Made by a program: the position numbers and the translations under genes | Shown: piece by piece, positions 1-62,989 of the stretch | Layout: each line of letters begins with the position of its first letter | How positions within the stretch are numbered: position 1 is the first letter of the stretch | The notes under the pieces: model-generated | Database searches by the model: none | The model's input: only the letters and a program-made list of their open reading frames with translations | Told to the model about the DNA's origin: nothing | Source of the DNA: Bacillota bacterium | Lineage (GTDB): Bacteria; Bacillota; Clostridia; Peptostreptococcales; Anaerovoracaceae | Direction: 5' to 3' | Assembly: GCA_029101005.1 (NCBI GenBank) | Contig: JAQXQE010000009.1 | Coordinates: forward strand, 1 to 62,989 | Length of the DNA stretch: 62,989 nucleotides

Positions 1-207
1 AAGCCTTCCACCGAATTGATGAAAGATCAGATTGAGATTGATCCGGCTGGATACATTATTGCAGATGAGAGTACCCGCACCAACATCCCCGGTGTGTTCG
101 CCGTTGGGGATGTCCGCACAAAGGCATTACGGCAGGTCGTAACTGCTGTAGCCGATGGGGCAACTGCTGTTCACTATGCAGAGGAATATTTAGCAGGAGA
201 AGTTTGA
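1..207 (+). CDS. trxB: Thioredoxin reductase, C-terminal fragment (5' end outside window)
   Basis: The frame is open from the first base and stops with TGA at 205-207. The 68 visible residues carry the C-terminal signature of the FAD-binding part of thioredoxin reductases: a strand ending in GVFAVGDV followed by a helix (RQVVTAVADGATA). In this family that segment contacts the isoalloxazine ring and pyrophosphate of FAD. The enzyme uses NADPH to reduce thioredoxin in the cytoplasm. The catalytic CxxC and both nucleotide folds lie upstream of the window. Related flavoproteins such as AhpF share the same C-terminus, so the symbol rests on the short end alone. Confidence 0.8.
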   Translation, partial: KPSTELMKDQIEIDPAGYIIADESTRTNIPGVFAVGDVRTKALRQVVTAVADGATAVHYAEEYLAGEV

Positions 208-562
208 GATGAAAGAAAAAATTAAAAAATGGCTGAAGCCTGAACTTGTCAACACAAGAGAATGAATCAGAAAAGATATTGGCACAACCTATCAAAAGGC
301 AGACTGTGACGCTATTGTCAAAACACGAAAAAAGGGATTCCGGGAGACTGCTAATTTCAGCAAATCTCTCGAAATCCCTATATTTCTGGGCTTTTCAGAA
401 CTTTTTTACTTGTTTCGTGACAGAAGAACTACCGTCTCCACATGTGATAGATAGGCTATTTTGGGATATTTTCGCTAATCCTTGGCAAAACCATTATTTT
501 CAAGTCTTAACACACTTTGTGATCAATCTCAAACATCCAAATGACCGACTCACATAAGTAGG
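208..562. other. Gene-poor stretch with a possible decayed gene
   Basis: No confident gene. On the plus strand an ATG at 209 overlaps the trxB stop and opens a frame that stops at TGA 263-265. The same frame stays open for about 58 more codons (266-443) and contains lysine-rich, protein-like text. This fits a gene killed by a nonsense change, but I do not recognise the family. At 533-551 there is a 17/19 match to the IS21-like end repeat seen at 3433-3451. TAGGCTATTTT occurs at 452-462 and again from 560. The stretch looks like the left margin of the mobile island. Confidence 0.4.
533..551 (+). repeat. Isolated copy of an IS21-like end repeat
   Basis: The 19 bases match 17 of 19 bases at 3433-3451, where the same unit is part of a tandem set. 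It reads in the same direction. It sits just left of the recombinase/DUF3990 module, suggesting that the module lies in or beside a decayed insertion sequence. Confidence 0.5.
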
Positions 563-790
563 CTATTTTACTTTTTTTCCGTGTGTCTGCATATATTCAT
601 CCGCGAGTTCATCAGCAAGATACTGATCGCTCATACAATGAAGATCCGATACTCCTTCGCTGATCAAGACATACAGTTCCGAACGGTAAAAGAAATCCAT
701 CGCGTCGTCCAGCGACATCTGCATTTTCTCGGCAAAGCATTCTATGATTCTTGCATATTTCTTCTGCATCAATACAGGACTGGCATTCAT
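563..790 (-). CDS. DUF3791 protein, distal partner of the DUF3990 gene
   Basis: This is a 75-residue protein of the DUF3791 family, recognised by the run MQKKYARIIECFAEK and by DDAMDFFYRSELY followed by ISEGVSDLHCMSD. These small helical proteins are repeatedly found beside DUF3990 genes in Clostridia and are presumed partner or antitoxin proteins; the biochemical role is inferred. Its ATG (788-790) overlaps the TGA of the DUF3990 gene in an ATGA junction, so it is translationally coupled. It is the last gene of a three-gene module that has a second DUF3791 protein at its head. Confidence 0.75.
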   Translation of the reverse strand: MNASPVLMQKKYARIIECFAEKMQMSLDDAMDFFYRSELYVLISEGVSDLHCMSDQYLADELADEYMQTHGKKVK

Positions 791-1257
791 AGTTTCTCAC
801 TCCCTTCATAGTGCAGGCAGGACAGCGCCGCTTCGCTGCGTAAAGCGATCTGCAGGTTGGGTTTCTCAAACCGGAGTCTCTTTATGGCTTCTGCCTTGTC
901 TATCAACTGCTCATAATACAGTTCTACCGTATTGAAAACTCTGTCATTGGCCACACCGCCGCTGACGATATCGTAATCTGATGTATCCTGTCCGCTTCTA
1001 CAGGAAAGAATGAAATCCAGCCATTCTTCCGAATAGGTATCAAAGCGAAGAATCTTAAGGCTGCCGCAGCCTGATTCATCAAACCGGTATCTGGAAATAA
1101 TGCCATCCCTGTTTCTTCTGAGGAACTTACCGCACCATGACTTTGCCTGATCATAAATCGGTGTCGTGTAAAAGCCCTTTCCGAAATCGACATTATTTCT
1201 GGAGTGGATAATGTCAGGGACTTCGATTGCGAGATAAGAACCGTGATACAATATCAT
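787..1257 (-). CDS. DUF3990 protein, predicted ADP-ribosyltransferase-fold toxin
   Basis: A 156-residue DUF3990 protein. The N-terminal LYHGS and the later DFGKGFYTT resemble the first two motifs of the H-Y-E class of ADP-ribosyltransferases, and acidic residues near the C-terminus could supply the glutamate. DUF3990 is placed with ADP-ribosyltransferase-like families, so a toxin that modifies a host target is plausible, but neither target nor activity can be read from the sequence. The gene sits between two DUF3791 genes and overlaps both by 4 bp (ATGA), which implies balanced co-translation. No signal peptide is visible, so it should act in the cytoplasm. Confidence 0.7.
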   Translation of the reverse strand: MILYHGSYLAIEVPDIIHSRNNVDFGKGFYTTPIYDQAKSWCGKFLRRNRDGIISRYRFDESGCGSLKILRFDTYSEEWLDFILSCRSGQDTSDYDIVSGGVANDRVFNTVELYYEQLIDKAEAIKRLRFEKPNLQIALRSEAALSCLHYEGSEKL

Positions 1258-1493
1258 ATGCTTACGCCCCTTTCTTTCATGACATCCATGATGTCGCCTA
1301 TGATATAATCTTTGCTCTGTGTGTGAAGCGCTTCATACTCCGGGGCAATGTAATCCTTCAGGATACTGCTTTTATCACAAAGCATTCTGTAAACCGTTCT
1401 CGCATCTGTATGCAGTGCCGCCGCAAGATTCTCAATGCAAAACACTGCGAATTCCAATTCTTTGTTTGTTTTAATCATATTCTGCCGCAACAT
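1254..1493 (-). CDS. DUF3791 protein, proximal partner, internal start inside the recombinase frame
   Basis: A 79-residue DUF3791-type protein with the family text ELEFAVFCIENLA, TVYRMLCDKSSIL and YEALHTQSKDYI. The ATG at 1491-1493 is preceded by AAAGGAGA at 8 nt, a much better start than reading through from the recombinase. The same frame is nevertheless continuous with the recombinase upstream, so both a free protein and a fusion can be made. It ends in an ATGA overlap with the DUF3990 gene. The other DUF3791 copy, at 563-790, is a different subfamily, so the toxin-like gene is flanked by two non-identical partners. Confidence 0.75.
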   Translation of the reverse strand: MLRQNMIKTNKELEFAVFCIENLAAALHTDARTVYRMLCDKSSILKDYIAPEYEALHTQSKDYIIGDIMDVMKERGVSI

Positions 1494-2429
1494 CGGAGTT
1501 TTCTCCTTTAACACTCTTTTTGAACTATATTTGCGGTTACTTCTGCGCGTGCCGCCATCCTCCTCGGTAATGATATTGCTGCGCTTTTTCTTTTCTGATT
1601 TGACCTTCCGGAAGTCTTCATCACTGATGATCTGAGGATGTGCTTCCTTCATCTGGTAATAGTATTCCTGTGTTGCCGAGTCGAGCAGCGTTACCGTGCC
1701 GGTGTATTTTTCATTCTCAAGCATTTTCTCTATCGTGCGCTTGCTCCATTTTTCCTTCCCAGTCGGAGACGGGATTCCTTCTTTACGCAGGTTCTCAATA
1801 ATCCCAAGGACACTATATCCTTCTATATACCACTTAAATATTTTCTGTACGACTCCGGCCTGTTCCTCATCAATAACGAGATTCCCTTTTTCATCTTTCG
1901 CATACCCGAACAGTCTGCGTCTGTAAAGCCCGGAAGATCCGCTGGCAGCTCTCTTCGCCAGCCCCCATCTGATATTTTCGCTACGGCTTTCATTCTCTGC
2001 CTGTGCAAATGATTCCAGAACGGAAATCATCAGATCGCTATCGTAATCATTTGTATCTATGTTCTCTTCCATAAAGATGACTCTGGTACCGGCATTTTTC
2101 AGGCGCCTGACAGCATCCAGTGTTTCCGCAGTATCTCTGCCAAACCGGCTGATGCTCTTTGTCAGAATAACATCAATGTGTTCACTTTCACATTCTCTGA
2201 GCATCCGGTCAAATTCCTTGCGGGGCGCTTTTCCGTTTGCTGATGCGATATCAATGAATACTTCTTCCAGACTCCACTGTGCATCAGAAACAGTCTTCAC
2301 CAAGGCGGATATCTGTGCCGTCAGGCTGTTCAACTGATCTCTCTTATTTGAGCTGACGCGACAATATATACCTGCCGTCTTCTGTTTCTGCTCACGTTTT
2401 GGCGGTATGTACCAGACTTTCTTTTCCAC
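1254..2429 (-). CDS. Serine recombinase truncated after its recombinase domain and fused in frame to DUF3791
   Basis: From a GTG at 2427-2429 (GGAGGG 11 nt upstream) the frame encodes a large serine recombinase. The resolvase domain shows GIYCRVSS with the catalytic serine and the ILTKSISRFGRD active-site helix, followed by the DNA-binding recombinase domain (QAGVVQKIFKWY, WSKRTIEKML). Family members then carry a zinc ribbon with paired cysteines and a coiled coil. Here the chain leaves the family at about residue 305 (NRKYSSKR) and runs straight into DUF3791 text. The zinc ribbon is absent, so integrase function is doubtful. The frame also opens further upstream to 2531, but those residues do not fit the family. 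Confidence 0.75.
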   Translation of the reverse strand: MEKKVWYIPPKREQKQKTAGIYCRVSSNKRDQLNSLTAQISALVKTVSDAQWSLEEVFIDIASANGKAPRKEFDRMLRECESEHIDVILTKSISRFGRDTAETLDAVRRLKNAGTRVIFMEENIDTNDYDSDLMISVLESFAQAENESRSENIRWGLAKRAASGSSGLYRRRLFGYAKDEKGNLVIDEEQAGVVQKIFKWYIEGYSVLGIIENLRKEGIPSPTGKEKWSKRTIEKMLENEKYTGTVTLLDSATQEYYYQMKEAHPQIISDEDFRKVKSEKKKRSNIITEEDGGTRRSNRKYSSKRVLKEKTPMLRQNMIKTNKELEFAVFCIENLAAALHTDARTVYRMLCDKSSILKDYIAPEYEALHTQSKDYIIGDIMDVMKERGVSI

Positions 2430-2579
2430 GAACCAGTGCCCCCTCCGTTCATTTAGCCTAATTATATTACATAATATAACAAATGACAAGTAGGCTATCA
2501 AAAATCCGTATCGCAATGGACATCGCGACATAATAAGAACTCCCCGCCGCCGTGATTGGCAGTGAGGAGCTTTGGTATG

Positions 2580-3218
2580 TCATTCTTTAAGTTCTAATCC
2601 CTTAGTCTCTTTGTGGATTAATTCGCCGCCTTCATCTTCAAAATAAGATTCGATTCTTTCTTTAACTTCATTGGCATCCGTATAAGAATCTAAATTCAGC
2701 TCCTCATCGATGGTCGAATCACCGTCACTTGAATAAGATACGATGTTATAGTTCTTGCCATACCGTATTTCATACTTGTAGTCTTTCCCGTCCAACGAGT
2801 ATTCCCATTCCGTAATTCCATCTCCTGTCGATTCACCTGTATGTGAAGAATACATTATGAATCCTGGAATTGAAACTGCCAAAGGAATAACCACAAAGAA
2901 AACGACAGCTAAGATAATGACTGTTTTCCAAATGCGTTTGGAACGGCGATTTTTGATGCTCAGCTGTTCATTGATCCTTGCCAGCTGATCAGCCAGTGCA
3001 TCATTCTTCTCTGAGGAAATTTCTTCTGCACCTAAAAGCTCACCTACAGATACCTCCATCTCCTCAGCAAGTTTTGCAAGCATATCTGCATCCGGAACTG
3101 AATAACCTTTTTCCCATTTTGAAATCGTTTGTCTCGTCACGTGCAGTCTGTTAGCAAGATCCTCTTGAGTAAATCCCTTGTTCTTTCTGACAGTCTTGAT
3201 ATTTTGATTAAGCATCAT
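2580..3218 (-). CDS. XRE-family regulator with a C-terminal membrane anchor
   Basis: A 212-residue protein. Residues 4-60 form a Cro/C1-type helix-turn-helix (KNKGFTQEDLANRLHVTRQTISKWEKG). A basic linker is followed by one hydrophobic segment at about 95-118 and an extracytoplasmic domain of about 90 residues rich in Asp, Glu and Tyr. A DNA-binding head plus one transmembrane helix suggests a membrane-tethered one-component sensor; the ligand is unknown. Two adjacent ATGs (3216-3218 and 3213-3215) follow a GGAAGG ribosome site. It stands alone between the recombinase and the repeat block and may be island cargo. Confidence 0.75.
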   Translation of the reverse strand: MMLNQNIKTVRKNKGFTQEDLANRLHVTRQTISKWEKGYSVPDADMLAKLAEEMEVSVGELLGAEEISSEKNDALADQLARINEQLSIKNRRSKRIWKTVIILAVVFFVVIPLAVSIPGFIMYSSHTGESTGDGITEWEYSLDGKDYKYEIRYGKNYNIVSYSSDGDSTIDEELNLDSYTDANEVKERIESYFEDEGGELIHKETKGLELKE

Positions 3219-3342
3219 TATTATTTACCTTCCTTTCCTCAAGAATCCTTTCGATTCCAAGGTAAAGGAACTATCTGAAAACATCAAGCAACGCAAATTA
3301 ACATTGCTGATTATCATTGAAATTCCTGCATTTTCAATCCCT

Positions 3343-3463
3343 GACATCTAAATAGCCGTATCAACCCACGACATCTAAACAGACCACTCAACCCTACCGT
3401 TTCTGACATCTAAATGGCGCACTCGACCCCCGACATCTAAATGGCCGACTCAACCCTCCGGCA
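3343..3463 (+). repeat. Tandem IS21-like terminal repeats
   Basis: Four copies of a unit beginning GACATCTAAA start at 3343, 3370, 3405 and 3432. Each is followed by a pyrimidine-rich tail ending in CAACCC or CGACCC. A weaker copy (AGACATCAAT) starts near 3588. Arrays of such units are typical of IS21-family termini, where several transposase-binding sites lie at one end. No istA or istB reading frame is present, so this is a remnant. The family assignment rests on recalled IS21 ends. Confidence 0.5.
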
Positions 3464-3689
3464 AAATGGCCTGTAGATATGTTTCCGTCGAGTGTTTTTC
3501 GTGCCGAGCGAGTGACCGTCTCTATCAGAGACAAATCGATAAACGGCTTGTTTTCAAGCCTTTCAGCGCCTCTTACCCTTTAACTTTAGACATCAATACT
3601 ACGCACTCCACGTGGGACGAGTTAATAAGGTTAATGTCAATGGTTGACGGGAACATATCAACTCTCCCTGTTGCAGGGAACATATCTGC
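3464..3689. other. Non-coding remnant right of the IS21-like repeats
   Basis: No gene supported. The stretch contains a diverged end-repeat-like unit near 3588-3609 and two copies of GGGAACATATC at about 3651 and 3677. It seems to be leftover insertion-sequence DNA running up to the end of the nuclease-fold gene. Confidence 0.35.
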
Positions 3690-4241
3690 CTACTTCCCTT
3701 CGTTAATGTCTACTATATAATACTTCAAATGGTCAGTCTTTCCTTCCCATTTAATATTATATCTTTTCTTTAATGTAACAGATTCTGCCTTCTTGCCTGT
3801 TGGCTTTTCAATAGTGCCTTGCAGCATCTCCCCATCTCTGAAGTATGCGTAAATCCCATCTGTCTTTTTACCAGAATAGAAATTCTTATCATTTACCATA
3901 GTCAAAGAATATGTGGCATCAAATCCATCATCTTTCAGCTGCTCCATGAAAAGGATGTCCTTTATAAAGGAATACATCTGTTCCGGATACTGTCCGTTCA
4001 CAGGATACTTAAGTTCAACTGCATATTTTTCTTTATCGTTATATACAACAATATCAATTTCGTGTTTTATAGTTCCTTTTATACCGAAGTACTTTGTATT
4101 TCGTTCAAACTGCACTTTGTAATTTGGCAACTGTTCTCTTAAGAAAATACCCAGTTCATGTTGAAGACTAAATTCATTGTATATCTCGATCTGGTTATCT
4201 TCAATCATGCTCATAAATTCATATAGTAATTTCTTAATCAT
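3690..4241 (-). CDS. Hypothetical protein with a PD-(D/E)XK nuclease-like motif
   Basis: A 183-residue protein of unnamed family. Residues around 55-85 read EIDIVVYNDKEKYAVELK, which has the spacing of the PD-(D/E)XK core: an acidic residue on one strand, then ExK on the next. A conserved helix with glutamate near the N-terminus (NEFSLQHELGIFL) would complete the site. The fold occurs in restriction, repair and defence nucleases, so DNA cleavage or binding is plausible but not shown. The ATG at 4239-4241 overlaps the end of the frameshifted gene upstream by 8 bp, so the two were probably one operon. Confidence 0.6.
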   Translation of the reverse strand: MIKKLLYEFMSMIEDNQIEIYNEFSLQHELGIFLREQLPNYKVQFERNTKYFGIKGTIKHEIDIVVYNDKEKYAVELKYPVNGQYPEQMYSFIKDILFMEQLKDDGFDATYSLTMVNDKNFYSGKKTDGIYAYFRDGEMLQGTIEKPTGKKAESVTLKKRYNIKWEGKTDHLKYYIVDINEGK

Positions 4242-4615
4242 TTTTTACCCACCAACCTTGACCATTTTTATAACCATTCCTTTTCATAAAAGGATCCAAC
4301 ACAGCAATTTGTCCTATGCTAGGTATTTCAACACCTTCCGATTGAAGAATACAAAAAACTCTTTTACGCAACTTATCCGCTAATGCAAACCACAATTCTG
4401 TCTTCTCCACAGCCTGTCTATGCTCTACTGTGCCTTCAGCTAAATCATATTCTTCATCTTCAATCCACCAAGCCTTATTTTCTACTATTACAAATAGGAA
4501 TGCCTGATTCCGTCACACATTCTTTTGCGGCTATTTCTGCCATTTCCAATGTCATATCCGGAGAAGGTTCACCACCCATAACAATAATATCTTTATTTAC
4601 CTTAAAAGCGTTCAT
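4234..4615 (-). pseudogene. Frameshifted hypothetical gene upstream of the nuclease-like ORF
   Basis: From an ATG at 4613-4615 the frame reads about 40 residues (DIIVMGGEPSPDM, then TLEMAEIAAKE) and hits TAA. In the +1 frame a long coherent tail follows (VIVENKAWWIEDEEY, then VEKTELWFALADKL) and stops at TAA 4234-4236. One extra base in the short T run at about 4492-4494 would join the two into a protein of about 126 residues. No good start exists for the tail alone. The family is unknown. The stop overlaps the start of the nuclease-like gene, so a two-gene functional unit was probably lost. Confidence 0.55.
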
Positions 4616-4637
4616 AATTTCAACACTTTTCAGTTGT

Positions 4638-6032
4638 TTATTTGTCCTTTTTTGACAGCAAACACACGCACTCAACATGGCCAGTCCATGGGAACATGTC
4701 CACTGGTGTCGCTTCTTTGAACTCATATCCCATATCTCCAAGCAGTTTGATATCTCTTGCGAGTGTTCCCGGATCACAGGATATGTACACGATGCGTCCG
4801 ATTCCCGCATCTGCGATAGCCTTGAGAACAGTCTCGTCACAGCCTGCACGCGGTGGATCGAGTACTGCAACAGCTTGGTCGCTTGCAAGCGCCTCAACAA
4901 GTGCCGCCTCAGCACTATTAGCCTTAGGCTCGTATTCCTCTGCAGTCACCTTGGCGAGCACGTCCTCAGCCTTGCCACAGATGTATCTCGAATTAAGAAT
5001 TCCATTGATAACTGAATTACGGTTCGCATCGAGCACCGCATCCTTTACTACTTCGATGCCGACTATATTCTTCGCCTTAGTTGCCATCGAAAGGCCGATT
5101 GTTCCGATACCGCAGTAGAGGTCGAGCACAGTCTCCTCCCCACTGAGACCTGCGTAGTCTGCCGCGATGCCGTAAAGCTTCTTCATCTGCTCAGTATTCA
5201 CCTGGTAAAATGACGCTGCCGATATCTCAAACTGTAGCGTTCTGTCGGCAAAGTCCACCTCGTCGAGAATAGTTCTCTTACCTGCGATGAGACGGTACTT
5301 GCCATCCCATACTGCATATACACTCTCAAGCGAGAACTCAATCTCTGCAAGACTCTCGTCGATTGCGTAGATCATAGTCTCTGCGTAGTCCATCTTCTCG
5401 ATCTCCTTGCTCTCGAAGATGACCATCACCTCTCCGGTTCCGAATGCTGTCTTCACTGTAAGTTGCTTGATGTGGCCCTTGTTGAACTGGCGCACAACTG
5501 AACTTACTGCGTCCGCTGCTTCTGACTGAAGGAGGCACTCCTTAACATCGACAATCTTGTGTGACTTGCGCTCGTAGAAACCTACGAGATTATTCCACAC
5601 GGGATACTCTCCCTTATTTCTGTATTTGAACGGCTCATATACCTCTCCGTTCTCATCTGTATACCACTGGCCTACGATGTCGTTGACCTGTGGATCAGCG
5701 AGTCCGCCGAGTCTCTCAAGCTTGTCCTTGACCTGCTTCTGCTTGAGCTCTAGCTGAGCCTTGTAATTCATCTCCTGGAAAGTGCATCCGCCACAGCGTG
5801 AGCTGTGTGGGCATGCTGGCGCAATTCTATCCTCTGACCCCTCGAGTACAGCAAGGCACTTAGCCTGAGCGAAATTCTTCTTAGCCTTTGTAATCTCAGC
5901 CTGCACCTTATCTCCCGGAATGCAGCCATCTACGAATACAGCCATACCGTCGACTCTTCCGAGTCCCGCACCCTCCGCTGTCATATCTACAATATTAGTT
6001 GTGATGATGTCTCCCTTATTCAAGTTCTTCAT
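4638..6032 (-). CDS. rlmD: 23S rRNA (uracil-C5)-methyltransferase, RlmD/RlmCD family
   Basis: A 464-residue class I methyltransferase of the RumA/TrmA family. Residues 1-60 form a TRAM RNA-binding domain. Three cysteines of a 4Fe-4S site are visible in CPHSSRCGGC, with a fourth in the preceding region. The SAM domain shows DLYCGIGTIGLS and VLDPPRAGCDE, and the catalytic nucleophile lies in YISCDPGTLARD. The family methylates C5 of a uracil (U1939 and/or U747) in 23S rRNA. Its start overlaps the end of whiA by 17 bp, making it the last intact gene of the murB-rapZ-whiA operon. Which uracil it modifies cannot be told. Confidence 0.88.
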   Translation of the reverse strand: MKNLNKGDIITTNIVDMTAEGAGLGRVDGMAVFVDGCIPGDKVQAEITKAKKNFAQAKCLAVLEGSEDRIAPACPHSSRCGGCTFQEMNYKAQLELKQKQVKDKLERLGGLADPQVNDIVGQWYTDENGEVYEPFKYRNKGEYPVWNNLVGFYERKSHKIVDVKECLLQSEAADAVSSVVRQFNKGHIKQLTVKTAFGTGEVMVIFESKEIEKMDYAETMIYAIDESLAEIEFSLESVYAVWDGKYRLIAGKRTILDEVDFADRTLQFEISAASFYQVNTEQMKKLYGIAADYAGLSGEETVLDLYCGIGTIGLSMATKAKNIVGIEVVKDAVLDANRNSVINGILNSRYICGKAEDVLAKVTAEEYEPKANSAEAALVEALASDQAVAVLDPPRAGCDETVLKAIADAGIGRIVYISCDPGTLARDIKLLGDMGYEFKEATPVDMFPWTGHVECVCLLSKKDK

Positions 6033-6993
6033 CCTTTCTTCTATCTTCTATGTCCTTAGCGATTGCCTTGATTCTGGCAAAGCGCTTGTTCACTCCCGGC
6101 TTCTTGATTGGCGGATCGAGCGCCTCTCCAATCTCAGTGAGTGATGCCTCAGGTCTTGCTAGTCTGAGTTCTGCAACGGCCTTGAGCTGCGGATTGAGCC
6201 TATCGTACTCTCCCGCTTCCTTGATTATGCTGATCCACTGCTGCTGCTCTTCAGATGCGGTCAGAGTTCTGTCCACATTGGCATTATCGCAGTTGAGTAT
6301 TCGCTGAGTCTCTCCTTTGACGCTCTTACCGACTCTAATATTCTCGAAAGTCAGCATGGCTTCATCTGCACCCATGATTCCGAGAATGTCGCTGATGTAG
6401 TTGGCCTTCTTCACGTACACGATATAGTCGTCCTTGCGCTTGGTGAGATTACCCGAAAGATCAACGAAGCTTCCGAGCATCTTCTTGAGATCCTGTGCCG
6501 TTGTCTGGCTGGCAAGGACGAACTCGAGGTGATAGCTCTTCTTAGGATCAGAGATTGTTCCACATCCGAGGAAGAGTCCTCTTACGTAGGCCTTCTTACA
6601 GCACTTGGTACGGATAATCTGGTTGTAGATACCGTCACTGAAGTAGTCATTACCCTCGCGAATCAGGAGCATGCCCGACTCACGGAGAATCTGAGAACTT
6701 TTCTCATCTGGGCTGATCTTCAGGTAATATCTGTACGAATTAGCCTTACCAGGCATCATCGAACTACCTACATCTACGCTCGCATTGCTGCCGAAGTAGT
6801 CCTTAATCAGCTTCTTATAATGTCTGGCAATTGCAGAATTCTCTGTCGAAGCTACGATGCTGAAGCGTCCGCCTCCGGCCAGCCTAATAGAACCGGCTAC
6901 TCTGAGGAAGCCGGCTATCTCAGCAAGCATACAGCATTTCTTACTTGGCTCAAGGTGAGCCAGTTCGTTCTTGACTTCGAGTGAAAAAGACAT
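6016..6993 (-). CDS. whiA: WhiA, LAGLIDADG-derived DNA-binding regulator
   Basis: A 325-residue protein of normal WhiA length. It begins with the hallmark SFSLEVKNELAHL, continues with a degenerate homing-endonuclease-like domain (AEIAGFLRVAGSI, VRGLFLGCGTISDP), and ends with a helix-turn-helix (LRLARPEASLTEIGEAL then KKPGVNKRFARI). WhiA controls sporulation genes in actinomycetes and affects division and chromosome segregation in Bacillus. The gene lies directly after rapZ, the conserved rapZ-whiA order of Gram-positive bacteria, and overlaps rlmD. Confidence 0.95.
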   Translation of the reverse strand: MSFSLEVKNELAHLEPSKKCCMLAEIAGFLRVAGSIRLAGGGRFSIVASTENSAIARHYKKLIKDYFGSNASVDVGSSMMPGKANSYRYYLKISPDEKSSQILRESGMLLIREGNDYFSDGIYNQIIRTKCCKKAYVRGLFLGCGTISDPKKSYHLEFVLASQTTAQDLKKMLGSFVDLSGNLTKRKDDYIVYVKKANYISDILGIMGADEAMLTFENIRVGKSVKGETQRILNCDNANVDRTLTASEEQQQWISIIKEAGEYDRLNPQLKAVAELRLARPEASLTEIGEALDPPIKKPGVNKRFARIKAIAKDIEDRRKDEELE

Positions 6994-6994
6994 A

Positions 6995-7870
6995 CTATCT
7001 TCCCTTTGCCATAAGGTCGAGGTCTCTGTGGTTGACTGTTACGCTGAGTCCGTCAGCCTGCAGAATCTCGGCCATCTTATTCGCCATAGTTACACTTCTG
7101 TGGTGGCCACCTGTGCAGCCAAATGCAATATTAACGTGATATTTGCCTTCCTTGATGTAACCGGCAATCATGCTTGTGATTACGCCGTGGAAGTTATCTA
7201 TGAACTGCTGCGCAAGTGGCGACTTGAGCACGTAGTTCTGTACTTTCTTGTTGTTACCTGTAAGTCTCTTCAGGCTTGGTACGTAGTACGGATTAGGCAG
7301 AAATCTCATATCGAGAATGATATCCGACTCTGTTGGTAGTCCATACTTGAAGCCGAAGGAACTGATATTTACTCGGAAGGTGCTCTCACTTACTCCTCCG
7401 AGAATCTTATCGTTGAGAATCTGATAGAGTTCCGAAACCTTGAGACCAGTTGTGTCGATAACGAGGTCAGCGTGCTTCTTGATTGGCTGCAGCAGTTCTC
7501 TCTCCTCATCGATGACCTTGGCAGTCGCCTTACCGTCGCCGAGCGGATGGTTACGTCTTGTCTCGTTATATCTCTTGATGAGAGTCTGAGTCGAAGCCTC
7601 GAGGAAGAGAACCTTGCATCTTATTCCCTGCATCTCGTTGAGCTTTGCAATCACAAGCTCAAGGTCTGAGAAGAAGCTGATGCTTCTGATATCGATGCCG
7701 AAAGCTACCTTGTCAGGCGCATTCTTACCGTTAGCACCGAGCTCGATGAAATTAGTAATCAGAGCAGGCGGCATATTATCAACGCAGTAGTATCCCTGAT
7801 CCTCGAACCAGTGAACCGCCCTCGATCTGCCAGAACCAGAAAGTCCAGTTACGATTTGTACCTCAATCAT
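6995..7870 (-). CDS. rapZ: RapZ/YvcJ nucleotide-binding protein
   Basis: A 291-residue P-loop protein. The Walker A motif is GLSGSGRS near residue 8, followed by the RapZ text YYCVDNMPPALI. The C-terminal domain has the conserved GCTGGHHRSV. In Escherichia coli RapZ delivers GlmZ RNA to RNase E; in Bacillus the homologue YvcJ hydrolyses GTP and affects competence and carbon metabolism. The gene is 1 bp from whiA and follows the PHP gene by 10 bp, within a continuous operon. Confidence 0.95.
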   Translation of the reverse strand: MIEVQIVTGLSGSGRSRAVHWFEDQGYYCVDNMPPALITNFIELGANGKNAPDKVAFGIDIRSISFFSDLELVIAKLNEMQGIRCKVLFLEASTQTLIKRYNETRRNHPLGDGKATAKVIDEERELLQPIKKHADLVIDTTGLKVSELYQILNDKILGGVSESTFRVNISSFGFKYGLPTESDIILDMRFLPNPYYVPSLKRLTGNNKKVQNYVLKSPLAQQFIDNFHGVITSMIAGYIKEGKYHVNIAFGCTGGHHRSVTMANKMAEILQADGLSVTVNHRDLDLMAKGR

Positions 7871-7880
7871 CTCGCTACCT

Positions 7881-8654
7881 CTATCTCTCTTCGATGTTCA
7901 CAATTCTGCTAAGATCGAGTCCCGCTTCCATCGCTCTTCTCACGGTCGGAGCGTAAGTTCCTACGTTCTCAGCTCTGTGTGCATCGCTTCCCACTATAAA
8001 AGACACGTCATAATGCGCAGCAAGTCCAATTTCTTCCACAGTTAAGTGCTTATGCTTAGCATTTATCTCCAGAAGAGTGCCGGATTTCTCGCAGGCTCTG
8101 CAAATTGCATGAAGATCGAATGGTCCCTTGTCTCCTGGATGAGTGAGAACCTTGATCTTGTTATTCTCAAGAGCTCTGACAACGAGCTCGGTATTGAAGT
8201 CTCTGAGCTTATCAATTCCACCTGGAACTGGGAGCTTCTTGTGAGCCAGCCAGTTCTCCTGCATGCAGCTGTCCATAACGCCGTAATGGTATCCGGCATT
8301 GACGAAGTCGTAGAGTTCGAACTCCTCTGGACTCACATCAAGTCCGTTAGGAGTGTCCTTGAAGTTCGCTTCAACGCCAAGATAGACCTTAACATCTGGA
8401 TATAGCTCCATAGCGTCTTCAATCTCCTTGCGAAGAGCTGGCACGTGATCTGTTCCTACTCCGTATATGAAATGCCCTGGGCCGTGGTCTGTAATTGCAA
8501 GCTCTCTGATGCCGAGTCTGTGAGCTGTTCTCACATTCTCTGCAACTGTTCCGAAAGCATGCTTAACAGGACCTGTTGTCGAATGACAGGTGTGTGTATG
8601 GAAGTCAGCCGTCATTCTGTATTTCTGAATAATCTGTTCTTCAGTCAGTATCAT
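7881..8654 (-). CDS. PHP-domain metal-dependent phosphoesterase
   Basis: A 257-residue single-domain PHP protein. Metal ligands are visible as DFHTHTCHS near residue 17, AITDHGPGH, the glutamate in GVEANF, VLTHPGDKG and VGSDAHR. The layout matches the YcdX-like branch rather than histidinol phosphatase or polymerase PHP domains. A phosphatase or phosphodiesterase role on a small substrate is likely; the substrate is unknown. Its ATG overlaps the murB stop by one base (TAATG), so it is translated after murB in the same operon. Confidence 0.8.
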   Translation of the reverse strand: MILTEEQIIQKYRMTADFHTHTCHSTTGPVKHAFGTVAENVRTAHRLGIRELAITDHGPGHFIYGVGTDHVPALRKEIEDAMELYPDVKVYLGVEANFKDTPNGLDVSPEEFELYDFVNAGYHYGVMDSCMQENWLAHKKLPVPGGIDKLRDFNTELVVRALENNKIKVLTHPGDKGPFDLHAICRACEKSGTLLEINAKHKHLTVEEIGLAAHYDVSFIVGSDAHRAENVGTYAPTVRRAMEAGLDLSRIVNIEER

Positions 8655-9577
8655 TAGAATTCTTCTCCTATAATTCTCACTTCTGGCTCGAGTGTGATGC
8701 CAGACTTATCGAGCACAATCTTCTGAACCTGCTTCATCAGCTCAATAACGTCATCGCAGCTTGCGCCTCCGATGTTGATAACGAAGCCCGAATGCTTCTC
8801 GCTCACCTGAGCACCACCAACTGTGAGACCCTTCAGTCCAGCCTCTTCGATAAGTGCTGCTGCGAAGCCGCCAACAGGTCTCTTGAATGTGCTACCAGCA
8901 CTCGGGAACTGTACAGGCTGCTTGGAGTTTCTCTTATTAGCAAGTTCTCTTACTCTTGCTGTAATCTCTTCCGGATCATCTTCTGTGAGGTCGATGGTCA
9001 CTTCTGTTACGATTGCACCTGTGCTCTGAATAGCACTAGTTCTGTATCCAAAGCCCATCTCCTCATTGCTGTACTCGAAGTTCTCACTTCCATCAGCGCT
9101 AACGAGTCTCACACTTCTTACGATGTCCTTCATCTCTCCACCGTATGCTCCAGCATTCATGAACATAGCACCACCTATGCTTCCTGGAATACCGCTTGCG
9201 AACTCGAAGCCGGCAAGTCCATTCTGTGTTGCGAATGCACTTACACCTGACAGGAGCTTAGCTGCTCCTACTATGAGGCTGTTATCCTCACGTCTTATCT
9301 GCTCGAAGTCACCTGCGAGCTTAATCATAACGCCTCTATATCCTCTGTCTGATACGAGCAGGTTAGATCCGTTACCTACGAGCATATGCGGAACATCATA
9401 ATCGTGCATCAGTCTGAGCACTGCCTTGAGTTCTTCTTCATTCGCTGCCTCGGCCCACAGGTCCGCTGGACCTCCGATACGAAATGATGTGTGAAGGCTC
9501 ATTGCTTCATCAGCGCGACATCTTTCGGGAGTCAGAATCGCCTGCAGCTTACTTGTAATCTCTGGATTAATTGTCAT
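8654..9577 (-). CDS. murB: UDP-N-acetylenolpyruvoylglucosamine reductase
   Basis: A 307-residue type II MurB. The FAD-binding segments are SFRIGGPADLW, VGNGSNLLVSD and GIPGSIGGAMFMNAGAY. The active-site region reads SAGSTFKRP, with the serine that protonates the enol intermediate, and a catalytic glutamate lies in EPEVRIIG at the C-terminus. The enzyme uses NADPH to make UDP-MurNAc, the second committed step of peptidoglycan precursor synthesis. It overlaps the upstream AI-2E-type permease by 11 bp. The murB-rapZ-whiA linkage is common in Bacillota. Confidence 0.95.
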   Translation of the reverse strand: MTINPEITSKLQAILTPERCRADEAMSLHTSFRIGGPADLWAEAANEEELKAVLRLMHDYDVPHMLVGNGSNLLVSDRGYRGVMIKLAGDFEQIRREDNSLIVGAAKLLSGVSAFATQNGLAGFEFASGIPGSIGGAMFMNAGAYGGEMKDIVRSVRLVSADGSENFEYSNEEMGFGYRTSAIQSTGAIVTEVTIDLTEDDPEEITARVRELANKRNSKQPVQFPSAGSTFKRPVGGFAAALIEEAGLKGLTVGGAQVSEKHSGFVINIGGASCDDVIELMKQVQKIVLDKSGITLEPEVRIIGEEF

Positions 9578-10955
9578 TGTTTACGTCCTCTGTTCTCTTA
9601 TTTCTATTCTTTCTTGCTTGTTTCCTATCGTTCTTTCTCTCCTGCTTCTTGGCTCTTCCTGCGATCTTCGTCGCATCTATGCCATACTGGTCGAGAGTGA
9701 AGTAATCATCAGTAGAAGTCTTGCGCATCTTGTTAGTAAGAGAGCGTGTTGCAAGCTTATTAACGTAGATGTATACTACCGCGAATACTGGTACTCCGAG
9801 AATCATACCGACGAAGCCGAAGAGACCACCTCCGATGAGTACCGATATAAGTACCATAAAGCTGTCGATACCAATTGCATTACCAACAATCTGTGGTCCG
9901 ATGATATTTCCATCAAGCTGCTGAATGATGAGAATCATGATAACGAAGTATACAGCCTGTCTTGGATCCTGAATGAGCAGGATGAGTGTAGCTGGAATAG
10001 CACCGATGAATGGGCCGAAGAATGGAATAACGTTGGTTACACCGATGAGAACACTAATCATTGGTGCAAACGGTATTCCAATGATAATCATTACGATATA
10101 TGTCAGTCCTCCGATAATGAATCCATCTATGATTCTTCCCGAGAGGAATCCAAGGAATGTCTCATTAACGATTGAGCAGAACTCGTAGATATTATCTCTC
10201 TTCTTATCTGTGCAGAGTGCATTGATGAGCTTCCTGCAGATAGCAGCAAGTCTGTCCTTGTTGTTAAGCAGGTATACCATGATCAAGATACCTACGAAGA
10301 TGTTAACTGCAGTTCCTACTAGGGTAAAAATTCCATTTGAAATAGTCGCTGCAAGTTCCTCGTTCTCGGCCTGCAGCACATGTACCTGCAGCCACTCGAG
10401 AATCTGTGTTGTTCCTACATTTGCTACCCTGTTGAACCACTCTGTGAATGCCGGGAATCTCGTGAAGTTCTCTGTCAGCCATATTGAGAATGCAGCGAGC
10501 TTATCCGGTGCTGTAGCAACGAGTTCTACCACACTCTGAATCGCCTGCGGAATGATGAAGTAGCTGATCAGCGCAATTGTTCCGAGCAGGACAACAAGAC
10601 AGATAACTGTGGCAATTACTCTTGCGATGCTGAGGCAGGTTCTGTTCTCTTCTTGTTCATCTTTCTCGATTACAATTACCAGCGGAAGCATTCTAGGTCC
10701 AGCTGCAACTGGCACAGCCGTCTTGCCAGCGAGATATCTGTACGCGCTCTTGACCACCTTGTTGTAGATTGGGCAGAGCAGGAAAGAGCACAGCACACCA
10801 ATATAGATCGGCATCAGAGTTTTGTTAATCACCTCAAAGCCGATTGACAGCTTGGACTTCGCCACCCATCCGTTGAAGATGATGAGCAGCGCTCCGCAGA
10901 TCAAGATTGTAAGAGCAGCCTTGAAATAAGGGCTTCTGGCAAACTTCTTAAACAA
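9567..10955 (-). CDS. AI-2E family (PerM/YtvI-like) membrane transporter
   Basis: A 462-residue polytopic membrane protein. Two hydrophobic helices lie near the N-terminus, a soluble stretch follows (about 75-110), then the family core with the signature IDGFIIGGLTYIVM, VTNVIPFFGPFIGAIP and IIQQLDGNIIGPQIVG. The tail is highly basic. Family members have been linked to AI-2 export or to Na+/H+ exchange; the substrate here is unknown. As the first gene of the murB operon it starts opposite yedF, with 259 bp of divergent promoter region between them. Confidence 0.85.
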   Translation of the reverse strand: MFKKFARSPYFKAALTILICGALLIIFNGWVAKSKLSIGFEVINKTLMPIYIGVLCSFLLCPIYNKVVKSAYRYLAGKTAVPVAAGPRMLPLVIVIEKDEQEENRTCLSIARVIATVICLVVLLGTIALISYFIIPQAIQSVVELVATAPDKLAAFSIWLTENFTRFPAFTEWFNRVANVGTTQILEWLQVHVLQAENEELAATISNGIFTLVGTAVNIFVGILIMVYLLNNKDRLAAICRKLINALCTDKKRDNIYEFCSIVNETFLGFLSGRIIDGFIIGGLTYIVMIIIGIPFAPMISVLIGVTNVIPFFGPFIGAIPATLILLIQDPRQAVYFVIMILIIQQLDGNIIGPQIVGNAIGIDSFMVLISVLIGGGLFGFVGMILGVPVFAVVYIYVNKLATRSLTNKMRKTSTDDYFTLDQYGIDATKIAGRAKKQERKNDRKQARKNRNKRTEDVNNDN

Positions 10956-11214
10956 ATCGTTCTCCCTTCAAATCTATGCATTTCGACTGCAAAAGGTCGC
11001 AATTATCCATGTTCATTTTACAACAAAAAATGCCTGATTTGAACGTCTACACAGAATCTTTACACGCATATTGGAGTTTCCCGCAGAATAATTACTGCAG
11101 TTATTGAAATTATCTATTTGTAACCGTCACTACTTTGGGCATATCATATTTCTGTATGGCTTTGCCATTAGATATGCTACAATACAATTTGATTATAAAT
11201 TCTAGGAGGATATT

Positions 11215-11811
11215 ATGAGACTTGATGCAAAAGGCAAGCAGTGCCCAATTCCAGTAATTATGGCTAAGAAGGAGCTCGACGCTAACACACAGGATCTTGA
11301 GATTCTGGTAGACGGACAGGCTCAGATTGACAATCTTGCAAGACTCGGAGATTCAGTTGGCAGACCTGTAACAAGCGAGCCATGTGATGGAATATTCCTT
11401 GTTAAGTTCGCTAACGGCGACACAAAGTCTGTAGATGGAGACGGAAGCGAGTACTGCAATGCTTCAGCTAACAATACATACGCTGTATTCTTCAACAAGG
11501 ACTCTGTAGGAAGCGGTTCAGACGAGCTCGGACTCAGCCTCGCTAAGATGGCAATCTTCACACTCAGCGAAAGCGACAAGGTTCCAGCTTACATCCTCTT
11601 CATGAACGGCGGAGTTAAGCTCACAACAGGAATCGAGCCACAGATTGTTGAGAATCTTCAGACTCTCATCGACAAGGGCACAAAGGTTCTCGTTTGCGGA
11701 ACATGCCTGAACTTCTTCGGAGTTAAGGATGATATGAAGGTTGGTACAGTAAGCAACATGTACGACATCCTCGGCGCTATGCAGGAAGTTGGCAAGGTCA
11801 TCACTCTTTAA
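11215..11811 (+). CDS. yedF: YedF-type sulfurtransferase-like selenium metabolism protein
   Basis: A 198-residue two-domain protein. The N-terminal TusA/SirA-like domain has the cysteine-proline motif KQCPIPVIMAKKEL. The C-terminal DsrE-like domain contains FMNGGVKLT and VLVCGTCLNFFGV with a CxxC pair. Proteins of this architecture occur almost only in selenium-using prokaryotes and are thought to carry selenium or sulfur as a persulfide or perselenide. The ribosome site AGGAGG lies 7 nt before the ATG. A DUF3343 Se/S-carrier-like gene follows at 13 bp, so the two form a small operon. This is the first hint in the window that the organism handles selenium. Confidence 0.9.
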   Translation: MRLDAKGKQCPIPVIMAKKELDANTQDLEILVDGQAQIDNLARLGDSVGRPVTSEPCDGIFLVKFANGDTKSVDGDGSEYCNASANNTYAVFFNKDSVGSGSDELGLSLAKMAIFTLSESDKVPAYILFMNGGVKLTTGIEPQIVENLQTLIDKGTKVLVCGTCLNFFGVKDDMKVGTVSNMYDILGAMQEVGKVITL

Positions 11812-11824
11812 TTAAGGAAAGTAC

Positions 11825-12094
11825 ATGAACGATTATTATCTCTACACATTTGCTTCAACGCATGCAGCTATTCTGACAGAGAAGCTTCTCAAGCCGGCAG
11901 AGTCAAGAATTATGCCTGTTCCTCGCTTTATCTCAGCGAGTTGCGGCATCTCAGTAATGATTAAGCCAGAGAACAAAGAACTCGCAGAGAAGATCTTCGC
12001 AGAAGAGAGTGAGCTCACAGCAGAGGAGTACGCATACTATCACATCTACAAGGATGAGAATGGCGAACAGCACTGCGATAAGCTGGAGAACTAA
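11825..12094 (+). CDS. DUF3343 protein, putative Se/S carrier
   Basis: An 89-residue DUF3343 protein, recognised by YYLYTFASTHAAILTEKLL, the proline-rich MPVPRFISASCGISV and a short acidic tail. The cysteine in SCGIS is the only strongly placed one and could hold a perselenide or persulfide. The family co-occurs with yedF in selenium-trait genomes and is annotated as a Se/S carrier-like protein; direct biochemistry is thin. It follows yedF by 13 bp and ends just before a strong bidirectional terminator. Confidence 0.8.
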   Translation: MNDYYLYTFASTHAAILTEKLLKPAESRIMPVPRFISASCGISVMIKPENKELAEKIFAEESELTAEEYAYYHIYKDENGEQHCDKLEN

Positions 12095-12100
12095 CGACAC

Positions 12101-12134
12101 AACAAAAGGAACTGCCCAAGGGCAGTTCCTTTTA
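12101..12134. terminator. Bidirectional intrinsic terminator between DUF3343 and the GltS-like gene
   Basis: The arms AAGGAACTGCCC and GGGCAGTTCCTT pair around a very short loop. They are flanked by an A run on the left and TTTT on the right, so the hairpin can end transcription from both convergent genes. Confidence 0.85.
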
Positions 12135-12149
12135 GCTTGCTTAATAATA

Positions 12150-13532
12150 TTACTTGTTTCGCTTGAAGATCTTTCTTCTGAACAGAATGAGATTCAGTAC
12201 GATGAAGTATGCAACGATGATGATGTATACCTTGACAGGTGCTACTGGCGCCATTGTTGCGATGATCATCATAGGGAAGCCGAACACGATAGCAGGAATT
12301 GTCTGGTATACCAGGTTGTCCGCTGCTGGTGTTGAGAAGTCCGGGTCGATTTCTCTGAGGAGGATAACTCCTGTGCTGGCTGTTCCTGTGAGCATTCCAT
12401 ACATTGCGAGCAGCTGCTCCTCCTGATACTCAGGGAAGATTGCTCTTGCAACGAATCTGTTATAGAAGAATGTTGCGAATGCGCCAACGACTGCGAGAAT
12501 GAGGATGAGTCCCCAGTAGTCCTCGAGCATATCGAGTCTGATAGCTGCGATTCCAGCTGTAACCATAATGTCGAAGAAGAGGTTTGACGCTCTTGTCATC
12601 AGGAAATTGTTAGTGTATCTCTTCTGAACGAGGCTCTTATTGCGGAAGATGTTCATGATTCCCTTAAGGATTACTGCAGCGATAACTCCGAGCAGGAAGT
12701 TGAAGCCGTAGATGATTGCCTTGAGTCCAGGGAGGAGATTGCCGAGGCAGTACATCATAAGGTATGCAACGAAGTATGTTACTCCGATGAATGCAATCTG
12801 GATTGTCATCTTATCGATGCTGTCCTGCATTGGAATCTCGTTCTCTGCCTGAATGTCCTCAGCGATGATTCTCTCGAGTCTGCTTGTGTCTCTAACTGGA
12901 AGTCTGTTCTGTTTTCTGAGGACGTTGAGGTAGATTACTCCACCGATTGCCGCACTGATGAATCCGAGTGCTGCGATTGTGAGTCCGAAGTTCTTGCCCC
13001 CTACGAAGCCGTACTGTGCCTCGTACATTCCACCGTAGTTCATAGCCTGGCCTGTTCCCTGTCCGAAACCGAATGGCAGGATAATACCTGCTGCAGGGAA
13101 GAAGCCGCTGATGATCTTTGCAGCTACGAGTGTGATTCCGAGGCCGAATATAGCCTGAATCAGATATGATGATACTGTAGTTACTCCAGTGTCGAAGATC
13201 TCGATGCTTCTCTTCTTTGTCAGCTTGTTCTCAGATACCTTCAGTGTTGAAGCGATGAATCCAAGAGCAAGGCAGTGATAAGTCAGAATCTCAAGGAATG
13301 CGTATCCATTTCCATTGAAGATAGGTGTATCAAAAAAGAGATTTCCTGTAATAAGCTTGTATACGCTTCCTAAGATAAGGAGCAGTGTTCCTCCGATTAC
13401 CGATGTAGGGATGAGTGACACTCTGAGGAATGCCACCTGCTTCTTGAGCAGGTTACCTGCGAGAAGTCCTCCCATGAGTACAGCAATAAGGAGAATTGAT
13501 CCCCACACACTATAGTCCCAAAAATTGTTCAT
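12150..13532 (-). CDS. Sodium/glutamate symporter (GltS-like) family transporter
   Basis: A 460-residue, very hydrophobic protein with about eleven predicted helices. The glycine-rich re-entrant segment PFGFGQGTGQAMNYGG and a second one near residue 395 (GMLTGTASTGVILLRE) are the paired pore loops of the GltS/ESS fold. Members import glutamate with sodium; the exact substrate here is not certain. Its start overlaps the end of the PlsC-type gene by 23 bp, so it is the last gene of the G5/3D-PlsC-GltS transcript, which ends at the terminator near 12115. Confidence 0.75.
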   Translation of the reverse strand: MNNFWDYSVWGSILLIAVLMGGLLAGNLLKKQVAFLRVSLIPTSVIGGTLLLILGSVYKLITGNLFFDTPIFNGNGYAFLEILTYHCLALGFIASTLKVSENKLTKKRSIEIFDTGVTTVSSYLIQAIFGLGITLVAAKIISGFFPAAGIILPFGFGQGTGQAMNYGGMYEAQYGFVGGKNFGLTIAALGFISAAIGGVIYLNVLRKQNRLPVRDTSRLERIIAEDIQAENEIPMQDSIDKMTIQIAFIGVTYFVAYLMMYCLGNLLPGLKAIIYGFNFLLGVIAAVILKGIMNIFRNKSLVQKRYTNNFLMTRASNLFFDIMVTAGIAAIRLDMLEDYWGLILILAVVGAFATFFYNRFVARAIFPEYQEEQLLAMYGMLTGTASTGVILLREIDPDFSTPAADNLVYQTIPAIVFGFPMMIIATMAPVAPVKVYIIIVAYFIVLNLILFRRKIFKRNK

Positions 13533-14721
13533 TTGAATGTCCTTTCTTTATGTTGTTCCAACGGTTATAGAAGTGCACGAACTTAAGAGCATTGAATCTC
13601 TCATCGCTCTTAAGCTGATAAACTGCATCACTGCAGTAGATGTCCAGCAGATTCCTGCCGAGCACCGTAATCGCAGAAGCGTCTGCGAAGGGTATCTCCT
13701 CTCGTCTGCCATCGTTGTGAATGAAGACTATTCCGCCACCCTTCAGTTCAATTCCGATGCCTGACTCAAGAAGTTCCTTATTCTTGTAGAGATTGACCTT
13801 ATAGAGGTCGGCCTTCTCTTCATATATCACCTCGTCTTCTCTTGAGACAAGATCGAGCTTGTTAACGTAATTCTCCTGATATTCGTACCAGTCCAGCACC
13901 TGCTCGAAAGGCGAGTCGAAACCCACTCCCTCGAAATGCTTATTCGGCAGATATCTCATCCCCTTATTACACTTGAGACACTTGATAATATCGCCTCTGC
14001 TCTCAAATCTGCTGAGTCCGCAGTCCGGGCATACGTAGATTGCCCTCTCCATATACTCAGCAAGAGTGTTACTATGATACTCTCCGACGATATTTCTCTC
14101 ATCGACATTAATCTCTGCTACGATTGCTGCCATGAGCTCGTCGTCTGTCATCTCTGCATACTCTTCAGGCTCGATGATTCTTGACACATATGATTTCATC
14201 GTTCCCTTGCGCACATCATTCGACCATCTAGGCTGAACTCCGTATCCGCCTTCAATACGATAGCAGGCGATTGGGAGCTTGAACTTCCTTGCCATAGGAG
14301 CGATAGTAGCTTTAATATGGCAGAGTTTGCCGCTGTAAGTTCTGTTTCCCTCAGGCGAGAGCGCAATTGAGCCACCCTCCTTAACAACCTTAATAGCAGT
14401 CTTAACCGCAGTGACATCCTTGGCCTGCTTCTTGATTGGAATCGGTGCAACCGCCCATCTCAGAAGCTTTGACAGGAAGCCCATCGAGAAGATATCCTCA
14501 GATGCGATGAAATATATCGGTAGTCTGAGTGATTCAGCCACGAAGAACTGGTCGTACGCCGTCACGTGATTGAAAACAATCAGCATCTGCCTTCGGTCAT
14601 GACACTTGACCATATCGATGTGATATTTGATCTTGCACATTGGAATAATCACCAGCTTCGCAAGATTCATAATGATTGCGTGCCTGGTCTTAACCCAACT
14701 TGATTTCTTCTTACCCGCCAT
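13510..14721 (-). CDS. PlsC-type acyltransferase with a zinc ribbon and C-terminal extension
   Basis: A 403-residue protein. Residues 1-210 form a PlsC/LPLAT domain with the HX4D catalytic motif in NHVTAYDQF and the substrate loop SPEGNRTYSG. A four-cysteine zinc ribbon follows (CPDCGLSRF then CLKCNKGM, about 240-265), and about 130 residues that look like a beta-rich PH-type module. Typical PlsC proteins are about 240 residues and end after the acyltransferase, so the extension is unusual. A paralogue with the same layout is at 25485-26765. The expected reaction is acylation of lysophosphatidate or a related lipid at the membrane. It follows the G5/3D gene by 9 bp. Confidence 0.78.
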   Translation of the reverse strand: MAGKKKSSWVKTRHAIIMNLAKLVIIPMCKIKYHIDMVKCHDRRQMLIVFNHVTAYDQFFVAESLRLPIYFIASEDIFSMGFLSKLLRWAVAPIPIKKQAKDVTAVKTAIKVVKEGGSIALSPEGNRTYSGKLCHIKATIAPMARKFKLPIACYRIEGGYGVQPRWSNDVRKGTMKSYVSRIIEPEEYAEMTDDELMAAIVAEINVDERNIVGEYHSNTLAEYMERAIYVCPDCGLSRFESRGDIIKCLKCNKGMRYLPNKHFEGVGFDSPFEQVLDWYEYQENYVNKLDLVSREDEVIYEEKADLYKVNLYKNKELLESGIGIELKGGGIVFIHNDGRREEIPFADASAITVLGRNLLDIYCSDAVYQLKSDERFNALKFVHFYNRWNNIKKGHSNEQFLGL

Positions 14722-14730
14722 GGTCTCTCC

Positions 14731-16053
14731 TTACTTTGTCAGAACGTAGGTCTTAACATATCTTCGACCCCACTGGCAAGACTCATTGAAACTGTGCATC
14801 CAAAGGTCGAGCTTGTCGCCCTTGATTGCACCTCCGCAATCATTCGCAACTGCAACTCCGTATCCTTCAACGAAGAGCAGAGTTCCGTACGGAATTACTC
14901 TTGGGTCAACCGCGCATGTTCCGTATACACAGTGGCCACCCGAGGCACCATACGCGTTCTCTCCCATGTAATATGCTGTAGTGTTAGCGATAAAAGTTCT
15001 TGAGACTTTGTACTCTCCCGTGTGTCCCGTAAGGGATGTTCCGAGTCGTAGTGCATTATCCACCGGCTCGTCAATCCACTTCTTGACCTCACGCTCAGTC
15101 TTAACCTTCTCGCCATTGATATATGTTGTTGTGTAAGTGAAGATTCCCTCACCGTCGTGTCCCTTTGTGATCTGAACCTTACCAGAGTAGAGTTTCGGAT
15201 CGAGGACTACGACATTTCTCGCCTTCTGAACTTCCTGCTTCTCTTCAGTAAGCTTATGGAGTTCCTTCATTACAATCTTGCTCTTGAGGCTGACCTCAGT
15301 ATCTCTTGCAGGAATTACAATGTCATCATTGTCAAAGACTACATTGTTGAATTCCAGATTCTGCTCTACCGTTCCAGGAATCAGGTAGAAGTCCTGCTTC
15401 TCTCCAACAATCTCAGCGCTCGCGAGTTCTGACTTCTTAATCAGAATTCTGTCACCATCCTTGATTGGGTGCTCAGCCTTAGGATACACATAATCTGTAT
15501 CAAGCACCTCGAAGCCGCTATCTGCGATAGCCGCTTCAACAGTGTTCCCTCTTGTTGTTACCTTCGCCTCTTCACTTCCCTCGAATGTCTGGTACTCAAC
15601 AACAACCTTCTGAGGAATCAGGTAATCTGCAAGCTGCCAGCCTCCTGTCAGCAGAGTCAGCGCTATCATAGCAGCCAGTGTCGCATTGTGTCTGTCTGCT
15701 GTGAAGAACTTGCCGACTTTGGTCTTAGGATTGAGGCTGTTGAACTTCTCCTCGATTGCTGTCATCCAGCTCTTCTTGTGCTCACCAGTTGGTGGGATTG
15801 GAAGAGGTTCTGGTTCTGGTTCTGGTTCTGCCTCTTCGTCGAGAGCTGCATCAAGTTCTGCAGCGTTAATCTCCTGAGTAGCCCTGAGCTCTTCAGCTTC
15901 GATTCTGTCAGCTATAGCCTCGATTTCCTCGCCTCTTGATTCGAGCAGAGCCTGAATCTTCTCGATAATAAGCGCATCTTCTTCCTCGAAGGATTCGCCC
16001 TCAGCTTCGATGAGATTCTTTATATTCTCAATAATCTTTCTGTCGTTTGTCAT
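14731..16053 (-). CDS. Membrane-anchored cell-wall protein with G5 and 3D domains
   Basis: A 440-residue protein. The acidic N-terminal 95 residues with a Pro-Glu repeat precede one membrane helix (about 128-147), so the head is cytoplasmic. Outside lie ubiquitin-like DUF348 repeats (VVEYQTFEGS onward), a G5 domain (about 270-335) and a C-terminal 3D domain. The 3D domain keeps its three aspartates in AVDPRVIPYGT, NDCGGAIKG and KLDLW. 3D domains belong to the MltA/RlpA barrel family and act on peptidoglycan in spore-germination and Rpf-like proteins. The long cytoplasmic head is unusual for YabE-type proteins. It opens a three-gene transcript. Confidence 0.8.
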   Translation of the reverse strand: MTNDRKIIENIKNLIEAEGESFEEEDALIIEKIQALLESRGEEIEAIADRIEAEELRATQEINAAELDAALDEEAEPEPEPEPLPIPPTGEHKKSWMTAIEEKFNSLNPKTKVGKFFTADRHNATLAAMIALTLLTGGWQLADYLIPQKVVVEYQTFEGSEEAKVTTRGNTVEAAIADSGFEVLDTDYVYPKAEHPIKDGDRILIKKSELASAEIVGEKQDFYLIPGTVEQNLEFNNVVFDNDDIVIPARDTEVSLKSKIVMKELHKLTEEKQEVQKARNVVVLDPKLYSGKVQITKGHDGEGIFTYTTTYINGEKVKTEREVKKWIDEPVDNALRLGTSLTGHTGEYKVSRTFIANTTAYYMGENAYGASGGHCVYGTCAVDPRVIPYGTLLFVEGYGVAVANDCGGAIKGDKLDLWMHSFNESCQWGRRYVKTYVLTK

Positions 16054-16217
16054 TCTTACCCCTTTTGATTGATCAATCTGGCTGTCTATAGTAAGCCATT
16101 TGGATTAATTATAACAATATTGCACTAAAAATGGTAGTTTTTGAACGTATCGGTTAACTATACGAAACTCCGCCATATTTTTGCACAAATTGAATACAGC
16201 ACTTTATCAATCTAATT

Positions 16218-16226
16218 TGGTATAAT
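16218..16226 (+). promoter_or_regulatory. Extended -10 promoter element before the WYL regulator
   Basis: TGGTATAAT, a perfect -10 with the TG extension, lies 25 bp before the ATG. No good -35 is visible, which is common for extended -10 promoters. The 197-bp gap is divergent, facing the G5/3D gene. Confidence 0.5.
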
Positions 16227-16250
16227 CTAGACAATAGGGGGAAACGATAT

Positions 16251-17228
16251 ATGAGTTCAAATAACAGAAAGAAGCTTCTCGATATGATCAGAATTCTCTT
16301 CGAGAAGACCGATGACGAGCACTACCTGGATACCTATCAGATTATCGAGGAACTGGAACTTCTCGGACACGAGAAGACAGACCGCAAGACTATCGAAACA
16401 AGTATCAAGTTCATGATTGAAGAGCTTGGATACGGAATCGAGAAGGAGAAGGGCGCCCCTAACAGATACCGTTGGGTTGACCGCACCTTCGAGCTCGCAG
16501 AGCTCAAGCTTCTGGTCGATGCAGTTCAGTCATGCAGATTCATCTCAGATAAGAAGAGTAAGGCTATCATTGACAATCTGAAGAGTCTGACAAGCGCAGC
16601 AAAGGCTGAACAGCTTGACCGAAAGATTGTAACTTCTAACACATTCAAGCGTGACAACAGCTCAGTGCTCTACAGCATCGACGCAATCAGCGAAGCAATC
16701 AGGATGAACCGCAGGCTCAATTTCACAATGGTCGACTTCGGCACAGATATGAAAGAGCATCCGCGTTACGATGGCAAACTCCACGAGGTAAGCCCATACG
16801 CACTGCTTTGGAATAACGACTATTACTACATGCTCGGAATTGACACCGAAGATGTGAGCAAGGTCAAGACCTACAGAGTCGACAGAATGAAGGATACACT
16901 TCTCCTCTACGAGCCAGCGATTCCGGCACCTAAGGACTTCAGCCTCGACAAGTACTCAAGCCGTGTATTCGATATGTTCACAGGCGTGACAGCACAAGTT
17001 GAGATTGAATGCCGCAAGCCGTACCTGATGAACTACCTCATCGACCGCTTCGGTAAGGACTTCAAAGTACTCTCAACCGAAGAAGACGGCTCATTCAGAG
17101 TCAGCGTTATGGTCGACGCTAGTCCAACATTCTACGCATGGATCTTCCAGTTCGGAGGAGATGCGAAGATTGTCGCTCCGTCGAAAGTGTGCGAGGAATT
17201 TGCAGCAATGCTCGACGCACAGCGATAG
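16251..17228 (+). CDS. WYL-domain transcriptional regulator (DeoR/YafY type)
   Basis: A 325-residue one-component regulator. The N-terminal 70 residues form a winged helix (TYQIIEELELLGHEKTDRKTIETSI). A WYL domain follows at about 145-230 with LHEVSPYALLWNNDYYYMLG and the arginine pair in YRVDRMKD. The C-terminal WCX extension (about 245-325) ends the protein. WYL domains bind nucleic acid or nucleotides and often control defence or DNA-damage genes. No obvious target is adjacent. The gene is monocistronic, ending at a terminator shared with hflX. Confidence 0.88.
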   Translation: MSSNNRKKLLDMIRILFEKTDDEHYLDTYQIIEELELLGHEKTDRKTIETSIKFMIEELGYGIEKEKGAPNRYRWVDRTFELAELKLLVDAVQSCRFISDKKSKAIIDNLKSLTSAAKAEQLDRKIVTSNTFKRDNSSVLYSIDAISEAIRMNRRLNFTMVDFGTDMKEHPRYDGKLHEVSPYALLWNNDYYYMLGIDTEDVSKVKTYRVDRMKDTLLLYEPAIPAPKDFSLDKYSSRVFDMFTGVTAQVEIECRKPYLMNYLIDRFGKDFKVLSTEEDGSFRVSVMVDASPTFYAWIFQFGGDAKIVAPSKVCEEFAAMLDAQR

Positions 17229-17244
17229 GTTATTTGCAAACGAG

Positions 17245-17274
17245 AAAACAGACATCCGAGGGATGTCTGTTTTT
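17245..17274. terminator. Bidirectional terminator between the WYL gene and hflX
   Basis: AACAGACATCC and GGATGTCTGTT pair around a GAG loop, with AAAA on the left and TTTTTC on the right. It serves both convergent genes. Confidence 0.85.
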
Positions 17275-17286
17275 CTTTGCGTAAGT

Positions 17287-18519
17287 TTACAGCTTGACCG
17301 ACTTTGGTGCGTAGGCCTTGACGTGAATACCGTCGCCCTCGTATTTCTCTTCGATAATCTGTCCGTATTTCCTGATAAGTGCCAGCTTGCTCGAATCCGC
17401 ATAGCTGATAACTGTATCTATGTAACTTCTTGTCTCAGAGAGAATCTCCGAAAGAGCCTCGAAGAGCTCATCGATTCCCTGTCCAGTCTTGGCGGATATC
17501 TGGACTGATCTGTCCGCCTCGAAATCCTTGAAATTAGCTTCTTCAACAAGGTCAATCTTGTTCCAAGCCGTGATTACCGGCTTGCCGACAACACCGAGAT
17601 CTTCAAGTGTGTCATTAGCAACCTTGCGCTGAAGCTCCGACTGAGGGTTTGAAGCATCAACTACGTGCAGGATGATATCTGCGTATTTCGCTTCCTCGAG
17701 TGTGCTTCGGAAAGCATCTACGAGATGGTGAGGCAACTTATTGATGAAACCAACTGTATCTGTCATCAGTACCTCCTGACTGTCAGGCAGAATCGCAGTT
17801 CTTGTTGTCGGATCAAGTGTAGCGAAAAGCATATTCTCTGAGAGAACATCTGACTCTGTAAGTCTGTTGATGAGAGTCGACTTGCCCGCATTAGTATAAC
17901 CAACGATGGCAACTGTTGGCACAGGACTCTCCGAACGCTTCTTACGAGTTGTTGCTCTTACCTGCTTCATAGATTCAATCTCATCTGAGAGCAGCTTGAT
18001 TCTGTTCTGAATAACTCGGCGATCTGACTCGAGCTTAGTCTCTCCAGGACCTCTAGTTCCGATTCCAGCTCCAAGTCTCGACATCGCTTCACCGATACCT
18101 CTGAGTCTTGATGCTCTGTATCTGAGCTGTGCAATCTCAACCTGAATCTTACCCTCTCTTGTCTTCGCATGCGAGGCGAAGATATCGAGAATGAGAAGAG
18201 TTCTGTCGAGAACCTTCGCATCAAGTCTATCCGAAAGATTGCGCATTTGCGAAGGAGTGAGCTCATCATCGCATACGATACCAACTGCACCCTGCTGCTC
18301 GAGCATCTCCTTGAGTTCAAGCACCTTACCACTTCCTACATAAGTAGCACGCTCTGGGTGTTCAAGATTCTGAACTACCATACTTGATGCCTCCGCACCT
18401 GCCGTGCGAAGCAGCTCCTGCAGCTCCTCCAGCGACTCCCACGCAGTATTCTCCCCGCGCTTGCTCGCTACAGCTACGAGTATATATTTCTCTTTCTCAA
18501 TTACCTGTTCTTCGTGCAT
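17287..18519 (-). CDS. hflX: HflX ribosome-associated GTPase
   Basis: A 410-residue protein with the HflX layout. An N-terminal domain with VGSGKVLELKE and CDDELTPSQMRNL is followed by the glycine-rich linker LRGIGEAMSRLGAGIGTRGPGE. The G domain shows GYTNAGKSTLINRL (G1), DTVGFINKLPHHLVDAFRSTL (G3) and NKID (G4). HflX splits stalled or stressed 70S ribosomes. It ends in a small C-terminal domain. It precedes no co-directional partner closely; the mntR-like gene upstream stops 25 bp before its start, so they may be co-transcribed. Confidence 0.95.
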   Translation of the reverse strand: MHEEQVIEKEKYILVAVASKRGENTAWESLEELQELLRTAGAEASSMVVQNLEHPERATYVGSGKVLELKEMLEQQGAVGIVCDDELTPSQMRNLSDRLDAKVLDRTLLILDIFASHAKTREGKIQVEIAQLRYRASRLRGIGEAMSRLGAGIGTRGPGETKLESDRRVIQNRIKLLSDEIESMKQVRATTRKKRSESPVPTVAIVGYTNAGKSTLINRLTESDVLSENMLFATLDPTTRTAILPDSQEVLMTDTVGFINKLPHHLVDAFRSTLEEAKYADIILHVVDASNPQSELQRKVANDTLEDLGVVGKPVITAWNKIDLVEEANFKDFEADRSVQISAKTGQGIDELFEALSEILSETRSYIDTVISYADSSKLALIRKYGQIIEEKYEGDGIHVKAYAPKSVKL

Positions 18520-18543
18520 TCTTCCTCCATCTGATAAGCCATT

Positions 18544-18906
18544 CTACTTATCAAGGGTTCTCTTAATTACTTCAAAAGTCTCGTCACTGATGTAGTGCTC
18601 GACACGGCATGCATCCTCTGCCGCAATCTCAGGACTAACACCCAGATTAACAAGAACCTTTGTAAGCACCTCATGTCTTTCGAATATTGTCTCAGCAACT
18701 GTGCGTCCATCATCTGTCAGCGTGATTGCCCCAAGCGAATCCATTCTAATCAAGCCATCGCTCTGCAGCTTCTTAACTGCGCGGCTTACTGATGGCTTCG
18801 AGTATCCCATCTCGTCAGCGATGTCCACTGATCTTACGTGTTCAAGTCTGCCAGCGAGACGAAGTATTGTCTCGAGATACATTTCTCCAGATTCATGAAT
18901 TCTCAT
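18544..18906 (-). CDS. DtxR/MntR-family metal-dependent repressor
   Basis: From the ATG at 18904-18906 (GGAAAGG 8 nt upstream) this is a 120-residue protein; a longer in-frame start exists at 18978 but has no ribosome site. The winged helix reads VRSVDIADEMGYSKPSVSRAVKKL, and the dimerisation and metal domain contains RHEVLTKVLVNLGV, AAEDACRVEHYIS. The E, C and H ligands of MntR-like proteins are present. It lacks the SH3-like third domain, as manganese-type members do. It lies divergent from yitT, and its target operator could be in that shared region. Confidence 0.85.
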   Translation of the reverse strand: MRIHESGEMYLETILRLAGRLEHVRSVDIADEMGYSKPSVSRAVKKLQSDGLIRMDSLGAITLTDDGRTVAETIFERHEVLTKVLVNLGVSPEIAAEDACRVEHYISDETFEVIKRTLDK

Positions 18907-18989
18907 ATCTATACCTTTCCATCGGCACCATTGTGCCATTAATACATATACTTTTGTTATTCTATCATCAAATCGCACTCACTCGCAAC

Positions 18990-19018
18990 TTGCACCACTT
19001 TCGCTTCTATGTTATAAT
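18990..19018 (+). promoter_or_regulatory. Sigma-A-type promoter of the yitT-like gene
   Basis: TTGCAC and TATAAT are separated by exactly 17 bp. Transcription would begin near 19025 and give a leader of about 128 nt that contains the hairpin at 19069-19107. Confidence 0.7.
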
Positions 19019-19068
19019 CCACAACGACTTGAATAAGGTAATTAAAGTATTAAGCAATCGCTTCGATC

Positions 19069-19107
19069 CACGTTTGTTAGGGAAAATCCCCGGCAAGCGT
19101 GTTTTTT
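19069..19107 (+). promoter_or_regulatory. Terminator-like hairpin in the yitT leader (possible attenuator)
   Basis: CACGTTTG pairs with CAAGCGTG (one G-U pair) around an inner GGG/CCC stem, followed directly by six T residues. It sits inside the predicted transcript, 46 nt before the ATG, so it looks like a transcription attenuator. CGCTT at 19060-19064 could compete for AAGCG and act as an antiterminator. I do not recognise a known riboswitch class. Confidence 0.45.
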
Positions 19108-19152
19108 GTTGTATGGAGCGTTTCAAAATTATAATTAAAGGAGTTTGTACTA

Positions 19153-20013
19153 ATGAACAAGACAGCAGAGTTTATCAAAGGTATCATCACGGTAATCTTC
19201 GGCATGCTCATCTACGCGATTGGTGTATGTGTATTCATCGTGCCATCTGGCCTGATTACCGGAGGAACAACAGGTATCGCCCTGATTGTTAATCACTTCC
19301 TCGGCATATCAATCTCGCCGATTATTCTTATCTTCAATATTGCAATGTTCGTTGTAGGTTACTTCGCATTCGGTAAGAAATTCGCGCTTAACACACTAAC
19401 AGCTACACTCGCATACCCGCTGTGGGTCGGACTGCTCGAGAGAATCATCGGTGACTTCGTACTGACAGACGACATCCTGATTTGCGCCCTCTTCGGAGGT
19501 CTCTGCATCGGACTCTCACTTGCTTTCGTTCTCAGAACAGGTGCAAGTACAGGCGGTATGGACATCCCACCACTGCTGCTTCAGAAGTTCGCAGGCATTC
19601 CTGTATCCGTAGGCCTCTATATTTTCGACTTCGCAATCCTCATCGGACAGATGCTCTACTCAGAATCACGCGCAAGTCTCTACGGCATTCTGCTCGTTAT
19701 CGTGTACACTCTTACTCTCGATAAAATGCTCGCGCTCGGAGAGAGCCGCTCCCAGGTACAGATAGTCAGTGAGCATCCGGACGCTATCCGCGAGGGCATC
19801 ATTCGCGAGCTCGACCGTGGCGTTACACTGCTCCACGGCCGCACAGGTTACCTCGGCATCGAGACCGATGTGATTCAGTGTGTAATCTCACCTCGTGAGA
19901 TGCGCCATATGGAGAAGCTCGTTCACGGCATCGATCCATCCGCATTCATCATCCTGAGCAAGGTAAGTAGCGTTAAGGGACGCGGCTTCAGTGAGGCAAA
20001 GAAATATCTTTAG
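19153..20013 (+). CDS. YitT family membrane protein (DUF161-DUF2179)
   Basis: A 286-residue protein with about five hydrophobic helices in the first 200 residues, including the glycine-rich VPSGLITGGTTGIAL and LRTGASTGGMDIP segments typical of YitT/YpjC/YvjA proteins. A soluble DUF2179 domain occupies about 205-286 (ITRG-like LDRGVTLLHGRTGYLG, VQCVISPREM). Members are conserved integral membrane proteins of unknown transport role. It has its own promoter and leader hairpin and lies divergent from the DtxR-like repressor, so metal-dependent control is possible. Confidence 0.88.
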   Translation: MNKTAEFIKGIITVIFGMLIYAIGVCVFIVPSGLITGGTTGIALIVNHFLGISISPIILIFNIAMFVVGYFAFGKKFALNTLTATLAYPLWVGLLERIIGDFVLTDDILICALFGGLCIGLSLAFVLRTGASTGGMDIPPLLLQKFAGIPVSVGLYIFDFAILIGQMLYSESRASLYGILLVIVYTLTLDKMLALGESRSQVQIVSEHPDAIREGIIRELDRGVTLLHGRTGYLGIETDVIQCVISPREMRHMEKLVHGIDPSAFIILSKVSSVKGRGFSEAKKYL

Positions 20014-20187
20014 GAGAAACCGCATACTAACGCATAGCAAAAGGACGAGCTTTCGCTTGAACTGGTAACATCAAAGTAGACATACTAAAAGAGCGGACTG
20101 CCACACCCAAAAGTGCAACAATCCGCTCCAGCAACCCCGGAGGCACGCTGACAAAGTCATTTGGGAAATTGTCCAGCCACTAAGCCA

Positions 20188-20985
20188 CTAAAGCTTCTTG
20201 GATTTCTCAGCCGCCTTATTGATACAATCGATAACCGCACCTCTCATGCCGCCTCTTTCGAGTGCTTCGCAGCCTTCGATTGTGGTTCCGCCTGGTGATG
20301 TTACCATGTCCTTGAGCTGGCCTGGGTGCATTCCGGTATCGAGAATCATCTTGGCTGTTCCGAGGCAAGTCTGTGCAGCGAGCTGGTATGCTACAGCTCT
20401 TGGGAGTCCTTGCTTAACTCCACCGTCTGCCATAGCTTCGATGAACATTGCTACGAATGCTGGTCCGCCACCGTTGAGTGCACAAGCTGCATCGATGAGC
20501 TTCTCTGGAATCATTACAACGATACCGATTGCTTCATAGATTGCCTTGGCAATCTCGAACTCCTCGTCTGTGAACTCATTGTCTGAGCATACTGCGAATG
20601 CTCCCTCGAAAACCATTGCTGGTGTGTTTGGCAGGAGTCTGAGGATTCTTGGGTTGCCGTCGATATTATTGTGAAGTCTCTCAGTTGATACGCCGGCTAC
20701 GATTGACATCATTGCCTTGCCGTCGAGTGCCTTCTTGCACATACCGAGAGCCTCTTCCATCTGCTGAGGCTTAACTGCGAGAAGGATGATATCACTCTTA
20801 GCGCATACGTCCTCATCTGACTCAGCGAGGTTAACGCCCCATCCAGCTGCCTTGTCCATCATTGCTGGGTTGATATCGTATACGTATACGAGGTTCTTAT
20901 CGAGAACACCGCTCTCGAGAGCTCCGTAGAGGATAGCTCCACCCATATTACCGCATCCGATTACTCCGATTCTCTTGTTAATCAT
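20188..20985 (-). CDS. proC: Pyrroline-5-carboxylate reductase
   Basis: A 265-residue enzyme. The Rossmann motif is GVIGCGNMGGAILYG, the mid-region has LLAVKPQQMEEAL, and the C-terminal signature includes LNGGGPAFVAMFIEAMADGGVKQG and the substrate-binding TSPGGTTIEG. It reduces pyrroline-5-carboxylate to proline with NAD(P)H in the last step of proline synthesis. A gene of similar length can act as an ornithine-derived variant, but sequence motifs are canonical. It follows the M20 amidohydrolase by 42 bp on the same strand. Confidence 0.93.
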   Translation of the reverse strand: MINKRIGVIGCGNMGGAILYGALESGVLDKNLVYVYDINPAMMDKAAGWGVNLAESDEDVCAKSDIILLAVKPQQMEEALGMCKKALDGKAMMSIVAGVSTERLHNNIDGNPRILRLLPNTPAMVFEGAFAVCSDNEFTDEEFEIAKAIYEAIGIVVMIPEKLIDAACALNGGGPAFVAMFIEAMADGGVKQGLPRAVAYQLAAQTCLGTAKMILDTGMHPGQLKDMVTSPGGTTIEGCEALERGGMRGAVIDCINKAAEKSKKL

Positions 20986-21027
20986 AATGATCTCCTTTCG
21001 GGATTAGTCCAAATCCCATTTGTTTTT

Positions 21028-22290
21028 CTATTCGTTAGCTCTGTGGTATTCCCAGGCTTTCTCGATTGCACCTGGGGTCTCCATCAGAAGCTTTGTGCCT
21101 TCTGCCATGCATCTAGCCGCGTAGAGCATTCCCTTCCAGCCTATGCTCATTCCCGCCTGCTTCTCAGTCGCCCAGTGGTGAAGAGGTGTGCCCGTGACCA
21201 TAGTCTGCGCGCTGATAGTGATCAGCGGAACAGTGTGGCTCACCTGAGATGCATCAGTGCCGATAAATATAATCTCCGGCTCGTCCTCAAGTTCGCAAAG
21301 TCCAGTGAAATACTTGCCGCCATTCTCGAGTCCAGCCTCTTCAGTGATCTGCTTAGCGAATTCCATCTCCGCATCATCGTATGTAGGGGTCGGAATCTGT
21401 TTCATCGCCTCGTAGTAGAGTTCGACGAGAGGTCTGTTCACTTTCATCTCATCGCAGTAAGCAACGAGTTCGATATCCACACTTGTGCCAGTCATGATGG
21501 CCGCACCGCGTGCGCAGTCGTCGACCCTCTTCGACGCATCCTGTGTGTGGCTTCGCTTAGGCGAGCGAATGAAAAAATTCGTCTTCGCACGATTCGGAAC
21601 GATGTTCGCTGGAATGCCGTTGTCCACGTAGGCGTAGTGCATTCTCACATCAGTCGATACGTGCTCGCGAAGGTAGTTCACGCCAACGTTCATGATCTCG
21701 GCAGCGTCGAGTGCGCTTCTTCCGAGTTCAGGTGACTTCGATGCGTGAGCTGCCACTCCGCTAAAAGTATAATTCTTTATGTCGATAGCTGGCCAGATGT
21801 CGTTGCTGATGCGGTTCCTATCGAAAGGATGCCAGGTTACCGCAACATCGAGATCGTCGAAGCAGCCCGCGTCATTCATGACGATTTTGCCTGACATTAT
21901 CTCCTCTGCTGGTGTACCGTATACACGGATTGTGCCCGATGCACCGCTTGCGAGCATATCATCGCGAAGCGCGATTGCGGCCGCACAGACCGCAGTGCCT
22001 AGCAGATTGTGGCCGCAGGCGTGACCAAGGCCAGGCAGAGCATCGTACTCAGCGAGGAAGCCAATCACTGGCTTACCCGAACCCCACTCCGCAGCAAAAG
22101 CCGTCGGAATATCCGCAAGTCCGAGTTCAACTGCGAAACCGTTCTCTGCAAGATATGAAGCAAGGCTCTCGCATGAGCAGGTCTCCTCAAAAGCAATCTC
22201 CGGATTCGCATGAATCTGGCTTGCAATCTCTATCAGTTTGTCGCTGTTGGCATCGAGCCAAGCGGTAATTCTGTTATCTTTAGAATTCAT
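21028..22290 (-). CDS. M20 family amidohydrolase (AbgB/HipO-like)
   Basis: A 420-residue M20D-type metallohydrolase. Metal ligands are visible in GLGHACGHN, EEIMSGK, and a histidine in VAVTWHPFDRN, with a final histidine near the C-terminus (TPLHHWA). The dimerisation domain is inserted around residues 180-300. Such enzymes cleave amide bonds of N-acyl or N-carbamoyl amino acids and of p-aminobenzoyl-glutamate. It starts 27 bp after an ATC-hydrolase-like gene, which makes a two-step amide-hydrolysis pathway attractive (see findings). The substrate is not known. Confidence 0.85.
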   Translation of the reverse strand: MNSKDNRITAWLDANSDKLIEIASQIHANPEIAFEETCSCESLASYLAENGFAVELGLADIPTAFAAEWGSGKPVIGFLAEYDALPGLGHACGHNLLGTAVCAAAIALRDDMLASGASGTIRVYGTPAEEIMSGKIVMNDAGCFDDLDVAVTWHPFDRNRISNDIWPAIDIKNYTFSGVAAHASKSPELGRSALDAAEIMNVGVNYLREHVSTDVRMHYAYVDNGIPANIVPNRAKTNFFIRSPKRSHTQDASKRVDDCARGAAIMTGTSVDIELVAYCDEMKVNRPLVELYYEAMKQIPTPTYDDAEMEFAKQITEEAGLENGGKYFTGLCELEDEPEIIFIGTDASQVSHTVPLITISAQTMVTGTPLHHWATEKQAGMSIGWKGMLYAARCMAEGTKLLMETPGAIEKAWEYHRANE

Positions 22291-22317
22291 ATAATCTCCT
22301 GTTCCGAGATAGTCAGT

Positions 22318-23022
22318 TCAGAATGTATATCCATCGTACTCAGCGAGGACATCGAGATACTCCTGTCCGAAGAGCTCTGCGAACTCAGCAAGAGCTGCAT
22401 CAACAGCCTTCTGACCATCGTCTCCGAGCTTGTCTACGAGAACCTTGCTGATAGTCGACTTGATGTGAGCAGTGTGGAAGTTGAAATCCTTCTGGCATGA
22501 GCTTCCGAGCTCAGCCTTCTTGGCAGCGATTGCCTTGTTCTCTTCCTCAGTTACTGGATTTCCCCAGTCGAACTCGCAGCGCTCACCGCCCCAGCTCATT
22601 GAAGTAGTGGTTGGTGTGCATACGAAGTCAGGATTGAAGCCCTGATATACAGCATTGTCTACGTTGACACAGTAGTACTTGCCGTACTCTGTGATATTGT
22701 GCTTCTTCCACGCATCGCACCATGCGCACTTAGCGATATATGTCTGCAGAGTTGGCTCAGTCTGAAGCTGACCGAACTCCATCTGCCCTGGATAATCTGG
22801 AACCCACTCACCGTAAGCCTGGTTAGCCCATGTTGTCAGCGGATCTCCATTAGCAAGAGCATTCGCAGCCATGCGCGCACCTCTCTCCTTGCCGTACACA
22901 TCCATTCCCTCGAGAATTGCCTCCTTGCCGGCCTCACCGCATCTGGTGATTGCCTGTCTCGACAGAAGAGCGAAGAGCATAGCGTGATGCTCGATTAAAC
23001 ACTTAGTCTTATTCTCACCCAT
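22318..23022 (-). CDS. L-2-amino-thiazoline-4-carboxylate hydrolase-like protein
   Basis: A 234-residue protein of the ATC hydrolase family, recognised by GKEAILEGMDVYGKERG near residue 37 and by cysteine-rich and tryptophan-rich segments (AKCAWCDAWKKHN, TTTSMSWGGERCEFDW). In Pseudomonas the founding member opens the thiazoline ring of L-ATC on the way to cysteine. Clostridial members are of unproven substrate. The protein has no signal peptide. It lies directly before an M20 amidohydrolase, the enzyme class that performs the next step in the Pseudomonas pathway. Confidence 0.75.
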   Translation of the reverse strand: MGENKTKCLIEHHAMLFALLSRQAITRCGEAGKEAILEGMDVYGKERGARMAANALANGDPLTTWANQAYGEWVPDYPGQMEFGQLQTEPTLQTYIAKCAWCDAWKKHNITEYGKYYCVNVDNAVYQGFNPDFVCTPTTTSMSWGGERCEFDWGNPVTEEENKAIAAKKAELGSSCQKDFNFHTAHIKSTISKVLVDKLGDDGQKAVDAALAEFAELFGQEYLDVLAEYDGYTF

Positions 23023-23079
23023 TTGACCAACCTTCTTTCTGTAATAATCTAATTCCTATAATAGCACTATGGAATAGAA

Positions 23080-23109
23080 AATGGACTGTTTTTTGTCAAA
23101 CAGTCCATT
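23080..23109 (-). terminator. Terminator after the double-glycine zinc-ribbon gene
   Basis: AATGGACTGTTT and AAACAGTCCATT pair as a 12-bp stem, with a short T-rich tail on the minus strand. It separates the small zinc-ribbon gene from the hydrolase pair. Confidence 0.7.
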
Positions 23110-23125
23110 GAAATTTGCCATATCG

Positions 23126-23410
23126 TTATTTGAAATACTTGCCAACCTCGTCCTTGTATACCAGGTCCGTGCTACCGCCACACTCTGGACAGAGGTAGCT
23201 CTGATATCCGAAGCCCTGACCATAACCGTAGAAACCAGCCTCGAGCTTATCGCATCCACAGAATGCGCATATCTTCTCGGCAGAACCATCGCGGTTATCG
23301 ACAGCTCTGTGCTGCTTGAAATTAGGCAGGCTGTCCGTGTCCCTTCTGTCGAAGCCACCGGCAACATTATTCAGTTCAGTCTCCGTCATTACCCATCTTC
23401 CGTCTGCCAT
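23126..23410 (-). CDS. Small zinc-ribbon protein with a double-glycine-like leader
   Basis: A 94-residue protein. The first 19 residues read like a bacteriocin-type leader: a hydrophilic helix ending ETELNNVAGG, with the GG at 18-19. Residues 45-80 contain two CxxC pairs (CAFCGC, then LCPECGG), a likely zinc ribbon. Double-glycine leaders are cleaved by C39-peptidase ABC exporters, but none is encoded in the window. The chance that this is an ordinary zinc-ribbon protein with a GG by coincidence remains. It is 2 bp from the rsuA-type gene and probably shares its transcript. Confidence 0.6.
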   Translation of the reverse strand: MADGRWVMTETELNNVAGGFDRRDTDSLPNFKQHRAVDNRDGSAEKICAFCGCDKLEAGFYGYGQGFGYQSYLCPECGGSTDLVYKDEVGKYFK

Positions 23411-23412
23411 CT

Positions 23413-24120
23413 CTATCTCCTCAATGCCTCAAGCTCATCTGCTGTCAGCCTTCTGTACTCGCCAGGCGCAAGTGACTCATCGAGCCCAAGCGCACCCATC
23501 GATACCCTCTTCAGATACACAACGGTACTTCCAAATGCCTCGAACATTCTCTTAACCTGATGATATCTGCCCTCACGCAGAATCACCTCGTACACAAGCT
23601 CATCCACCCTGCAGATCTCCGCCGGCATAGTGAGCTTCTCATCTCCGATGTCCACGCCCTCAGCAAAAACCTTCATCTCTTCCTCGCTAAGGTCTCTGTC
23701 AACGCGTGCGATGTACTTCTTGTCGACATGCTTCTTAGGCGAAAGCAGTTCATGTCCAAGCTGACCATCATTCGTAATCAGCAGGAAGCCCTCTGTGTCC
23801 TTATCGAGTCTTCCCACAGGGAAGAGCCCCTTCGGATTCTCGCCCTCGAGTAACTCAATAACAGTGCTGCTGAGTCCGTCTCTAGTTGCACTCACCACCC
23901 CCTGAGGTTTGTTGAGCATGAAGTAGCGGAACTCTTCGTAGCACAGCTGAATTCCATCCAAAACAACAACAGCATTCTCTGCGTCCAGTTTAATGCTGTT
24001 GTCCTTAACGGGCTGGCCATCAACGCTGACTCTGCCCTTCTTTATTAAATTCTTAACTTCACTTCTCGTACCTGCTCCGCACTCTGTGAGGTAGCGGTCG
24101 AGTCGCATCATCTTAGGCAT
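23413..24120 (-). CDS. RsuA/RluB-family pseudouridine synthase
   Basis: A 235-residue protein with an N-terminal S4 RNA-binding domain (MRLDRYLTECGAGTRSEVKNLIKKG) and a catalytic domain whose aspartate lies in GRLDKDTEGFLL. The C-terminal motif EGRYHQVKRMFEAFG is also canonical. Family members convert a single uridine of 16S rRNA (U516) or 23S rRNA to pseudouridine. Length and the absence of a basic extension favour the RsuA branch. It overlaps the end of the diguanylate cyclase gene by 8 bp. Confidence 0.88.
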   Translation of the reverse strand: MPKMMRLDRYLTECGAGTRSEVKNLIKKGRVSVDGQPVKDNSIKLDAENAVVVLDGIQLCYEEFRYFMLNKPQGVVSATRDGLSSTVIELLEGENPKGLFPVGRLDKDTEGFLLITNDGQLGHELLSPKKHVDKKYIARVDRDLSEEEMKVFAEGVDIGDEKLTMPAEICRVDELVYEVILREGRYHQVKRMFEAFGSTVVYLKRVSMGALGLDESLAPGEYRRLTADELEALRR

Positions 24121-25222
24121 AGAATACTCTCTTATCTTCGTACATATCCTGCTCGGCCTTATTGATCATCTCCTGGAGATTCGCACCCTTACCGTAGCAG
24201 AAGCCCATAGCAGCAAGATTGTTCCTTGAGCTCAACTCATTATACATTCTATCCACCTTGGCTGCAAAGAGAGGTTCCTCAATAGTCTTAACGAGAAGCA
24301 CGAATTCGTCTCCTCCGATTCTGTACATATCATTAGCTCGGAAATTTTGTCGAAGAACATCCACAAACTCGAGTATGAGCTTATCTCCAGCCTCGTGGCC
24401 GTACATATCATTAGTAGCCTTCAGGCCGTTGAGATCACAGAAGATTACTCCGACATTCATATCCGGATCCATATTATTCTTCTGCAGATCGTAAGCTCTT
24501 CTGTTCTGAAGTCCAGTGAGGGCATCGAACATTGCCATCTCTGCAAGAAGCTGCTCTCTGACCTTACTCTCCTCAAGTACACCGTTCTGTACGAGCAGGA
24601 AGAGTCCAAGCTGAGCAAGGGCAATTGATGGCAGCGTATACTCAACTCTAACAGTACTCATACGCTCGAAAACAGTCGACAGATTAGGAATTACCATAAT
24701 GAGAACAACCGCATACAACGACTGATCACCAAGACAATCCCTCTTCACAACTACAATAACAAACAGGTACACCAGGCAGAAGAGGCACACCAGCCCCTGC
24801 ATACTCTCGTGCGGCCCAGGAATGTAATAACCATTCTGCACAGTGAACACCTGACCAGTTAAGCTCATGATTGTAACTATCACCATATCGATGGCACAAG
24901 TTATGCTCACCACATTCGCATAGGCATATGGGAACGCCATCTCCTCATTGATGAGCGCACGGATGTAGTACGCAAAAGCAGCAGTGATGAGATCGACCGT
25001 CAAGATAGGCACAAGGTTGAGAATCATAATAATGAGATCAGGAGCTTTGCCATCCAAGACATACGAAAAGAAAGCACAGATATTGCCTACTATGCAAATA
25101 CATACGCTTGTCAGAAATGTCTTGCGTCTTGCATCTCCTCTGTCGTACTGCTTGCCCGAAGCAAACAGGCTCAGTACGAGGATTGCAACAGCAAATCCTA
25201 AAGTTGATAGATTCCCGCCCAT
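24113..25222 (-). CDS. Membrane-bound diguanylate cyclase (GGDEF)
   Basis: A 369-residue protein. Six or seven hydrophobic segments fill the first 210 residues, then a GGDEF domain runs to the end. The catalytic loop RIGGDEFVLL is intact, as are ALTGLQNRRAYD and VIFCDLNGLKATNDMYGHEAGD, so c-di-GMP synthesis is expected. The inhibitory RxxD motif is off by one residue in spacing (RAND before MYRIGG), so product inhibition is uncertain. No EAL or HD-GYP partner is nearby. The gene is preceded by a leader-peptide/terminator arrangement. Confidence 0.85.
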   Translation of the reverse strand: MGGNLSTLGFAVAILVLSLFASGKQYDRGDARRKTFLTSVCICIVGNICAFFSYVLDGKAPDLIIMILNLVPILTVDLITAAFAYYIRALINEEMAFPYAYANVVSITCAIDMVIVTIMSLTGQVFTVQNGYYIPGPHESMQGLVCLFCLVYLFVIVVVKRDCLGDQSLYAVVLIMVIPNLSTVFERMSTVRVEYTLPSIALAQLGLFLLVQNGVLEESKVREQLLAEMAMFDALTGLQNRRAYDLQKNNMDPDMNVGVIFCDLNGLKATNDMYGHEAGDKLILEFVDVLRQNFRANDMYRIGGDEFVLLVKTIEEPLFAAKVDRMYNELSSRNNLAAMGFCYGKGANLQEMINKAEQDMYEDKRVFYA

Positions 25223-25302
25223 ATACTCCCCCTAACGAGTTATTGAGACAATATTACCACAAGAACACGCATACACAAACACTTGTCGGTATCGAGCACA
25301 AC

Positions 25303-25334
25303 AAAAAAACATCGCTCGCTGAGGAATCAGCGAG
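25303..25334 (-). terminator. Intrinsic terminator in the leader of the diguanylate cyclase gene
   Basis: On the minus strand CTCGCTGA pairs with TCAGCGAG around TTCC, followed by CGATG and seven T residues. It lies 80 bp before the GGDEF start codon and overlaps the stop of a five-codon leader ORF, the layout of a ribosome-controlled attenuator. Confidence 0.65.
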
Positions 25335-25344
25335 ATGGACTCAT
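25327..25344 (-). CDS. Five-codon leader peptide MSPSR
   Basis: ATG at 25342-25344 is preceded by a perfect AGGAGG at 6 nt and runs five codons (MSPSR) to a TGA at 25327-25329. The stop codon lies inside the left arm of the terminator stem, so a ribosome reading the leader would mask that arm. The very strong ribosome site in front of such a short ORF argues for a regulatory role rather than chance. Confidence 0.5.
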   Translation of the reverse strand: MSPSR

Positions 25345-25484
25345 AGCTTACCTCCTTGTTCGTGTCTATAACACTTATTGCTATGATTGTTTGTTTTTCT
25401 TGGCCAGCAGTCAAATAGTAATGGTCAATTTGTGCAAGGATTGTTATACTTTAATGAGATTAGAAGCAAAAGGAGGCTGTCACT

Positions 25485-26765
25485 TTGAAGATTAAAGTTA
25501 AGAATAGCAGCTGGCAACATGTCAGCGAGATGCCTCACCTTGAGCGAAAGCCTCCGATGAAGCAGTCCGCCTTTGCCCGCTGGCTACTTAAGGCACTGTC
25601 CGCCGGTGAGCTTAAGGATGTTGACTTCTCATATACAGAGATTGGAATGGAGAAGCTCAAGAAGGACGAGCCTTGCCTGATTCTGATGAATCACTCGAGT
25701 TTCACCGATCTCAATATTGCCGCTAAGCTTTTCGCCGACAGACAGTACCACATCGTCTGCACCAACGACGGTCTCGTTGGCAAGGCTGGTATCATGCGCT
25801 GGATTGGCTGCGTGCCAACCCCTAAGTTCATCGGCGACATGCGACTCATCAAGGATATGAAATACTGCGTTGATGTTCTCAGAAGTTCTGTTGTCATGTT
25901 CCCTGAAGCGAGCTACTCCTTCGACGGAACTGCAACGCCTCTTCCTAAGAGTGTCGGCAAGCTGGTTCGCCTCCTGAAGGTGCCAGTTATTATGGTCCGC
26001 ACTCAGGGTGCTTTCCTGAGAGATCCGCTTTACAACAATCTGCAGAAGCGCTCTGTCAAGGTCACTGCAACTGTGGAGTATCTCATCTCTGAGAACGATC
26101 TCTGCACAAAGTCTGTTGACGAGCTCAACGAGATTCTGCAGAAGGCTTTTGATTATGATCACTTCCGCGAGCAGCTCAAACTTGGTATAATTATCGACGA
26201 GCCATTCAGAGCTGATGGTCTGCACCGCGCCCTCTACAAATGCCCTGTCTGCGGCACGGAGGGAGAGATGCGCGGCGAGGGAATCTCGCTACGCTGCAAT
26301 CACTGCGGCTCATCCTGGACTCTACTCGAAGACGGAAGACTTGCGCCTGACGCCCCTGGCGAAGAGCCAGGTTTTAGCCTGGTAACGGACTGGTACGCAT
26401 GGGAGAGGGCCTGCGTGCGCGGGGAGATCGAGCGCGGCGAGTACCGCATGGAGGAAGATGTGGACATCATGGTGCTCAAGGATTTCAAGGCGATCTACCG
26501 CATTGGCGAGGGCACGCTGGTGCACACTGCGGATGGCCTGCAGCTGACGGGCTGTGACGGGGAGCTGGATTTCTTCCTCGACAGCAGACTGAGCTATAGC
26601 TTGTATGCGGATTATTTCTGGTATGAGCTTGGAGATATGATTTCGATTGGTGAGACGGGACAGCAGTTCTACTGCTTCCCAAAGCGCGGCGAGAAGGCGA
26701 TTGTTGCGAAGGCCAGACTCGCTGCTGAAGAACTGTACAAAATTCGCGCTGAGAAGCGCAAGTGA
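25485..26765 (+). CDS. PlsC-type acyltransferase with a zinc ribbon, paralogue 2
   Basis: A 426-residue protein with a TTG start chosen because AGGAGG lies 8 nt before it. The acyltransferase domain has the HX4D motif in NHSSFTDLN and a FPEASYSFDG substrate loop. A four-cysteine ribbon follows (CPVCGTEGEM then CNHCGSSW, about 250-280), and then a C-terminal beta-rich region like that of the paralogue at 13510-14721. The two share layout but clearly diverge in sequence, so the duplication is old. It is likely to acylate a lysolipid at the membrane. A NifX-FKBP gene follows after 20 bp. Confidence 0.78.
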   Translation: MKIKVKNSSWQHVSEMPHLERKPPMKQSAFARWLLKALSAGELKDVDFSYTEIGMEKLKKDEPCLILMNHSSFTDLNIAAKLFADRQYHIVCTNDGLVGKAGIMRWIGCVPTPKFIGDMRLIKDMKYCVDVLRSSVVMFPEASYSFDGTATPLPKSVGKLVRLLKVPVIMVRTQGAFLRDPLYNNLQKRSVKVTATVEYLISENDLCTKSVDELNEILQKAFDYDHFREQLKLGIIIDEPFRADGLHRALYKCPVCGTEGEMRGEGISLRCNHCGSSWTLLEDGRLAPDAPGEEPGFSLVTDWYAWERACVRGEIERGEYRMEEDVDIMVLKDFKAIYRIGEGTLVHTADGLQLTGCDGELDFFLDSRLSYSLYADYFWYELGDMISIGETGQQFYCFPKRGEKAIVAKARLAAEELYKIRAEKRK

Positions 26766-26785
26766 AGGGAGATATAGTTTAGAAA

Positions 26786-27556
26786 ATGAGACTTGCTATT
26801 CCATATGTTGATGGGGTCGTATGTCAGGAGTTTGAATCCTGTCAGAATTTCCGACTCTACGATATCGACAATAGAATTATTACTTCTGCACACGATGCGG
26901 AAACTTCTGCTGTTGGTGTTTCTGAGATTGCGGACTTCCTGCTGAGCGAGGAGATTAACGGTATCATATGCGGTGCTATCGAGGAGGATTCATGCGAGGT
27001 GCTGATTGAGAAAGGTCTTGCAATCTACTCAGGTGCTGAAGGCGATCCTGAGAAGGCTGTTGACCAGCTTCTTTTTGGAGATATCATCACTCCAGAGGGT
27101 GAGTACGATCACACTGGTGAGATTTGTATGGAGGGTCCGAACGCCGGCAAGTTCGTAAGTGTTCACTACGAGGGAACTTTCGATGACGGGAGCGTCTTTG
27201 ATTCTTCATATGAACGTGGCGAACCACTTGAGTACACCTGTGCTATTGGACTGATGATCGAAGGATTCGACCGTGCAGTTGTGGGCATGTCTGTCGGTGA
27301 TGTTATCAATGTTCACCTTGAGCCTAAGGAAGCATACGGCGAGTACAATCCAGCTGCCGTTGTCACTTACCCAATCAAGCAGCTGCCAGGGCTCGAGATG
27401 CTGCAGGTTGGCCAGCAGGTCTCATCCAGCCTCATGGGTGTTACTACTGTTATGACTGTAATTGCTAGAGACGACGAGACTATCACATTCGATTCCAACC
27501 ACGATATGGCTGGCAAGGCACTGAACTTCAAGATTGAGTTGCTGGATGTTCGCTAG
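26786..27556 (+). CDS. NifX-like domain fused to an FKBP-type peptidyl-prolyl isomerase
   Basis: A 256-residue fusion. Residues 1-100 resemble the dinitrogenase iron-molybdenum cofactor/NifX fold (MRLAIPYVDGVVCQEF, then NFRLYDIDNRII, and the glycine loop INGIICGAI). Residues 110-256 form an FKBP domain of the SlyD type (VSVHYEGTFDDGSVFDSS, then GFDRAVVGMSVGD) with an inserted flap. FKBP domains catalyse prolyl isomerisation and act as chaperones; SlyD also binds metal ions. A chaperone serving a metallocofactor carrier is a reasonable but untested idea. It ends at a strong terminator. Confidence 0.8.
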   Translation: MRLAIPYVDGVVCQEFESCQNFRLYDIDNRIITSAHDAETSAVGVSEIADFLLSEEINGIICGAIEEDSCEVLIEKGLAIYSGAEGDPEKAVDQLLFGDIITPEGEYDHTGEICMEGPNAGKFVSVHYEGTFDDGSVFDSSYERGEPLEYTCAIGLMIEGFDRAVVGMSVGDVINVHLEPKEAYGEYNPAAVVTYPIKQLPGLEMLQVGQQVSSSLMGVTTVMTVIARDDETITFDSNHDMAGKALNFKIELLDVR

Positions 27557-27570
27557 TTGTGGGATTGTAG

Positions 27571-27620
27571 GATTGTGAGATTACGAAATTGTGAGATTAC
27601 GAAATTGTGAGATTGCGAGA
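27571..27620 (+). repeat. Short tandem repeat after the NifX-FKBP gene
   Basis: A 16-bp unit, ATTGTGAGATTACGAA, is repeated about two and a half times and then decays into GATTGCGA units. It lies between the stop codon and the terminator and codes for nothing obvious. Confidence 0.65.
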
Positions 27621-27630
27621 TTGCGGAACG

Positions 27631-27662
27631 CTCCCCATTGCTCGATGCGGTGGGGAGTTTTT
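27631..27662 (+). terminator. Terminator of the PlsC2 / NifX-FKBP transcript
   Basis: CTCCCCATTG pairs with CGGTGGGGAG (10 bp including two G-U pairs) around a 7-nt loop, followed by TTTTT. Confidence 0.8.
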
Positions 27663-27761
27663 GCGTGCGCGTTGCGATTGGGGGCGGTTTGCTATTGGGT
27701 GCGGGTTGGATTGGTCATGGTTTGGATTGGTAGTGGTTTGACGTGTTGGAGGCTTCGCCAA

Positions 27762-28145
27762 ATTCTAGTCCAAATTGGCTAATTTGCAGGTTTGCCCATA
27801 ACGCCGATTTTTGATCCTTTAGATTCTAGTCCAAATGGCCGATTTGGTTGATTTGCCCATAGAGCAGATTTTTTGTTCTGCTCGTTTGGTCAGAATTTGC
27901 TGACTATGAGCGGGCTATTAGTGGGTGATAAGTGCTGAATATTGATAAATCGAAGAAGTGTGTGATCGAATTGACCAGTTAATGTCACAAATATTCTGCT
28001 TGAAGATGGTGTGAAGAAGACTAATGCGCAGTGCAAAAAAATCAGTATGGGCAAATCGCCGAAACCCGTGGTTTGGACTAGAATTTTGTGAATCAAAAAA
28101 ATGCCGTCTGGGCAAACCGTCGAAATCCATGTTTTGGACTAGAAT
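27762..28145. repeat. Four copies of a ~50-bp repeat in two facing pairs
   Basis: Copies on the plus strand start at 27762 and 27822, exactly 60 bp apart. Copies on the minus strand end at 28084 and 28145, again about 60 bp apart. Each copy begins ATTCTAGTCCAAA, has a variable centre, then GATTTGCCCATA or close variants, and ends in a T run. The two pairs face each other across about 160 bp. Weak ORFs across this block are by-products of the repeat. No transposase is present. The 27663-28340 gap holds nothing else I can assign except a GGCAAATC/GATTTGCC inverted repeat near 28302-28318. Confidence 0.75.
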
Positions 28146-28337
28146 CGTGTGGTCCTCTGTCGAGCTGCGATTACGCCATATGCAGTCGTTTGGCATCAAA
28201 AGGCGACTCCAACAATTTGATTTTGGCAAAAGCTTGGCAAATTCGCCTTCCCCTCGCAAACTTGCCAAGGATTCTCCCGATTCTATACAAATATCGAAGG
28301 CAAATCTCCCGATTTGCCCTCTATCTCAAATCCCAAC

Positions 28338-28362
28338 ACAAAAGGAACCCACCAGGGTTCCT
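28338..28362 (-). terminator. Terminator of the arginine operon
   Basis: AGGAACCC and GGGTTCCT pair around ACCA, with AAAA on the plus-strand left side giving TTTT on the minus strand. It lies just past the NERD gene, the last gene of the operon. Confidence 0.75.
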
Positions 28363-28377
28363 CTCAAATTACAACTT

Positions 28378-29052
28378 CTAATCAACTCTTATTGACTCAT
28401 CCATTTCAAGCAGCTGCCGCTTGATGAAATCCTGAGTCCATCTATCCAGATATGTATGTCTATCGAAGTAGCGATTGTGCAGTGCCTTGTCAATCGCAGT
28501 CACATTATTCAGAACGTAGTCGCTACGGATTGGACTGTTCTCATTGACGAAGAACACGTATGGTTTGACGTACTCATAGACACCGAACGACTTCAGAATG
28601 CTCGATAATATGTAAGTCTGGCGCTTGACCTGGCGGATCGGATTGCGCACATATTTGTGATACTCATTGCCGCCCTGACTCACATGAATCTTCAGCCATT
28701 CCAGATCGTCCTCCGCGCCGACCAGCACACCGCTGTAGCGCTTGACCTCGATGATGAAGATTCCATTCTCATTGATGACCAGATTGTCGAGCTCCGCCTG
28801 CATATCATCGTATTCGATTAGCAGATTGCAGAGCAGAATGTCATCAAGGCGAAGCAAACTGCGAATCACACTTTGAGCGTAAGCCTCTCCTAGCTTGCCC
28901 GCTTCCCGGATTTCTCTTTCCTCAAACGATTCGTACCTCTGAGAGCCGCCGTAATCCTGAGAGCCGCCGTAATCCTGAGAGCCAGCCGAAACTGCAATGA
29001 AGAATATCCACGCTAGCAGAATGCCACCAATGATATAGATATAATCCAACAT
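28378..29052 (-). CDS. NERD-domain protein with an N-terminal membrane anchor
   Basis: A 224-residue protein. A hydrophobic helix at 3-22 is followed by a repeat-rich linker in which GSQDYG occurs twice and once in degenerate form; the DNA shows the matching 18-bp tandem repeat at about 28940-28985. The NERD domain (about 50-165) shows GKLGEAYAQSVI, AELDNLVINENGIFIIEVKRY, the D-ExK arrangement of a nuclease-like fold. NERD domains are linked to DNA processing; the role here is unknown. It is the last gene of the arginine transcript, 11 bp after the rRNA methylase. Confidence 0.8.
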   Translation of the reverse strand: MLDYIYIIGGILLAWIFFIAVSAGSQDYGGSQDYGGSQRYESFEEREIREAGKLGEAYAQSVIRSLLRLDDILLCNLLIEYDDMQAELDNLVINENGIFIIEVKRYSGVLVGAEDDLEWLKIHVSQGGNEYHKYVRNPIRQVKRQTYILSSILKSFGVYEYVKPYVFFVNENSPIRSDYVLNNVTAIDKALHNRYFDRHTYLDRWTQDFIKRQLLEMDESIRVD

Positions 29053-29063
29053 CGGCTAATCAC

Positions 29064-29885
29064 CTACTCTCTCTTGCCAAGTTCCCACATCGCCAGGCCA
29101 GCTGCGACTGCAACATTGAGCGAGTCAACGCCATTGGTCATTGGAATCTTCGCCACATAATCACAGGCATTGATGGTCTCACCCGCGAGGCCGTTGCCCT
29201 CGTTACCCATCACGATTGCAAGCTTATCCTTCTTCTTGAGCTCAGGCTCGTCGATGTTGACATTGTCCTCTCGAAGCGCCATCGCTACAGTGGTAAAACC
29301 TTCATCCTGAAGCATTTTTATTCCGTTACTTCTCCATTCAGCTTCGCTTCTGCACATGTATGCCCATGGCACGAGCAGAATATTGCCTACGCCTACACGC
29401 ATCGACCTTCTGTATAGCGGATCAACGCAGGCAGGCGAGAGAATGAGCGCATCTATTCCGAGAGCCGCAGCCGAACGGAAGATTGCGCCGACATTAGTAG
29501 GATTCTCCACATCCTCGAGGACGACCACGCGGGTTGCACCCTTGAGAACCTCACGCCAGTCGCTGTTATCGCGGCGGCGCATAGCACAGGTGATGCCACC
29601 AGTCAGGACGTAGCCGAAGCGCTTCTTTGCCTCTTCCGCATCAACAACATAGATTGGAACATTGCCGACGCGATCGAGGAGCTCATCATCGAGCATCTTC
29701 TCTACGCAAACCACACTCAGAGGCTCGAAGCCCTGACGCAGAGCGATGTCAATCACATTTCGAGTCTCGGCGATGAAGATGCCAGGTTCAGGCTCGAAAT
29801 ATCTGAGGAGATGAACCTCCTTGTTGCCGATGTAGAGCTCAAGCTCAGGAATGTCCGCCGATGGGACGTGGATAATATTTCTCAT
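29064..29885 (-). CDS. TrmH/SpoU-family RNA 2'-O-methyltransferase
   Basis: A 273-residue SPOUT enzyme. An N-terminal substrate-binding domain of about 100 residues precedes the knotted catalytic domain with NPTNVGAIFRSAAALG (motif 1), VMGNEGNGL (motif 2) and IPMTNGVDSLNVAVAAGL (motif 3). These motifs bind SAM at the trefoil knot and methylate a ribose 2'-OH of rRNA or tRNA. The target nucleotide cannot be inferred. It follows argD by 7 bp, so a housekeeping gene is carried on an arginine-regulated transcript. Confidence 0.88.
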   Translation of the reverse strand: MRNIIHVPSADIPELELYIGNKEVHLLRYFEPEPGIFIAETRNVIDIALRQGFEPLSVVCVEKMLDDELLDRVGNVPIYVVDAEEAKKRFGYVLTGGITCAMRRRDNSDWREVLKGATRVVVLEDVENPTNVGAIFRSAAALGIDALILSPACVDPLYRRSMRVGVGNILLVPWAYMCRSEAEWRSNGIKMLQDEGFTTVAMALREDNVNIDEPELKKKDKLAIVMGNEGNGLAGETINACDYVAKIPMTNGVDSLNVAVAAGLAMWELGKRE

Positions 29886-29892
29886 GTGACTC

Positions 29893-31065
29893 CTATACTG
29901 ATTTGCTGAGAATTTCGATCATCTCATCAACCTGAGCTTCAGTAATGATGAGAGGTGGGATGAAGCGGATAGCCTCTGGACCCGCATTTATGAGGAGAAG
30001 TCCGTTCTCGAGAGCCTTGCCAATCACAAGGCCAGCTGGAATGTTCAGCTGAAGAGCCTGCATAAGACCCTTACCACGTCTGCTAACTGCGCAGTCGTGT
30101 GAAGCAATGAACTCGTCGAGCTTCTGCTCGAGATATGCGCCCACCTTAGCAGCATTGGCAACAATGCCGTCTCTCTCCATAATCTCGACGGTCTTTGCCA
30201 CCGCAGTGCACGCGAGTGGACCGCCACCGTAAGTAGTTCCGTGATCGCCAGGCTTGAGCGAGAACTCAGCCACCTTATCTGTAATTCCGAAAGCACCGAC
30301 AGGCACACCTGAACCGATAGCCTTCGCCATAGTCATAATATCAGGTCGGATTCCGTACTCATGCCAGCAGAACATATTGCCAGTTCTGCCCATACCGCAC
30401 TGAACCTCATCCATAATCATAAGTATATCATTCTCGTCGCAGATTGCACGCACACCCTCAATGAATTCGCGAGTAGCAGGCACGATGCCGCCCTCGCCCT
30501 GAACAGGCTCGAAGATGATAGCACAAGTCTTGTCGCTCACCAGAGCCTTGACACTATCAAGGTCGTTGAGCTCAGCGAACTTAACACCCTGCATCAGCGG
30601 CTCGAAAGGTGCTCTGTATGCATCGTGTCCAGTAACAGCAACCGCACCCATTGATCTTCCGTGGAAGGAGTGCTGCATTGCGATGAATTCGTATCTGCCA
30701 TTGCCCTTGGTATACGCGTAGCGTCTAGCCGCCTTGAGCGCACCCTCTACAGCCTCTCCGCCAGAGTTGGTGAAGAAAACGCGGTCCATGCCGCTCACTC
30801 TTGCGAGTTCCTTAGCCGCCTTGCCGACAGGCTTGCTGTAGTAGAGATTTGAGATGTGAAGCAGCTCATCGACCTGAGTCTTGAGCGCCTCGTTCAGCTC
30901 CTTGTTGTTATATCCGAGAGAGCTGACCGCATAACCTGCGACGAAATCCAGATATTTTCTGCCTTCTGTGTCGTACAGGTATGCACCCTCGCCTCGCTCG
31001 ACAACGATTGGGAACTGATTATATGTATGCACAAGATAGTCCTGTGCGTCCTTCTTGTATGTCAT
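29893..31065 (-). CDS. argD: Acetylornithine aminotransferase
   Basis: A 390-residue class III aminotransferase. Key features are FTNSGGEAVEGALKAARRYA, HSFHGRSMGAVAVTG, the aspartate in LMIMDEVQCGMGRTG, and the PLP lysine in MTMAKAIGSGVP. It converts N-acetylglutamate semialdehyde to N-acetylornithine. It is 3 bp from argB and lies fourth in argC-GNAT-argJ-argB-argD. Ornithine aminotransferases look similar; the operon settles the choice. Confidence 0.93.
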   Translation of the reverse strand: MTYKKDAQDYLVHTYNQFPIVVERGEGAYLYDTEGRKYLDFVAGYAVSSLGYNNKELNEALKTQVDELLHISNLYYSKPVGKAAKELARVSGMDRVFFTNSGGEAVEGALKAARRYAYTKGNGRYEFIAMQHSFHGRSMGAVAVTGHDAYRAPFEPLMQGVKFAELNDLDSVKALVSDKTCAIIFEPVQGEGGIVPATREFIEGVRAICDENDILMIMDEVQCGMGRTGNMFCWHEYGIRPDIMTMAKAIGSGVPVGAFGITDKVAEFSLKPGDHGTTYGGGPLACTAVAKTVEIMERDGIVANAAKVGAYLEQKLDEFIASHDCAVSRRGKGLMQALQLNIPAGLVIGKALENGLLLINAGPEAIRFIPPLIITEAQVDEMIEILSKSV

Positions 31066-31068
31066 TGT

Positions 31069-31965
31069 CTATTTGTCCCCTTTGTAGAACTTGTCCTGGC
31101 TATCCTCCATGATAGCAGTTCCGATACCCTTATTTGTGAAAATCTCGAGCAGTACTGAGTGCGGGATTCTGCCGTCGAGAATGTGTACTCTTGATACTCC
31201 GCTCTCGATCGCATCGATGCTGTTGTTGATCTTAGGAAGCATACCGCCTGAGATAACACCCTCATCGATGAGCTGCTTAGCCTCAGATACTGTGAGCTCT
31301 GAGATGATGCTCTCTATATCTGATGGATCCTCGAGTACACCAGGTACATCAGTGAGAAGAGCAAGCTTCTCCGCCTTCATTGCGCAAGCGATTGCCTGAG
31401 CTGCCTCATCTGCGTTGACATTATATGTCTGAAAGTTCTCGTCCATAGCGATTGGACATACGATAGGCAGGAAGTCTGCCTTGAGGAGACGCTGCAGAAC
31501 CTCTGCATTGACCTCTGTAATCTCGCCAACGTAGCCGAGATCGATGTCCTCCATATCCTTCTTCTTAACCTTGAGAAGACCTCCATCCTTGCCGCTGATT
31601 CCGATAGCCTTAACGCCGAGCTCCTGAACCATCTGCACGAGGCTCTTGTTAACCTTGTTCAGAACCATCTCAGCAACGTCGAGAATCTCCTCATCTGTAA
31701 CACGAAGACCGTTGATGAACTGTGGCTCCATGCCGAGTCTTGAGATCATTGCGCTGATCTCCTTACCGCCGCCGTGAACGATGATTGGCTTGAATCCGCA
31801 GAGCTTGAGCATAGTTGCGTCCTGAATGACATTTCTCTTGAGATTGTCATCGAGCATTGCACTTCCGCCATACTTGATTACTACGATGTTTCTGTTGAAT
31901 CTCTGTATATACGGAAGCGCCTCAATCAGTACTTCCGCTTTCTCCTGATATTTCTGTAAATCCAT
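31069..31965 (-). CDS. argB: Acetylglutamate kinase
   Basis: From the ATG at 31963-31965 this is a 298-residue amino acid kinase. The phosphate-binding lysine is in [10 protein letters not shown], the acetylglutamate loop is VHGGGKEI, and the C-terminal part has [10 protein letters not shown] and the lysine of GGMLPKI. It phosphorylates N-acetylglutamate. The N-terminal helix ([21 protein letters not shown]) resembles the extension of arginine-inhibited hexameric kinases, so feedback inhibition by arginine is likely. It follows argJ by 14 bp. Confidence 0.93.
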
Positions 31966-31979
31966 CTCAGCCCCCAATA

Positions 31980-33203
31980 TTATGATCTGTAGTCAGCGTT
32001 AATCTCGATGTATGCGTGTGTGAGGTCGCAGCCCCAAGCACTTGAAATCTCGTCTCCCATATTGAGATTGATTACTGCGCATACGTACTCCTGAGAAAGA
32101 ATCTCAGTAGCCTTCTCCTCACTGTACTCAACACCCTTGCCGTTCTCAGCAATCTGGATCTGACCAGCAACACTCTCGAAGCTGAGAGAGAGCTTGTCTG
32201 GGTCGAACTGCGCACCGGAGTAGCCAGCAGCACAGAGGATTCTTCCCCAGTTAGCATCGTGGCCAGCAACAGCAGTCTTAGTGAGGTTAGAGCATACAAC
32301 AGACTTAGCAACAGTCTTAGCTGTCTCGAGAGTGTCGGCACCCTCTACTCTGCACTCGAAGAGGCATGTGCAGCCCTCGCCGTCTCCAGCGATAGCCATA
32401 GCGAGGTACTTGTTAACCTCGAAGAGAGCCTCCTTGAATGTCTCATAATCCTCGCCCTCTGCAGGAATCTCAGCATTGCCAGCGAGTCCGTTAGCGATTA
32501 CAACGCAAGTATCATTAGTTGAAGTATCTCTATCAACTGAGATCATATTGTATGTGTTATCTACAACATCGCTGAGAGCCTTCTGAAGAACAGCCTGGCT
32601 GATAACAGCATCAGTTGTGATGAATGCGAGCATTGTGCACATGTCAGGGTGAATCATTCCCGAACCCTTAGCCATACCACCGATAGTAACAGGCTTGCCA
32701 TCGATCTCGATCTCAACAGCAATCTGCTTCTCCTTAGTATCTGTAGTCATAATAGCCCTAGCAGCTGCAGTTGCAAGCTCATCAGTGTCGCCGAGTGATG
32801 CTGCAAGGAGCTCAACACCCTTCTCGAGCTTGTCCATAGGCATCTGCTTACCGATTACTCCTGTTGATCCGAGGAGTACCGAATCAGCTGGAATTCCGAG
32901 AAGTTCGCTTGCCTTCTCAGCTGTGCCTCTGCAGTACTCGAGCCCCTCTCCGCCTGTGCAGGCATTTGCGACTCCTGAGTTAGCAACGATTGCGTGTACA
33001 GGCTTGCCTGACTCAACAATCTGCTTGCACCATACAACAGGCGCCGCCTTGTAAAGGTTCTTTGTAAATGTACCTGCAACTACGCATGGCTCCTTGCTGT
33101 ATACCATAGCCATGTCATCTCTTCCCTTGTACTTGATCTCCGCTGCTGCGGATGCTGCCTGGAATCCTTTAGCAGCTGTAACTCCACCTAATCTGATCTG
33201 CAT
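31980..33203 (-). CDS. argJ: Bifunctional glutamate N-acetyltransferase / ornithine acetyltransferase
   Basis: The ATG at 33201-33203, with AGGAGGG 8 nt upstream, gives 407 residues; an upstream in-frame start is not supported. The autocleavage site lies in MLAFITTDA, where the second-half threonine becomes the nucleophile, and the [11 protein letters not shown] region and oxyanion-hole glycines are present. ArgJ transfers the acetyl group from acetylornithine to glutamate and, in bifunctional forms, also uses acetyl-CoA. A cyclic acetyl pathway is therefore expected. The C-terminus ([15 protein letters not shown]) is intact. Confidence 0.93.
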
Positions 33204-33216
33204 ATCTCTAACCCTC

Positions 33217-33660
33217 CTATTTGTTGAAAGCTGTAATATTCTCTTCGTTGAGCAGGAAATCGTAGTAGTTCGCATCTACTTCATTCCAGCCAATCTGTTT
33301 CCAGAACGCATTGCCGCTGTCGTTGCTTCGAAACGCAATCAGCGCGGCCTTGTTAACACCCTCGGCCTTGAGGGCCTCCATGCAGGTAACGACCATTTTT
33401 TTACCGATACCATGACGACGATAAGCCTCATCTACGCACACGTGATAGAAATGTCCGGTTCTTCCATCGTGTCCGCAGAGGATGCTGCCGACGATCTTGC
33501 CATCCATCTCCGCGACTACGCTGGTGCTCGGGTTTCTCTTGAGAAAACGCTCAACGCCTTCCTTCGAGTCGTCAATACTCCTGATTCCGAAGCCGTGAAT
33601 ATGCATCCATAGCTCGTGGACTGCGTCGTAGTCTTCGATTGTCATTACCCTGATTTTCAT
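33217..33660 (-). CDS. GNAT acetyltransferase inside the arginine operon
   Basis: From the ATG at 33658-33660 (AAGGAG 5 nt before) this is a 147-residue GNAT protein. The acetyl-CoA loop is YRRHGIGKKMV, preceded by GHFYHVCVDEA and followed by FRSNDSGNAFWKQIGW. It lies between argC and argJ, 13 bp from each partner. GNAT proteins in this place can supply N-acetylglutamate, but this one is most like general ribosomal-protein or small-molecule acetyltransferases, so an arginine role is only inferred from position. Confidence 0.75.
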   Translation of the reverse strand: MKIRVMTIEDYDAVHELWMHIHGFGIRSIDDSKEGVERFLKRNPSTSVVAEMDGKIVGSILCGHDGRTGHFYHVCVDEAYRRHGIGKKMVVTCMEALKAEGVNKAALIAFRSNDSGNAFWKQIGWNEVDANYYDFLLNEENITAFNK

Positions 33661-33669
33661 AGGCACTCC

Positions 33670-34710
33670 TTATGGGAACATTGGAACGAGCTCGAGGCCC
33701 TCTGCCTCCGGCAGTCCGAATACGAGATTCATATTCTGAACCGCCTGTCCAGCAGCACCCTTAACAAGGTTGTCGAGCGCGCCCATCATGATAATTCTCT
33801 TAGTTCTTGGGTCAATCTTGAAGCCGATATCCACGTAGTTCGAACCCTCGACCCACTTGGTCTCAGGAATCTCGCCAGCACCGAGCAGTCTGATGAACTT
33901 CTCGTCACCGTAGTATTTCTCATAGATTGCTCTTACCTCTTCCTCAGTTACCTCCTTCTTGAGGCTTGCATACTCCGTTACGAGGATACCTCTGTTCATC
34001 GGTACGAGATGAGGGGTAAAACTTACTCTCACTTCCTCGCCAGCTGCGTATCCGAGCTGCTCTTCGATCTCCGGAGTGTGTCTGTGACTCGCTACTCCGT
34101 AAGCCTTCATATTCTCGTTGACCTCGCAGTAGAGATTAGGAAGCTTAGCTCCTCTTCCAGCTCCCGAAGTTCCAGACTTCGCATCGATGATGAGAGTGTT
34201 CATATCGATGATGCCCTCCTTAGCCAGCGGATAAGCCGTCAGGATTGAACAGGTTGTATAACATCCAGGATTCGCGACAATTCTCGCACCCTTGATATCC
34301 TCTCTATTCACCTCGCAGAGTCCGTATACCGCCTCATCTATGAACTCAGGACTTACGTGCTCGAGGCCGTACCATTTCTCGTATATTGCAACATCCTTGA
34401 TTCTGAAGTCCGCGCTGAGGTCGATGATCTTCACCTTCTTGAGGATCTCCTCATTAACCAGCGATGCGCAGAGGCCCTGAGGTGTAGCAGTGAAAATCAC
34501 ATCCACCTGCTCCGCGAGTTCAGCCATATTCTCGCCCATACACACATCATCTACGAGCGTGAAGAAATTGCGGTATACATCCGCATATTTTCTATCTATA
34601 TAGCTTCTTGAGCCGTACCATACAATCTCCGCATCCTTGTGGTTAAGCAGAATTCTTACGAGTTCGCCACCCGCATAACCAGTGGAGCCAATAATTCCTA
34701 CTTTAATCAT
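33670..34710 (-). CDS. argC: N-acetyl-gamma-glutamyl-phosphate reductase
   Basis: From the ATG at 34708-34710 (GGAG 6 nt upstream) this is a 346-residue dehydrogenase. The nucleotide motif is GIIGSTGYAGGELVRIL, the catalytic cysteine is in ANPGCYTT, and the conserved KSGTSGAGRGA and HRHTPEIEEQLG segments are present. It reduces N-acetylglutamyl phosphate to the semialdehyde with NADPH. It is the first gene of the operon and sits downstream of the candidate ARG box. Confidence 0.94.
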   Translation of the reverse strand: MIKVGIIGSTGYAGGELVRILLNHKDAEIVWYGSRSYIDRKYADVYRNFFTLVDDVCMGENMAELAEQVDVIFTATPQGLCASLVNEEILKKVKIIDLSADFRIKDVAIYEKWYGLEHVSPEFIDEAVYGLCEVNREDIKGARIVANPGCYTTCSILTAYPLAKEGIIDMNTLIIDAKSGTSGAGRGAKLPNLYCEVNENMKAYGVASHRHTPEIEEQLGYAAGEEVRVSFTPHLVPMNRGILVTEYASLKKEVTEEEVRAIYEKYYGDEKFIRLLGAGEIPETKWVEGSNYVDIGFKIDPRTKRIIMMGALDNLVKGAAGQAVQNMNLVFGLPEAEGLELVPMFP

Positions 34711-34782
34711 ATCTCTCTCCAATATTCTATAATCTCTAGTCCTAGTATATCCTCGTTATATAGACTTATATTTTATCACTCT

Positions 34783-34806
34783 TATGCATAAAAATACAGT
34801 ATTATA
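34783..34806 (-). promoter_or_regulatory. Candidate ARG box overlapping the argC promoter
   Basis: The 18 bases at 34783-34800 (plus strand TATGCATAAAAATACAGT) match about 13 of 18 positions of the Bacillus AhrC/ArgR operator. On the minus strand a perfect TATAAT lies directly upstream, at 34801-34806. A repressor bound here would cover the start site, as expected for arginine control. No convincing -35 is visible. Confidence 0.55.
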
Positions 34807-34843
34807 ATGTGTACTTTTTGTGAGGCTCCCACAAATATTAGTG

Positions 34844-34872
34844 TTTACCGCCCTCTGTTCAGGTGCTACAAT
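34844..34872 (+). promoter_or_regulatory. Promoter of dusB
   Basis: TTTACC and TACAAT separated by 17 bp, 25 bp before the dusB start codon; AAAGGAG follows as ribosome site. Confidence 0.6.
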
Positions 34873-34896
34873 CACACAGAAAGGAGTTGAACTCTA

Positions 34897-35823
34897 ATGA
34901 ATTCAAAGATATATTCCGCACCGCTCGAAGGTCTGACCGGCTTCGTATGGAGACTGGCTCATAATGAGATATTCGGCGGTGTTGGCAAATACTACGCGCC
35001 CTTCATCGCGCCTAATCAGAATCTCAAGTTCCAAACTAGGGAACTTCGCGATCTCAGCCATAACGAGCAGGACCGCCTTGTTCCTCAGGTACTGACCAAC
35101 AAGGCCGAGCATTTCACATGGGCCGCACACAAGCTTACAGATATGGGCTTCTCCGAAGTCAATCTCAACCTCGGCTGTCCTAGCGGCACAGTAGTCACCA
35201 AGGGAAAAGGCGCAGGTGCGCTCCGTTCCCCAGAGGATCTCGACCGTCTTCTCGACGGTATCTTCTCCGCCACATACGACTGCAAGCTATCTGTCAAGAC
35301 ACGCACGGGCTTCGACTCATCGGACGAATGGCCAGCCATTCTCAGCGTACTCTCCAAGTACCCAATCCACGAGCTGACCATCCACCCAAGACCACGCGCT
35401 CAGCTCTACAAAGGCAAGGCTGACCGCGAGCTCTTCCTCGAAACAGCTCGCAAGAGCAAGCTCCCGCTCGTCTACAACGGTGACATCGTCACCTCCAGCG
35501 ACGATGCTTTCGATTATGGCTGCCCAGTAATGATAGGCCGCGGCCTCATCGCTGACCCAGCCCTGGCGCGCAAAGCCGCGGCCGGCGCCCCCGCCACCAG
35601 AACCGAGCTACTCGCCTACCACCAGGCGCTCGTCGACGGCTACAGCGAATACCTATCAGGCGAAGTCCCACTAGTCCACAAACTCAAAGAGATCTGGGTG
35701 CTCTTCGCAAACTCATTCGAAGACACAGACAAATATATGAAGCGCATTCTCAAAGCCAAGCGACTGAACGACATACTGCCAGCCGCCAAGGCCCTGATGG
35801 AGAACTGCGAACTCAAAGCATAG
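34897..35823 (+). CDS. tRNA-dihydrouridine synthase
   Basis: A 308-residue FMN enzyme of the Dus family. The TIM-barrel signatures are APLEGLTGFVWR, EVNLNLGCPSGTVVTKGKGAGAL with the catalytic cysteine, SVKTRTGFD, LTIHPRPRAQLYKGKAD and GCPVMIGRGLIADPAL. The C-terminal helical domain recognises tRNA. It reduces specific D-loop uridines with NADPH. The family has several branches; the barrel text fits DusB/C-like Clostridial enzymes, so I leave the symbol open. A phosphodiesterase gene follows at 43 bp. Confidence 0.85.
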   Translation: MNSKIYSAPLEGLTGFVWRLAHNEIFGGVGKYYAPFIAPNQNLKFQTRELRDLSHNEQDRLVPQVLTNKAEHFTWAAHKLTDMGFSEVNLNLGCPSGTVVTKGKGAGALRSPEDLDRLLDGIFSATYDCKLSVKTRTGFDSSDEWPAILSVLSKYPIHELTIHPRPRAQLYKGKADRELFLETARKSKLPLVYNGDIVTSSDDAFDYGCPVMIGRGLIADPALARKAAAGAPATRTELLAYHQALVDGYSEYLSGEVPLVHKLKEIWVLFANSFEDTDKYMKRILKAKRLNDILPAAKALMENCELKA

Positions 35824-35866
35824 CGCGCAAGCGCTTTTATGCCCCTAAGAGAACAAGGAGACAGCT

Positions 35867-36346
35867 ATGAACATACTCGTCTTAAGCGACACACACGGCA
35901 ATATTAGCAAGGCCCTCGAGCTAGTCGAGCGCGTCGAGACATTCGCAGATATTGACATGATTATCCATTGCGGAGACTTCGTATCCGACGCTTTCGACAT
36001 CGAAGCTGAGACTGGAATCCCGGTGACATCAGTGCCTGGCAACTGCGACGGCTGCCGTGAACGATTCTTCCGCAAGGTACCAACACCTGCGGGCGATGTA
36101 CTCGTAATCCACGGCCATACCGAAGATGTCAAATTCGGACTGATGAGACTCCTCTATCTCGCCGAAGCCGAGGAGTGCAAGATAGTCTGCTTCGGCCACA
36201 CCCACGTCGCGCTCAACGAGATTCACGAGGGTATTCGCCTGATCAACCCAGGCAGCGCATCACGTCCGCGCGATGGAAGCAAGGGCAGCTGCGCACTTCT
36301 CGTCTGCGAGGCAGACAAAGTAGCATCATCCATCATCCGCTACTAG
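35867..36346 (+). CDS. YfcE/MJ0936-type metallophosphodiesterase
   Basis: A 159-residue calcineurin-like enzyme. All metal motifs are present: SDTHGN at residues 6-11, IIHCGDFVSD, PGNCDG, VIHGHTE and FGHTHVA. This short single-domain form is the YfcE/MJ0936 type, which hydrolyses phosphodiesters with manganese or nickel in vitro; the physiological substrate is unknown. The ribosome site AAGGAGA lies 6 nt before the ATG. It probably shares the dusB transcript. Confidence 0.88.
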   Translation: MNILVLSDTHGNISKALELVERVETFADIDMIIHCGDFVSDAFDIEAETGIPVTSVPGNCDGCRERFFRKVPTPAGDVLVIHGHTEDVKFGLMRLLYLAEAEECKIVCFGHTHVALNEIHEGIRLINPGSASRPRDGSKGSCALLVCEADKVASSIIRY

Positions 36347-36413
36347 AGAAATATCCAATCGGATCACTCGTTAAGAACGTAGATGTTGATGATGCCCTCA
36401 GTATTGCAACAAA

Positions 36414-36438
36414 GGCCGTTCCCATAAGAAGAACGGCC
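36414..36438 (-). terminator. Terminator of brnQ
   Basis: GGCCGTTC and GAACGGCC form an 8-bp stem with a 9-nt loop. On the minus strand it is followed by TTTGTT. It lies 10 bp past the brnQ stop. Confidence 0.65.
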
Positions 36439-36447
36439 ACAAGAATT

Positions 36448-37767
36448 CTATTCTTTAATTTCATTGTTTCTACCTTTTGCAACAAATGCAAGGATTGCAA
36501 ATAATGCGATTGATGGCGGGAACCATCCAAAACCATAGGAACTCAGAGGCAGCTTAGCAGTGAAATCTGCACACGCCTGCACTCCGAAACTTCTGCCTGC
36601 AACATCAATGATGCTGAAGATCATGGTAACAACAGCTGTAATTCTGTATGGCATCACACTTGTTATTCTATCACGAACGAACACCGTAATGATCATAAGA
36701 ATAGTCACTGGATAAAGCAGTGTGAGTATAGGTGCAGAGATACTGATAATCTGAACCAGTCCGAGATTGCAGATGCAGGCAGATACTACACACATAATCA
36801 CAACCAACTTCTTGTAACTGAGCTTACCACCGAGCAGTTCCTCGAAGTACTCCGCAGATGCAGATACGAGTCCAACCGCAGTTGTCAGACAAGCAGTGCT
36901 TACAACAAGGGCGAGTACCATTGTTCCATATGATCCAAGGATCCTCTCTGTAATCAACGAGAGCAGTGCTGCAGGGCTGATCTCTCCAGACATAATTCCA
37001 TCTCTCCATACGTTGCCAGCTGTTGCGCCGAGGTATGAAAGTCCTCCGTATACAACGAAGAGCAGTGCCGCAGCAACAAACGCCGCGTATATTGATATAC
37101 TTGTGATGCTCTTCTGCGAGCTGTATCCTTTCTCCTTTGCTGTGTTGATAATTAGAACAGCGAAGAAGATTGAAGCCATCATATCAAGAGTCTGGTAGCC
37201 GTTAGCGATACCCTCGCGCGCTACATATTCTACCGCAGGAGCCGGGATATCTCCTCCAGTAATGAAACCTTTGATGATGAGAATCGCAAGAGCAATCATA
37301 AGAAGTGGTGTAAGGAACTTACCAACGATATCGAGAACCTTGCTAGGTCTGATTGTAAAGGCAAGCACCAGCGCGAAGAAGACCACCGACATAATTGCGA
37401 GCGAACCTGTGCTGCTTTCGAGTCCGAGAAGTGGGACAACGCCCATCTCATATGTAGTTGCTGCAGTTCTTGGAATAGCCAGGCCAGGACCTATGCACAC
37501 GATGATTGCAGTGAGCATAGCAATGGATGGCACTCTGCCGAGCGGATCTGCAACAAGCTCTGTCTTACCATTCAACTTTGCCATTGCGAAGAATGCCGCT
37601 ATACCAAGTCCAAGATCGGCGAGGAAATAGAAAAGGAAACCAATCCACCACTTGTCTCCGCTGAGAACTCCAAGCTGTGGCGGGAAGATCAGATTGCCTG
37701 CTCCAAAGAACATAGCGAAGAGGGCAAATCCGATTGTCAAGATGTCCTGTCGGGATAATTTATTCAT
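36448..37767 (-). CDS. brnQ: Branched-chain amino acid/cation symporter BrnQ
   Basis: A 439-residue protein with about twelve helices. The N-terminal signature LTIGFALFAMFFGAGNLIFPPQLG and the region PLGRVPSIAMLTAIIVCIGPGLAIPRTAATTYE are typical of LIVCS transporters (BrnQ/BraB). It imports leucine, isoleucine and valine with sodium or protons. It is monocistronic, with a good ribosome site (GAAAGGTGG) and a 220-bp promoter gap before the LRR gene's terminator. Confidence 0.9.
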   Translation of the reverse strand: MNKLSRQDILTIGFALFAMFFGAGNLIFPPQLGVLSGDKWWIGFLFYFLADLGLGIAAFFAMAKLNGKTELVADPLGRVPSIAMLTAIIVCIGPGLAIPRTAATTYEMGVVPLLGLESSTGSLAIMSVVFFALVLAFTIRPSKVLDIVGKFLTPLLMIALAILIIKGFITGGDIPAPAVEYVAREGIANGYQTLDMMASIFFAVLIINTAKEKGYSSQKSITSISIYAAFVAAALLFVVYGGLSYLGATAGNVWRDGIMSGEISPAALLSLITERILGSYGTMVLALVVSTACLTTAVGLVSASAEYFEELLGGKLSYKKLVVIMCVVSACICNLGLVQIISISAPILTLLYPVTILMIITVFVRDRITSVMPYRITAVVTMIFSIIDVAGRSFGVQACADFTAKLPLSSYGFGWFPPSIALFAILAFVAKGRNNEIKE

Positions 37768-37913
37768 TTTTCCACCTTTCTTGTTTATTACATTATTGTG
37801 TTGCTAAGGCGCAACTTTGTTATATTACCATATAGTATATTCACAGGCAATTAATTGCGGTCTATAGACCTTCAATTCCACTAACAAGAAAAAGTGAGGC
37901 TTTAATTTGTCCT

Positions 37914-37950
37914 CAAAAAAAGAAGTCGGAATTATCATAATTCCGACTTC
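37914..37950 (-). terminator. Terminator of the LRR surface protein gene
   Basis: Perfect 14-bp arms GAAGTCGGAATTAT and ATAATTCCGACTTC with a one-base spacer, and an A run on the plus strand that gives a T tail on the minus strand. Confidence 0.88.
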
Positions 37951-37987
37951 CTGTTATGTTTATTATCTGCTTTCGTAGCTTCGTCTA

Positions 37988-40900
37988 CTATTCCTGTTCT
38001 CTTCTCTTCTTGCCGAGTAACAAGTAGCATACGCAACCACCTGCGATGAGACCTATTACTAATCCAATTATGAACTTGTTATCGTAGCCCGATTCTTCAA
38101 CCTCAGTGGAGCCTACATCTGTTACTTTATCTATAACATCTGTGTCAGTATCCACATCTTTGTCTATAGTTGCGCCCTCAACCTCTGCGATTGTAGTTCC
38201 AACACTTGGGCACTTGTGGTCTCTATACCTTTTGATCTCAGCTTTTAAAGCCTTGTTCTCTGCTGCCAGCAGATCGTTTTCTGCTTTAAGCTTTTTAACT
38301 TCATCCTGAAGCTTCTTGTTCTCAGCTACAAGTGGGTTGTCTGTAATTACAAATGTCTTTTCAATTGTACCTACATATTGTCCTTCACCTGTTATTACAA
38401 CTGTTGCAGTACCAATCTCAACATTATTCTTGTATTCTACAGAGAAGTCCTTACCCTCTACAAGTCCAGGAATTGATACCTTAGGTTCATATGGATCGCC
38501 TGTGAACATTACTGATGCATATTCTAATTCAACAAGATCAGCATAGTCCTCGAACGCATAGTCACCAATATATCTGATTACATAGGTGTCATCCTTTAAC
38601 GTTTCATGCAGGATGTTATATGTAGTTACCTCAACCACATGAGAGTTCTCGTGATCCTCGTTAACCTTTCCCTTATTATTCAGGAATGGCTTGTCGCCAA
38701 CCTCCTTAATGCTGTTAGGGAAGTGTACATTTTCGAGCAATCCTTCTTTGAATGCGTACTTACCAATTACCTCGACACCTTCTTCAATAGTAAGTGATTT
38801 CAAGGTTGTTGCCTTGTAGGTACCTTCAAATGCAGATTCCCCGATTTCCTTTACATTTCCAGGAATTGTAAGCTCAGTTAAGTGATGTAAGTGGAACGCT
38901 TTTCTTCCAATCTTAGTCACAGAATTTGGAATTGTAAGACTTGTTAATCTTGCTCCTGCAAAGGCTGTATCACCAATCTCGGTCACTGTATCAGGAATTT
39001 CTACACTAGAGAGGCGAATATTCATTGAGAACGCACCCTGTGGAATAACTGTTACACCTGATGAGAGCTTTAATTCCGTAATATCGTTTGTAGCAAATGC
39101 ACCATCTCCGAGCACTGTTACCGTGTCTGGAATGATCGCTTTCACAAGATCGTTTCCGTAGAAGGCTCTATCGCCAATTTCTGTAAGTCCTGTGAGATCT
39201 ACCTCTTGGAGTGCATTCTGTGCAAATGCCTGTGCACCGAGTTTCTTTACAGTTGCAGGCAGCACTACTGTCTTCATTCCTTCTGGTGAATCTACTCCGA
39301 ATTTAGTAATGACAACTTCATTATCCGGAATCTTGAAGGCTTCATCTCCTATAGCTACAACAGCGTTGCCGTCAGGGGTTGTTGCAGGAATTACAAGATC
39401 CTTTAAGCTTGCACGCTTCACATGACCTGACTCAGACCATCCTGTAACTGTTCCTGTAGCCTCGTCATAGGTGAAATCATTCAGTTCCCAACCTGAACCT
39501 ACTAAGTTGTTATAAACAACGATATGTGAGTAGTTGTTAGCGAATTGTGTATTGTATTTTTCTACCTTAGCTTCATCTCCAACATACAGCTTTACAATTG
39601 GTGATGCTGCTGCAGTTTTAGTACCGAATATGCAGTCTGCAGAAGTGTTCTTTGCTGATACTACTACAGTGCTTGGTAGAGCGACTTCTGTAAGTGCGCT
39701 TCCCGTGAAAGCCTCTTTGCCTATCGTAGTTAATCCCTCATTCAAGGTAATACTTGTCAGTGTCTTGTCTAAGCCCTGCTGATATACACGGAAGGCCTGT
39801 GATCCAATTGACGTTACACTGTTTGGAAGTGTAATAGAAGTAAGCTGATGGTTCTCAAACGCCTTACTTCCGATTGTTTGCAGAGTACTTGGCAATGATA
39901 ATGTTTCTACATGTCTTCCTGCAAAAGCACTTGTTCCAATTGAAACAACGCCCTCTGGAATAACAATTTCCTGTACCTCTGCGCTTGATGTTCCAACATT
40001 TGCAAATGCATTATTTGGAATATTCTTAAGAGAAGCAGAAAGCTTAATCTCTGTAAGCTCCGTACTTCCTGTATATGCAGCTAAACCTAATGTTGTCACA
40101 CTATCCGGCAGAACAACGCTTGTAAGCTTTGAATTCTGGAATGCAGTTTGACCGATTTCGTTCAATCCGTCAGGCAGAACGATAGAGGTCATAGTTGCCT
40201 CATATTTATATGCACCTAAGGCAAATGTCCACTTTCCGATTTTTGTCAGTGATGAAGGTAATTTAACACTTGCAGGTGTGTAGTACTTGTCGTCTGTATT
40301 CTCAGCTGTACCCATGGTATCTACAAATACGAAAATACCCTGCTGATTAATACCATCACCAAGTGCTGTAATAGCTTCCCCTGTAGGTCCAAGCTCTGGA
40401 AGAACAAGGTTTGGATTCTCTTTAATCTTAGCCTTACCGCTCTCCGAAAGTCCTGTGATTACTGTGCCTGTTCCATCATATGTGAAATCAGTCTGGCTCC
40501 ATGCCGCTAAAACTTCTGGGATAGTGCCTCTAAATAACTCTTGAACATTTGAAGTGCCCGCAGACTTGCATTCAACCTTGCTATCTAATGTTGCATCATC
40601 AGAAATGTTCATATACATATGAACAAGTCCGCCTTTTTTCTCGCTTGTTGTTCCGGCAGTTATTTCTTCCATTCCGGTATTCTGAAGGAAAGCCCACTTC
40701 TGTACTTTCTCAGTGTTGCTTGGAAGCTGTACAGCCTTAATCTTGTTGATAGCAAAAGCCATTGTGTCTACTTGGAAATTGAAATCAGTAGTTTCTGGGA
40801 AATTTAATGTACTGATTTCATTCTTTGCAAACGCTGAATTTCCAACCATCATTGTAGTGCTTGGCAAAGTAAGCGAAGTCAATTTGTTAGAATTAAACGA

Positions 40901-43198
40901 GTTGCCTCCGATATAGATTACTCCCTCAGGCAGCTCTAATTCAGTAAGAGCATTGCTTTGGAATGCACTTGCTCCGATAAAGAAGTTTCCTCTCTCTGTT
41001 ACGTCACTTCCGGTAGTAGTCCAATTCTCTGTATATTCAGTCTTAACATTCTCAGGGAATTGTACAGATGTAAGTCCCTTTTTCTTAAAGGCGCTATTTC
41101 CTACACCCTGTACTTCATTTCCTGTTGTGTCTACTGCTGGAATTACTAGATCCTTATTTGACTCTAATTTCTGTAATCCAGTCTCCGAGAACCCAGTAAC
41201 AACATTAATCTTCATATTAGTTGTTGATGAATACTCGTTTGCTGGATATAACGCTACCTCTAACTCTCCGTATGTGAAGTCACCTGCCGTCCACACATTA
41301 CTATCTGTAAGAATAATCTCGTGATAGTTAGATGCAGGGAAATTCGTTGTATCTTCGTACTGTGACTTTAATGAAACGTACACCTTTGTCACTTTTGCAA
41401 CTGTGTCATCGGAGTACTCTTTTGCAAATGTGTTCTTGTAAATCTTTTTTACAGTAGTTGGTAAAGTGATTTCATCAATCACTTTATTTCTAAAGGCATA
41501 TGATCCAATAGTCTCAAGTCCCTCATTCAATGTAACTGTACATGGAGTTACGAGGTAATTCTTTGTTGAGAATGCATATGAACCAATTTCCTTTACAGTT
41601 GAAGGAATTACAATTTCCTTGAAATTATTTCCCGCAAAGGCATTACGGTCAATCTTGGTAATGCCCTCGTGAAGTTCAATGCTTGTCAGCTTCTCCATCC
41701 AGTTCTTCGCATCACTGCAGCCAAATGCTCCGCTTGGAATTTCTGTGAGTCCCTTTGACAGGCTGATACGTTCCAGCTTAGGGTTTGTACCAAATGCACC
41801 TCCGCCAAGTGATGTTACCGTGTCTGGTAAGATGACGCTTGTAAGCTCATTTGATTGGAAAGCACTAATTCCAATCGTCTCTAACTTGGAAGGAAAGGTC
41901 ACTTCCTTGAGACCATTGTTACGGAATGCAAAGTCTCCGATCTTAACCAAGTGGCTTGGTAAATATACAGAATCAAAGCCTTCACCTTCTGCACCAAACA
42001 GTCCGTATGGCGATGCAGCACCTGAGCTTGATGCGATTTCTGTAATGTATTGTCCTTCCCTGTTAATTTCAGGAATAACAAGGTCCTTATTTGTTTGTCT
42101 CTTTGCAATACCTGACTCTGAGAGACCTGTGATTACAGTTCCCTCATATGTAAAGTCTGCGATGTTCCATGGAAGGTCAGGATTCTGCGTTTCATCACTT
42201 CCATCATTTACTACCAGCTTCTGAACATACGAATACTGCGAAGCAGTTTCTTTACCAGCATGGTGTATTCTGTCTTTGCCTTCTAATTCAGCATTGTCTG
42301 TGTACATATAGACAATACCTGCATCATATGTTTTGCCGTCTAATTGATATGATTTATATGAAGCCTTTGCATCTTCTGGAATTGGTTCCATACCTAAATT
42401 CAAGAAGAACACATCTTTGTTTACCACTTCTGTATAATCTGGCAAACGTACAGATTTAATGAAATTTTTTGCAAAAACCATTCCGTGAAGTTCTAACTGA
42501 AAATCACAGGTGGTAGGGAAATTAACAGTAGTAATTCTGTTATTTGCAAAAGCCATTGTCTCAACCCACCAAATAGTCTTTGGTAATCTTACACTTGTAA
42601 GCTTATTATTGTTGAATGCAGATGGCAGCACAGCAATAACACCCTCCGGAAGTGTTAAGGAGGTGAGATTATTACCTGCAAAAGCACTCTCTGCAATTAC
42701 AAAGTTACCTCTCTTTGTTACTTTGTGTGTTACTGTATCATCGTAATCAACCATCATTCCCTTAGGGAATGTTACAGATGTTAGTCCTTTGTTCTTGAAA
42801 GCACTCTCTGCAATTCCTACAATCTGATAACCTTCGTCATCAACCGCTGGAATTACAAGATCAGTATTAAGAGCAAGCTTTGCCTCTCCTGATTCTGAGA
42901 ATCCTGCAATTGCTGAGCCCTTAATCGTAATTTCTCTTGTGTAGTCACATCCGTAGAGATACTTCTCATAACTTGTATAAGTAAAGTCATCTGAAGTCCA
43001 CTTAGATGCATCAATTGTAGTATCAGTGTTTGTGTTTGTATTTGTGTTTGTATCAACACCACCATTATCAACTACAGTATTATCAACACCACTATCATTA
43101 ACTACAGTATTGTCGACTTCTTGTGCGAATCCCGCAAAAGTACTAAGAAATACCATAGCTATAGTCAAGATGAGTGCCAGTATTCGCTTCTGTTTCAT
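37988..43198 (-). CDS. BspA-like leucine-rich repeat surface protein with five modules
   Basis: A 1736-residue exported protein. Residues 1-25 are a signal peptide. A threonine/asparagine/aspartate repeat follows (about 28-62). Five modules begin near residues 67, 344, 636, 902 and 1239. Each opens with W-x3-DFTY, then SESG, then LVIP, and carries LRR_5 repeats (LTSVTLP, then I/L-G-x-x-AF). A beta-rich domain (about 1520-1600), a Lys/Glu/Leu coiled coil (about 1605-1650) and a C-terminal helix with a KKRREQE tail end the chain. No LPXTG motif is present, so it is probably membrane-anchored. BspA proteins bind host matrix or other bacteria; the ligand here is unknown. Confidence 0.85.
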   Translation of the reverse strand: MKQKRILALILTIAMVFLSTFAGFAQEVDNTVVNDSGVDNTVVDNGGVDTNTNTNTNTDTTIDASKWTSDDFTYTSYEKYLYGCDYTREITIKGSAIAGFSESGEAKLALNTDLVIPAVDDEGYQIVGIAESAFKNKGLTSVTFPKGMMVDYDDTVTHKVTKRGNFVIAESAFAGNNLTSLTLPEGVIAVLPSAFNNNKLTSVRLPKTIWWVETMAFANNRITTVNFPTTCDFQLELHGMVFAKNFIKSVRLPDYTEVVNKDVFFLNLGMEPIPEDAKASYKSYQLDGKTYDAGIVYMYTDNAELEGKDRIHHAGKETASQYSYVQKLVVNDGSDETQNPDLPWNIADFTYEGTVITGLSESGIAKRQTNKDLVIPEINREGQYITEIASSSGAASPYGLFGAEGEGFDSVYLPSHLVKIGDFAFRNNGLKEVTFPSKLETIGISAFQSNELTSVILPDTVTSLGGGAFGTNPKLERISLSKGLTEIPSGAFGCSDAKNWMEKLTSIELHEGITKIDRNAFAGNNFKEIVIPSTVKEIGSYAFSTKNYLVTPCTVTLNEGLETIGSYAFRNKVIDEITLPTTVKKIYKNTFAKEYSDDTVAKVTKVYVSLKSQYEDTTNFPASNYHEIILTDSNVWTAGDFTYGELEVALYPANEYSSTTNMKINVVTGFSETGLQKLESNKDLVIPAVDTTGNEVQGVGNSAFKKKGLTSVQFPENVKTEYTENWTTTGSDVTERGNFFIGASAFQSNALTELELPEGVIYIGGNSFNSNKLTSLTLPSTTMMVGNSAFAKNEISTLNFPETTDFNFQVDTMAFAINKIKAVQLPSNTEKVQKWAFLQNTGMEEITAGTTSEKKGGLVHMYMNISDDATLDSKVECKSAGTSNVQELFRGTIPEVLAAWSQTDFTYDGTGTVITGLSESGKAKIKENPNLVLPELGPTGEAITALGDGINQQGIFVFVDTMGTAENTDDKYYTPASVKLPSSLTKIGKWTFALGAYKYEATMTSIVLPDGLNEIGQTAFQNSKLTSVVLPDSVTTLGLAAYTGSTELTEIKLSASLKNIPNNAFANVGTSSAEVQEIVIPEGVVSIGTSAFAGRHVETLSLPSTLQTIGSKAFENHQLTSITLPNSVTSIGSQAFRVYQQGLDKTLTSITLNEGLTTIGKEAFTGSALTEVALPSTVVVSAKNTSADCIFGTKTAAASPIVKLYVGDEAKVEKYNTQFANNYSHIVVYNNLVGSGWELNDFTYDEATGTVTGWSESGHVKRASLKDLVIPATTPDGNAVVAIGDEAFKIPDNEVVITKFGVDSPEGMKTVVLPATVKKLGAQAFAQNALQEVDLTGLTEIGDRAFYGNDLVKAIIPDTVTVLGDGAFATNDITELKLSSGVTVIPQGAFSMNIRLSSVEIPDTVTEIGDTAFAGARLTSLTIPNSVTKIGRKAFHLHHLTELTIPGNVKEIGESAFEGTYKATTLKSLTIEEGVEVIGKYAFKEGLLENVHFPNSIKEVGDKPFLNNKGKVNEDHENSHVVEVTTYNILHETLKDDTYVIRYIGDYAFEDYADLVELEYASVMFTGDPYEPKVSIPGLVEGKDFSVEYKNNVEIGTATVVITGEGQYVGTIEKTFVITDNPLVAENKKLQDEVKKLKAENDLLAAENKALKAEIKRYRDHKCPSVGTTIAEVEGATIDKDVDTDTDVIDKVTDVGSTEVEESGYDNKFIIGLVIGLIAGGCVCYLLLGKKRREQE

Positions 43199-43346
43199 TG
43201 TTAGGCCTCCCAGTTATGATATAAACAGTTGCTTTAACTTTACCATTTGGGCCATATTGCTTCTAATCGATTTTCCTATATAATAACGATTACATATTGG
43301 TGTTTTCGATACATTGAGGGCGTTCAGCATGCCTACTTGAAATATG

Positions 43347-43363
43347 CGTCCCATTATGGGACG
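43347..43363. promoter_or_regulatory. Perfect palindrome upstream of the YeeE/YedE gene
   Basis: CGTCCCAT and ATGGGACG with a one-base spacer form a 17-bp palindrome 37 bp before the start codon. It is a candidate operator; no regulator can be assigned. Confidence 0.45.
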
Positions 43364-43400
43364 ATTAACAAAAGAATTTAATTACAAGGGAGAGAGCCGC

Positions 43401-44390
43401 ATGATTTCTCTATTTGAAAGTAGCAACAACATCATATGGTATTTATTATTCGGAATAATCTTCGGATTTATTCTGCAGCGTTCCAGATTATGTTTTGTTT
43501 CTGCAACCAGCGACCCTTTTCTCACCAGCTCAACAGTACAATTCCGTGGTATATTAATCGGCATTTTAACAGCATCCGTCGGCATCACGGCAATCAAATA
43601 CTTATCTAACGGCACCTTGGATCTTCTAGGTGTTTCTGCCATCAGTGTCCCTCTTTTTCTCGGAGCGTTTATATTTGGAATCGGTATGATCCTCTGTGGC
43701 GCATGTACAACGGGAATGTTTGTCAGAATGGCGGAAGGATATGCCATACACTTCGTTACCTTAATTTCTGTGATTGCAGGATATTTACTTGCCAACTCTC
43801 ACTATCAAGCATTATGGGCTCCGATGATTGCGAACTCACTTGCAATCTTTCTCCCTCACGAACTCGGATGGATAGGCGGTGTACTTGCGCACATCGTACT
43901 TATTATGCTTCTATATCTCGTTGCCCTTCGATTCGAGGAAGGAACAGCACCTTCGAATTCGACAAGCTACCTTAAAGGCGGTGTTTTCCTTGGATTATTT
44001 ATCATTCTTCATTACATAGTTTTACAATCAACTTGGTCTGTCACCGGAGCTTTCTTCTGGCTTAGTGATTTAAGCGCCTTTACGGACGCAAAGCTATCAA
44101 CTGTTGCTATCGGTCCAAATTTACGTAATGTAGGATTATTTGTAGGAGCACTCATCTCTGCTCTTATCGGAAAGAACTGGAAACTGAAAAAAATCCGTTC
44201 TTCAAAGCAAGTATGCCGGAATGCTGTAGGCGGAATCCTTATGGGATATGGTGCATGCATCGCCAGCGGCTGTAACATCAGTGCGTTCTTCACCGCTGCT
44301 GCTTCATTGTCACTTTCGGCTTGGGTATTTCTTCCTTGCCTTTTTGCAGGTGCATTTGTTGGAACCAAAATTTTGGCTAAGTGGTTATAG
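43401..44390 (+). CDS. YeeE/YedE family sulfur/selenium-compound transporter
   Basis: The ATG at 43401 (AAGGGAGAG upstream) gives 329 residues; an upstream in-frame ATG at 43344 lies in the palindrome and is not supported. There are about nine to ten hydrophobic segments. The family cysteines are visible in RSRLCFVSA, ILCGACTTGMF and MGYGACIASGCNISAFF. YeeE moves thiosulfate through a chain of cysteines, and YedE-type relatives are linked to selenium metabolism. Which compound this one carries is unknown. The next gene starts 6 bp after its stop, so they form one operon. Confidence 0.85.
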   Translation: MISLFESSNNIIWYLLFGIIFGFILQRSRLCFVSATSDPFLTSSTVQFRGILIGILTASVGITAIKYLSNGTLDLLGVSAISVPLFLGAFIFGIGMILCGACTTGMFVRMAEGYAIHFVTLISVIAGYLLANSHYQALWAPMIANSLAIFLPHELGWIGGVLAHIVLIMLLYLVALRFEEGTAPSNSTSYLKGGVFLGLFIILHYIVLQSTWSVTGAFFWLSDLSAFTDAKLSTVAIGPNLRNVGLFVGALISALIGKNWKLKKIRSSKQVCRNAVGGILMGYGACIASGCNISAFFTAAASLSLSAWVFLPCLFAGAFVGTKILAKWL

Positions 44391-44396
44391 AGAATT

Positions 44397-44909
44397 ATGA
44401 TAAAGAATACATCTAATACAACCAAACTTAATCTGTACCGCAAAGAGCAAATTGCGATTGGTATTCTTTTGCTCTGTTTTGCTGTATTAGGATTCCTTCT
44501 TCCGTCTCTAGACAATACTGATCGTTCTCAAGACGAAAGCCAGGAGGTGATTATCGGCGAGAATATTTCTGTTCCATCAGACACAACTGTTGACACAACA
44601 GACGACGCCTCAACTATCACTACTAAGCCTAAGTCTTCGAAGGCTAAGCCTAAGCCTGTACCCGGTAAGACATGGGTACCACCTGTTTATGAAATCGTTC
44701 ACCACGAAGCTGTTTACGAAACACGTCGTGTTATCGTCTGCAACTATTGTAGTGCGGAATTTGCTTCTGTCGGTGCATTCCAAGTACATAAAGATGCTAA
44801 CGGAGGATGAGCCGGCTTGCATACTACTTGCCGTGTTGTAAGTAAAACAATACTCGTTAAAGAGGCCTGGGACGAGAAAGTGCTCGTTTCAGAGGGATAT
44901 TATAAGTAA
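44397..44909 (+). CDS. Small membrane-anchored CxxC protein with an in-frame TGA; candidate selenoprotein
   Basis: The conventional reading stops at TGA 44808-44810 after 137 residues. Residues 19-36 are a membrane anchor; a Ser/Thr/Lys/Pro-rich linker follows; the head begins HHEAVYETRRVIV and contains CNYC, then a histidine 13 residues later. Past the TGA the same frame runs 32 more codons to TAA 44907-44909, immediately before the terminator. That tail contains LHTTC and VKEAWDEKVLVSE, which echoes the HHEAVYETRRVIV text before the CNYC. A hairpin at 44825-44844 meets bacterial SECIS spacing. Read through, the protein has 170 residues with selenocysteine at 138. The alternative is a simple nonsense mutation. 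Confidence 0.55.
44825..44844 (+). promoter_or_regulatory. SECIS-like hairpin after the in-frame TGA
   Basis: TACTTGC pairs with GTAAGTA (7 bp, one G-U) around the 6-nt loop CGTGTT. The loop has G at its second position, 22 nt after the TGA. The published bacterial SECIS model asks for a stem-loop with a G in the first two loop positions 16-37 nt after TGA. The match is good, but short hairpins also arise by chance. Confidence 0.45.
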
Positions 44910-44935
44910 AAAAACACCCCGCGTCGCGGGGTTTT
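44908..44935. terminator. Bidirectional terminator between the CxxC gene and lpd
   Basis: CCCCGCG and CGCGGGG pair around a single T; A run on the left and TTTT on the right. It serves both convergent operons. Confidence 0.88.
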
Positions 44936-44952
44936 CTTATTCAAGTACTGCT

Positions 44953-46302
44953 CTAGCGAACCGCCTCACCGATTCCCTCAACGAAAGTTGGGTGTGGGTG
45001 AATTGTTGCAGCAACCTGCTCGAGTGTCATGCCGCCGCTGATAGCGACAGCCATCTCACCGATCATATCAGTTGCTCTAGCACACATCATCTGGCAGCCT
45101 ACAATCTTGTGTGTATCAGCATCAGCTACTACCTTGATGAAGCCTCTCTCCTGGTTCGAGAGAACTGACTTACCATTAGCTGACATGATGAACTTCTTTG
45201 CTACTACATCGCGTCCTGCAGCCTTTGCCTCATCAGCCGTAATACCAACTGTAGCAATCTCAGGATTTGTGTATACGCAGCTTGGAACTACGTCCATACA
45301 GATTGAAGGCTCCTCGCCGTTCATGATAGCAACAGCATTTCTTCCCTCTGCAGTCGCAACGTGTGCGAGCTGGATTCCGCCGATAACGTCACCTATCGCA
45401 TATACGCCAGGCATCGAAGTCTGATACTTGTCGTTAACGACAATTTTATCGCGGTCCATCTCTACGGAAACACCCTCTGCGAAGAGACCGTCTGTGTTAG
45501 CACGTCTTCCGATGCATACGAGAACTCCATCAGACTCAACTGACTGAAGCTCGTCCTTCTCTCTGTAGAATGTAACAAGCTTGCCGTCTGCACCAGCCTC
45601 GAACTTCTCAACCATAGCCTTCGCATGGATTTCCATTCCGCGCTTCTTGCCGATCATCTTAACATTCTGTGAGATCTCCTTATCGAGTGGAGCGAGCACC
45701 CTATCGAGAGCCTCGATGATAGTAACTTTAGTGCCGAGTGCTGCGTAGAGTGAAGCGAACTCCATTCCGATTACTCCACCGCCAACGATTACGAGATGCT
45801 CGTAGATTCCGTCAGCCTTGTCGAGGATCACATCGCTTGTAACAACGCCAGGTGTGTCAACGCCCTCGATTGGTGGCACGAAAGTCTTTGAACCTGTAGC
45901 GATTAGGATATTCTCAGTCTCGAGAACGTCCTCGCCAACGCGCACTTTGCCAGGTCCCTCGATAACGCCATGGCCCTCGATAACGTCGATCTTGCCCTTC
46001 TTCATGAGAGCCGCTATTCCCGAACGAAGAGTGTCGAGAACCTGATTCTTTCGCTCCTGCATCTTAGAAGCATCTACTGAGTAGTCGCTTACGTTAACGC
46101 CGAAGATGTCAGCATCTCTGAGCTCACGAGCGATATCAGCTGTGTGCATGAGAGTCTTAGTAGGAACGCAGCCACGATTGAGGCATGTTCCGCCAAGCTT
46201 GTCCTTCTCAACCAGTGCAACCTTCATGCCTTTCTCAGCAGCCTCGATAGCTGCCTCGTATCCGCCAGGACCTGCACCGATGATAATTAAGTTATATGTC
46301 AT
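44953..46302 (-). CDS. lpdA: Dihydrolipoyl dehydrogenase (glycine cleavage L-protein)
   Basis: A 449-residue flavoenzyme. FAD binds at IIGAGPGGYEAAI, the redox pair is in GGTCLNRGCVPTKTL, NAD binds at VIVGGGVIGMEFASLYAALG, and the C-terminal catalytic dyad is in HPHPTFVEGIGE. It reoxidises the lipoyl arm of GcvH. There is no N-terminal lipoyl domain, unlike some Clostridial L-proteins. It overlaps lplA by 11 bp and is the last gene of the glycine cleavage operon. Confidence 0.94.
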   Translation of the reverse strand: MTYNLIIIGAGPGGYEAAIEAAEKGMKVALVEKDKLGGTCLNRGCVPTKTLMHTADIARELRDADIFGVNVSDYSVDASKMQERKNQVLDTLRSGIAALMKKGKIDVIEGHGVIEGPGKVRVGEDVLETENILIATGSKTFVPPIEGVDTPGVVTSDVILDKADGIYEHLVIVGGGVIGMEFASLYAALGTKVTIIEALDRVLAPLDKEISQNVKMIGKKRGMEIHAKAMVEKFEAGADGKLVTFYREKDELQSVESDGVLVCIGRRANTDGLFAEGVSVEMDRDKIVVNDKYQTSMPGVYAIGDVIGGIQLAHVATAEGRNAVAIMNGEEPSICMDVVPSCVYTNPEIATVGITADEAKAAGRDVVAKKFIMSANGKSVLSNQERGFIKVVADADTHKIVGCQMMCARATDMIGEMAVAISGGMTLEQVAATIHPHPTFVEGIGEAVR

Positions 46303-47242
46303 ATTCAGTCACCATTTTGCTTATTTCTGTCCAGAAAGCTTCGCCTTCAACATACTCCCTTCCAACGAGAGCAGCAGCTAAGCCTTCGCCGATATTCTCA
46401 TTCATTGCATCAGAGTAACACACTGCATCCTTGATGATGCCACCCTCGACCTCAAGCTGCAGATCGATATTGCCCCAGTCGAAGCGTCTCTCGTGTTCCA
46501 CGGTAAAAGGAAGTTTCCTTCCCTTTGTCCACTCCCAGGAGTTGTATCTTTCGCGTAGCTTCTTCACCTCTGCCCAGTCGATCTCCGATTCATCGATTCT
46601 CGTCGCTTCGCTTCCGTAGATGCGAGCGAAAGCATCGAAGAGAGCGTCCTTGAGCATCTCCAGTGTCAGATCCTCGCGCAGCTCCTTGAGATTGATTACT
46701 CTGGACTTCACCGACTTAACGCCCTTGGACTGAAGCTTAGACTGGGAGACATTAAGGTATGCTCCGAGCTTCTCCTTGTCCACATCCACCATCAAAGTGC
46801 CGTGGTGGTACCAGCCCGAGTCGGACTTGTAGAAGGCATTGCCGCTGAACTTGCGGCCCTCAGCTGTGATGTCGTTACGACCAGTCTTCTCAGCTTTGAT
46901 GCCGATCTCGGCCAGTGCTTCCACGATTACAGAGAGTTGTCTGTCCACATCATAGTCCTCCTTGCGAACTATGAAGGTGAAGTTCATATTGCCAAGGTCA
47001 TGGAAAACTGCACCACCACCAGAAAGTCTTCTAACTACTGTAACTCCATCAGCCTCAGCGACAGGCGCATTGACCTCTGCCCAGTAGTTCTGGTTCTTGC
47101 CGATAACTACAGTTCTCTCATTTTGCCAAAGGTAGAGGGTGATCTCACCCTCTACCGCATTGTGTGTCAGATATTCTTCTAATGCAAGATTATATGTCGG
47201 GTCAAAGCTGTCTGAACAGATAATCTTAGTTCTCAAACTCAT
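46292..47242 (-). CDS. lplA: Lipoate-protein ligase
   Basis: The start at 47240-47242 fits the family (LRTKIICSDSFDPTYNLALEEYL) and gives 316 residues; it overlaps the gcvPB end by 17 bp. Catalytic text is visible as RRLSGGGAVFHDLGNMNFTF and the lysine in GRKFSGNAFY. The C-terminal accessory domain (from about 245) is present, as in bifunctional LplA. It attaches lipoate to the lysine of GcvH by an adenylate. No clear ribosome site is seen, so translation probably depends on coupling to gcvPB. Confidence 0.9.
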   Translation of the reverse strand: MSLRTKIICSDSFDPTYNLALEEYLTHNAVEGEITLYLWQNERTVVIGKNQNYWAEVNAPVAEADGVTVVRRLSGGGAVFHDLGNMNFTFIVRKEDYDVDRQLSVIVEALAEIGIKAEKTGRNDITAEGRKFSGNAFYKSDSGWYHHGTLMVDVDKEKLGAYLNVSQSKLQSKGVKSVKSRVINLKELREDLTLEMLKDALFDAFARIYGSEATRIDESEIDWAEVKKLRERYNSWEWTKGRKLPFTVEHERRFDWGNIDLQLEVEGGIIKDAVCYSDAMNENIGEGLAAALVGREYVEGEAFWTEISKMVTEYDI

Positions 47243-48659
47243 ACTTAACCACTGGTGTTCTTGCTGCTCTAACCTCATCCAGTCTCTTAACTGGAGTCTC
47301 CATTGGCATCATGTGCATCTTAGCTGGGTTGTTCTTAGCGTCCTCGTAGATGCTTCTGAATGCCTCGATAGCGTGATCGAGAGTCTCCTTACACTCTGTC
47401 TCAGTTGGCTCTACCATAAGTGCCTCATGAACGATGAGAGGGAAGTACATTGTAGGTGGATGGATTCCTCTGTCGAGGAGAGCCTTAGCTACGTCAAGAG
47501 CAGATACATCGATATCGTGCTTCATGCCCTCGAGTGACATTACGAACTCATGCATACATGTTACATCGTAAGCCATTGGATAGATATCCTCGAGCTTCTT
47601 CTTCATATAGTTAGCATTGAGAACAGCGTTCTGTGATGCCTCAGGAATTCCTGCCTTACCAACTGTGAGAAGGTAAGTAAGCGCTCTAACTACTACGAGG
47701 AAGTTGCCGTAGAATGCCTTCATATCTCCGATTGACTCCTCTGACTTTGAGTAGCTGTATACTCCGTCGTTCTCAACAACAGTCACACCTGGGAGGTATG
47801 GAGCGAGGAAATCCTTGCATCCGCAAGGACCGCTTCCTGGACCGCCACCGCCGTGTGGGGTTGAGAATGTCTTGTGGAGGTTGATGTGGATTACATCGAA
47901 TCCCATATCTCCTGGTCTAACATGACCCATTACAGCGTTGAGATTAGCTCCGTCATAGTAGCAGAGTCCACCTGCCTCGTGGATGATGTTAGTAATCTCG
48001 AGGATGTTCTTATCGAAAATTCCTACAGTGTTAGGATTTGTCAGCATAAGTCCTGCTGTGTCCTCTCCAACAACTGCTCTCAGCTTCTCAAGGTCAACGC
48101 ATCCGTCAGCTCCTGACTCTACGCTGATTACGTCGTAACCAGACATTGTAGCTGATGCCGGGTTTGTTCCGTGAGCTGAGTCTGGAACGATAATCTTAGT
48201 TCTCTTCTCATCGCCTCTTGCCTTGTGGTAAGCCTTGATGAGGAGAAGACCTGTGAATTCACCGTGAGCACCTGCTGCTGGCTGGAGTGTCATATTGTCC
48301 ATTCCAGTAATCTCGCAGAGGATGTCTGTAGCCTTCTTCAGTACCTCGAGTGAGCCCTGTGAGTCAGCCTCTGACTGAAGTGGGTGAGCCATTGTGAAGC
48401 CCTCAAGAGCAGCTGCCTGCTCGTTAACCTTAGGGTTGTGCTTCATTGTGCATGATCCGAGTGGGTAGAATCCATCGTTCATACCCTGAGCGTGCTTGGC
48501 AAGCTCTGTGTAATGTCTATCGAGCTCGTTCTCACTAATCTCCGGGAGCTTAGGAGCCTCTGCTCTCTTAGGTGCGTCCAGCTCGAATGCAGGAACGTCG
48601 CACGCAGGGAAAAGACTGAGGTGTCTTCCCTTCTTGCTTCTTTCAAAAATCAGCTGCAT
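47226..48659 (-). CDS. gcvPB: Glycine dehydrogenase (decarboxylating) subunit 2
   Basis: A 477-residue PLP subunit. The PLP lysine is in INLHKTFSTPHGGGGPG; other family text is FYPLGSCTMKHNPK, PAAGAHGEFTGLLLIKAYH and PDSAHGTNPASA. With subunit 1 it decarboxylates glycine and loads the aminomethyl group onto GcvH. The start is 1 bp from the gcvPA stop. This split form is standard in Clostridia and Bacilli. Confidence 0.95.
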   Translation of the reverse strand: MQLIFERSKKGRHLSLFPACDVPAFELDAPKRAEAPKLPEISENELDRHYTELAKHAQGMNDGFYPLGSCTMKHNPKVNEQAAALEGFTMAHPLQSEADSQGSLEVLKKATDILCEITGMDNMTLQPAAGAHGEFTGLLLIKAYHKARGDEKRTKIIVPDSAHGTNPASATMSGYDVISVESGADGCVDLEKLRAVVGEDTAGLMLTNPNTVGIFDKNILEITNIIHEAGGLCYYDGANLNAVMGHVRPGDMGFDVIHINLHKTFSTPHGGGGPGSGPCGCKDFLAPYLPGVTVVENDGVYSYSKSEESIGDMKAFYGNFLVVVRALTYLLTVGKAGIPEASQNAVLNANYMKKKLEDIYPMAYDVTCMHEFVMSLEGMKHDIDVSALDVAKALLDRGIHPPTMYFPLIVHEALMVEPTETECKETLDHAIEAFRSIYEDAKNNPAKMHMMPMETPVKRLDEVRAARTPVVKYEFEN

Positions 48660-48660
48660 A

Positions 48661-49971
48661 CTAGCACACCTCCTTTACGATTGCTGCGACCTTCTCAATC
48701 TCGCATGCTGTGTTCATCTCAGTTGCACACCAGAGAATCTCGGTGTCGCTGAGCTTGAGTCCTGCAAGGATGCCTTCCTTAGCACATGCGTCGATGATTG
48801 TGTCTGCGCACTTGCACTCTGTAACGAACTCATTGAAGTATGTCTTCTCATACTTGAGTGTGAGACCTGCCTCAACGAGCTTAGCTGCAAGGTAGTGAGC
48901 CTTTGATACGCACTGGTTTGCAACTTCCTTGAGTCCCTCTGGACCAACTGCTGCAAGATATACAGAAGCTGTCAGAGCACAGAGAGCCTGGTTTGAACAG
49001 ATATTTGAAGAAGCCTTCTCTCTTCTGATGTGCTGCTCTCTAGCCTGGAGAGTAAGAACGAATCCTCTCTCTCCCTGTGTATCAACAGTCTCTCCAACGA
49101 TTCTTCCAGGAATCTTACGCATCATCTTTGATGTTGTAGCCATGAATCCGAGATACGGACCACCGTAAGCAAGTCCAAGTCCGAATGGCTGTCCATCTCC
49201 AACTGCGATATCTGCACCATACTCTGCTGGTGTCTTGAGAGTTCCGAGTGTAACAGGGTTAACGCTCATTACGAGTCTAGCACCTGCCTCGTGAACTGTC
49301 TTCTCGATTGCCTCGATGTCCTCGAAGAGTCCGTAGTAGTTTGGGTGCTGTACAACGAAGCAAGCACTCTCGCTATCCATCATCTCTGCGAGTGCAGCGA
49401 GATCTGTTGTTCCGCTGCAAGCAGGAACAACTTTTACATCAATATCCTTACCAAAGCCGTAAGTCTTGATTACAGAAAGTGTCTGTGGGTTTACTGTCTC
49501 AGCTACGTATACTGTGTGACGCTTACGCTCCTGGCACATTGCACATGCCTCAGCAGCTGCTGTTGCTCCGTCATATACAGAAGCGTTAGCAACGTCCATT
49601 CCAGTCAGCTCGCAGATCATTGTCTGATACTCGAAGATTGACTGAAGGATACCCTGGCTGATCTCTGCCTGGTATGGTGTGTAAGCTGTAACGAACTCTT
49701 CCTTGTTAACAATAGTTGTTACTACAGCTGGAACGTAGTGCTTGTAAGCACCTGCTCCTCTGAAGACTGTCTCGTAAACCTTGTTCTTAGCAGCGATCTT
49801 CTTCATCTCGCGGCTAACCTCGAGCTCTGACTTTCCCTCTGGAATGTTGAGCTCTCTTCCGAGTCTAACTTCAGCTGGGATTACAGAAAGCATATCTTCG
49901 AAACTCTCGAAGCCAGCCTCCTTGAGCATCTGCAGCTGCTCGGCCTCAGTATTTGGAACATATGATCCCAT
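48661..49971 (-). CDS. gcvPA: Glycine dehydrogenase (decarboxylating) subunit 1
   Basis: A 436-residue subunit that begins YVPNTEAEQLQML and has SFEDMLSVIPAEVR, FRGAGAYKHYVPAVV, TPYQAEISQGILQ, MTGMDVANASVYDGATAAAEA-type text and a C-terminal domain (CSNQALCALTASVYLA). It forms the glycine-binding and PLP pocket together with GcvPB, which contributes the lysine. It follows gcvH by 16 bp. Confidence 0.95.
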   Translation of the reverse strand: MGSYVPNTEAEQLQMLKEAGFESFEDMLSVIPAEVRLGRELNIPEGKSELEVSREMKKIAAKNKVYETVFRGAGAYKHYVPAVVTTIVNKEEFVTAYTPYQAEISQGILQSIFEYQTMICELTGMDVANASVYDGATAAAEACAMCQERKRHTVYVAETVNPQTLSVIKTYGFGKDIDVKVVPACSGTTDLAALAEMMDSESACFVVQHPNYYGLFEDIEAIEKTVHEAGARLVMSVNPVTLGTLKTPAEYGADIAVGDGQPFGLGLAYGGPYLGFMATTSKMMRKIPGRIVGETVDTQGERGFVLTLQAREQHIRREKASSNICSNQALCALTASVYLAAVGPEGLKEVANQCVSKAHYLAAKLVEAGLTLKYEKTYFNEFVTECKCADTIIDACAKEGILAGLKLSDTEILWCATEMNTACEIEKVAAIVKEVC

Positions 49972-49987
49972 TGTAAGTAGTCCTCCC

Positions 49988-50368
49988 TTATGCCTCTGTA
50001 GCGCAGAATGCCTCGTAAGCTGCTGCGTCGAGCAGCTCCTCTGTCTCTGTTACATTAGCAACCTTGATGAACCAAGCACCGTATGGATCCTCGTTGATTG
50101 ACTCTGGAGCGTCAAGAAGCTCCTCGTTGATTGCAACAACCTCACCGCTTACTGGTGACATTACGTCTGATACAGCCTTTACTGACTCTACATCACCGAA
50201 TGCCTCCTCAGCTGTTACAGCGTCTCCCTCCTCTGGAAGGTTAGCGAATACGAGATCACCGAGTGCGTCCTGTGCGAAATCTGTGATACCGATTGTGTAA
50301 GTTCCGTCTCCGTTGTCCTTAACCCACTCGTGTGACTTTGAATACTTAAGCTCTGCTGGGAAATTCAT
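49988..50368 (-). CDS. gcvH: Glycine cleavage system H protein
   Basis: A 126-residue lipoyl-domain protein of normal length. The lipoylated lysine lies in [11 protein letters not shown], and the family start is [12 protein letters not shown]. It shuttles the aminomethyl group from the P-protein to GcvT and electrons to Lpd. It lies between gcvT and gcvPA, with a 58-bp gap after gcvT. Confidence 0.96.
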
Positions 50369-50426
50369 GATTAGTTACCTCCGTAATATTAATAAAGTTC
50401 TAAATTGTTGTTAAAGTGATATCTTC

Positions 50427-51515
50427 TTACTTCTCTCTCTTGTAGAAAGGAAGCTTAACGATCTCTGCCTCGATGCGTCTGCCTCTTACGTCAGCATAAA
50501 TCTTTGTACCAGGCTCCTTGTACTCTGCATCTACGATAGCCATTGCGATAGCCTCTTTGAAGTATGGGCTGTGTGTTCCTGAAGTTGTTCTTCCAATCAG
50601 CTTATCTCCATCGTAGAGGTCGCACTCTTCTCTGATGATTCCTCTGCCTGTAACCTTAAGGCCGATTCCTCTCTTCTGAAGTGGAAGCTGTGCCATGAGG
50701 GCATCCTTACCTACGAACTCTTCCTTATCCTTCTTGATGAATACGCCGAGTCTAGCATATCTTGGTGAGCTCTCCTCGTTCATCTCGTGTCCGTAGAGTG
50801 GCATAGCAGCCTCAAGTCTCAGAGTGTCTCTAGCGCCAAGTCCGCAAGGGAGAAGTCCATCTTCCTTACCAGCCTCGATGAGAGCCTCCCACATTGCAAC
50901 TGCATCCTCTGCAGCCATATAGAGCTCGAATCCATCCTCGCCAGTGTAACCTGTTCTTGAGATGATGCAGTCGATGCCAGCAACCTTGCCGTTGAAGTTA
51001 GCTGTGTAGTAACCAGCTGGGATGTCTGCTGGATCAGCAATCTTCTCGAGAATCTTCTGAGCCAGCGGGCCCTGAAGTGCAAGCTGTCCCATTGAAGCTG
51101 AGATATTCTCGAGCTCACAGTCACCTACCTTGTGATCGCACATCCAAGCGAAGTCCTTATCTGTGTTAGCAGCGTTAACTACTACGAGGTAGTCGCCATC
51201 TGCCTTCTTGTATACGATAAGGTCATCAACTGTTCCGCCCTTCTCGTTAGCCATTGGGGAGTATCTAGCATCTCCATCAGCCATGTCAGTGAAGTCGTTT
51301 GTCATAAGGTGATTGAGACACTTGAGTGCGTCTGGTCCCTTAACTGTTACCTCTCCCATGTGTGATACATCGAAGAGTCCACATGCTGTTCTTACTGCCA
51401 TATGCTCCTTGATTACTCCTGCCTCGTACTGTACTGGAAGAAGGAAGCCTCCGAAAGGCACGATCTTACCATTGTACTTGACATGAGTGTCATAAAGTGG
51501 TGTTTTGAGTTCCAT
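50427..51515 (-). CDS. gcvT: Aminomethyltransferase (glycine cleavage T-protein)
   Basis: The ATG at 51513-51515 (GGAGG 8 nt before) gives 362 residues. Family text includes [33 protein letters not shown] with the catalytic aspartate region, [14 protein letters not shown], and [20 protein letters not shown]. It transfers the methylene carbon to tetrahydrofolate and releases ammonia. It is the first gene after the glycine riboswitch. Confidence 0.96.
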
Positions 51516-51569
51516 TGGACTCACCTCCGTTAAATAATGTTCTCAGTGTTATACGAATTTTGAACAGAT

Positions 51570-51750
51570 AAAAAGACGCACGTGACTGGATTAACAGTCA
51601 AATGCGTCTCTGTCTTCGTACCTGAAAGATTTGCTTCGTCGGTGGCATCCAAAATGCTCTTTCCAGAGTTATGTCAGATTACGGTCCTTTTGCCTGAGAG
51701 TTTGTTACCACTGCCCCTTCGGCGCCTCTTTGGAAGTCTCTCCCGTAATC
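51570..51750 (-). ncRNA. Tandem glycine riboswitch with terminator
   Basis: On the minus strand the first aptamer (about 51750-51675) shows the glycine-aptamer core GCGCCGAAGGGGCA and CTCTCAGGCAAAAGGAC. The second (about 51671-51606) shows TGCCACCGACGAAGC and TTTCAGGTACGAAGACAGAG. A terminator follows immediately: GACGCA and TGCGTC arms at 51575-51580 and 51603-51608, followed by TTTTT. Glycine binding should prevent termination and switch the gcv operon on. The two-aptamer form is the classic one. Confidence 0.93.
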
Positions 51751-51787
51751 GTCAACCATACAAAATTGTGCGAATTTCTATGTTCAT

Positions 51788-51816
51788 ATTATAAATTTTG
51801 AAGCAAACATTGTCTA
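51788..51816 (-). promoter_or_regulatory. Promoter of the gcv operon
   Basis: On the minus strand TAGACA and TATAAT are separated by 17 bp. The predicted start lies about 30 nt before the first glycine aptamer. Confidence 0.65.
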
Positions 51817-52004
51817 GCGTTACTTATTTAACAACTATCGTTTTTCTATATTATCAAATTGTAGTTCTATACAAATATCGAATCTCTCTTATTTCTTTAC
51901 TATCGATAGAATCTTCTCGGACGTCATCCAGATCAGGAATCCAATCACGAATACGATTGCACCTACAAGCACCAGCACGCTCACTCCATATAGCAAACCA
52001 CAGA

Positions 52005-52038
52005 ACAGAAAACAGCTTCGGCAATTCACCGAAGCTGT
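52005..52038 (-). terminator. Terminator of the SDR gene
   Basis: ACAGCTTCGG and CCGAAGCTGT pair with a 7-nt loop, followed on the minus strand by TTTTC. It lies 14 bp after the stop codon. Confidence 0.75.
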
Positions 52039-52051
52039 CTCAATAATCATA

Positions 52052-52861
52052 TTACCATGTACGCGAAGCCATAGCTCTGAACTGAGCGACAGTTGGTACG
52101 TGTGAATTAAGTCCACCATCTACATTGATAATCTGGCCTGTTACATATGTACTCTCGTCCGATCCGAGATATACGCACATACCTGCGATATCCTCAGGTG
52201 AGCCATATCTTGCAACCTCAATATTGTCCAGGAAGATGTTCTTGAGAATATCTGGAACCTTATCCTGATTATCTGGAGTTACGATAAGACCAGGTCTTAC
52301 GCAATTGCATCTGATTCCCTTCTTGCCGTATTGAAGCGCAACATACTCAGTGAACTTATCTACGCCTGCCTTAGCACATGCGTAAGCTGTTGAGCCGAGA
52401 TCTCCACTGCATGAAGCCATTGATCCAATATTGATTACAGATCCGCCATTCTCATTCTGCTCAATGTAAGGAAGTGCACACTTTGTTGCCCAGAATGTTC
52501 CTCTTAAGTCACTCTGAAGAATTGCGTCCCACATCTCGAGAGTAAGCTCGCCAACATTGCCATCCTTGAGAGCAACATTAGCCGCATTGTTAACGAGAAT
52601 ATCGAGCTTACCATATTTCTCAACAGTATCCTTAATCAAAGCTTCTACGCTCTCAGGCTGTGTAATATCCATGAAGTGATACCATGCCTCTCCGCCAGCA
52701 GCAGCAATCTCATCAACTACGCCCTGGCCCTTAGCCTCTCTTCTTCCACAAATGACAACCTTTGCACCCTCTGCAGCATACATCTTAGCTATGCCGATAC
52801 CGATTCCACTTGTTGAACCAGTAACAATAGCAACCTTATCCTTCAGTCTATCCATAGTCAT
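52052..52861 (-). CDS. Short-chain dehydrogenase/reductase
   Basis: A 269-residue classical SDR. The cofactor motif is VTGSTSGIGIGIAK, the NNAAN variant of the NNAG motif is present, the catalytic serine is in INIGSMASCSG and the YxxxK pair is in AYACAKAG. The C-terminal motif YVTGQIINVDGG is intact. The CGRRE after the second strand favours NADP. The substrate cannot be read from the sequence; hydroxysteroid or sugar dehydrogenases are possible. It stands alone with its own terminator. Confidence 0.88.
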   Translation of the reverse strand: MTMDRLKDKVAIVTGSTSGIGIGIAKMYAAEGAKVVICGRREAKGQGVVDEIAAAGGEAWYHFMDITQPESVEALIKDTVEKYGKLDILVNNAANVALKDGNVGELTLEMWDAILQSDLRGTFWATKCALPYIEQNENGGSVINIGSMASCSGDLGSTAYACAKAGVDKFTEYVALQYGKKGIRCNCVRPGLIVTPDNQDKVPDILKNIFLDNIEVARYGSPEDIAGMCVYLGSDESTYVTGQIINVDGGLNSHVPTVAQFRAMASRTW

Positions 52862-53213
52862 TACCTCCCTATATCGTTCTCTATCCCATGATTATGAGAT
52901 TCTGGATTGAATATCTATGTAACTTGTACACCCATATAGTGGAATCTGTCAATAGAATCACTGAACAACTCGTGATTTCTAAGACTATAGAATTTGGTAT
53001 CCTTTCGTGAATTTGTACTTTCCTACGACGATCTTGTTTGAGTCCACTCTGTTGGCAAGCTCATTTGTTGTAATAAAGTCCCTACTTACAGCATGTCAGT
53101 CCCGCTTATTTGAATATAGCCCTTCACAAAAACGGTCCACGGCTATATCATCACATTAACCGAAATGGTCAATCACTCGCGAATGATTAACATTATTCTG
53201 AAAGGTGCATCTT
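52862..53213. other. Intergenic region with a probable gene fragment
   Basis: No intact gene. On the minus strand at about 52985-53095 an open frame of about 36 residues reads like protein (DFITTNELANRV, then KIVVGKYKFTKGYQ) and ends in TAG. It has no start or ribosome site, so it looks like the C-terminal remnant of a lost gene. The rest is AT-rich and should contain the promoters of the SDR gene and of the ABC operon. Confidence 0.4.
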
Positions 53214-53300
53214 ATGAATGAGCCTCTCGATGCTGATGCGATTGAGAAAGAATTCCTTCAGTTGATTGAATTCTGGAAGCAGATCTACCTGCGCAAATAA
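53214..53300 (+). CDS. Possible 28-residue leader or small protein before the ABC operon
   Basis: ATG at 53214 follows AAAGGTG at 6 nt and codes for 28 residues, acidic then amphipathic (DADAIEKEFLQLIEFWKQIY), ending 30 bp before the ABC gene. It could be a small regulatory peptide, or the end of a deleted regulator such as the GntR proteins that usually precede such exporters. Too short to classify. Confidence 0.35.
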   Translation: MNEPLDADAIEKEFLQLIEFWKQIYLRK

Positions 53301-53330
53301 TACTTAATCCGAAAGGAGAATTAATGAGCT

Positions 53331-54194
53331 ATGAATGCTATTGAGATAAATAATCTAACCAAGTCATATGGTAAGTCTCGTGGAGTAGTCGATATCTCCC
53401 TCAATATCGAGAAGGGTGAATTCTTCGGCTTCATCGGTCCTAACGGCGCTGGAAAGTCCACCACAATTCGCGCCCTTCTTGGTCTTCTAAGTCCAACTAA
53501 AGGAACTTGCTCTGTTCTCGGAGCTGACTGTTGGAAGGATAAGACCACGGTACTTCAATCAGTTGGTTATCTTCCTTCGGAGAATGCATATTATCAAGGA
53601 ATGCGAGTTGATGAAATTCTCAGACTCTCCGCTAAGCTTCGTGGTTGCGAATGCGACAAAGAGGCTTCTCGACTCTGCGATGCTCTTCAGCTTGAAGTTC
53701 ATAGAAAAGCTTCTGAATTATCTTACGGCAATCGCAAGAAGCTCTCCATTGTCTGCGCACTTCAGCACAATCCCGAAGTGCTCATTCTTGACGAGCCTAC
53801 TGGCGGACTGGATCCACTGATGCAGAAAGCATTCTTCGATCTGCTGCGGGAACGCCACGAATCAGGCACAACTATTTTTCTCTCTAGCCATATTCTGTCA
53901 GAGGTACAGAACCACTGCGACAAAACTGCAGTCATTCGCAATGGTCAGATTATCGCATGCGACCGTATCGAGAATCTGAAGCAGAATAATGTTAGGAGAA
54001 TCCATCTCATCGGCGAAGCTGATCTGGCTGGCTTAGATGGAGTTAGGAATCTCGTACAGACCAGTGATCAGAGCTCATTCCTATACAATGGAGAGATAGC
54101 TGCGTTACTCAGGGTTCTCAGCAGCGGAAACATCCGCGACCTGAGCATTCAGGAACCCGATCTAGAAGAAGTCTTTATGCATTACTACGAATAG
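53331..54194 (+). CDS. ABC transporter ATP-binding protein
   Basis: A 287-residue ATPase of the CcmA/YhaQ-like type. Walker A is GPNGAGKST, the Q-loop is near SVGYLPSE, the signature LSYGNRKKLS replaces LSGGQ, Walker B is VLILDEPTGGLD, and the H-loop is in SSHILSEV. A C-terminal domain of about 75 residues follows, as in drug and bacteriocin-immunity exporters. It pairs with the permease 13 bp downstream. Confidence 0.9.
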   Translation: MNAIEINNLTKSYGKSRGVVDISLNIEKGEFFGFIGPNGAGKSTTIRALLGLLSPTKGTCSVLGADCWKDKTTVLQSVGYLPSENAYYQGMRVDEILRLSAKLRGCECDKEASRLCDALQLEVHRKASELSYGNRKKLSIVCALQHNPEVLILDEPTGGLDPLMQKAFFDLLRERHESGTTIFLSSHILSEVQNHCDKTAVIRNGQIIACDRIENLKQNNVRRIHLIGEADLAGLDGVRNLVQTSDQSSFLYNGEIAALLRVLSSGNIRDLSIQEPDLEEVFMHYYE

Positions 54195-54207
54195 GAGGTG
54201 GGCATCC

Positions 54208-54993
54208 ATGACACTATACTTACACGAGCTTAAGCAAGGTCGCAAAACTTGTATTATATGGACTCTCGCCATCGCTGCCTTTATGGCAATGTGCGTCCTT
54301 CTCTATCCGCAGATGAAGGGCGAGATGGACAGTTTCACCGAGATGTTCGCGTCAATGGGTTCCTTCTCAGCAGCATTTGGAATGGACAAGCTAGATTTCG
54401 GAAGCCTGATTGGATTCTATTCAGTTGAATGCGGTAATATTCTGAGCGTCGGAGGCGGCTTCTTCGCGGCAATCATCTCAGTAAATATTCTCTCGAAAGA
54501 GGAGAAAGAACATACGGCAGAATTTCTGCTGATACATCCTCTGACCAGAGGCAAGGTACTTATCAGCAAACTGGCTGCAATCTTCTCTGAGATTATTCTT
54601 ATGAACCTCATCGTCACAGCATGTTCAGTACTATGCATTATTATCATCGACGAACCTGTGCCAACAAGAGAGGTCATGCTCCTTCACCTCGCATACTTCA
54701 TCTGCCAGATTGAATTAGCTCTGATCTGCTTTGCAATTTCGGCATTCACAAGATCTAACAACTTCGGCATCGGTCTCGGTCTGACCCTCGTCCTGTATTT
54801 CATGAGCGTCCTGGCCAATGTATCCGATGTAGCTAAGCCATTCAAGATACTTTCGCCATTTGGCTATACAGAAGGCTCAGACATAGTGATTAACAACTGC
54901 CTCGATATGAAGCTGATTGTTCTCGGTCTTACAATTGGATTATGTGCCGCAATCGCAGGCGCCTACCACTATCAGCGCAAGGATATCCTATAA
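54208..54993 (+). CDS. ABC-2 type transporter permease
   Basis: A 261-residue membrane protein with six hydrophobic segments. The first helix is near residues 15-32 and a long extracytoplasmic loop follows. The segment NILSKEEKEHTAEFLLIHPLTRGKVLISKL is typical of ABC-2 permeases with the coupling helix. With the ATPase it forms a two-gene exporter; the substrate is unknown. AGGAGG lies 8 nt before the start, and a terminator follows the stop. Confidence 0.85.
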   Translation: MTLYLHELKQGRKTCIIWTLAIAAFMAMCVLLYPQMKGEMDSFTEMFASMGSFSAAFGMDKLDFGSLIGFYSVECGNILSVGGGFFAAIISVNILSKEEKEHTAEFLLIHPLTRGKVLISKLAAIFSEIILMNLIVTACSVLCIIIIDEPVPTREVMLLHLAYFICQIELALICFAISAFTRSNNFGIGLGLTLVLYFMSVLANVSDVAKPFKILSPFGYTEGSDIVINNCLDMKLIVLGLTIGLCAAIAGAYHYQRKDIL

Positions 54994-54999
54994 TAGATA

Positions 55000-55033
55000 A
55001 AAAAGAAGTCCGCTCAATCGAGTGGACTTCTTT
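55000..55033. terminator. Bidirectional terminator between the two ABC gene sets
   Basis: AAAGAAGTCC and GGACTTCTTT pair with an inner CT/AG, flanked by A and T runs. It ends both the plus-strand exporter operon and the minus-strand DUF4418 operon. Confidence 0.85.
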
Positions 55034-55059
55034 AAGTTTATCATAGTGCTTTGTCGATA

Positions 55060-55470
55060 CTATTCTGGTAACTGCTTATCCTTACCACCAGTTACCACAT
55101 CTGCTACAGCAAGGACGATGATTGCCCCAGCAAGACCGAACATCCACTTGCGTGTGAGATGGCAAGCCATAGGCATCATACATACACCGATGAATGAGCT
55201 GAACTCCAGAATAAGTGCAATCGCTGCGACAGCACCAACAATCTGGATAAGCTTGCGCTTATCACTTCCGGCGATTAGAGCCACCCCATATACCGCGATG
55301 AGAACAATCGCCAGACCGATGCCAGCCTGCGATGCAAACCAGCACTTCATGTGAGTTTGATTGCCATTGGCAAGATCAATCACGCCATCACACACAGGTG
55401 CCCATACCTTCAGTGCACCTAGTACCGCCAGCGACAGCACAAGCTGAATAACAGGAATAATCTTCTTCAT
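55060..55470 (-). CDS. DUF4418 family membrane protein
   Basis: From the ATG at 55468-55470 this is a 136-residue protein with four hydrophobic helices. Family text is CDGVIDLANGNQTHMKCWFASQ and SSFIGVCMMPMACHLTRKWM. The conserved cysteines and the MKCW/CMMPMAC motif mark DUF4418, which lies beside MacB-like ABC pairs in many Clostridia. Its role is not established. It is the last gene of the operon with the ATPase and FtsX-like permease. Confidence 0.75.
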   Translation of the reverse strand: MKKIIPVIQLVLSLAVLGALKVWAPVCDGVIDLANGNQTHMKCWFASQAGIGLAIVLIAVYGVALIAGSDKRKLIQIVGAVAAIALILEFSSFIGVCMMPMACHLTRKWMFGLAGAIIVLAVADVVTGGKDKQLPE

Positions 55471-55508
55471 AATATTATCCTCCATACACACATAAGTGTT
55501 ATCTATCT

Positions 55509-56168
55509 CTATATCTCTGATAGTTTACCCGCATCAAGGCTATATCTTCTGATAGCCTGCTTTGCCCATATGCTATTATGCGTAACCATAATTACGGCTG
55601 CTCCATTCTTACAAGCTTCTTTGAGCAGGTCAATGGTCTGCTGTGACCACTTATCATCCAGATCATTAGTTGGCTCATCGGCTAGGATGAGCTTAGGCTG
55701 GTGTATCAAAGCTCTAGCTATCATAGCTCTTCGTCTCTGACCTCCAGACAGTTGATGTGGCAGGAAGTCTGCGCGATCAGATAATCCTAGAGCTTCTAGA
55801 ACTCGACCAATCTCTTCTGAATCCTTCTTGGAATAAAGTCCTTGAACAAACTCCAGATTCTCTCTCAATGTCAGTGCCTGCACCAGATTACTGTCCTGGA
55901 AGATAAATCCGATCTCTGTTCCTCTCAAGCGCGTCATCTCGCTGTCCGACATTCTGGAAACCTCTCTACCATCAATATATAGTTTTCCCTCATCTGGGGC
56001 CAGAAGCGTTCCTATGACATAAAGGAGAGTGCTCTTTCCTGTACCCGACGGGCCCTCGATGGATATGAAGTCGCCAGCATTCACATCAAGATTAATATCT
56101 GTGAGAGCCTCAACTAGTTCTCCCATCTTATAACTCTTACTGATATTCTCGAGTCTGCAGATGCTCAT
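55509..56168 (-). CDS. MacB/LolD-type ABC ATPase
   Basis: A 219-residue ATPase. Walker A is GPSGTGKST, the Q-loop is IFQDSNLV, the signature is LSGGQRRR, Walker B is LILADEPTNDLD and the H-loop is TVTHN-like VMVTHNS. The lack of a C-terminal extension and the QDSNL text fit the MacB/LolD class, which powers mechanotransmission rather than simple transport. It begins where the permease gene ends (no gap). Confidence 0.92.
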   Translation of the reverse strand: MSICRLENISKSYKMGELVEALTDINLDVNAGDFISIEGPSGTGKSTLLYVIGTLLAPDEGKLYIDGREVSRMSDSEMTRLRGTEIGFIFQDSNLVQALTLRENLEFVQGLYSKKDSEEIGRVLEALGLSDRADFLPHQLSGGQRRRAMIARALIHQPKLILADEPTNDLDDKWSQQTIDLLKEACKNGAAVIMVTHNSIWAKQAIRRYSLDAGKLSEI

Positions 56169-57371
56169 CTAGTTCACCTCCCCTTGTGTAATTGCCGTCT
56201 GTGGCTCCAAAGATGCACTTCTGAGAGCTGGTCTAAGCGATGCAATAAAACCAACCAGAACGGCCAGAACAATTCCGCCTAATGCAGTAGCCAATGTCAG
56301 ACCCCAACTCCATACGGATGATGGAATCTGGAAGGTCTCCGTAATAAGTGTCATCACTGGTTTGATTAGCAAGCAAGCGGCTGCGCTTCCAAGAACACCA
56401 CCCGCCAGAACCAGTGCACACGCCTCTCCAATTACAAGAGCAAAAACACCTTTCTTCTGAACTCCAATTGCTCTGAGAAGACCAATCTCTTTCTTTCTAT
56501 CCTTGGCAAGTGCGTTGAATCTTCCAATCAGCGCAAGTACAGTTACCACTAACATTGACACCCACAGAATGAACATTATCTTAGCAGTAGCTGAAAGCTG
56601 CCCCTGTAGTGTTGCAATAGTAGTATTTGTTGCGATGCACTGAGCATCTATTCCAGAGAAATAATTGAACTGACTCTCGAACTTGGCTGGATCCACCCCT
56701 TCATCAAGTTTAACCATTACTGCAGAGATTAAGTCCTCGGCTCTAGCTCCTTCAGGTAAAGTATTAAGATTCTCCGCATTCTCAGTCAGCTCCCTTGCCT
56801 TGTCGATAGACATAAATATTGTCTTGTCCATGCCTGTTCCTGTAGGATACAACTCTCCTACTACGTTCATAGGTTCTCCAAGAATCTTCGCCTTAACACC
56901 AACAAAGTTTGTGAACTCTCCGCCGAGAATAATATCGTTGTCTTTGAGATTCTCATATTCCTTCTTGTTCATCTGCGCCTTCAGAATGAAGTCTGTCTCA
57001 GGATCAAAGCCTGTCACTCGCATCTCAAGGCCGAAATCACAGCAGCTTCCATACAGAGTCTGTGAGAAGAACTGCGGCGAAACCATAGCTACTCCATCGA
57101 GCGCCGCAACTTGTTCCGTAACCTCGGCCGGCATATATTCGTTCTCTGGATTCGCAGTATATAACAACTCGTAACCACTTGCGTCAGCTGACTTTGGAAT
57201 AATTAGTGCATCTGCGCCAAGTCTCTCCTTACTTGTTCTGAGACCCGTATTCATAGTTACGAACACACCCATCATAACGACGAAGATCATTACCGTAATC
57301 GCAGTTATCACAATAGTCAGCAAAGACTGCGATCTTCTTCTAGTAATGTTCCTCCAGATTAGTTTACCCAT
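56169..57371 (-). CDS. FtsX/MacB-like ABC permease
   Basis: A 400-residue protein with one N-terminal helix, a large extracytoplasmic MacB_PCD domain (about 45-255), and three C-terminal helices with the FtsX domain (EIGLLRAIGVQKKGVF then GSAAACLLIKPV). This is the standard layout of MacB-type permeases that move lipoproteins, peptides or antibiotics out, or act in signalling. It is the first gene of its operon. Confidence 0.9.
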   Translation of the reverse strand: MGKLIWRNITRRRSQSLLTIVITAITVMIFVVMMGVFVTMNTGLRTSKERLGADALIIPKSADASGYELLYTANPENEYMPAEVTEQVAALDGVAMVSPQFFSQTLYGSCCDFGLEMRVTGFDPETDFILKAQMNKKEYENLKDNDIILGGEFTNFVGVKAKILGEPMNVVGELYPTGTGMDKTIFMSIDKARELTENAENLNTLPEGARAEDLISAVMVKLDEGVDPAKFESQFNYFSGIDAQCIATNTTIATLQGQLSATAKIMFILWVSMLVVTVLALIGRFNALAKDRKKEIGLLRAIGVQKKGVFALVIGEACALVLAGGVLGSAAACLLIKPVMTLITETFQIPSSVWSWGLTLATALGGIVLAVLVGFIASLRPALRSASLEPQTAITQGEVN

Positions 57372-57475
57372 TTCAACTCCTAGTTAATTCCTTACTTCGT
57401 TCAATGAGAAAGTATAGCAGTTTAAATCTATCTTAGTTATTGATTTCTTCTATAGTTATTTCGAAAGAATCTCGG

Positions 57476-57895
57476 CTATCTCAACAGAAAATCCGCCCAT
57501 TTGTCAGAAGCTGATGCGTAGTTATCTTTCCAATAGAATAAGCGCTCAACATAGTACTCCAGCCTATCCTGGATTATCGCCTCGCAACCGTCTATTCCAT
57601 TCTCTCTGATTATCGCTGTTAGCTCATATATCGGATGTCCAACAGCATGCCCATTCGTATGAACCGTTCCACACGCCTGCCCAATAGCATGACATCTTGC
57701 GATATCCGCTTCTTCTGTTTTGCCACCAGGAAGTCTGAACTGCGGATAGATTACGCGCGGCTTATCAATCTGACCAGAATAATAATCGTCAAGTATATAC
57801 GGGTCTACCACATACTGAAGTTCAGGGAACTCCTTCTGCAGAATAGCGAGAGCCTTCGCCCTGATAGATTCTACTTTTACCTCAACTACTGCCAT
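57476..57895 (-). CDS. Imm5-like putative immunity protein
   Basis: A 139-residue protein. The central text ARCHAIGQACGTVHTNGHAVGHPIYE resembles the Imm5-type families of putative immunity proteins, which normally pair with polymorphic toxins. The C-terminal part (QDRLEYYVERLFYWKDN) is helical. No toxin gene is nearby. The assignment is by motif recall, and it could be some other alpha-helical family. Confidence 0.5.
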   Translation of the reverse strand: MAVVEVKVESIRAKALAILQKEFPELQYVVDPYILDDYYSGQIDKPRVIYPQFRLPGGKTEEADIARCHAIGQACGTVHTNGHAVGHPIYELTAIIRENGIDGCEAIIQDRLEYYVERLFYWKDNYASASDKWADFLLR

Positions 57896-57969
57896 GCAAT
57901 CCTAATCTATCTCGGGTAAGCCCCAGCGCTCCTTAGGTGCTGACTTCGCCGCTGGCTTCGATACTTCTG

Positions 57970-58275
57970 CTAATTGAGATTCGCAGTATACCGAAGTGAT
58001 TGCAAGCCCATTAATGGCGCATCTTCTGCGTGGATGTGATATGTTGTCTGCCCACTCATTCCGTGTATCGTATCGATGTCTCCGACATCTGAATGCACAA
58101 TCCAGTCCACGCCCTCGGATCGCGGGATTGGTCAGATGTTGCCATAGCCACCCTTATACAGAACACAGATGAAATCGCCCAGAACAGATTCGTCTGGCAT
58201 CCAGATAGTATATTCACCGTTATTTGCATCATCACCCATGCACACGGATTTCCGTCCATATTTGATTCGTATCAT
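57970..58275 (-). pseudogene. Hypothetical gene with an in-frame TGA at codon 48
   Basis: From the ATG at 58273-58275 the frame reads 47 residues (KYGRKSVCMGDDANNGEY, then GDFICVLYKGGYGNI), hits TGA at 58132-58134, then continues 53 residues in frame (PIPRSEGVDWIVHSDVGD) to TAG at 57970. The spacing suggests TGA replaced TGG (tryptophan before PIP), which is a single transition. A loose hairpin follows the TGA, but I judge a nonsense mutation much more likely than selenocysteine. A second frame over the same stretch (RCAINGLAITSVYCE, ending near 57902) also looks protein-like, so the region may be rearranged. Confidence 0.5.
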
Positions 58276-58401
58276 TGCTTCACCTCTGTTTGTCTCTGCA
58301 ATGTACGTTTATACCTTAGCATTTATACCATATACTCTCTCCATAATATAATTATCATTATGAGAAGAAACAATTGAATTCATATATGCATTTACGTGTA
58401 T

Positions 58402-59049
58402 TTAAATCCATAACCAGTTTTCATCTATCTCCAGCAACATTCCAGCTCGTTCGATTGCTCTGCCGTTAATGCACCATGCATCGTTATACTTAAGTTTCTG
58501 AACTATAGAAAATGGTTCCGTTTGCGGCGGACGCTTTGCAGATATGCGACAGTACTTTGGTGGTATCTCGGAGCATTCCCAAAAAGTCTGAATGCACAAG
58601 ATAGAAGGAACCATCCTCCACAAACTAACACAGAGATCTTTTACAGCATTCATTTTATCTGTAAGATGAACTGTTTTATGTTCAACATACTCATAAAAAT
58701 CTTCTTCTGGAATGATCATGTGAAACATCAGCTCTCCATCACTTACTTTCCAGTATCCTCTTACTTCAGAAAAATCACTGAAGCTAAACAGAGCTTGATA
58801 AAAACTGCCATTATGCATATCATCACTGCCATTTACATAATCCTGATTCGCCTTTATCTGCTGCTCAAAAGTATATCCTTCGCTTCTCCTAAAGCCACCA
58901 TTAAAATTCACTTTGTTTTCAGCAAGAGCATCGAACAGCACTTGCACCAGCGAATTGTTTTGCGCATCTTTATTAAATTCGATATTAAATCCAAAATATG
59001 CAGGCATTCTTTTATCTTGCTCCTTAATTGACATTTTGTTGTAATCCAA
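58402..59049 (-). CDS. Hypothetical protein of unknown family
   Basis: A 215-residue acidic protein that I do not recognise. It has no membrane helix. Notable are two tryptophan-rich segments (VRGYWKVSDGEL, and IDENWLWI at the end) and TFWECSEIPPKY with a cysteine pair nearby. It lies between the TGA-containing gene and the rhuM remnant, all on the minus strand, in a region that resembles decaying accessory DNA. Confidence 0.45.
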   Translation of the reverse strand: MDYNKMSIKEQDKRMPAYFGFNIEFNKDAQNNSLVQVLFDALAENKVNFNGGFRRSEGYTFEQQIKANQDYVNGSDDMHNGSFYQALFSFSDFSEVRGYWKVSDGELMFHMIIPEEDFYEYVEHKTVHLTDKMNAVKDLCVSLWRMVPSILCIQTFWECSEIPPKYCRISAKRPPQTEPFSIVQKLKYNDAWCINGRAIERAGMLLEIDENWLWI

Positions 59050-59102
59050 GAGTAACTATTCACGCAGCACTTATTTCATGCAGTTCATTATTACATTAAT
59101 CA

Positions 59103-59668
59103 TCATCTCTTTTTCTTCCGGTCAAGAAAATAGAGAAACATAGCTGTTGCTATTCTCTTGTTTCCGTCAGAGAAACTGTGATTCTTTACAACAAAGTACA
59201 AGAGATTTGCTGCTTTCTCATCGTCTGATGATCATAATCATCAAGCATATCTAGTGCAGTATTGTATTTCTCAATTACAGAAAGAATCTGCTTGGTATCT
59301 AGAACATTTTCGGCTCTCTTCATTATCCGAATTACTTCATTAAGCTGATCCAGACGCTTCTCATTAACTGCATAGCCTTTGATAATATAATCCTTGAGTG
59401 CATAGTTTGCCCATTTTCTGAACTCAACACCGCGCTTGGATTTAACGCGATAACCTACGGAGATAATCATGTCTAAATTGAAATATTCAATTTCACGCTC
59501 TACTTCTCTTTCACCTTCAAATTGAACTGTTGCAAAATTTGCAACAGTTGCCACGCCAGATAATTCTTCTTTGAGAGCATTTCTTATATGTCTTGAGATT
59601 GTGGATTTATCTCTATCAAACAGTTCTGCCATCTGATTTAGTGAAAGCCAAACGGTTTTCTCCCGCAC
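59103..59668 (-). pseudogene. Internally deleted rhuM gene
   Basis: The frame from a GTG at 59666-59668 encodes residues typical of RhuM (SLNQMAELFDRDKSTISRHI, then FNLDMIISVGYRVKSKRGVEFRKWA) but lacks about 25 N-terminal residues and ends early at TAA 59186. In another frame at about 59103-59215 the expected C-terminal text appears, KAANLLYFVVKNHSFSDGNKR and IATAMFLYFLDR, with a Fic-like HxFxDGNxxR motif, then stops at TGA. Intact RhuM proteins have about 55 more residues between the two parts. The gene is therefore truncated at both ends and internally deleted. Confidence 0.7.
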
Positions 59669-59801
59669 CCATTTCCATGTTCCTCGACAAATTCTAATTA
59701 ATCTTATTTTTATTATATCATCTGCTCATTCATCGGAATAGTGCAATCAAACGGGTAGTCCTGTGTCAAATCATCTCCATTTGATCATAATCCAATGCAC
59801 A

Positions 59802-59843
59802 AAAATAACCGCCAGACCTTTCCAAATTGAAAGAGCCTGACGG
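59802..59843 (-). terminator. Terminator of the F5/8-C surface protein gene
   Basis: On the minus strand CCGTCAGGCTCTTTC pairs with GAAAGGTCTGGCGG (one bulge, wobble pairs), followed by TTATTTTT. It lies 40 bp after the stop. Confidence 0.7.
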
Positions 59844-59883
59844 CTATGTAAGGACGCTTTGTTATTTCGTATCAGCGTTTTCT

Positions 59884-62391
59884 TTATTCATTTGTTCTTT
59901 TTCTTCTTGCGTAAACGGTAGTACCTGTTATTCCTGCTCCGGCAAGAAGCATCAATGCAATCCATAGAGCCAGGTTAGTATCGTCACCGGTCTCTACTGA
60001 AGGTCCTGGTGTGACCTTTTCTTCTACTGTGAATGTAGTTTCTGCAGTACCACTTTCAGATACGATGCCGATTGTGTGTTCACCTGCAGGAAGAGTTGAT
60101 ACATAGTCAGCATCCAGGGTTACAATTGTGCTGCCTTCCTTGACTGTGTAATTCTTCGCATCAAGGGTTTTATCGTCAAGCTCAACTCCGAGAAATTCCT
60201 TGTAATCTGCGTTAGACGTAAACGACAATGTCTTCTTTTCGCCTGCAGTTATTCTCTGGCCCATGCCCTCAATGATTTCAGGCGAGAGCTTATCAATTCT
60301 GCCGGCATCTGCTTTCCACCTTTCTAAATCAGTTATTTCATTTGTTCCCTCTGCATCAGAGAAAATCATGTTGCAAGTACTACATGTCCAGTATTCCTTA
60401 ACACCATATTCAGTGTATGTGGAAGGTACTTCAGGAGTATGAGTTAATCCACCAGGATGCGTACATTCTGTCCACTGGGCGGTAATTTTGAGCGCCGCAT
60501 TTGGCATTGTGAATGCATTGTTTTCTATTATAACAGCAGTTGGCGATACTTCCCATTGATCAAACACATATCCTGTCGGAGGAGTACCAGGAGTTAAAGT
60601 AATCGTGCTTCCTGCCTTAGCGTAGTTTTTGCTGTTATACTCGGAGGTATCTCCGGATGCAGTTGCGTTTACTAGAGTAAGTGGGTAATACAGGTTATCT
60701 GCTGTGCCTGTGAATGTACCGTCAACATAGATTTTTCCGCTGTTTTCAATGGTGCCCACATTGACCAGGGTAACACCATCAGGGATTATCAGTGACTTGT
60801 CATTATCAATGGTAAGTGTTTTGCCGTTTTCAATGATGAAGTCATCAGTCGGTGTAACGCTCTTTCCATAGACCTTACCTCTGTTACCCTCGAAAATCAC
60901 ACCACTCCATAATGCTTTATTCTCATCGTCGTTGTCGGAAATCGAGCTTGCGAAGACTATCGCGTTGCCGTTCTCTCCCGTACTGAAAGAGCCTTTGATA
61001 CCCTTATCGAGCGCATTGACCTTTCCTCCGTTTATGGTGATATTTCCGCCACTACCCTCACGGCCGTAACCGATTTCAGCTACACTCATCGGTCCTCCTT
61101 TGGCATTAACAGTTCCTCCGTTTATGGTGATATTGCCACCACTACCCTTATATCCGCCGCCGATTCCAGCTGCACTATTTCCTCCTTCGGCATTAACAGT
61201 TCCTCCGTTTATGGTGATATTGCCGCCACTGCCACCATCTCCGCCGCCGATTCCAGCTGCATTATCTCCACCTTTGGCATTAACAGTTCCACTGCCCTCA
61301 ATGGTCAGCTTCTTACCTGGACCGACTTCAATACCAGGTCTTCCAAATCCTCCTATGAAGGTGTTCTCTCCCTCAAGAATCAGTGTAACATCTGCACTTT
61401 TTTGTTCACTGGTACCTCCGCCAATAAGCACCATGGCGGATTTATAACTCGTTCTTGAACTATCAATACTCAAATCTTTTACCCTGATTGTTACAGGCGT
61501 TGCCGTTTCAACCTTCAGTTCATTATTATTAGTAGTGCTGCCGATAACGGTGATTATCTGACTAGGGTCAATGCTATTTTTAGATTGTGCGTTTCCAAAA
61601 GATACTTTGATTTTGCCTGGGGCATTTTCATCGTCTTTGATTATTACAGTTCCCTGACTTATATCAAATATGTGATCAAAATCAGACGCTTTATACCCAC
61701 AGTATATGCATGCACCATCCGTCCCTGAATAATTATGGTCTATCACAGGCGTATAATCTGCTTTTTCTTTGATAGAGTTACAAATTGTACAGATTGTTGC
61801 AGTATATCCCTGATCTTTACAGGTTGGGCCAACAGTTTCTAAAGTCCACGAATGGGAACAATCTGTCAAAGCAAATTCACTCATCTGCATTACATCACCG
61901 CTCTGAATTGCGGTAATTTCCAGCTTATAATACTGATAAGCTGTTTCTGTCCTGTCAAATACGAAGCTATACGTTGTATAGTTTTTATCCTGCAAAACGG
62001 TATCATCAGTCACACTGTGGATTTCTTTCCAGGTGCCTGTGCCGGATTCTGTATAATCATTACATCCATACAGTTTCCAGTTTTTCGGATTTCTGCCTGG
62101 GTATGACTTATTATCACCACCGGTGGTGATGCTGTATCCACTGACATTAACAGCAGAGGACGTCTCAAATATGATGTATGCACTGCTAAAATTGGTCACA
62201 CACCATTTTGTACCGTTCTTTCCATCAATAAGCATTGCCGGGCCCTCATTATCTCCTGCTCCGGCTGTTCCCTCTTTGTATGTATAAGGATTAGCCGGTT
62301 CGCCTTCAGCAAATGCTGCCTGCGGCACAAGTGCCAGCACCATGCACAGTGAAAGCACTATGCTAAATAATCTTTTCTTCATTCTTCTCAC
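59884..62391 (-). CDS. Surface protein with discoidin-like, carbohydrate-binding and repeat domains
   Basis: An 835-residue exported protein. Residues 1-28 are a signal peptide. A discoidin (F5/8 type C)-like domain follows (about 32-175), then two CxxC stretches (about 190-235), a carbohydrate-binding-like beta region and glycine-rich repeats. In those repeats an 87-bp DNA unit occurs about three times near 61100-61290 (29-residue period, GGNITINGGTVNA). An InlB-type repeat (TPPTGYVFDQWEVSP), an X2-like domain and a C-terminal VETGDDTNLALW helix with a basic tail end it. No strict LPXTG is visible, though SVETGD resembles degenerate sorting signals of Clostridia. It probably binds sugars at the cell surface. 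Confidence 0.8.
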   Translation of the reverse strand: MRRMKKRLFSIVLSLCMVLALVPQAAFAEGEPANPYTYKEGTAGAGDNEGPAMLIDGKNGTKWCVTNFSSAYIIFETSSAVNVSGYSITTGGDNKSYPGRNPKNWKLYGCNDYTESGTGTWKEIHSVTDDTVLQDKNYTTYSFVFDRTETAYQYYKLEITAIQSGDVMQMSEFALTDCSHSWTLETVGPTCKDQGYTATICTICNSIKEKADYTPVIDHNYSGTDGACIYCGYKASDFDHIFDISQGTVIIKDDENAPGKIKVSFGNAQSKNSIDPSQIITVIGSTTNNNELKVETATPVTIRVKDLSIDSSRTSYKSAMVLIGGGTSEQKSADVTLILEGENTFIGGFGRPGIEVGPGKKLTIEGSGTVNAKGGDNAAGIGGGDGGSGGNITINGGTVNAEGGNSAAGIGGGYKGSGGNITINGGTVNAKGGPMSVAEIGYGREGSGGNITINGGKVNALDKGIKGSFSTGENGNAIVFASSISDNDDENKALWSGVIFEGNRGKVYGKSVTPTDDFIIENGKTLTIDNDKSLIIPDGVTLVNVGTIENSGKIYVDGTFTGTADNLYYPLTLVNATASGDTSEYNSKNYAKAGSTITLTPGTPPTGYVFDQWEVSPTAVIIENNAFTMPNAALKITAQWTECTHPGGLTHTPEVPSTYTEYGVKEYWTCSTCNMIFSDAEGTNEITDLERWKADAGRIDKLSPEIIEGMGQRITAGEKKTLSFTSNADYKEFLGVELDDKTLDAKNYTVKEGSTIVTLDADYVSTLPAGEHTIGIVSESGTAETTFTVEEKVTPGPSVETGDDTNLALWIALMLLAGAGITGTTVYARRKRTNE

Positions 62392-62469
62392 CTTTTTATT
62401 TTATCTTGGAATTAACGTATTTTCAGGCCGAACTATCTTTCCGGCTGTAGTTCTTAATATATAGTTTTC

Positions 62470-62989
62470 TTACTCAGATCCTCGTGGAAGCAGTCCTTCC
62501 AGGGAGAATTCATATCGCATTGCAAGCTTTTCGAACAGCTCCCCCATAACTGACTGTGCCAGCTTTCTAATGTCAAGGCCTGCAATGTATGAAAGCACCT
62601 TTTCTGTCTCTTCTTCAGGCACCTTGCAGCATCTGAGAGCCAGAGTGAGGAATGTGCTAAGCTTCTGCTCCAGGGTGAAGTCTTCTGTGCATGGGTTTGC
62701 CATGTAGCCTCGCATCAGTCCTGCTGTTCCAAACTCAAGCTGATAGAAGTCCTGCTCTGTAAGCTCCGGCTGATAGGATCCGAATATTTCCTTAAGCTTC
62801 TTTGCCGTTTCCGTCTGAATGTAGTCAAGAGTGCTTTCCCGCGTGTAAGCTTCAACATATATGTCCCTGAGGTTTTCATTTAGCTCGGTAAGTGTAAGCT
62901 GAATTGCAGTTTCTGTCGCATATACATATACAGGTGGAAGCTCAGATCCTGTAATACTTCCTGCTACGCCAAACTGGTTTTCATACATG
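62470..62989 (-). CDS. TetR/AcrR-family regulator, C-terminal portion (N-terminus outside window)
   Basis: An open frame runs from beyond the right edge to the stop at 62470-62472. The 172 visible residues fit the C-terminal ligand domain of a Clostridial TetR group (LPPVYVYATETAIQLTLTELNENL, then EFGTAGLMRGYMANPC and GLDIRKLAQSVMGELF). The helix-turn-helix should lie outside the window. The internal ATG at 62986-62988 is not the true start. Confidence 0.65.
   Translation of the reverse strand, partial: MYENQFGVAGSITGSELPPVYVYATETAIQLTLTELNENLRDIYVEAYTRESTLDYIQTETAKKLKEIFGSYQPELTEQDFYQLEFGTAGLMRGYMANPCTEDFTLEQKLSTFLTLALRCCKVPEEETEKVLSYIAGLDIRKLAQSVMGELFEKLAMRYEFSLEGLLPRGSE

Follow-up and report, generated by a model that had tools for sequence, protein, structure and literature searches.

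A candidate selenoprotein from an apparently undescribed family of membrane-anchored, zinc-finger-like proteins encoded near giant surface proteins

The gene at 44397..44909 (plus strand) of the window, by which we mean the whole stretch of 62,989 nucleotides that was analyzed, very probably encodes a genuine selenoprotein of a new family. The conventional open reading frame (44397-44810) gives 137 amino acids up to an in-frame TGA at 44808..44810 (plus strand). If SelB reads this UGA as selenocysteine (Sec), guided by a hairpin at 44825..44844, the product would have about 170 residues, with Sec as U138, and would be made up of a signal anchor, a low-complexity linker, and a C-terminal zinc-finger-like domain. 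A preliminary description of this DNA had proposed a selenoprotein, and that interpretation is now strongly supported by the occurrence of TGA or Cys at the same alignment column, the conserved tail, the hairpins, and the Sec machinery. The frame stays open beyond the TGA as had been described, with a tail (44811..44909, plus strand) of 32 sense codons that ends in a TAA (44907-44909) ahead of an intrinsic terminator-like stem-loop at 44916..44932 (plus strand).

Relatives were collected at several taxonomic levels. The read-through query identified relatives in two other genomes of the same genus (60 searched, including the window's own). Profile searches matched 4 of 47 genomes of the genus and 14 of 349 genomes of the taxonomic family, four of these 14 being distant, and scanning the genome collection of the species for the pattern returned 17 loci, namely seven repeats of known genes, two new members (L046 and L048), and eight distant proteins. 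The 393 genomes of the order and 391 of the class that were searched, drawn from larger groups, yielded no additional member that could be aligned over the domain; the same searches added L085, a distant protein with Cys at the Sec column by profile. Alignability over the domain defined a set of 17 genes, in which the Sec column is TGA in 11 (the window gene, L022, L027, L028, L030, L031, L032, L038, L039, L040, and L041) and TGT or TGC in six (L010, L011, L012, L029, L046, and L048). The question raised earlier, whether relatives have Sec or Cys at this column and keep the tail, was thus answered in favor of the selenoprotein. Ten of the TGA genes come from six further genomes, which with that of the window makes seven. 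One of them (L031, repeated as L049) is from Mogibacterium timidum ATCC 33093, a culture-collection strain; other members are from two Mogibacterium sp. MAGs and from further MAGs, and L046 and L048 are from Actinomycetota.

Thirteen distant matches lie outside the alignment (L033-L036, L050, L051, L053-L058, and L085). By profile, their Sec column holds Cys in three (L036, L058, and L085), another residue or a gap in ten, and TGA in none, and the U/C rule is therefore valid for the family as delimited here and does not extend to all proteins related by fold. Many of these distant proteins (L050, L051, L053-L058, and L085) have flanking strands in common (HEAVYKTVHH, KEAWDEKVLVKE), and a CxxC...H core is frequent among them. 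Also outside the alignment are L013, a weak linker-type match, and the repeats of genes already counted (L014, L019-L021, L023-L026, L037, L042-L045, L047, L049, L052, L059-L072, and L074, with L068 repeating L033).

The tail past the TGA is under purifying selection. We tested three pairs of genes, two of TGA with TGA and one of TGA with Cys. For the tail, dN and dS were 0.04 and 0.61 between L039 and L040 and 0.20 and 1.39 between the window gene and L028, while L031 (TGA) and L029 (Cys) gave a dN of 0.14 with saturated dS; values for the segments before the TGA were comparable (dN 0.14-0.22, dS 1.35 to saturated). On a tree of 79 columns with several weak branches, Sec and Cys alternate with five changes, at least three of which are forced by starred branches.

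SECIS-like hairpins set the TGA genes apart from the Cys genes. A 2026 review (PMC13188914) gives limits for bacterial SECIS elements (loop of 3-9 nt, stem of 4-16 bp, G in the first two loop positions, and spacing of 16-37 nt) and a published model with a minimum free energy at or below -7.5 kcal/mol. We searched explicitly for single stems with the published spacing of 16-37 nt, and also with 18-27 nt, a range picked after the data had been seen, and compared the energies with those of synonymous shuffles that keep the protein (n=400). When one bulge or mismatch was allowed, all 11 TGA genes had a hairpin within the limits (upper-stem energies of -4.4 to -10.5 kcal/mol, loop start at +20 to +25); when bulges and mismatches were disallowed, nine of them did. 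The summed energy of the 11 genes was -72.1, against -18.6 for the shuffles (sd 6.4; z -8.3, 0/400). The nine less redundant TGA genes gave the same result (z -8.3, 0/400), and omission of L039 and L030, whose starts are ambiguous, gave z -7.5 (0/400). Applied to the six Cys genes, the test gave z -0.5 (109/400).

The window hairpin was found as it had been described, with seven base pairs (44825..44844, plus strand) and a six-nucleotide loop with G in its second position (CGTGTT, 44832-44837), the loop lying 21 nt past the TGA. Its energy of -4.9 kcal/mol, as an upper stem weaker than the published -7.5, is reached by 20% of synonymous shuffles. Because the window hairpin alone is within chance, the hairpin argument rests on the 11 TGA genes jointly, for which the SECIS check suggested in the preliminary description came out in favor. 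The hairpin of L028 is that of the window gene, except that one G-T pair has become G-C and the outermost pair is absent, and no synonymous change separates the two genes over its eight codons. Counted over both the L039/L040 and the window/L028 pairs, synonymous changes affect 0 of 16 hairpin codons and 15 of 40 other tail codons; four of those 16 hairpin codons carry an amino-acid change. An earlier, loosely constrained folding test was weak, with five TGA genes out of 11 ranking among the top 5% of their own shuffles and the window gene at 39%, and RNAfold gave a 53-nt window segment a minimum-energy structure (-9.4) that differs from the proposed hairpin. As background, ordinary stops in the window and the fetched loci are followed by hairpins of -4.4 or better at 20 of 118 TGA, 18 of 180 TAA, and 29 of 129 TAG codons. 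All Rfam matches to 44600-45000 at E up to 10 were under the gathering scores of their families.

The genes for Sec synthesis and insertion that the preliminary description had named (selA, selB, selC, and selD) are all present in the window's own genome. The tRNA-Sec has the anticodon TCA, selA (587 bits) and selB (371 bits) score over their NCBIfam cut-offs, and selD, assigned from its sequence, has an in-frame TGA of its own in GG*GAK (L015:10516). The hairpin at this selD TGA (-5.6, loop start +16) falls outside the +20 to +25 range. On contig C11 of this genome, selB, selA, tRNA-Sec, and a divergent selD form a compact cluster (L015:6572-11500). Across the genomes with TGA genes, selB over the cut-off and tRNA-Sec were found in six of seven; both were absent from G130, whose genome is 75% complete. 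Two genomes with Cys members only (G022 and G240) carry both genes, and a third (G027) has selB and a tRNA match of 48.5 bits that is probably tRNA-Ser. The four genomes with distant matches alone have neither. The machinery alone does not discriminate, since all six same-genus genomes tested that are without the candidate gene also have selB and tRNA-Sec. The yedF gene reported earlier for the window was located at 11215-11811 (TIGR03527, 169 bits, cut-off 110).

The protein family is apparently undescribed. We recognized it in none of the 119 bacterial selenoprotein families of Table 1 of the 2026 review (PMC13188914), compared by name. The window domain had no NCBIfam match at E 0.01 (1 of the 17 members had one marginal match, at 0.0098), and searches of an open-licence library gave no paper pointing to this family. 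Because annotation would stop the TGA genes at the TGA and lose the last ~30 codons, current databases probably conceal the family. The candidate is like the bacterial selenoproteins with Sec/Cys homolog pairs in that review (PMC13188914) in having a UGA aligned with Cys, a hairpin inside the published loop, stem, and spacing limits, and SelA, SelB, and tRNA-Sec; it differs in having neither UxxC nor CxxU and in its predicted extracellular position, tethered by a membrane anchor.

Members with a readable N-terminus (that of L046 is masked) begin with a hydrophobic anchor, which a low-complexity linker joins to the C-terminal domain. The signal anchor would hold the protein at the membrane, and some relatives look like lipoproteins, six of them having a lipobox-like sequence by eye (L010, L011, L032, L039, L040, and L041). 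The conserved domain (44664..44906, plus strand) reads KTWVPPVY ... C-x2-C ... H ... U ... EKVLVSEGYYK in the 17-gene alignment. It resembles a small zinc finger, C-xn-C...H...U, with Sec or Cys at the position of the fourth ligand; it is predicted to be extracytoplasmic and to hold a putative metal site. The window protein shares C-x2-C-x3-F-x5-F-x2-H with the C2H2/C2HC zinc fingers (Pfam zf-C2H2) and then has U at the fourth-ligand place. The family differs from these fingers in scoring under the Pfam cut-offs (14 and 15.8 bits for the window protein against zf-C2H2, below the curated cut-off of 27), in its variable Cys spacing, in its predicted extracytoplasmic location, and in having Sec at the fourth position. 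Against the PDB, the family profile matched C2H2 fingers (1mey, 2.8e-5 as a whole, with single fingers weak). The redox head of Cys-x2-Cys, His, and U proposed earlier needs revision: U/C is present in all 17 members, but the motif is better described as C2H2/C2HC-like, and three members are without the second Cys and the His.

It is somewhat unlikely that the protein, while a selenoprotein, uses Sec mainly as a metal ligand, in a non-redox C2H(U/C) site for zinc or another metal that would sense or carry the metal outside the cell. This would fit the Cys, Cys, His pattern with an aromatic core that precedes U/C in 14 of the 17 members, the H-x4-U spacing of L030, L032, L038, and L041, and the C2H2 matches in the PDB. 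Sec may act as a metal ligand in some families (PMC13188914). However, L012, L029, and L031 keep U/C although their second Cys and their His are gone, as is the first Cys of L012, and for this reason we read U/C as a reactive residue and not merely a structural ligand. FmdB proteins are zinc-ribbon-like. An FmdB-family selenoprotein is listed with the motif UxxU (PMC13188914); it is like the candidate in having Sec in a metal-ligand type motif, and is set apart from it by description, its own motif having two Sec.

The 17 genes occupy 16 loci (stretches of 9-21 kb), and a giant surface protein is encoded next to the small gene or a few genes off in all 16. In the window this is a BspA-type LRR protein of 1736 amino acids (37988..43198, minus strand; LRR_5, 541 bits); it has a hydrophobic stretch in its C-terminal part and carries Cys within GCDYTR and AFGCSD. 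Relatives of this protein are found in 11 loci and a second type in six, L081 having both; Pfam confirmed LRR_5 in the three LRR proteins tested and gave no match for the two second-type proteins tested. The LRR protein (E below 1e-60) occurs in 10 of 345 genomes of the taxonomic family, and the small gene occurs in eight of those 10, a co-occurrence with a chance figure of 4e-13 that counts each gene as present in 10 of the 345 genomes and takes no account of kinship. The two exceptions are G016, truncated at the end of a contig, and G029, in which there was no sign of the small gene. The motif Cys of GCDY[TSA]R and [GA]CS are present in 12 of 12 LRR proteins examined (that of L078 was left out); as they include that of G029, the LRR Cys are independent of the small gene. 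All six second-type proteins contain H[FL]SC. One giant LRR gene of G137 has a TGA member of the family on either side (L081, L080), and a third TGA copy lies on another contig. In G241, a gene block at L076 is duplicated and N runs are present, which may be an assembly artifact.

These neighborhoods suggest, as a tentative hypothesis that we hold at rather less than even, that the surface selenol or thiol and the giant Cys-bearing protein encoded nearby engage in thiol-disulfide or metal/sulfur exchange, accompanied at some loci by sulfur import (YeeE, rhodanese). We also consider possible, if doubtful, a new class of cell-surface selenoproteins in which a zinc-finger-like domain of the C2H(U) type, tethered to the membrane and using Sec as its fourth ligand, would be dedicated to the neighboring giant protein, selenium serving the maturation or redox protection of this adhesin-like partner. 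The family itself would add a Sec protein matching no known oxidoreductase family and situated outside the cell, in the vicinity of the giant surface proteins of anaerobes from gut and mouth. This raises the questions of whether Sec is usable as a ligand in a zinc finger and what a surface protein would need a selenol partner for.

A role as an outside receptor for sulfur or selenium in thiosulfate/selenium uptake, with YeeE as the partner, appears unlikely. The gene just upstream in the window (43344..44390, plus strand; alternative later ATG possible at 43401) encodes a YeeE/YedE-type Sulf_transp membrane protein (PF04143, 149 bits) whose top NCBIfam match, YedE/FdhT, scores 143 bits, under the cut-off of 350. 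It has the same direction as the candidate and ends 6 nt before its ATG, in keeping with the operon link made in the preliminary description, and a rhodanese-like lipoprotein gene occurs in 3 of the 16 loci. That link does not extend to the family as a whole: YeeE was found in only eight of the 16 loci and not in the examined stretches of the other eight, whereas each of the 16 has a giant surface protein, although YeeE or the rhodanese-like gene may lie beyond the stretch elsewhere. One YeeE/YedE (TsuA) sulfur transporter is itself listed as a selenoprotein family (PMC13188914). The candidate's neighbor likewise belongs to PF04143, but its reading frame has no in-frame TGA, and it would be a partner at most. 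At L075:8187-9572 (G139), the YeeE gene next to a TGA gene is itself broken into two frames.

A recent nonsense mutation, by which a Cys codon would have decayed to TGA and the product would end at residue 137, is very improbable. A single change does turn TGT or TGC into TGA, and family genes can decay: in G240 the family tail alone is left beside a transporter-like gene (L073), and L039 (locus L078, the second TGA copy of G243) has no in-frame start, with a TAG seven codons before LIGCSS and upstream sequence that looks unrelated. Judged from its sequence, L039 may have broken recently or reflect faulty assembly, and with the ambiguous start of L030 this means that both copies may be broken or misassembled. 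Against a nonsense mutation in the window gene, the same TGA recurs in 11 genes of seven genomes with conserved tails and hairpins, and the terminator-like stem sits past the TAA and not past the TGA. A second in-frame TGA at 58132 had been taken as a sign that this genome has nonsense mutations. It does exist, in a minus-strand frame at ~57998-58300 that reads GYGNI*PIP and adjoins an Imm5-like putative immunity gene (57476-57895), but, as Pfam returned nothing for the frame at E 0.1, it says nothing clear about such mutations. That the TGA is decoded as an amino acid other than Sec, through readthrough or an altered code, is scarcely credible: the frame does stay open across it, but the aligned residue is Cys in the six remaining aligned genes, tRNA-Sec(UCA), selA, and selB are present, and many frames in the window and the fetched loci end at TGA (118 of 427 stops). 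Both a nonsense mutation and a changed code were rejected on the Cys-aligned TGA, the conserved tails, the hairpins, and the Sec machinery.
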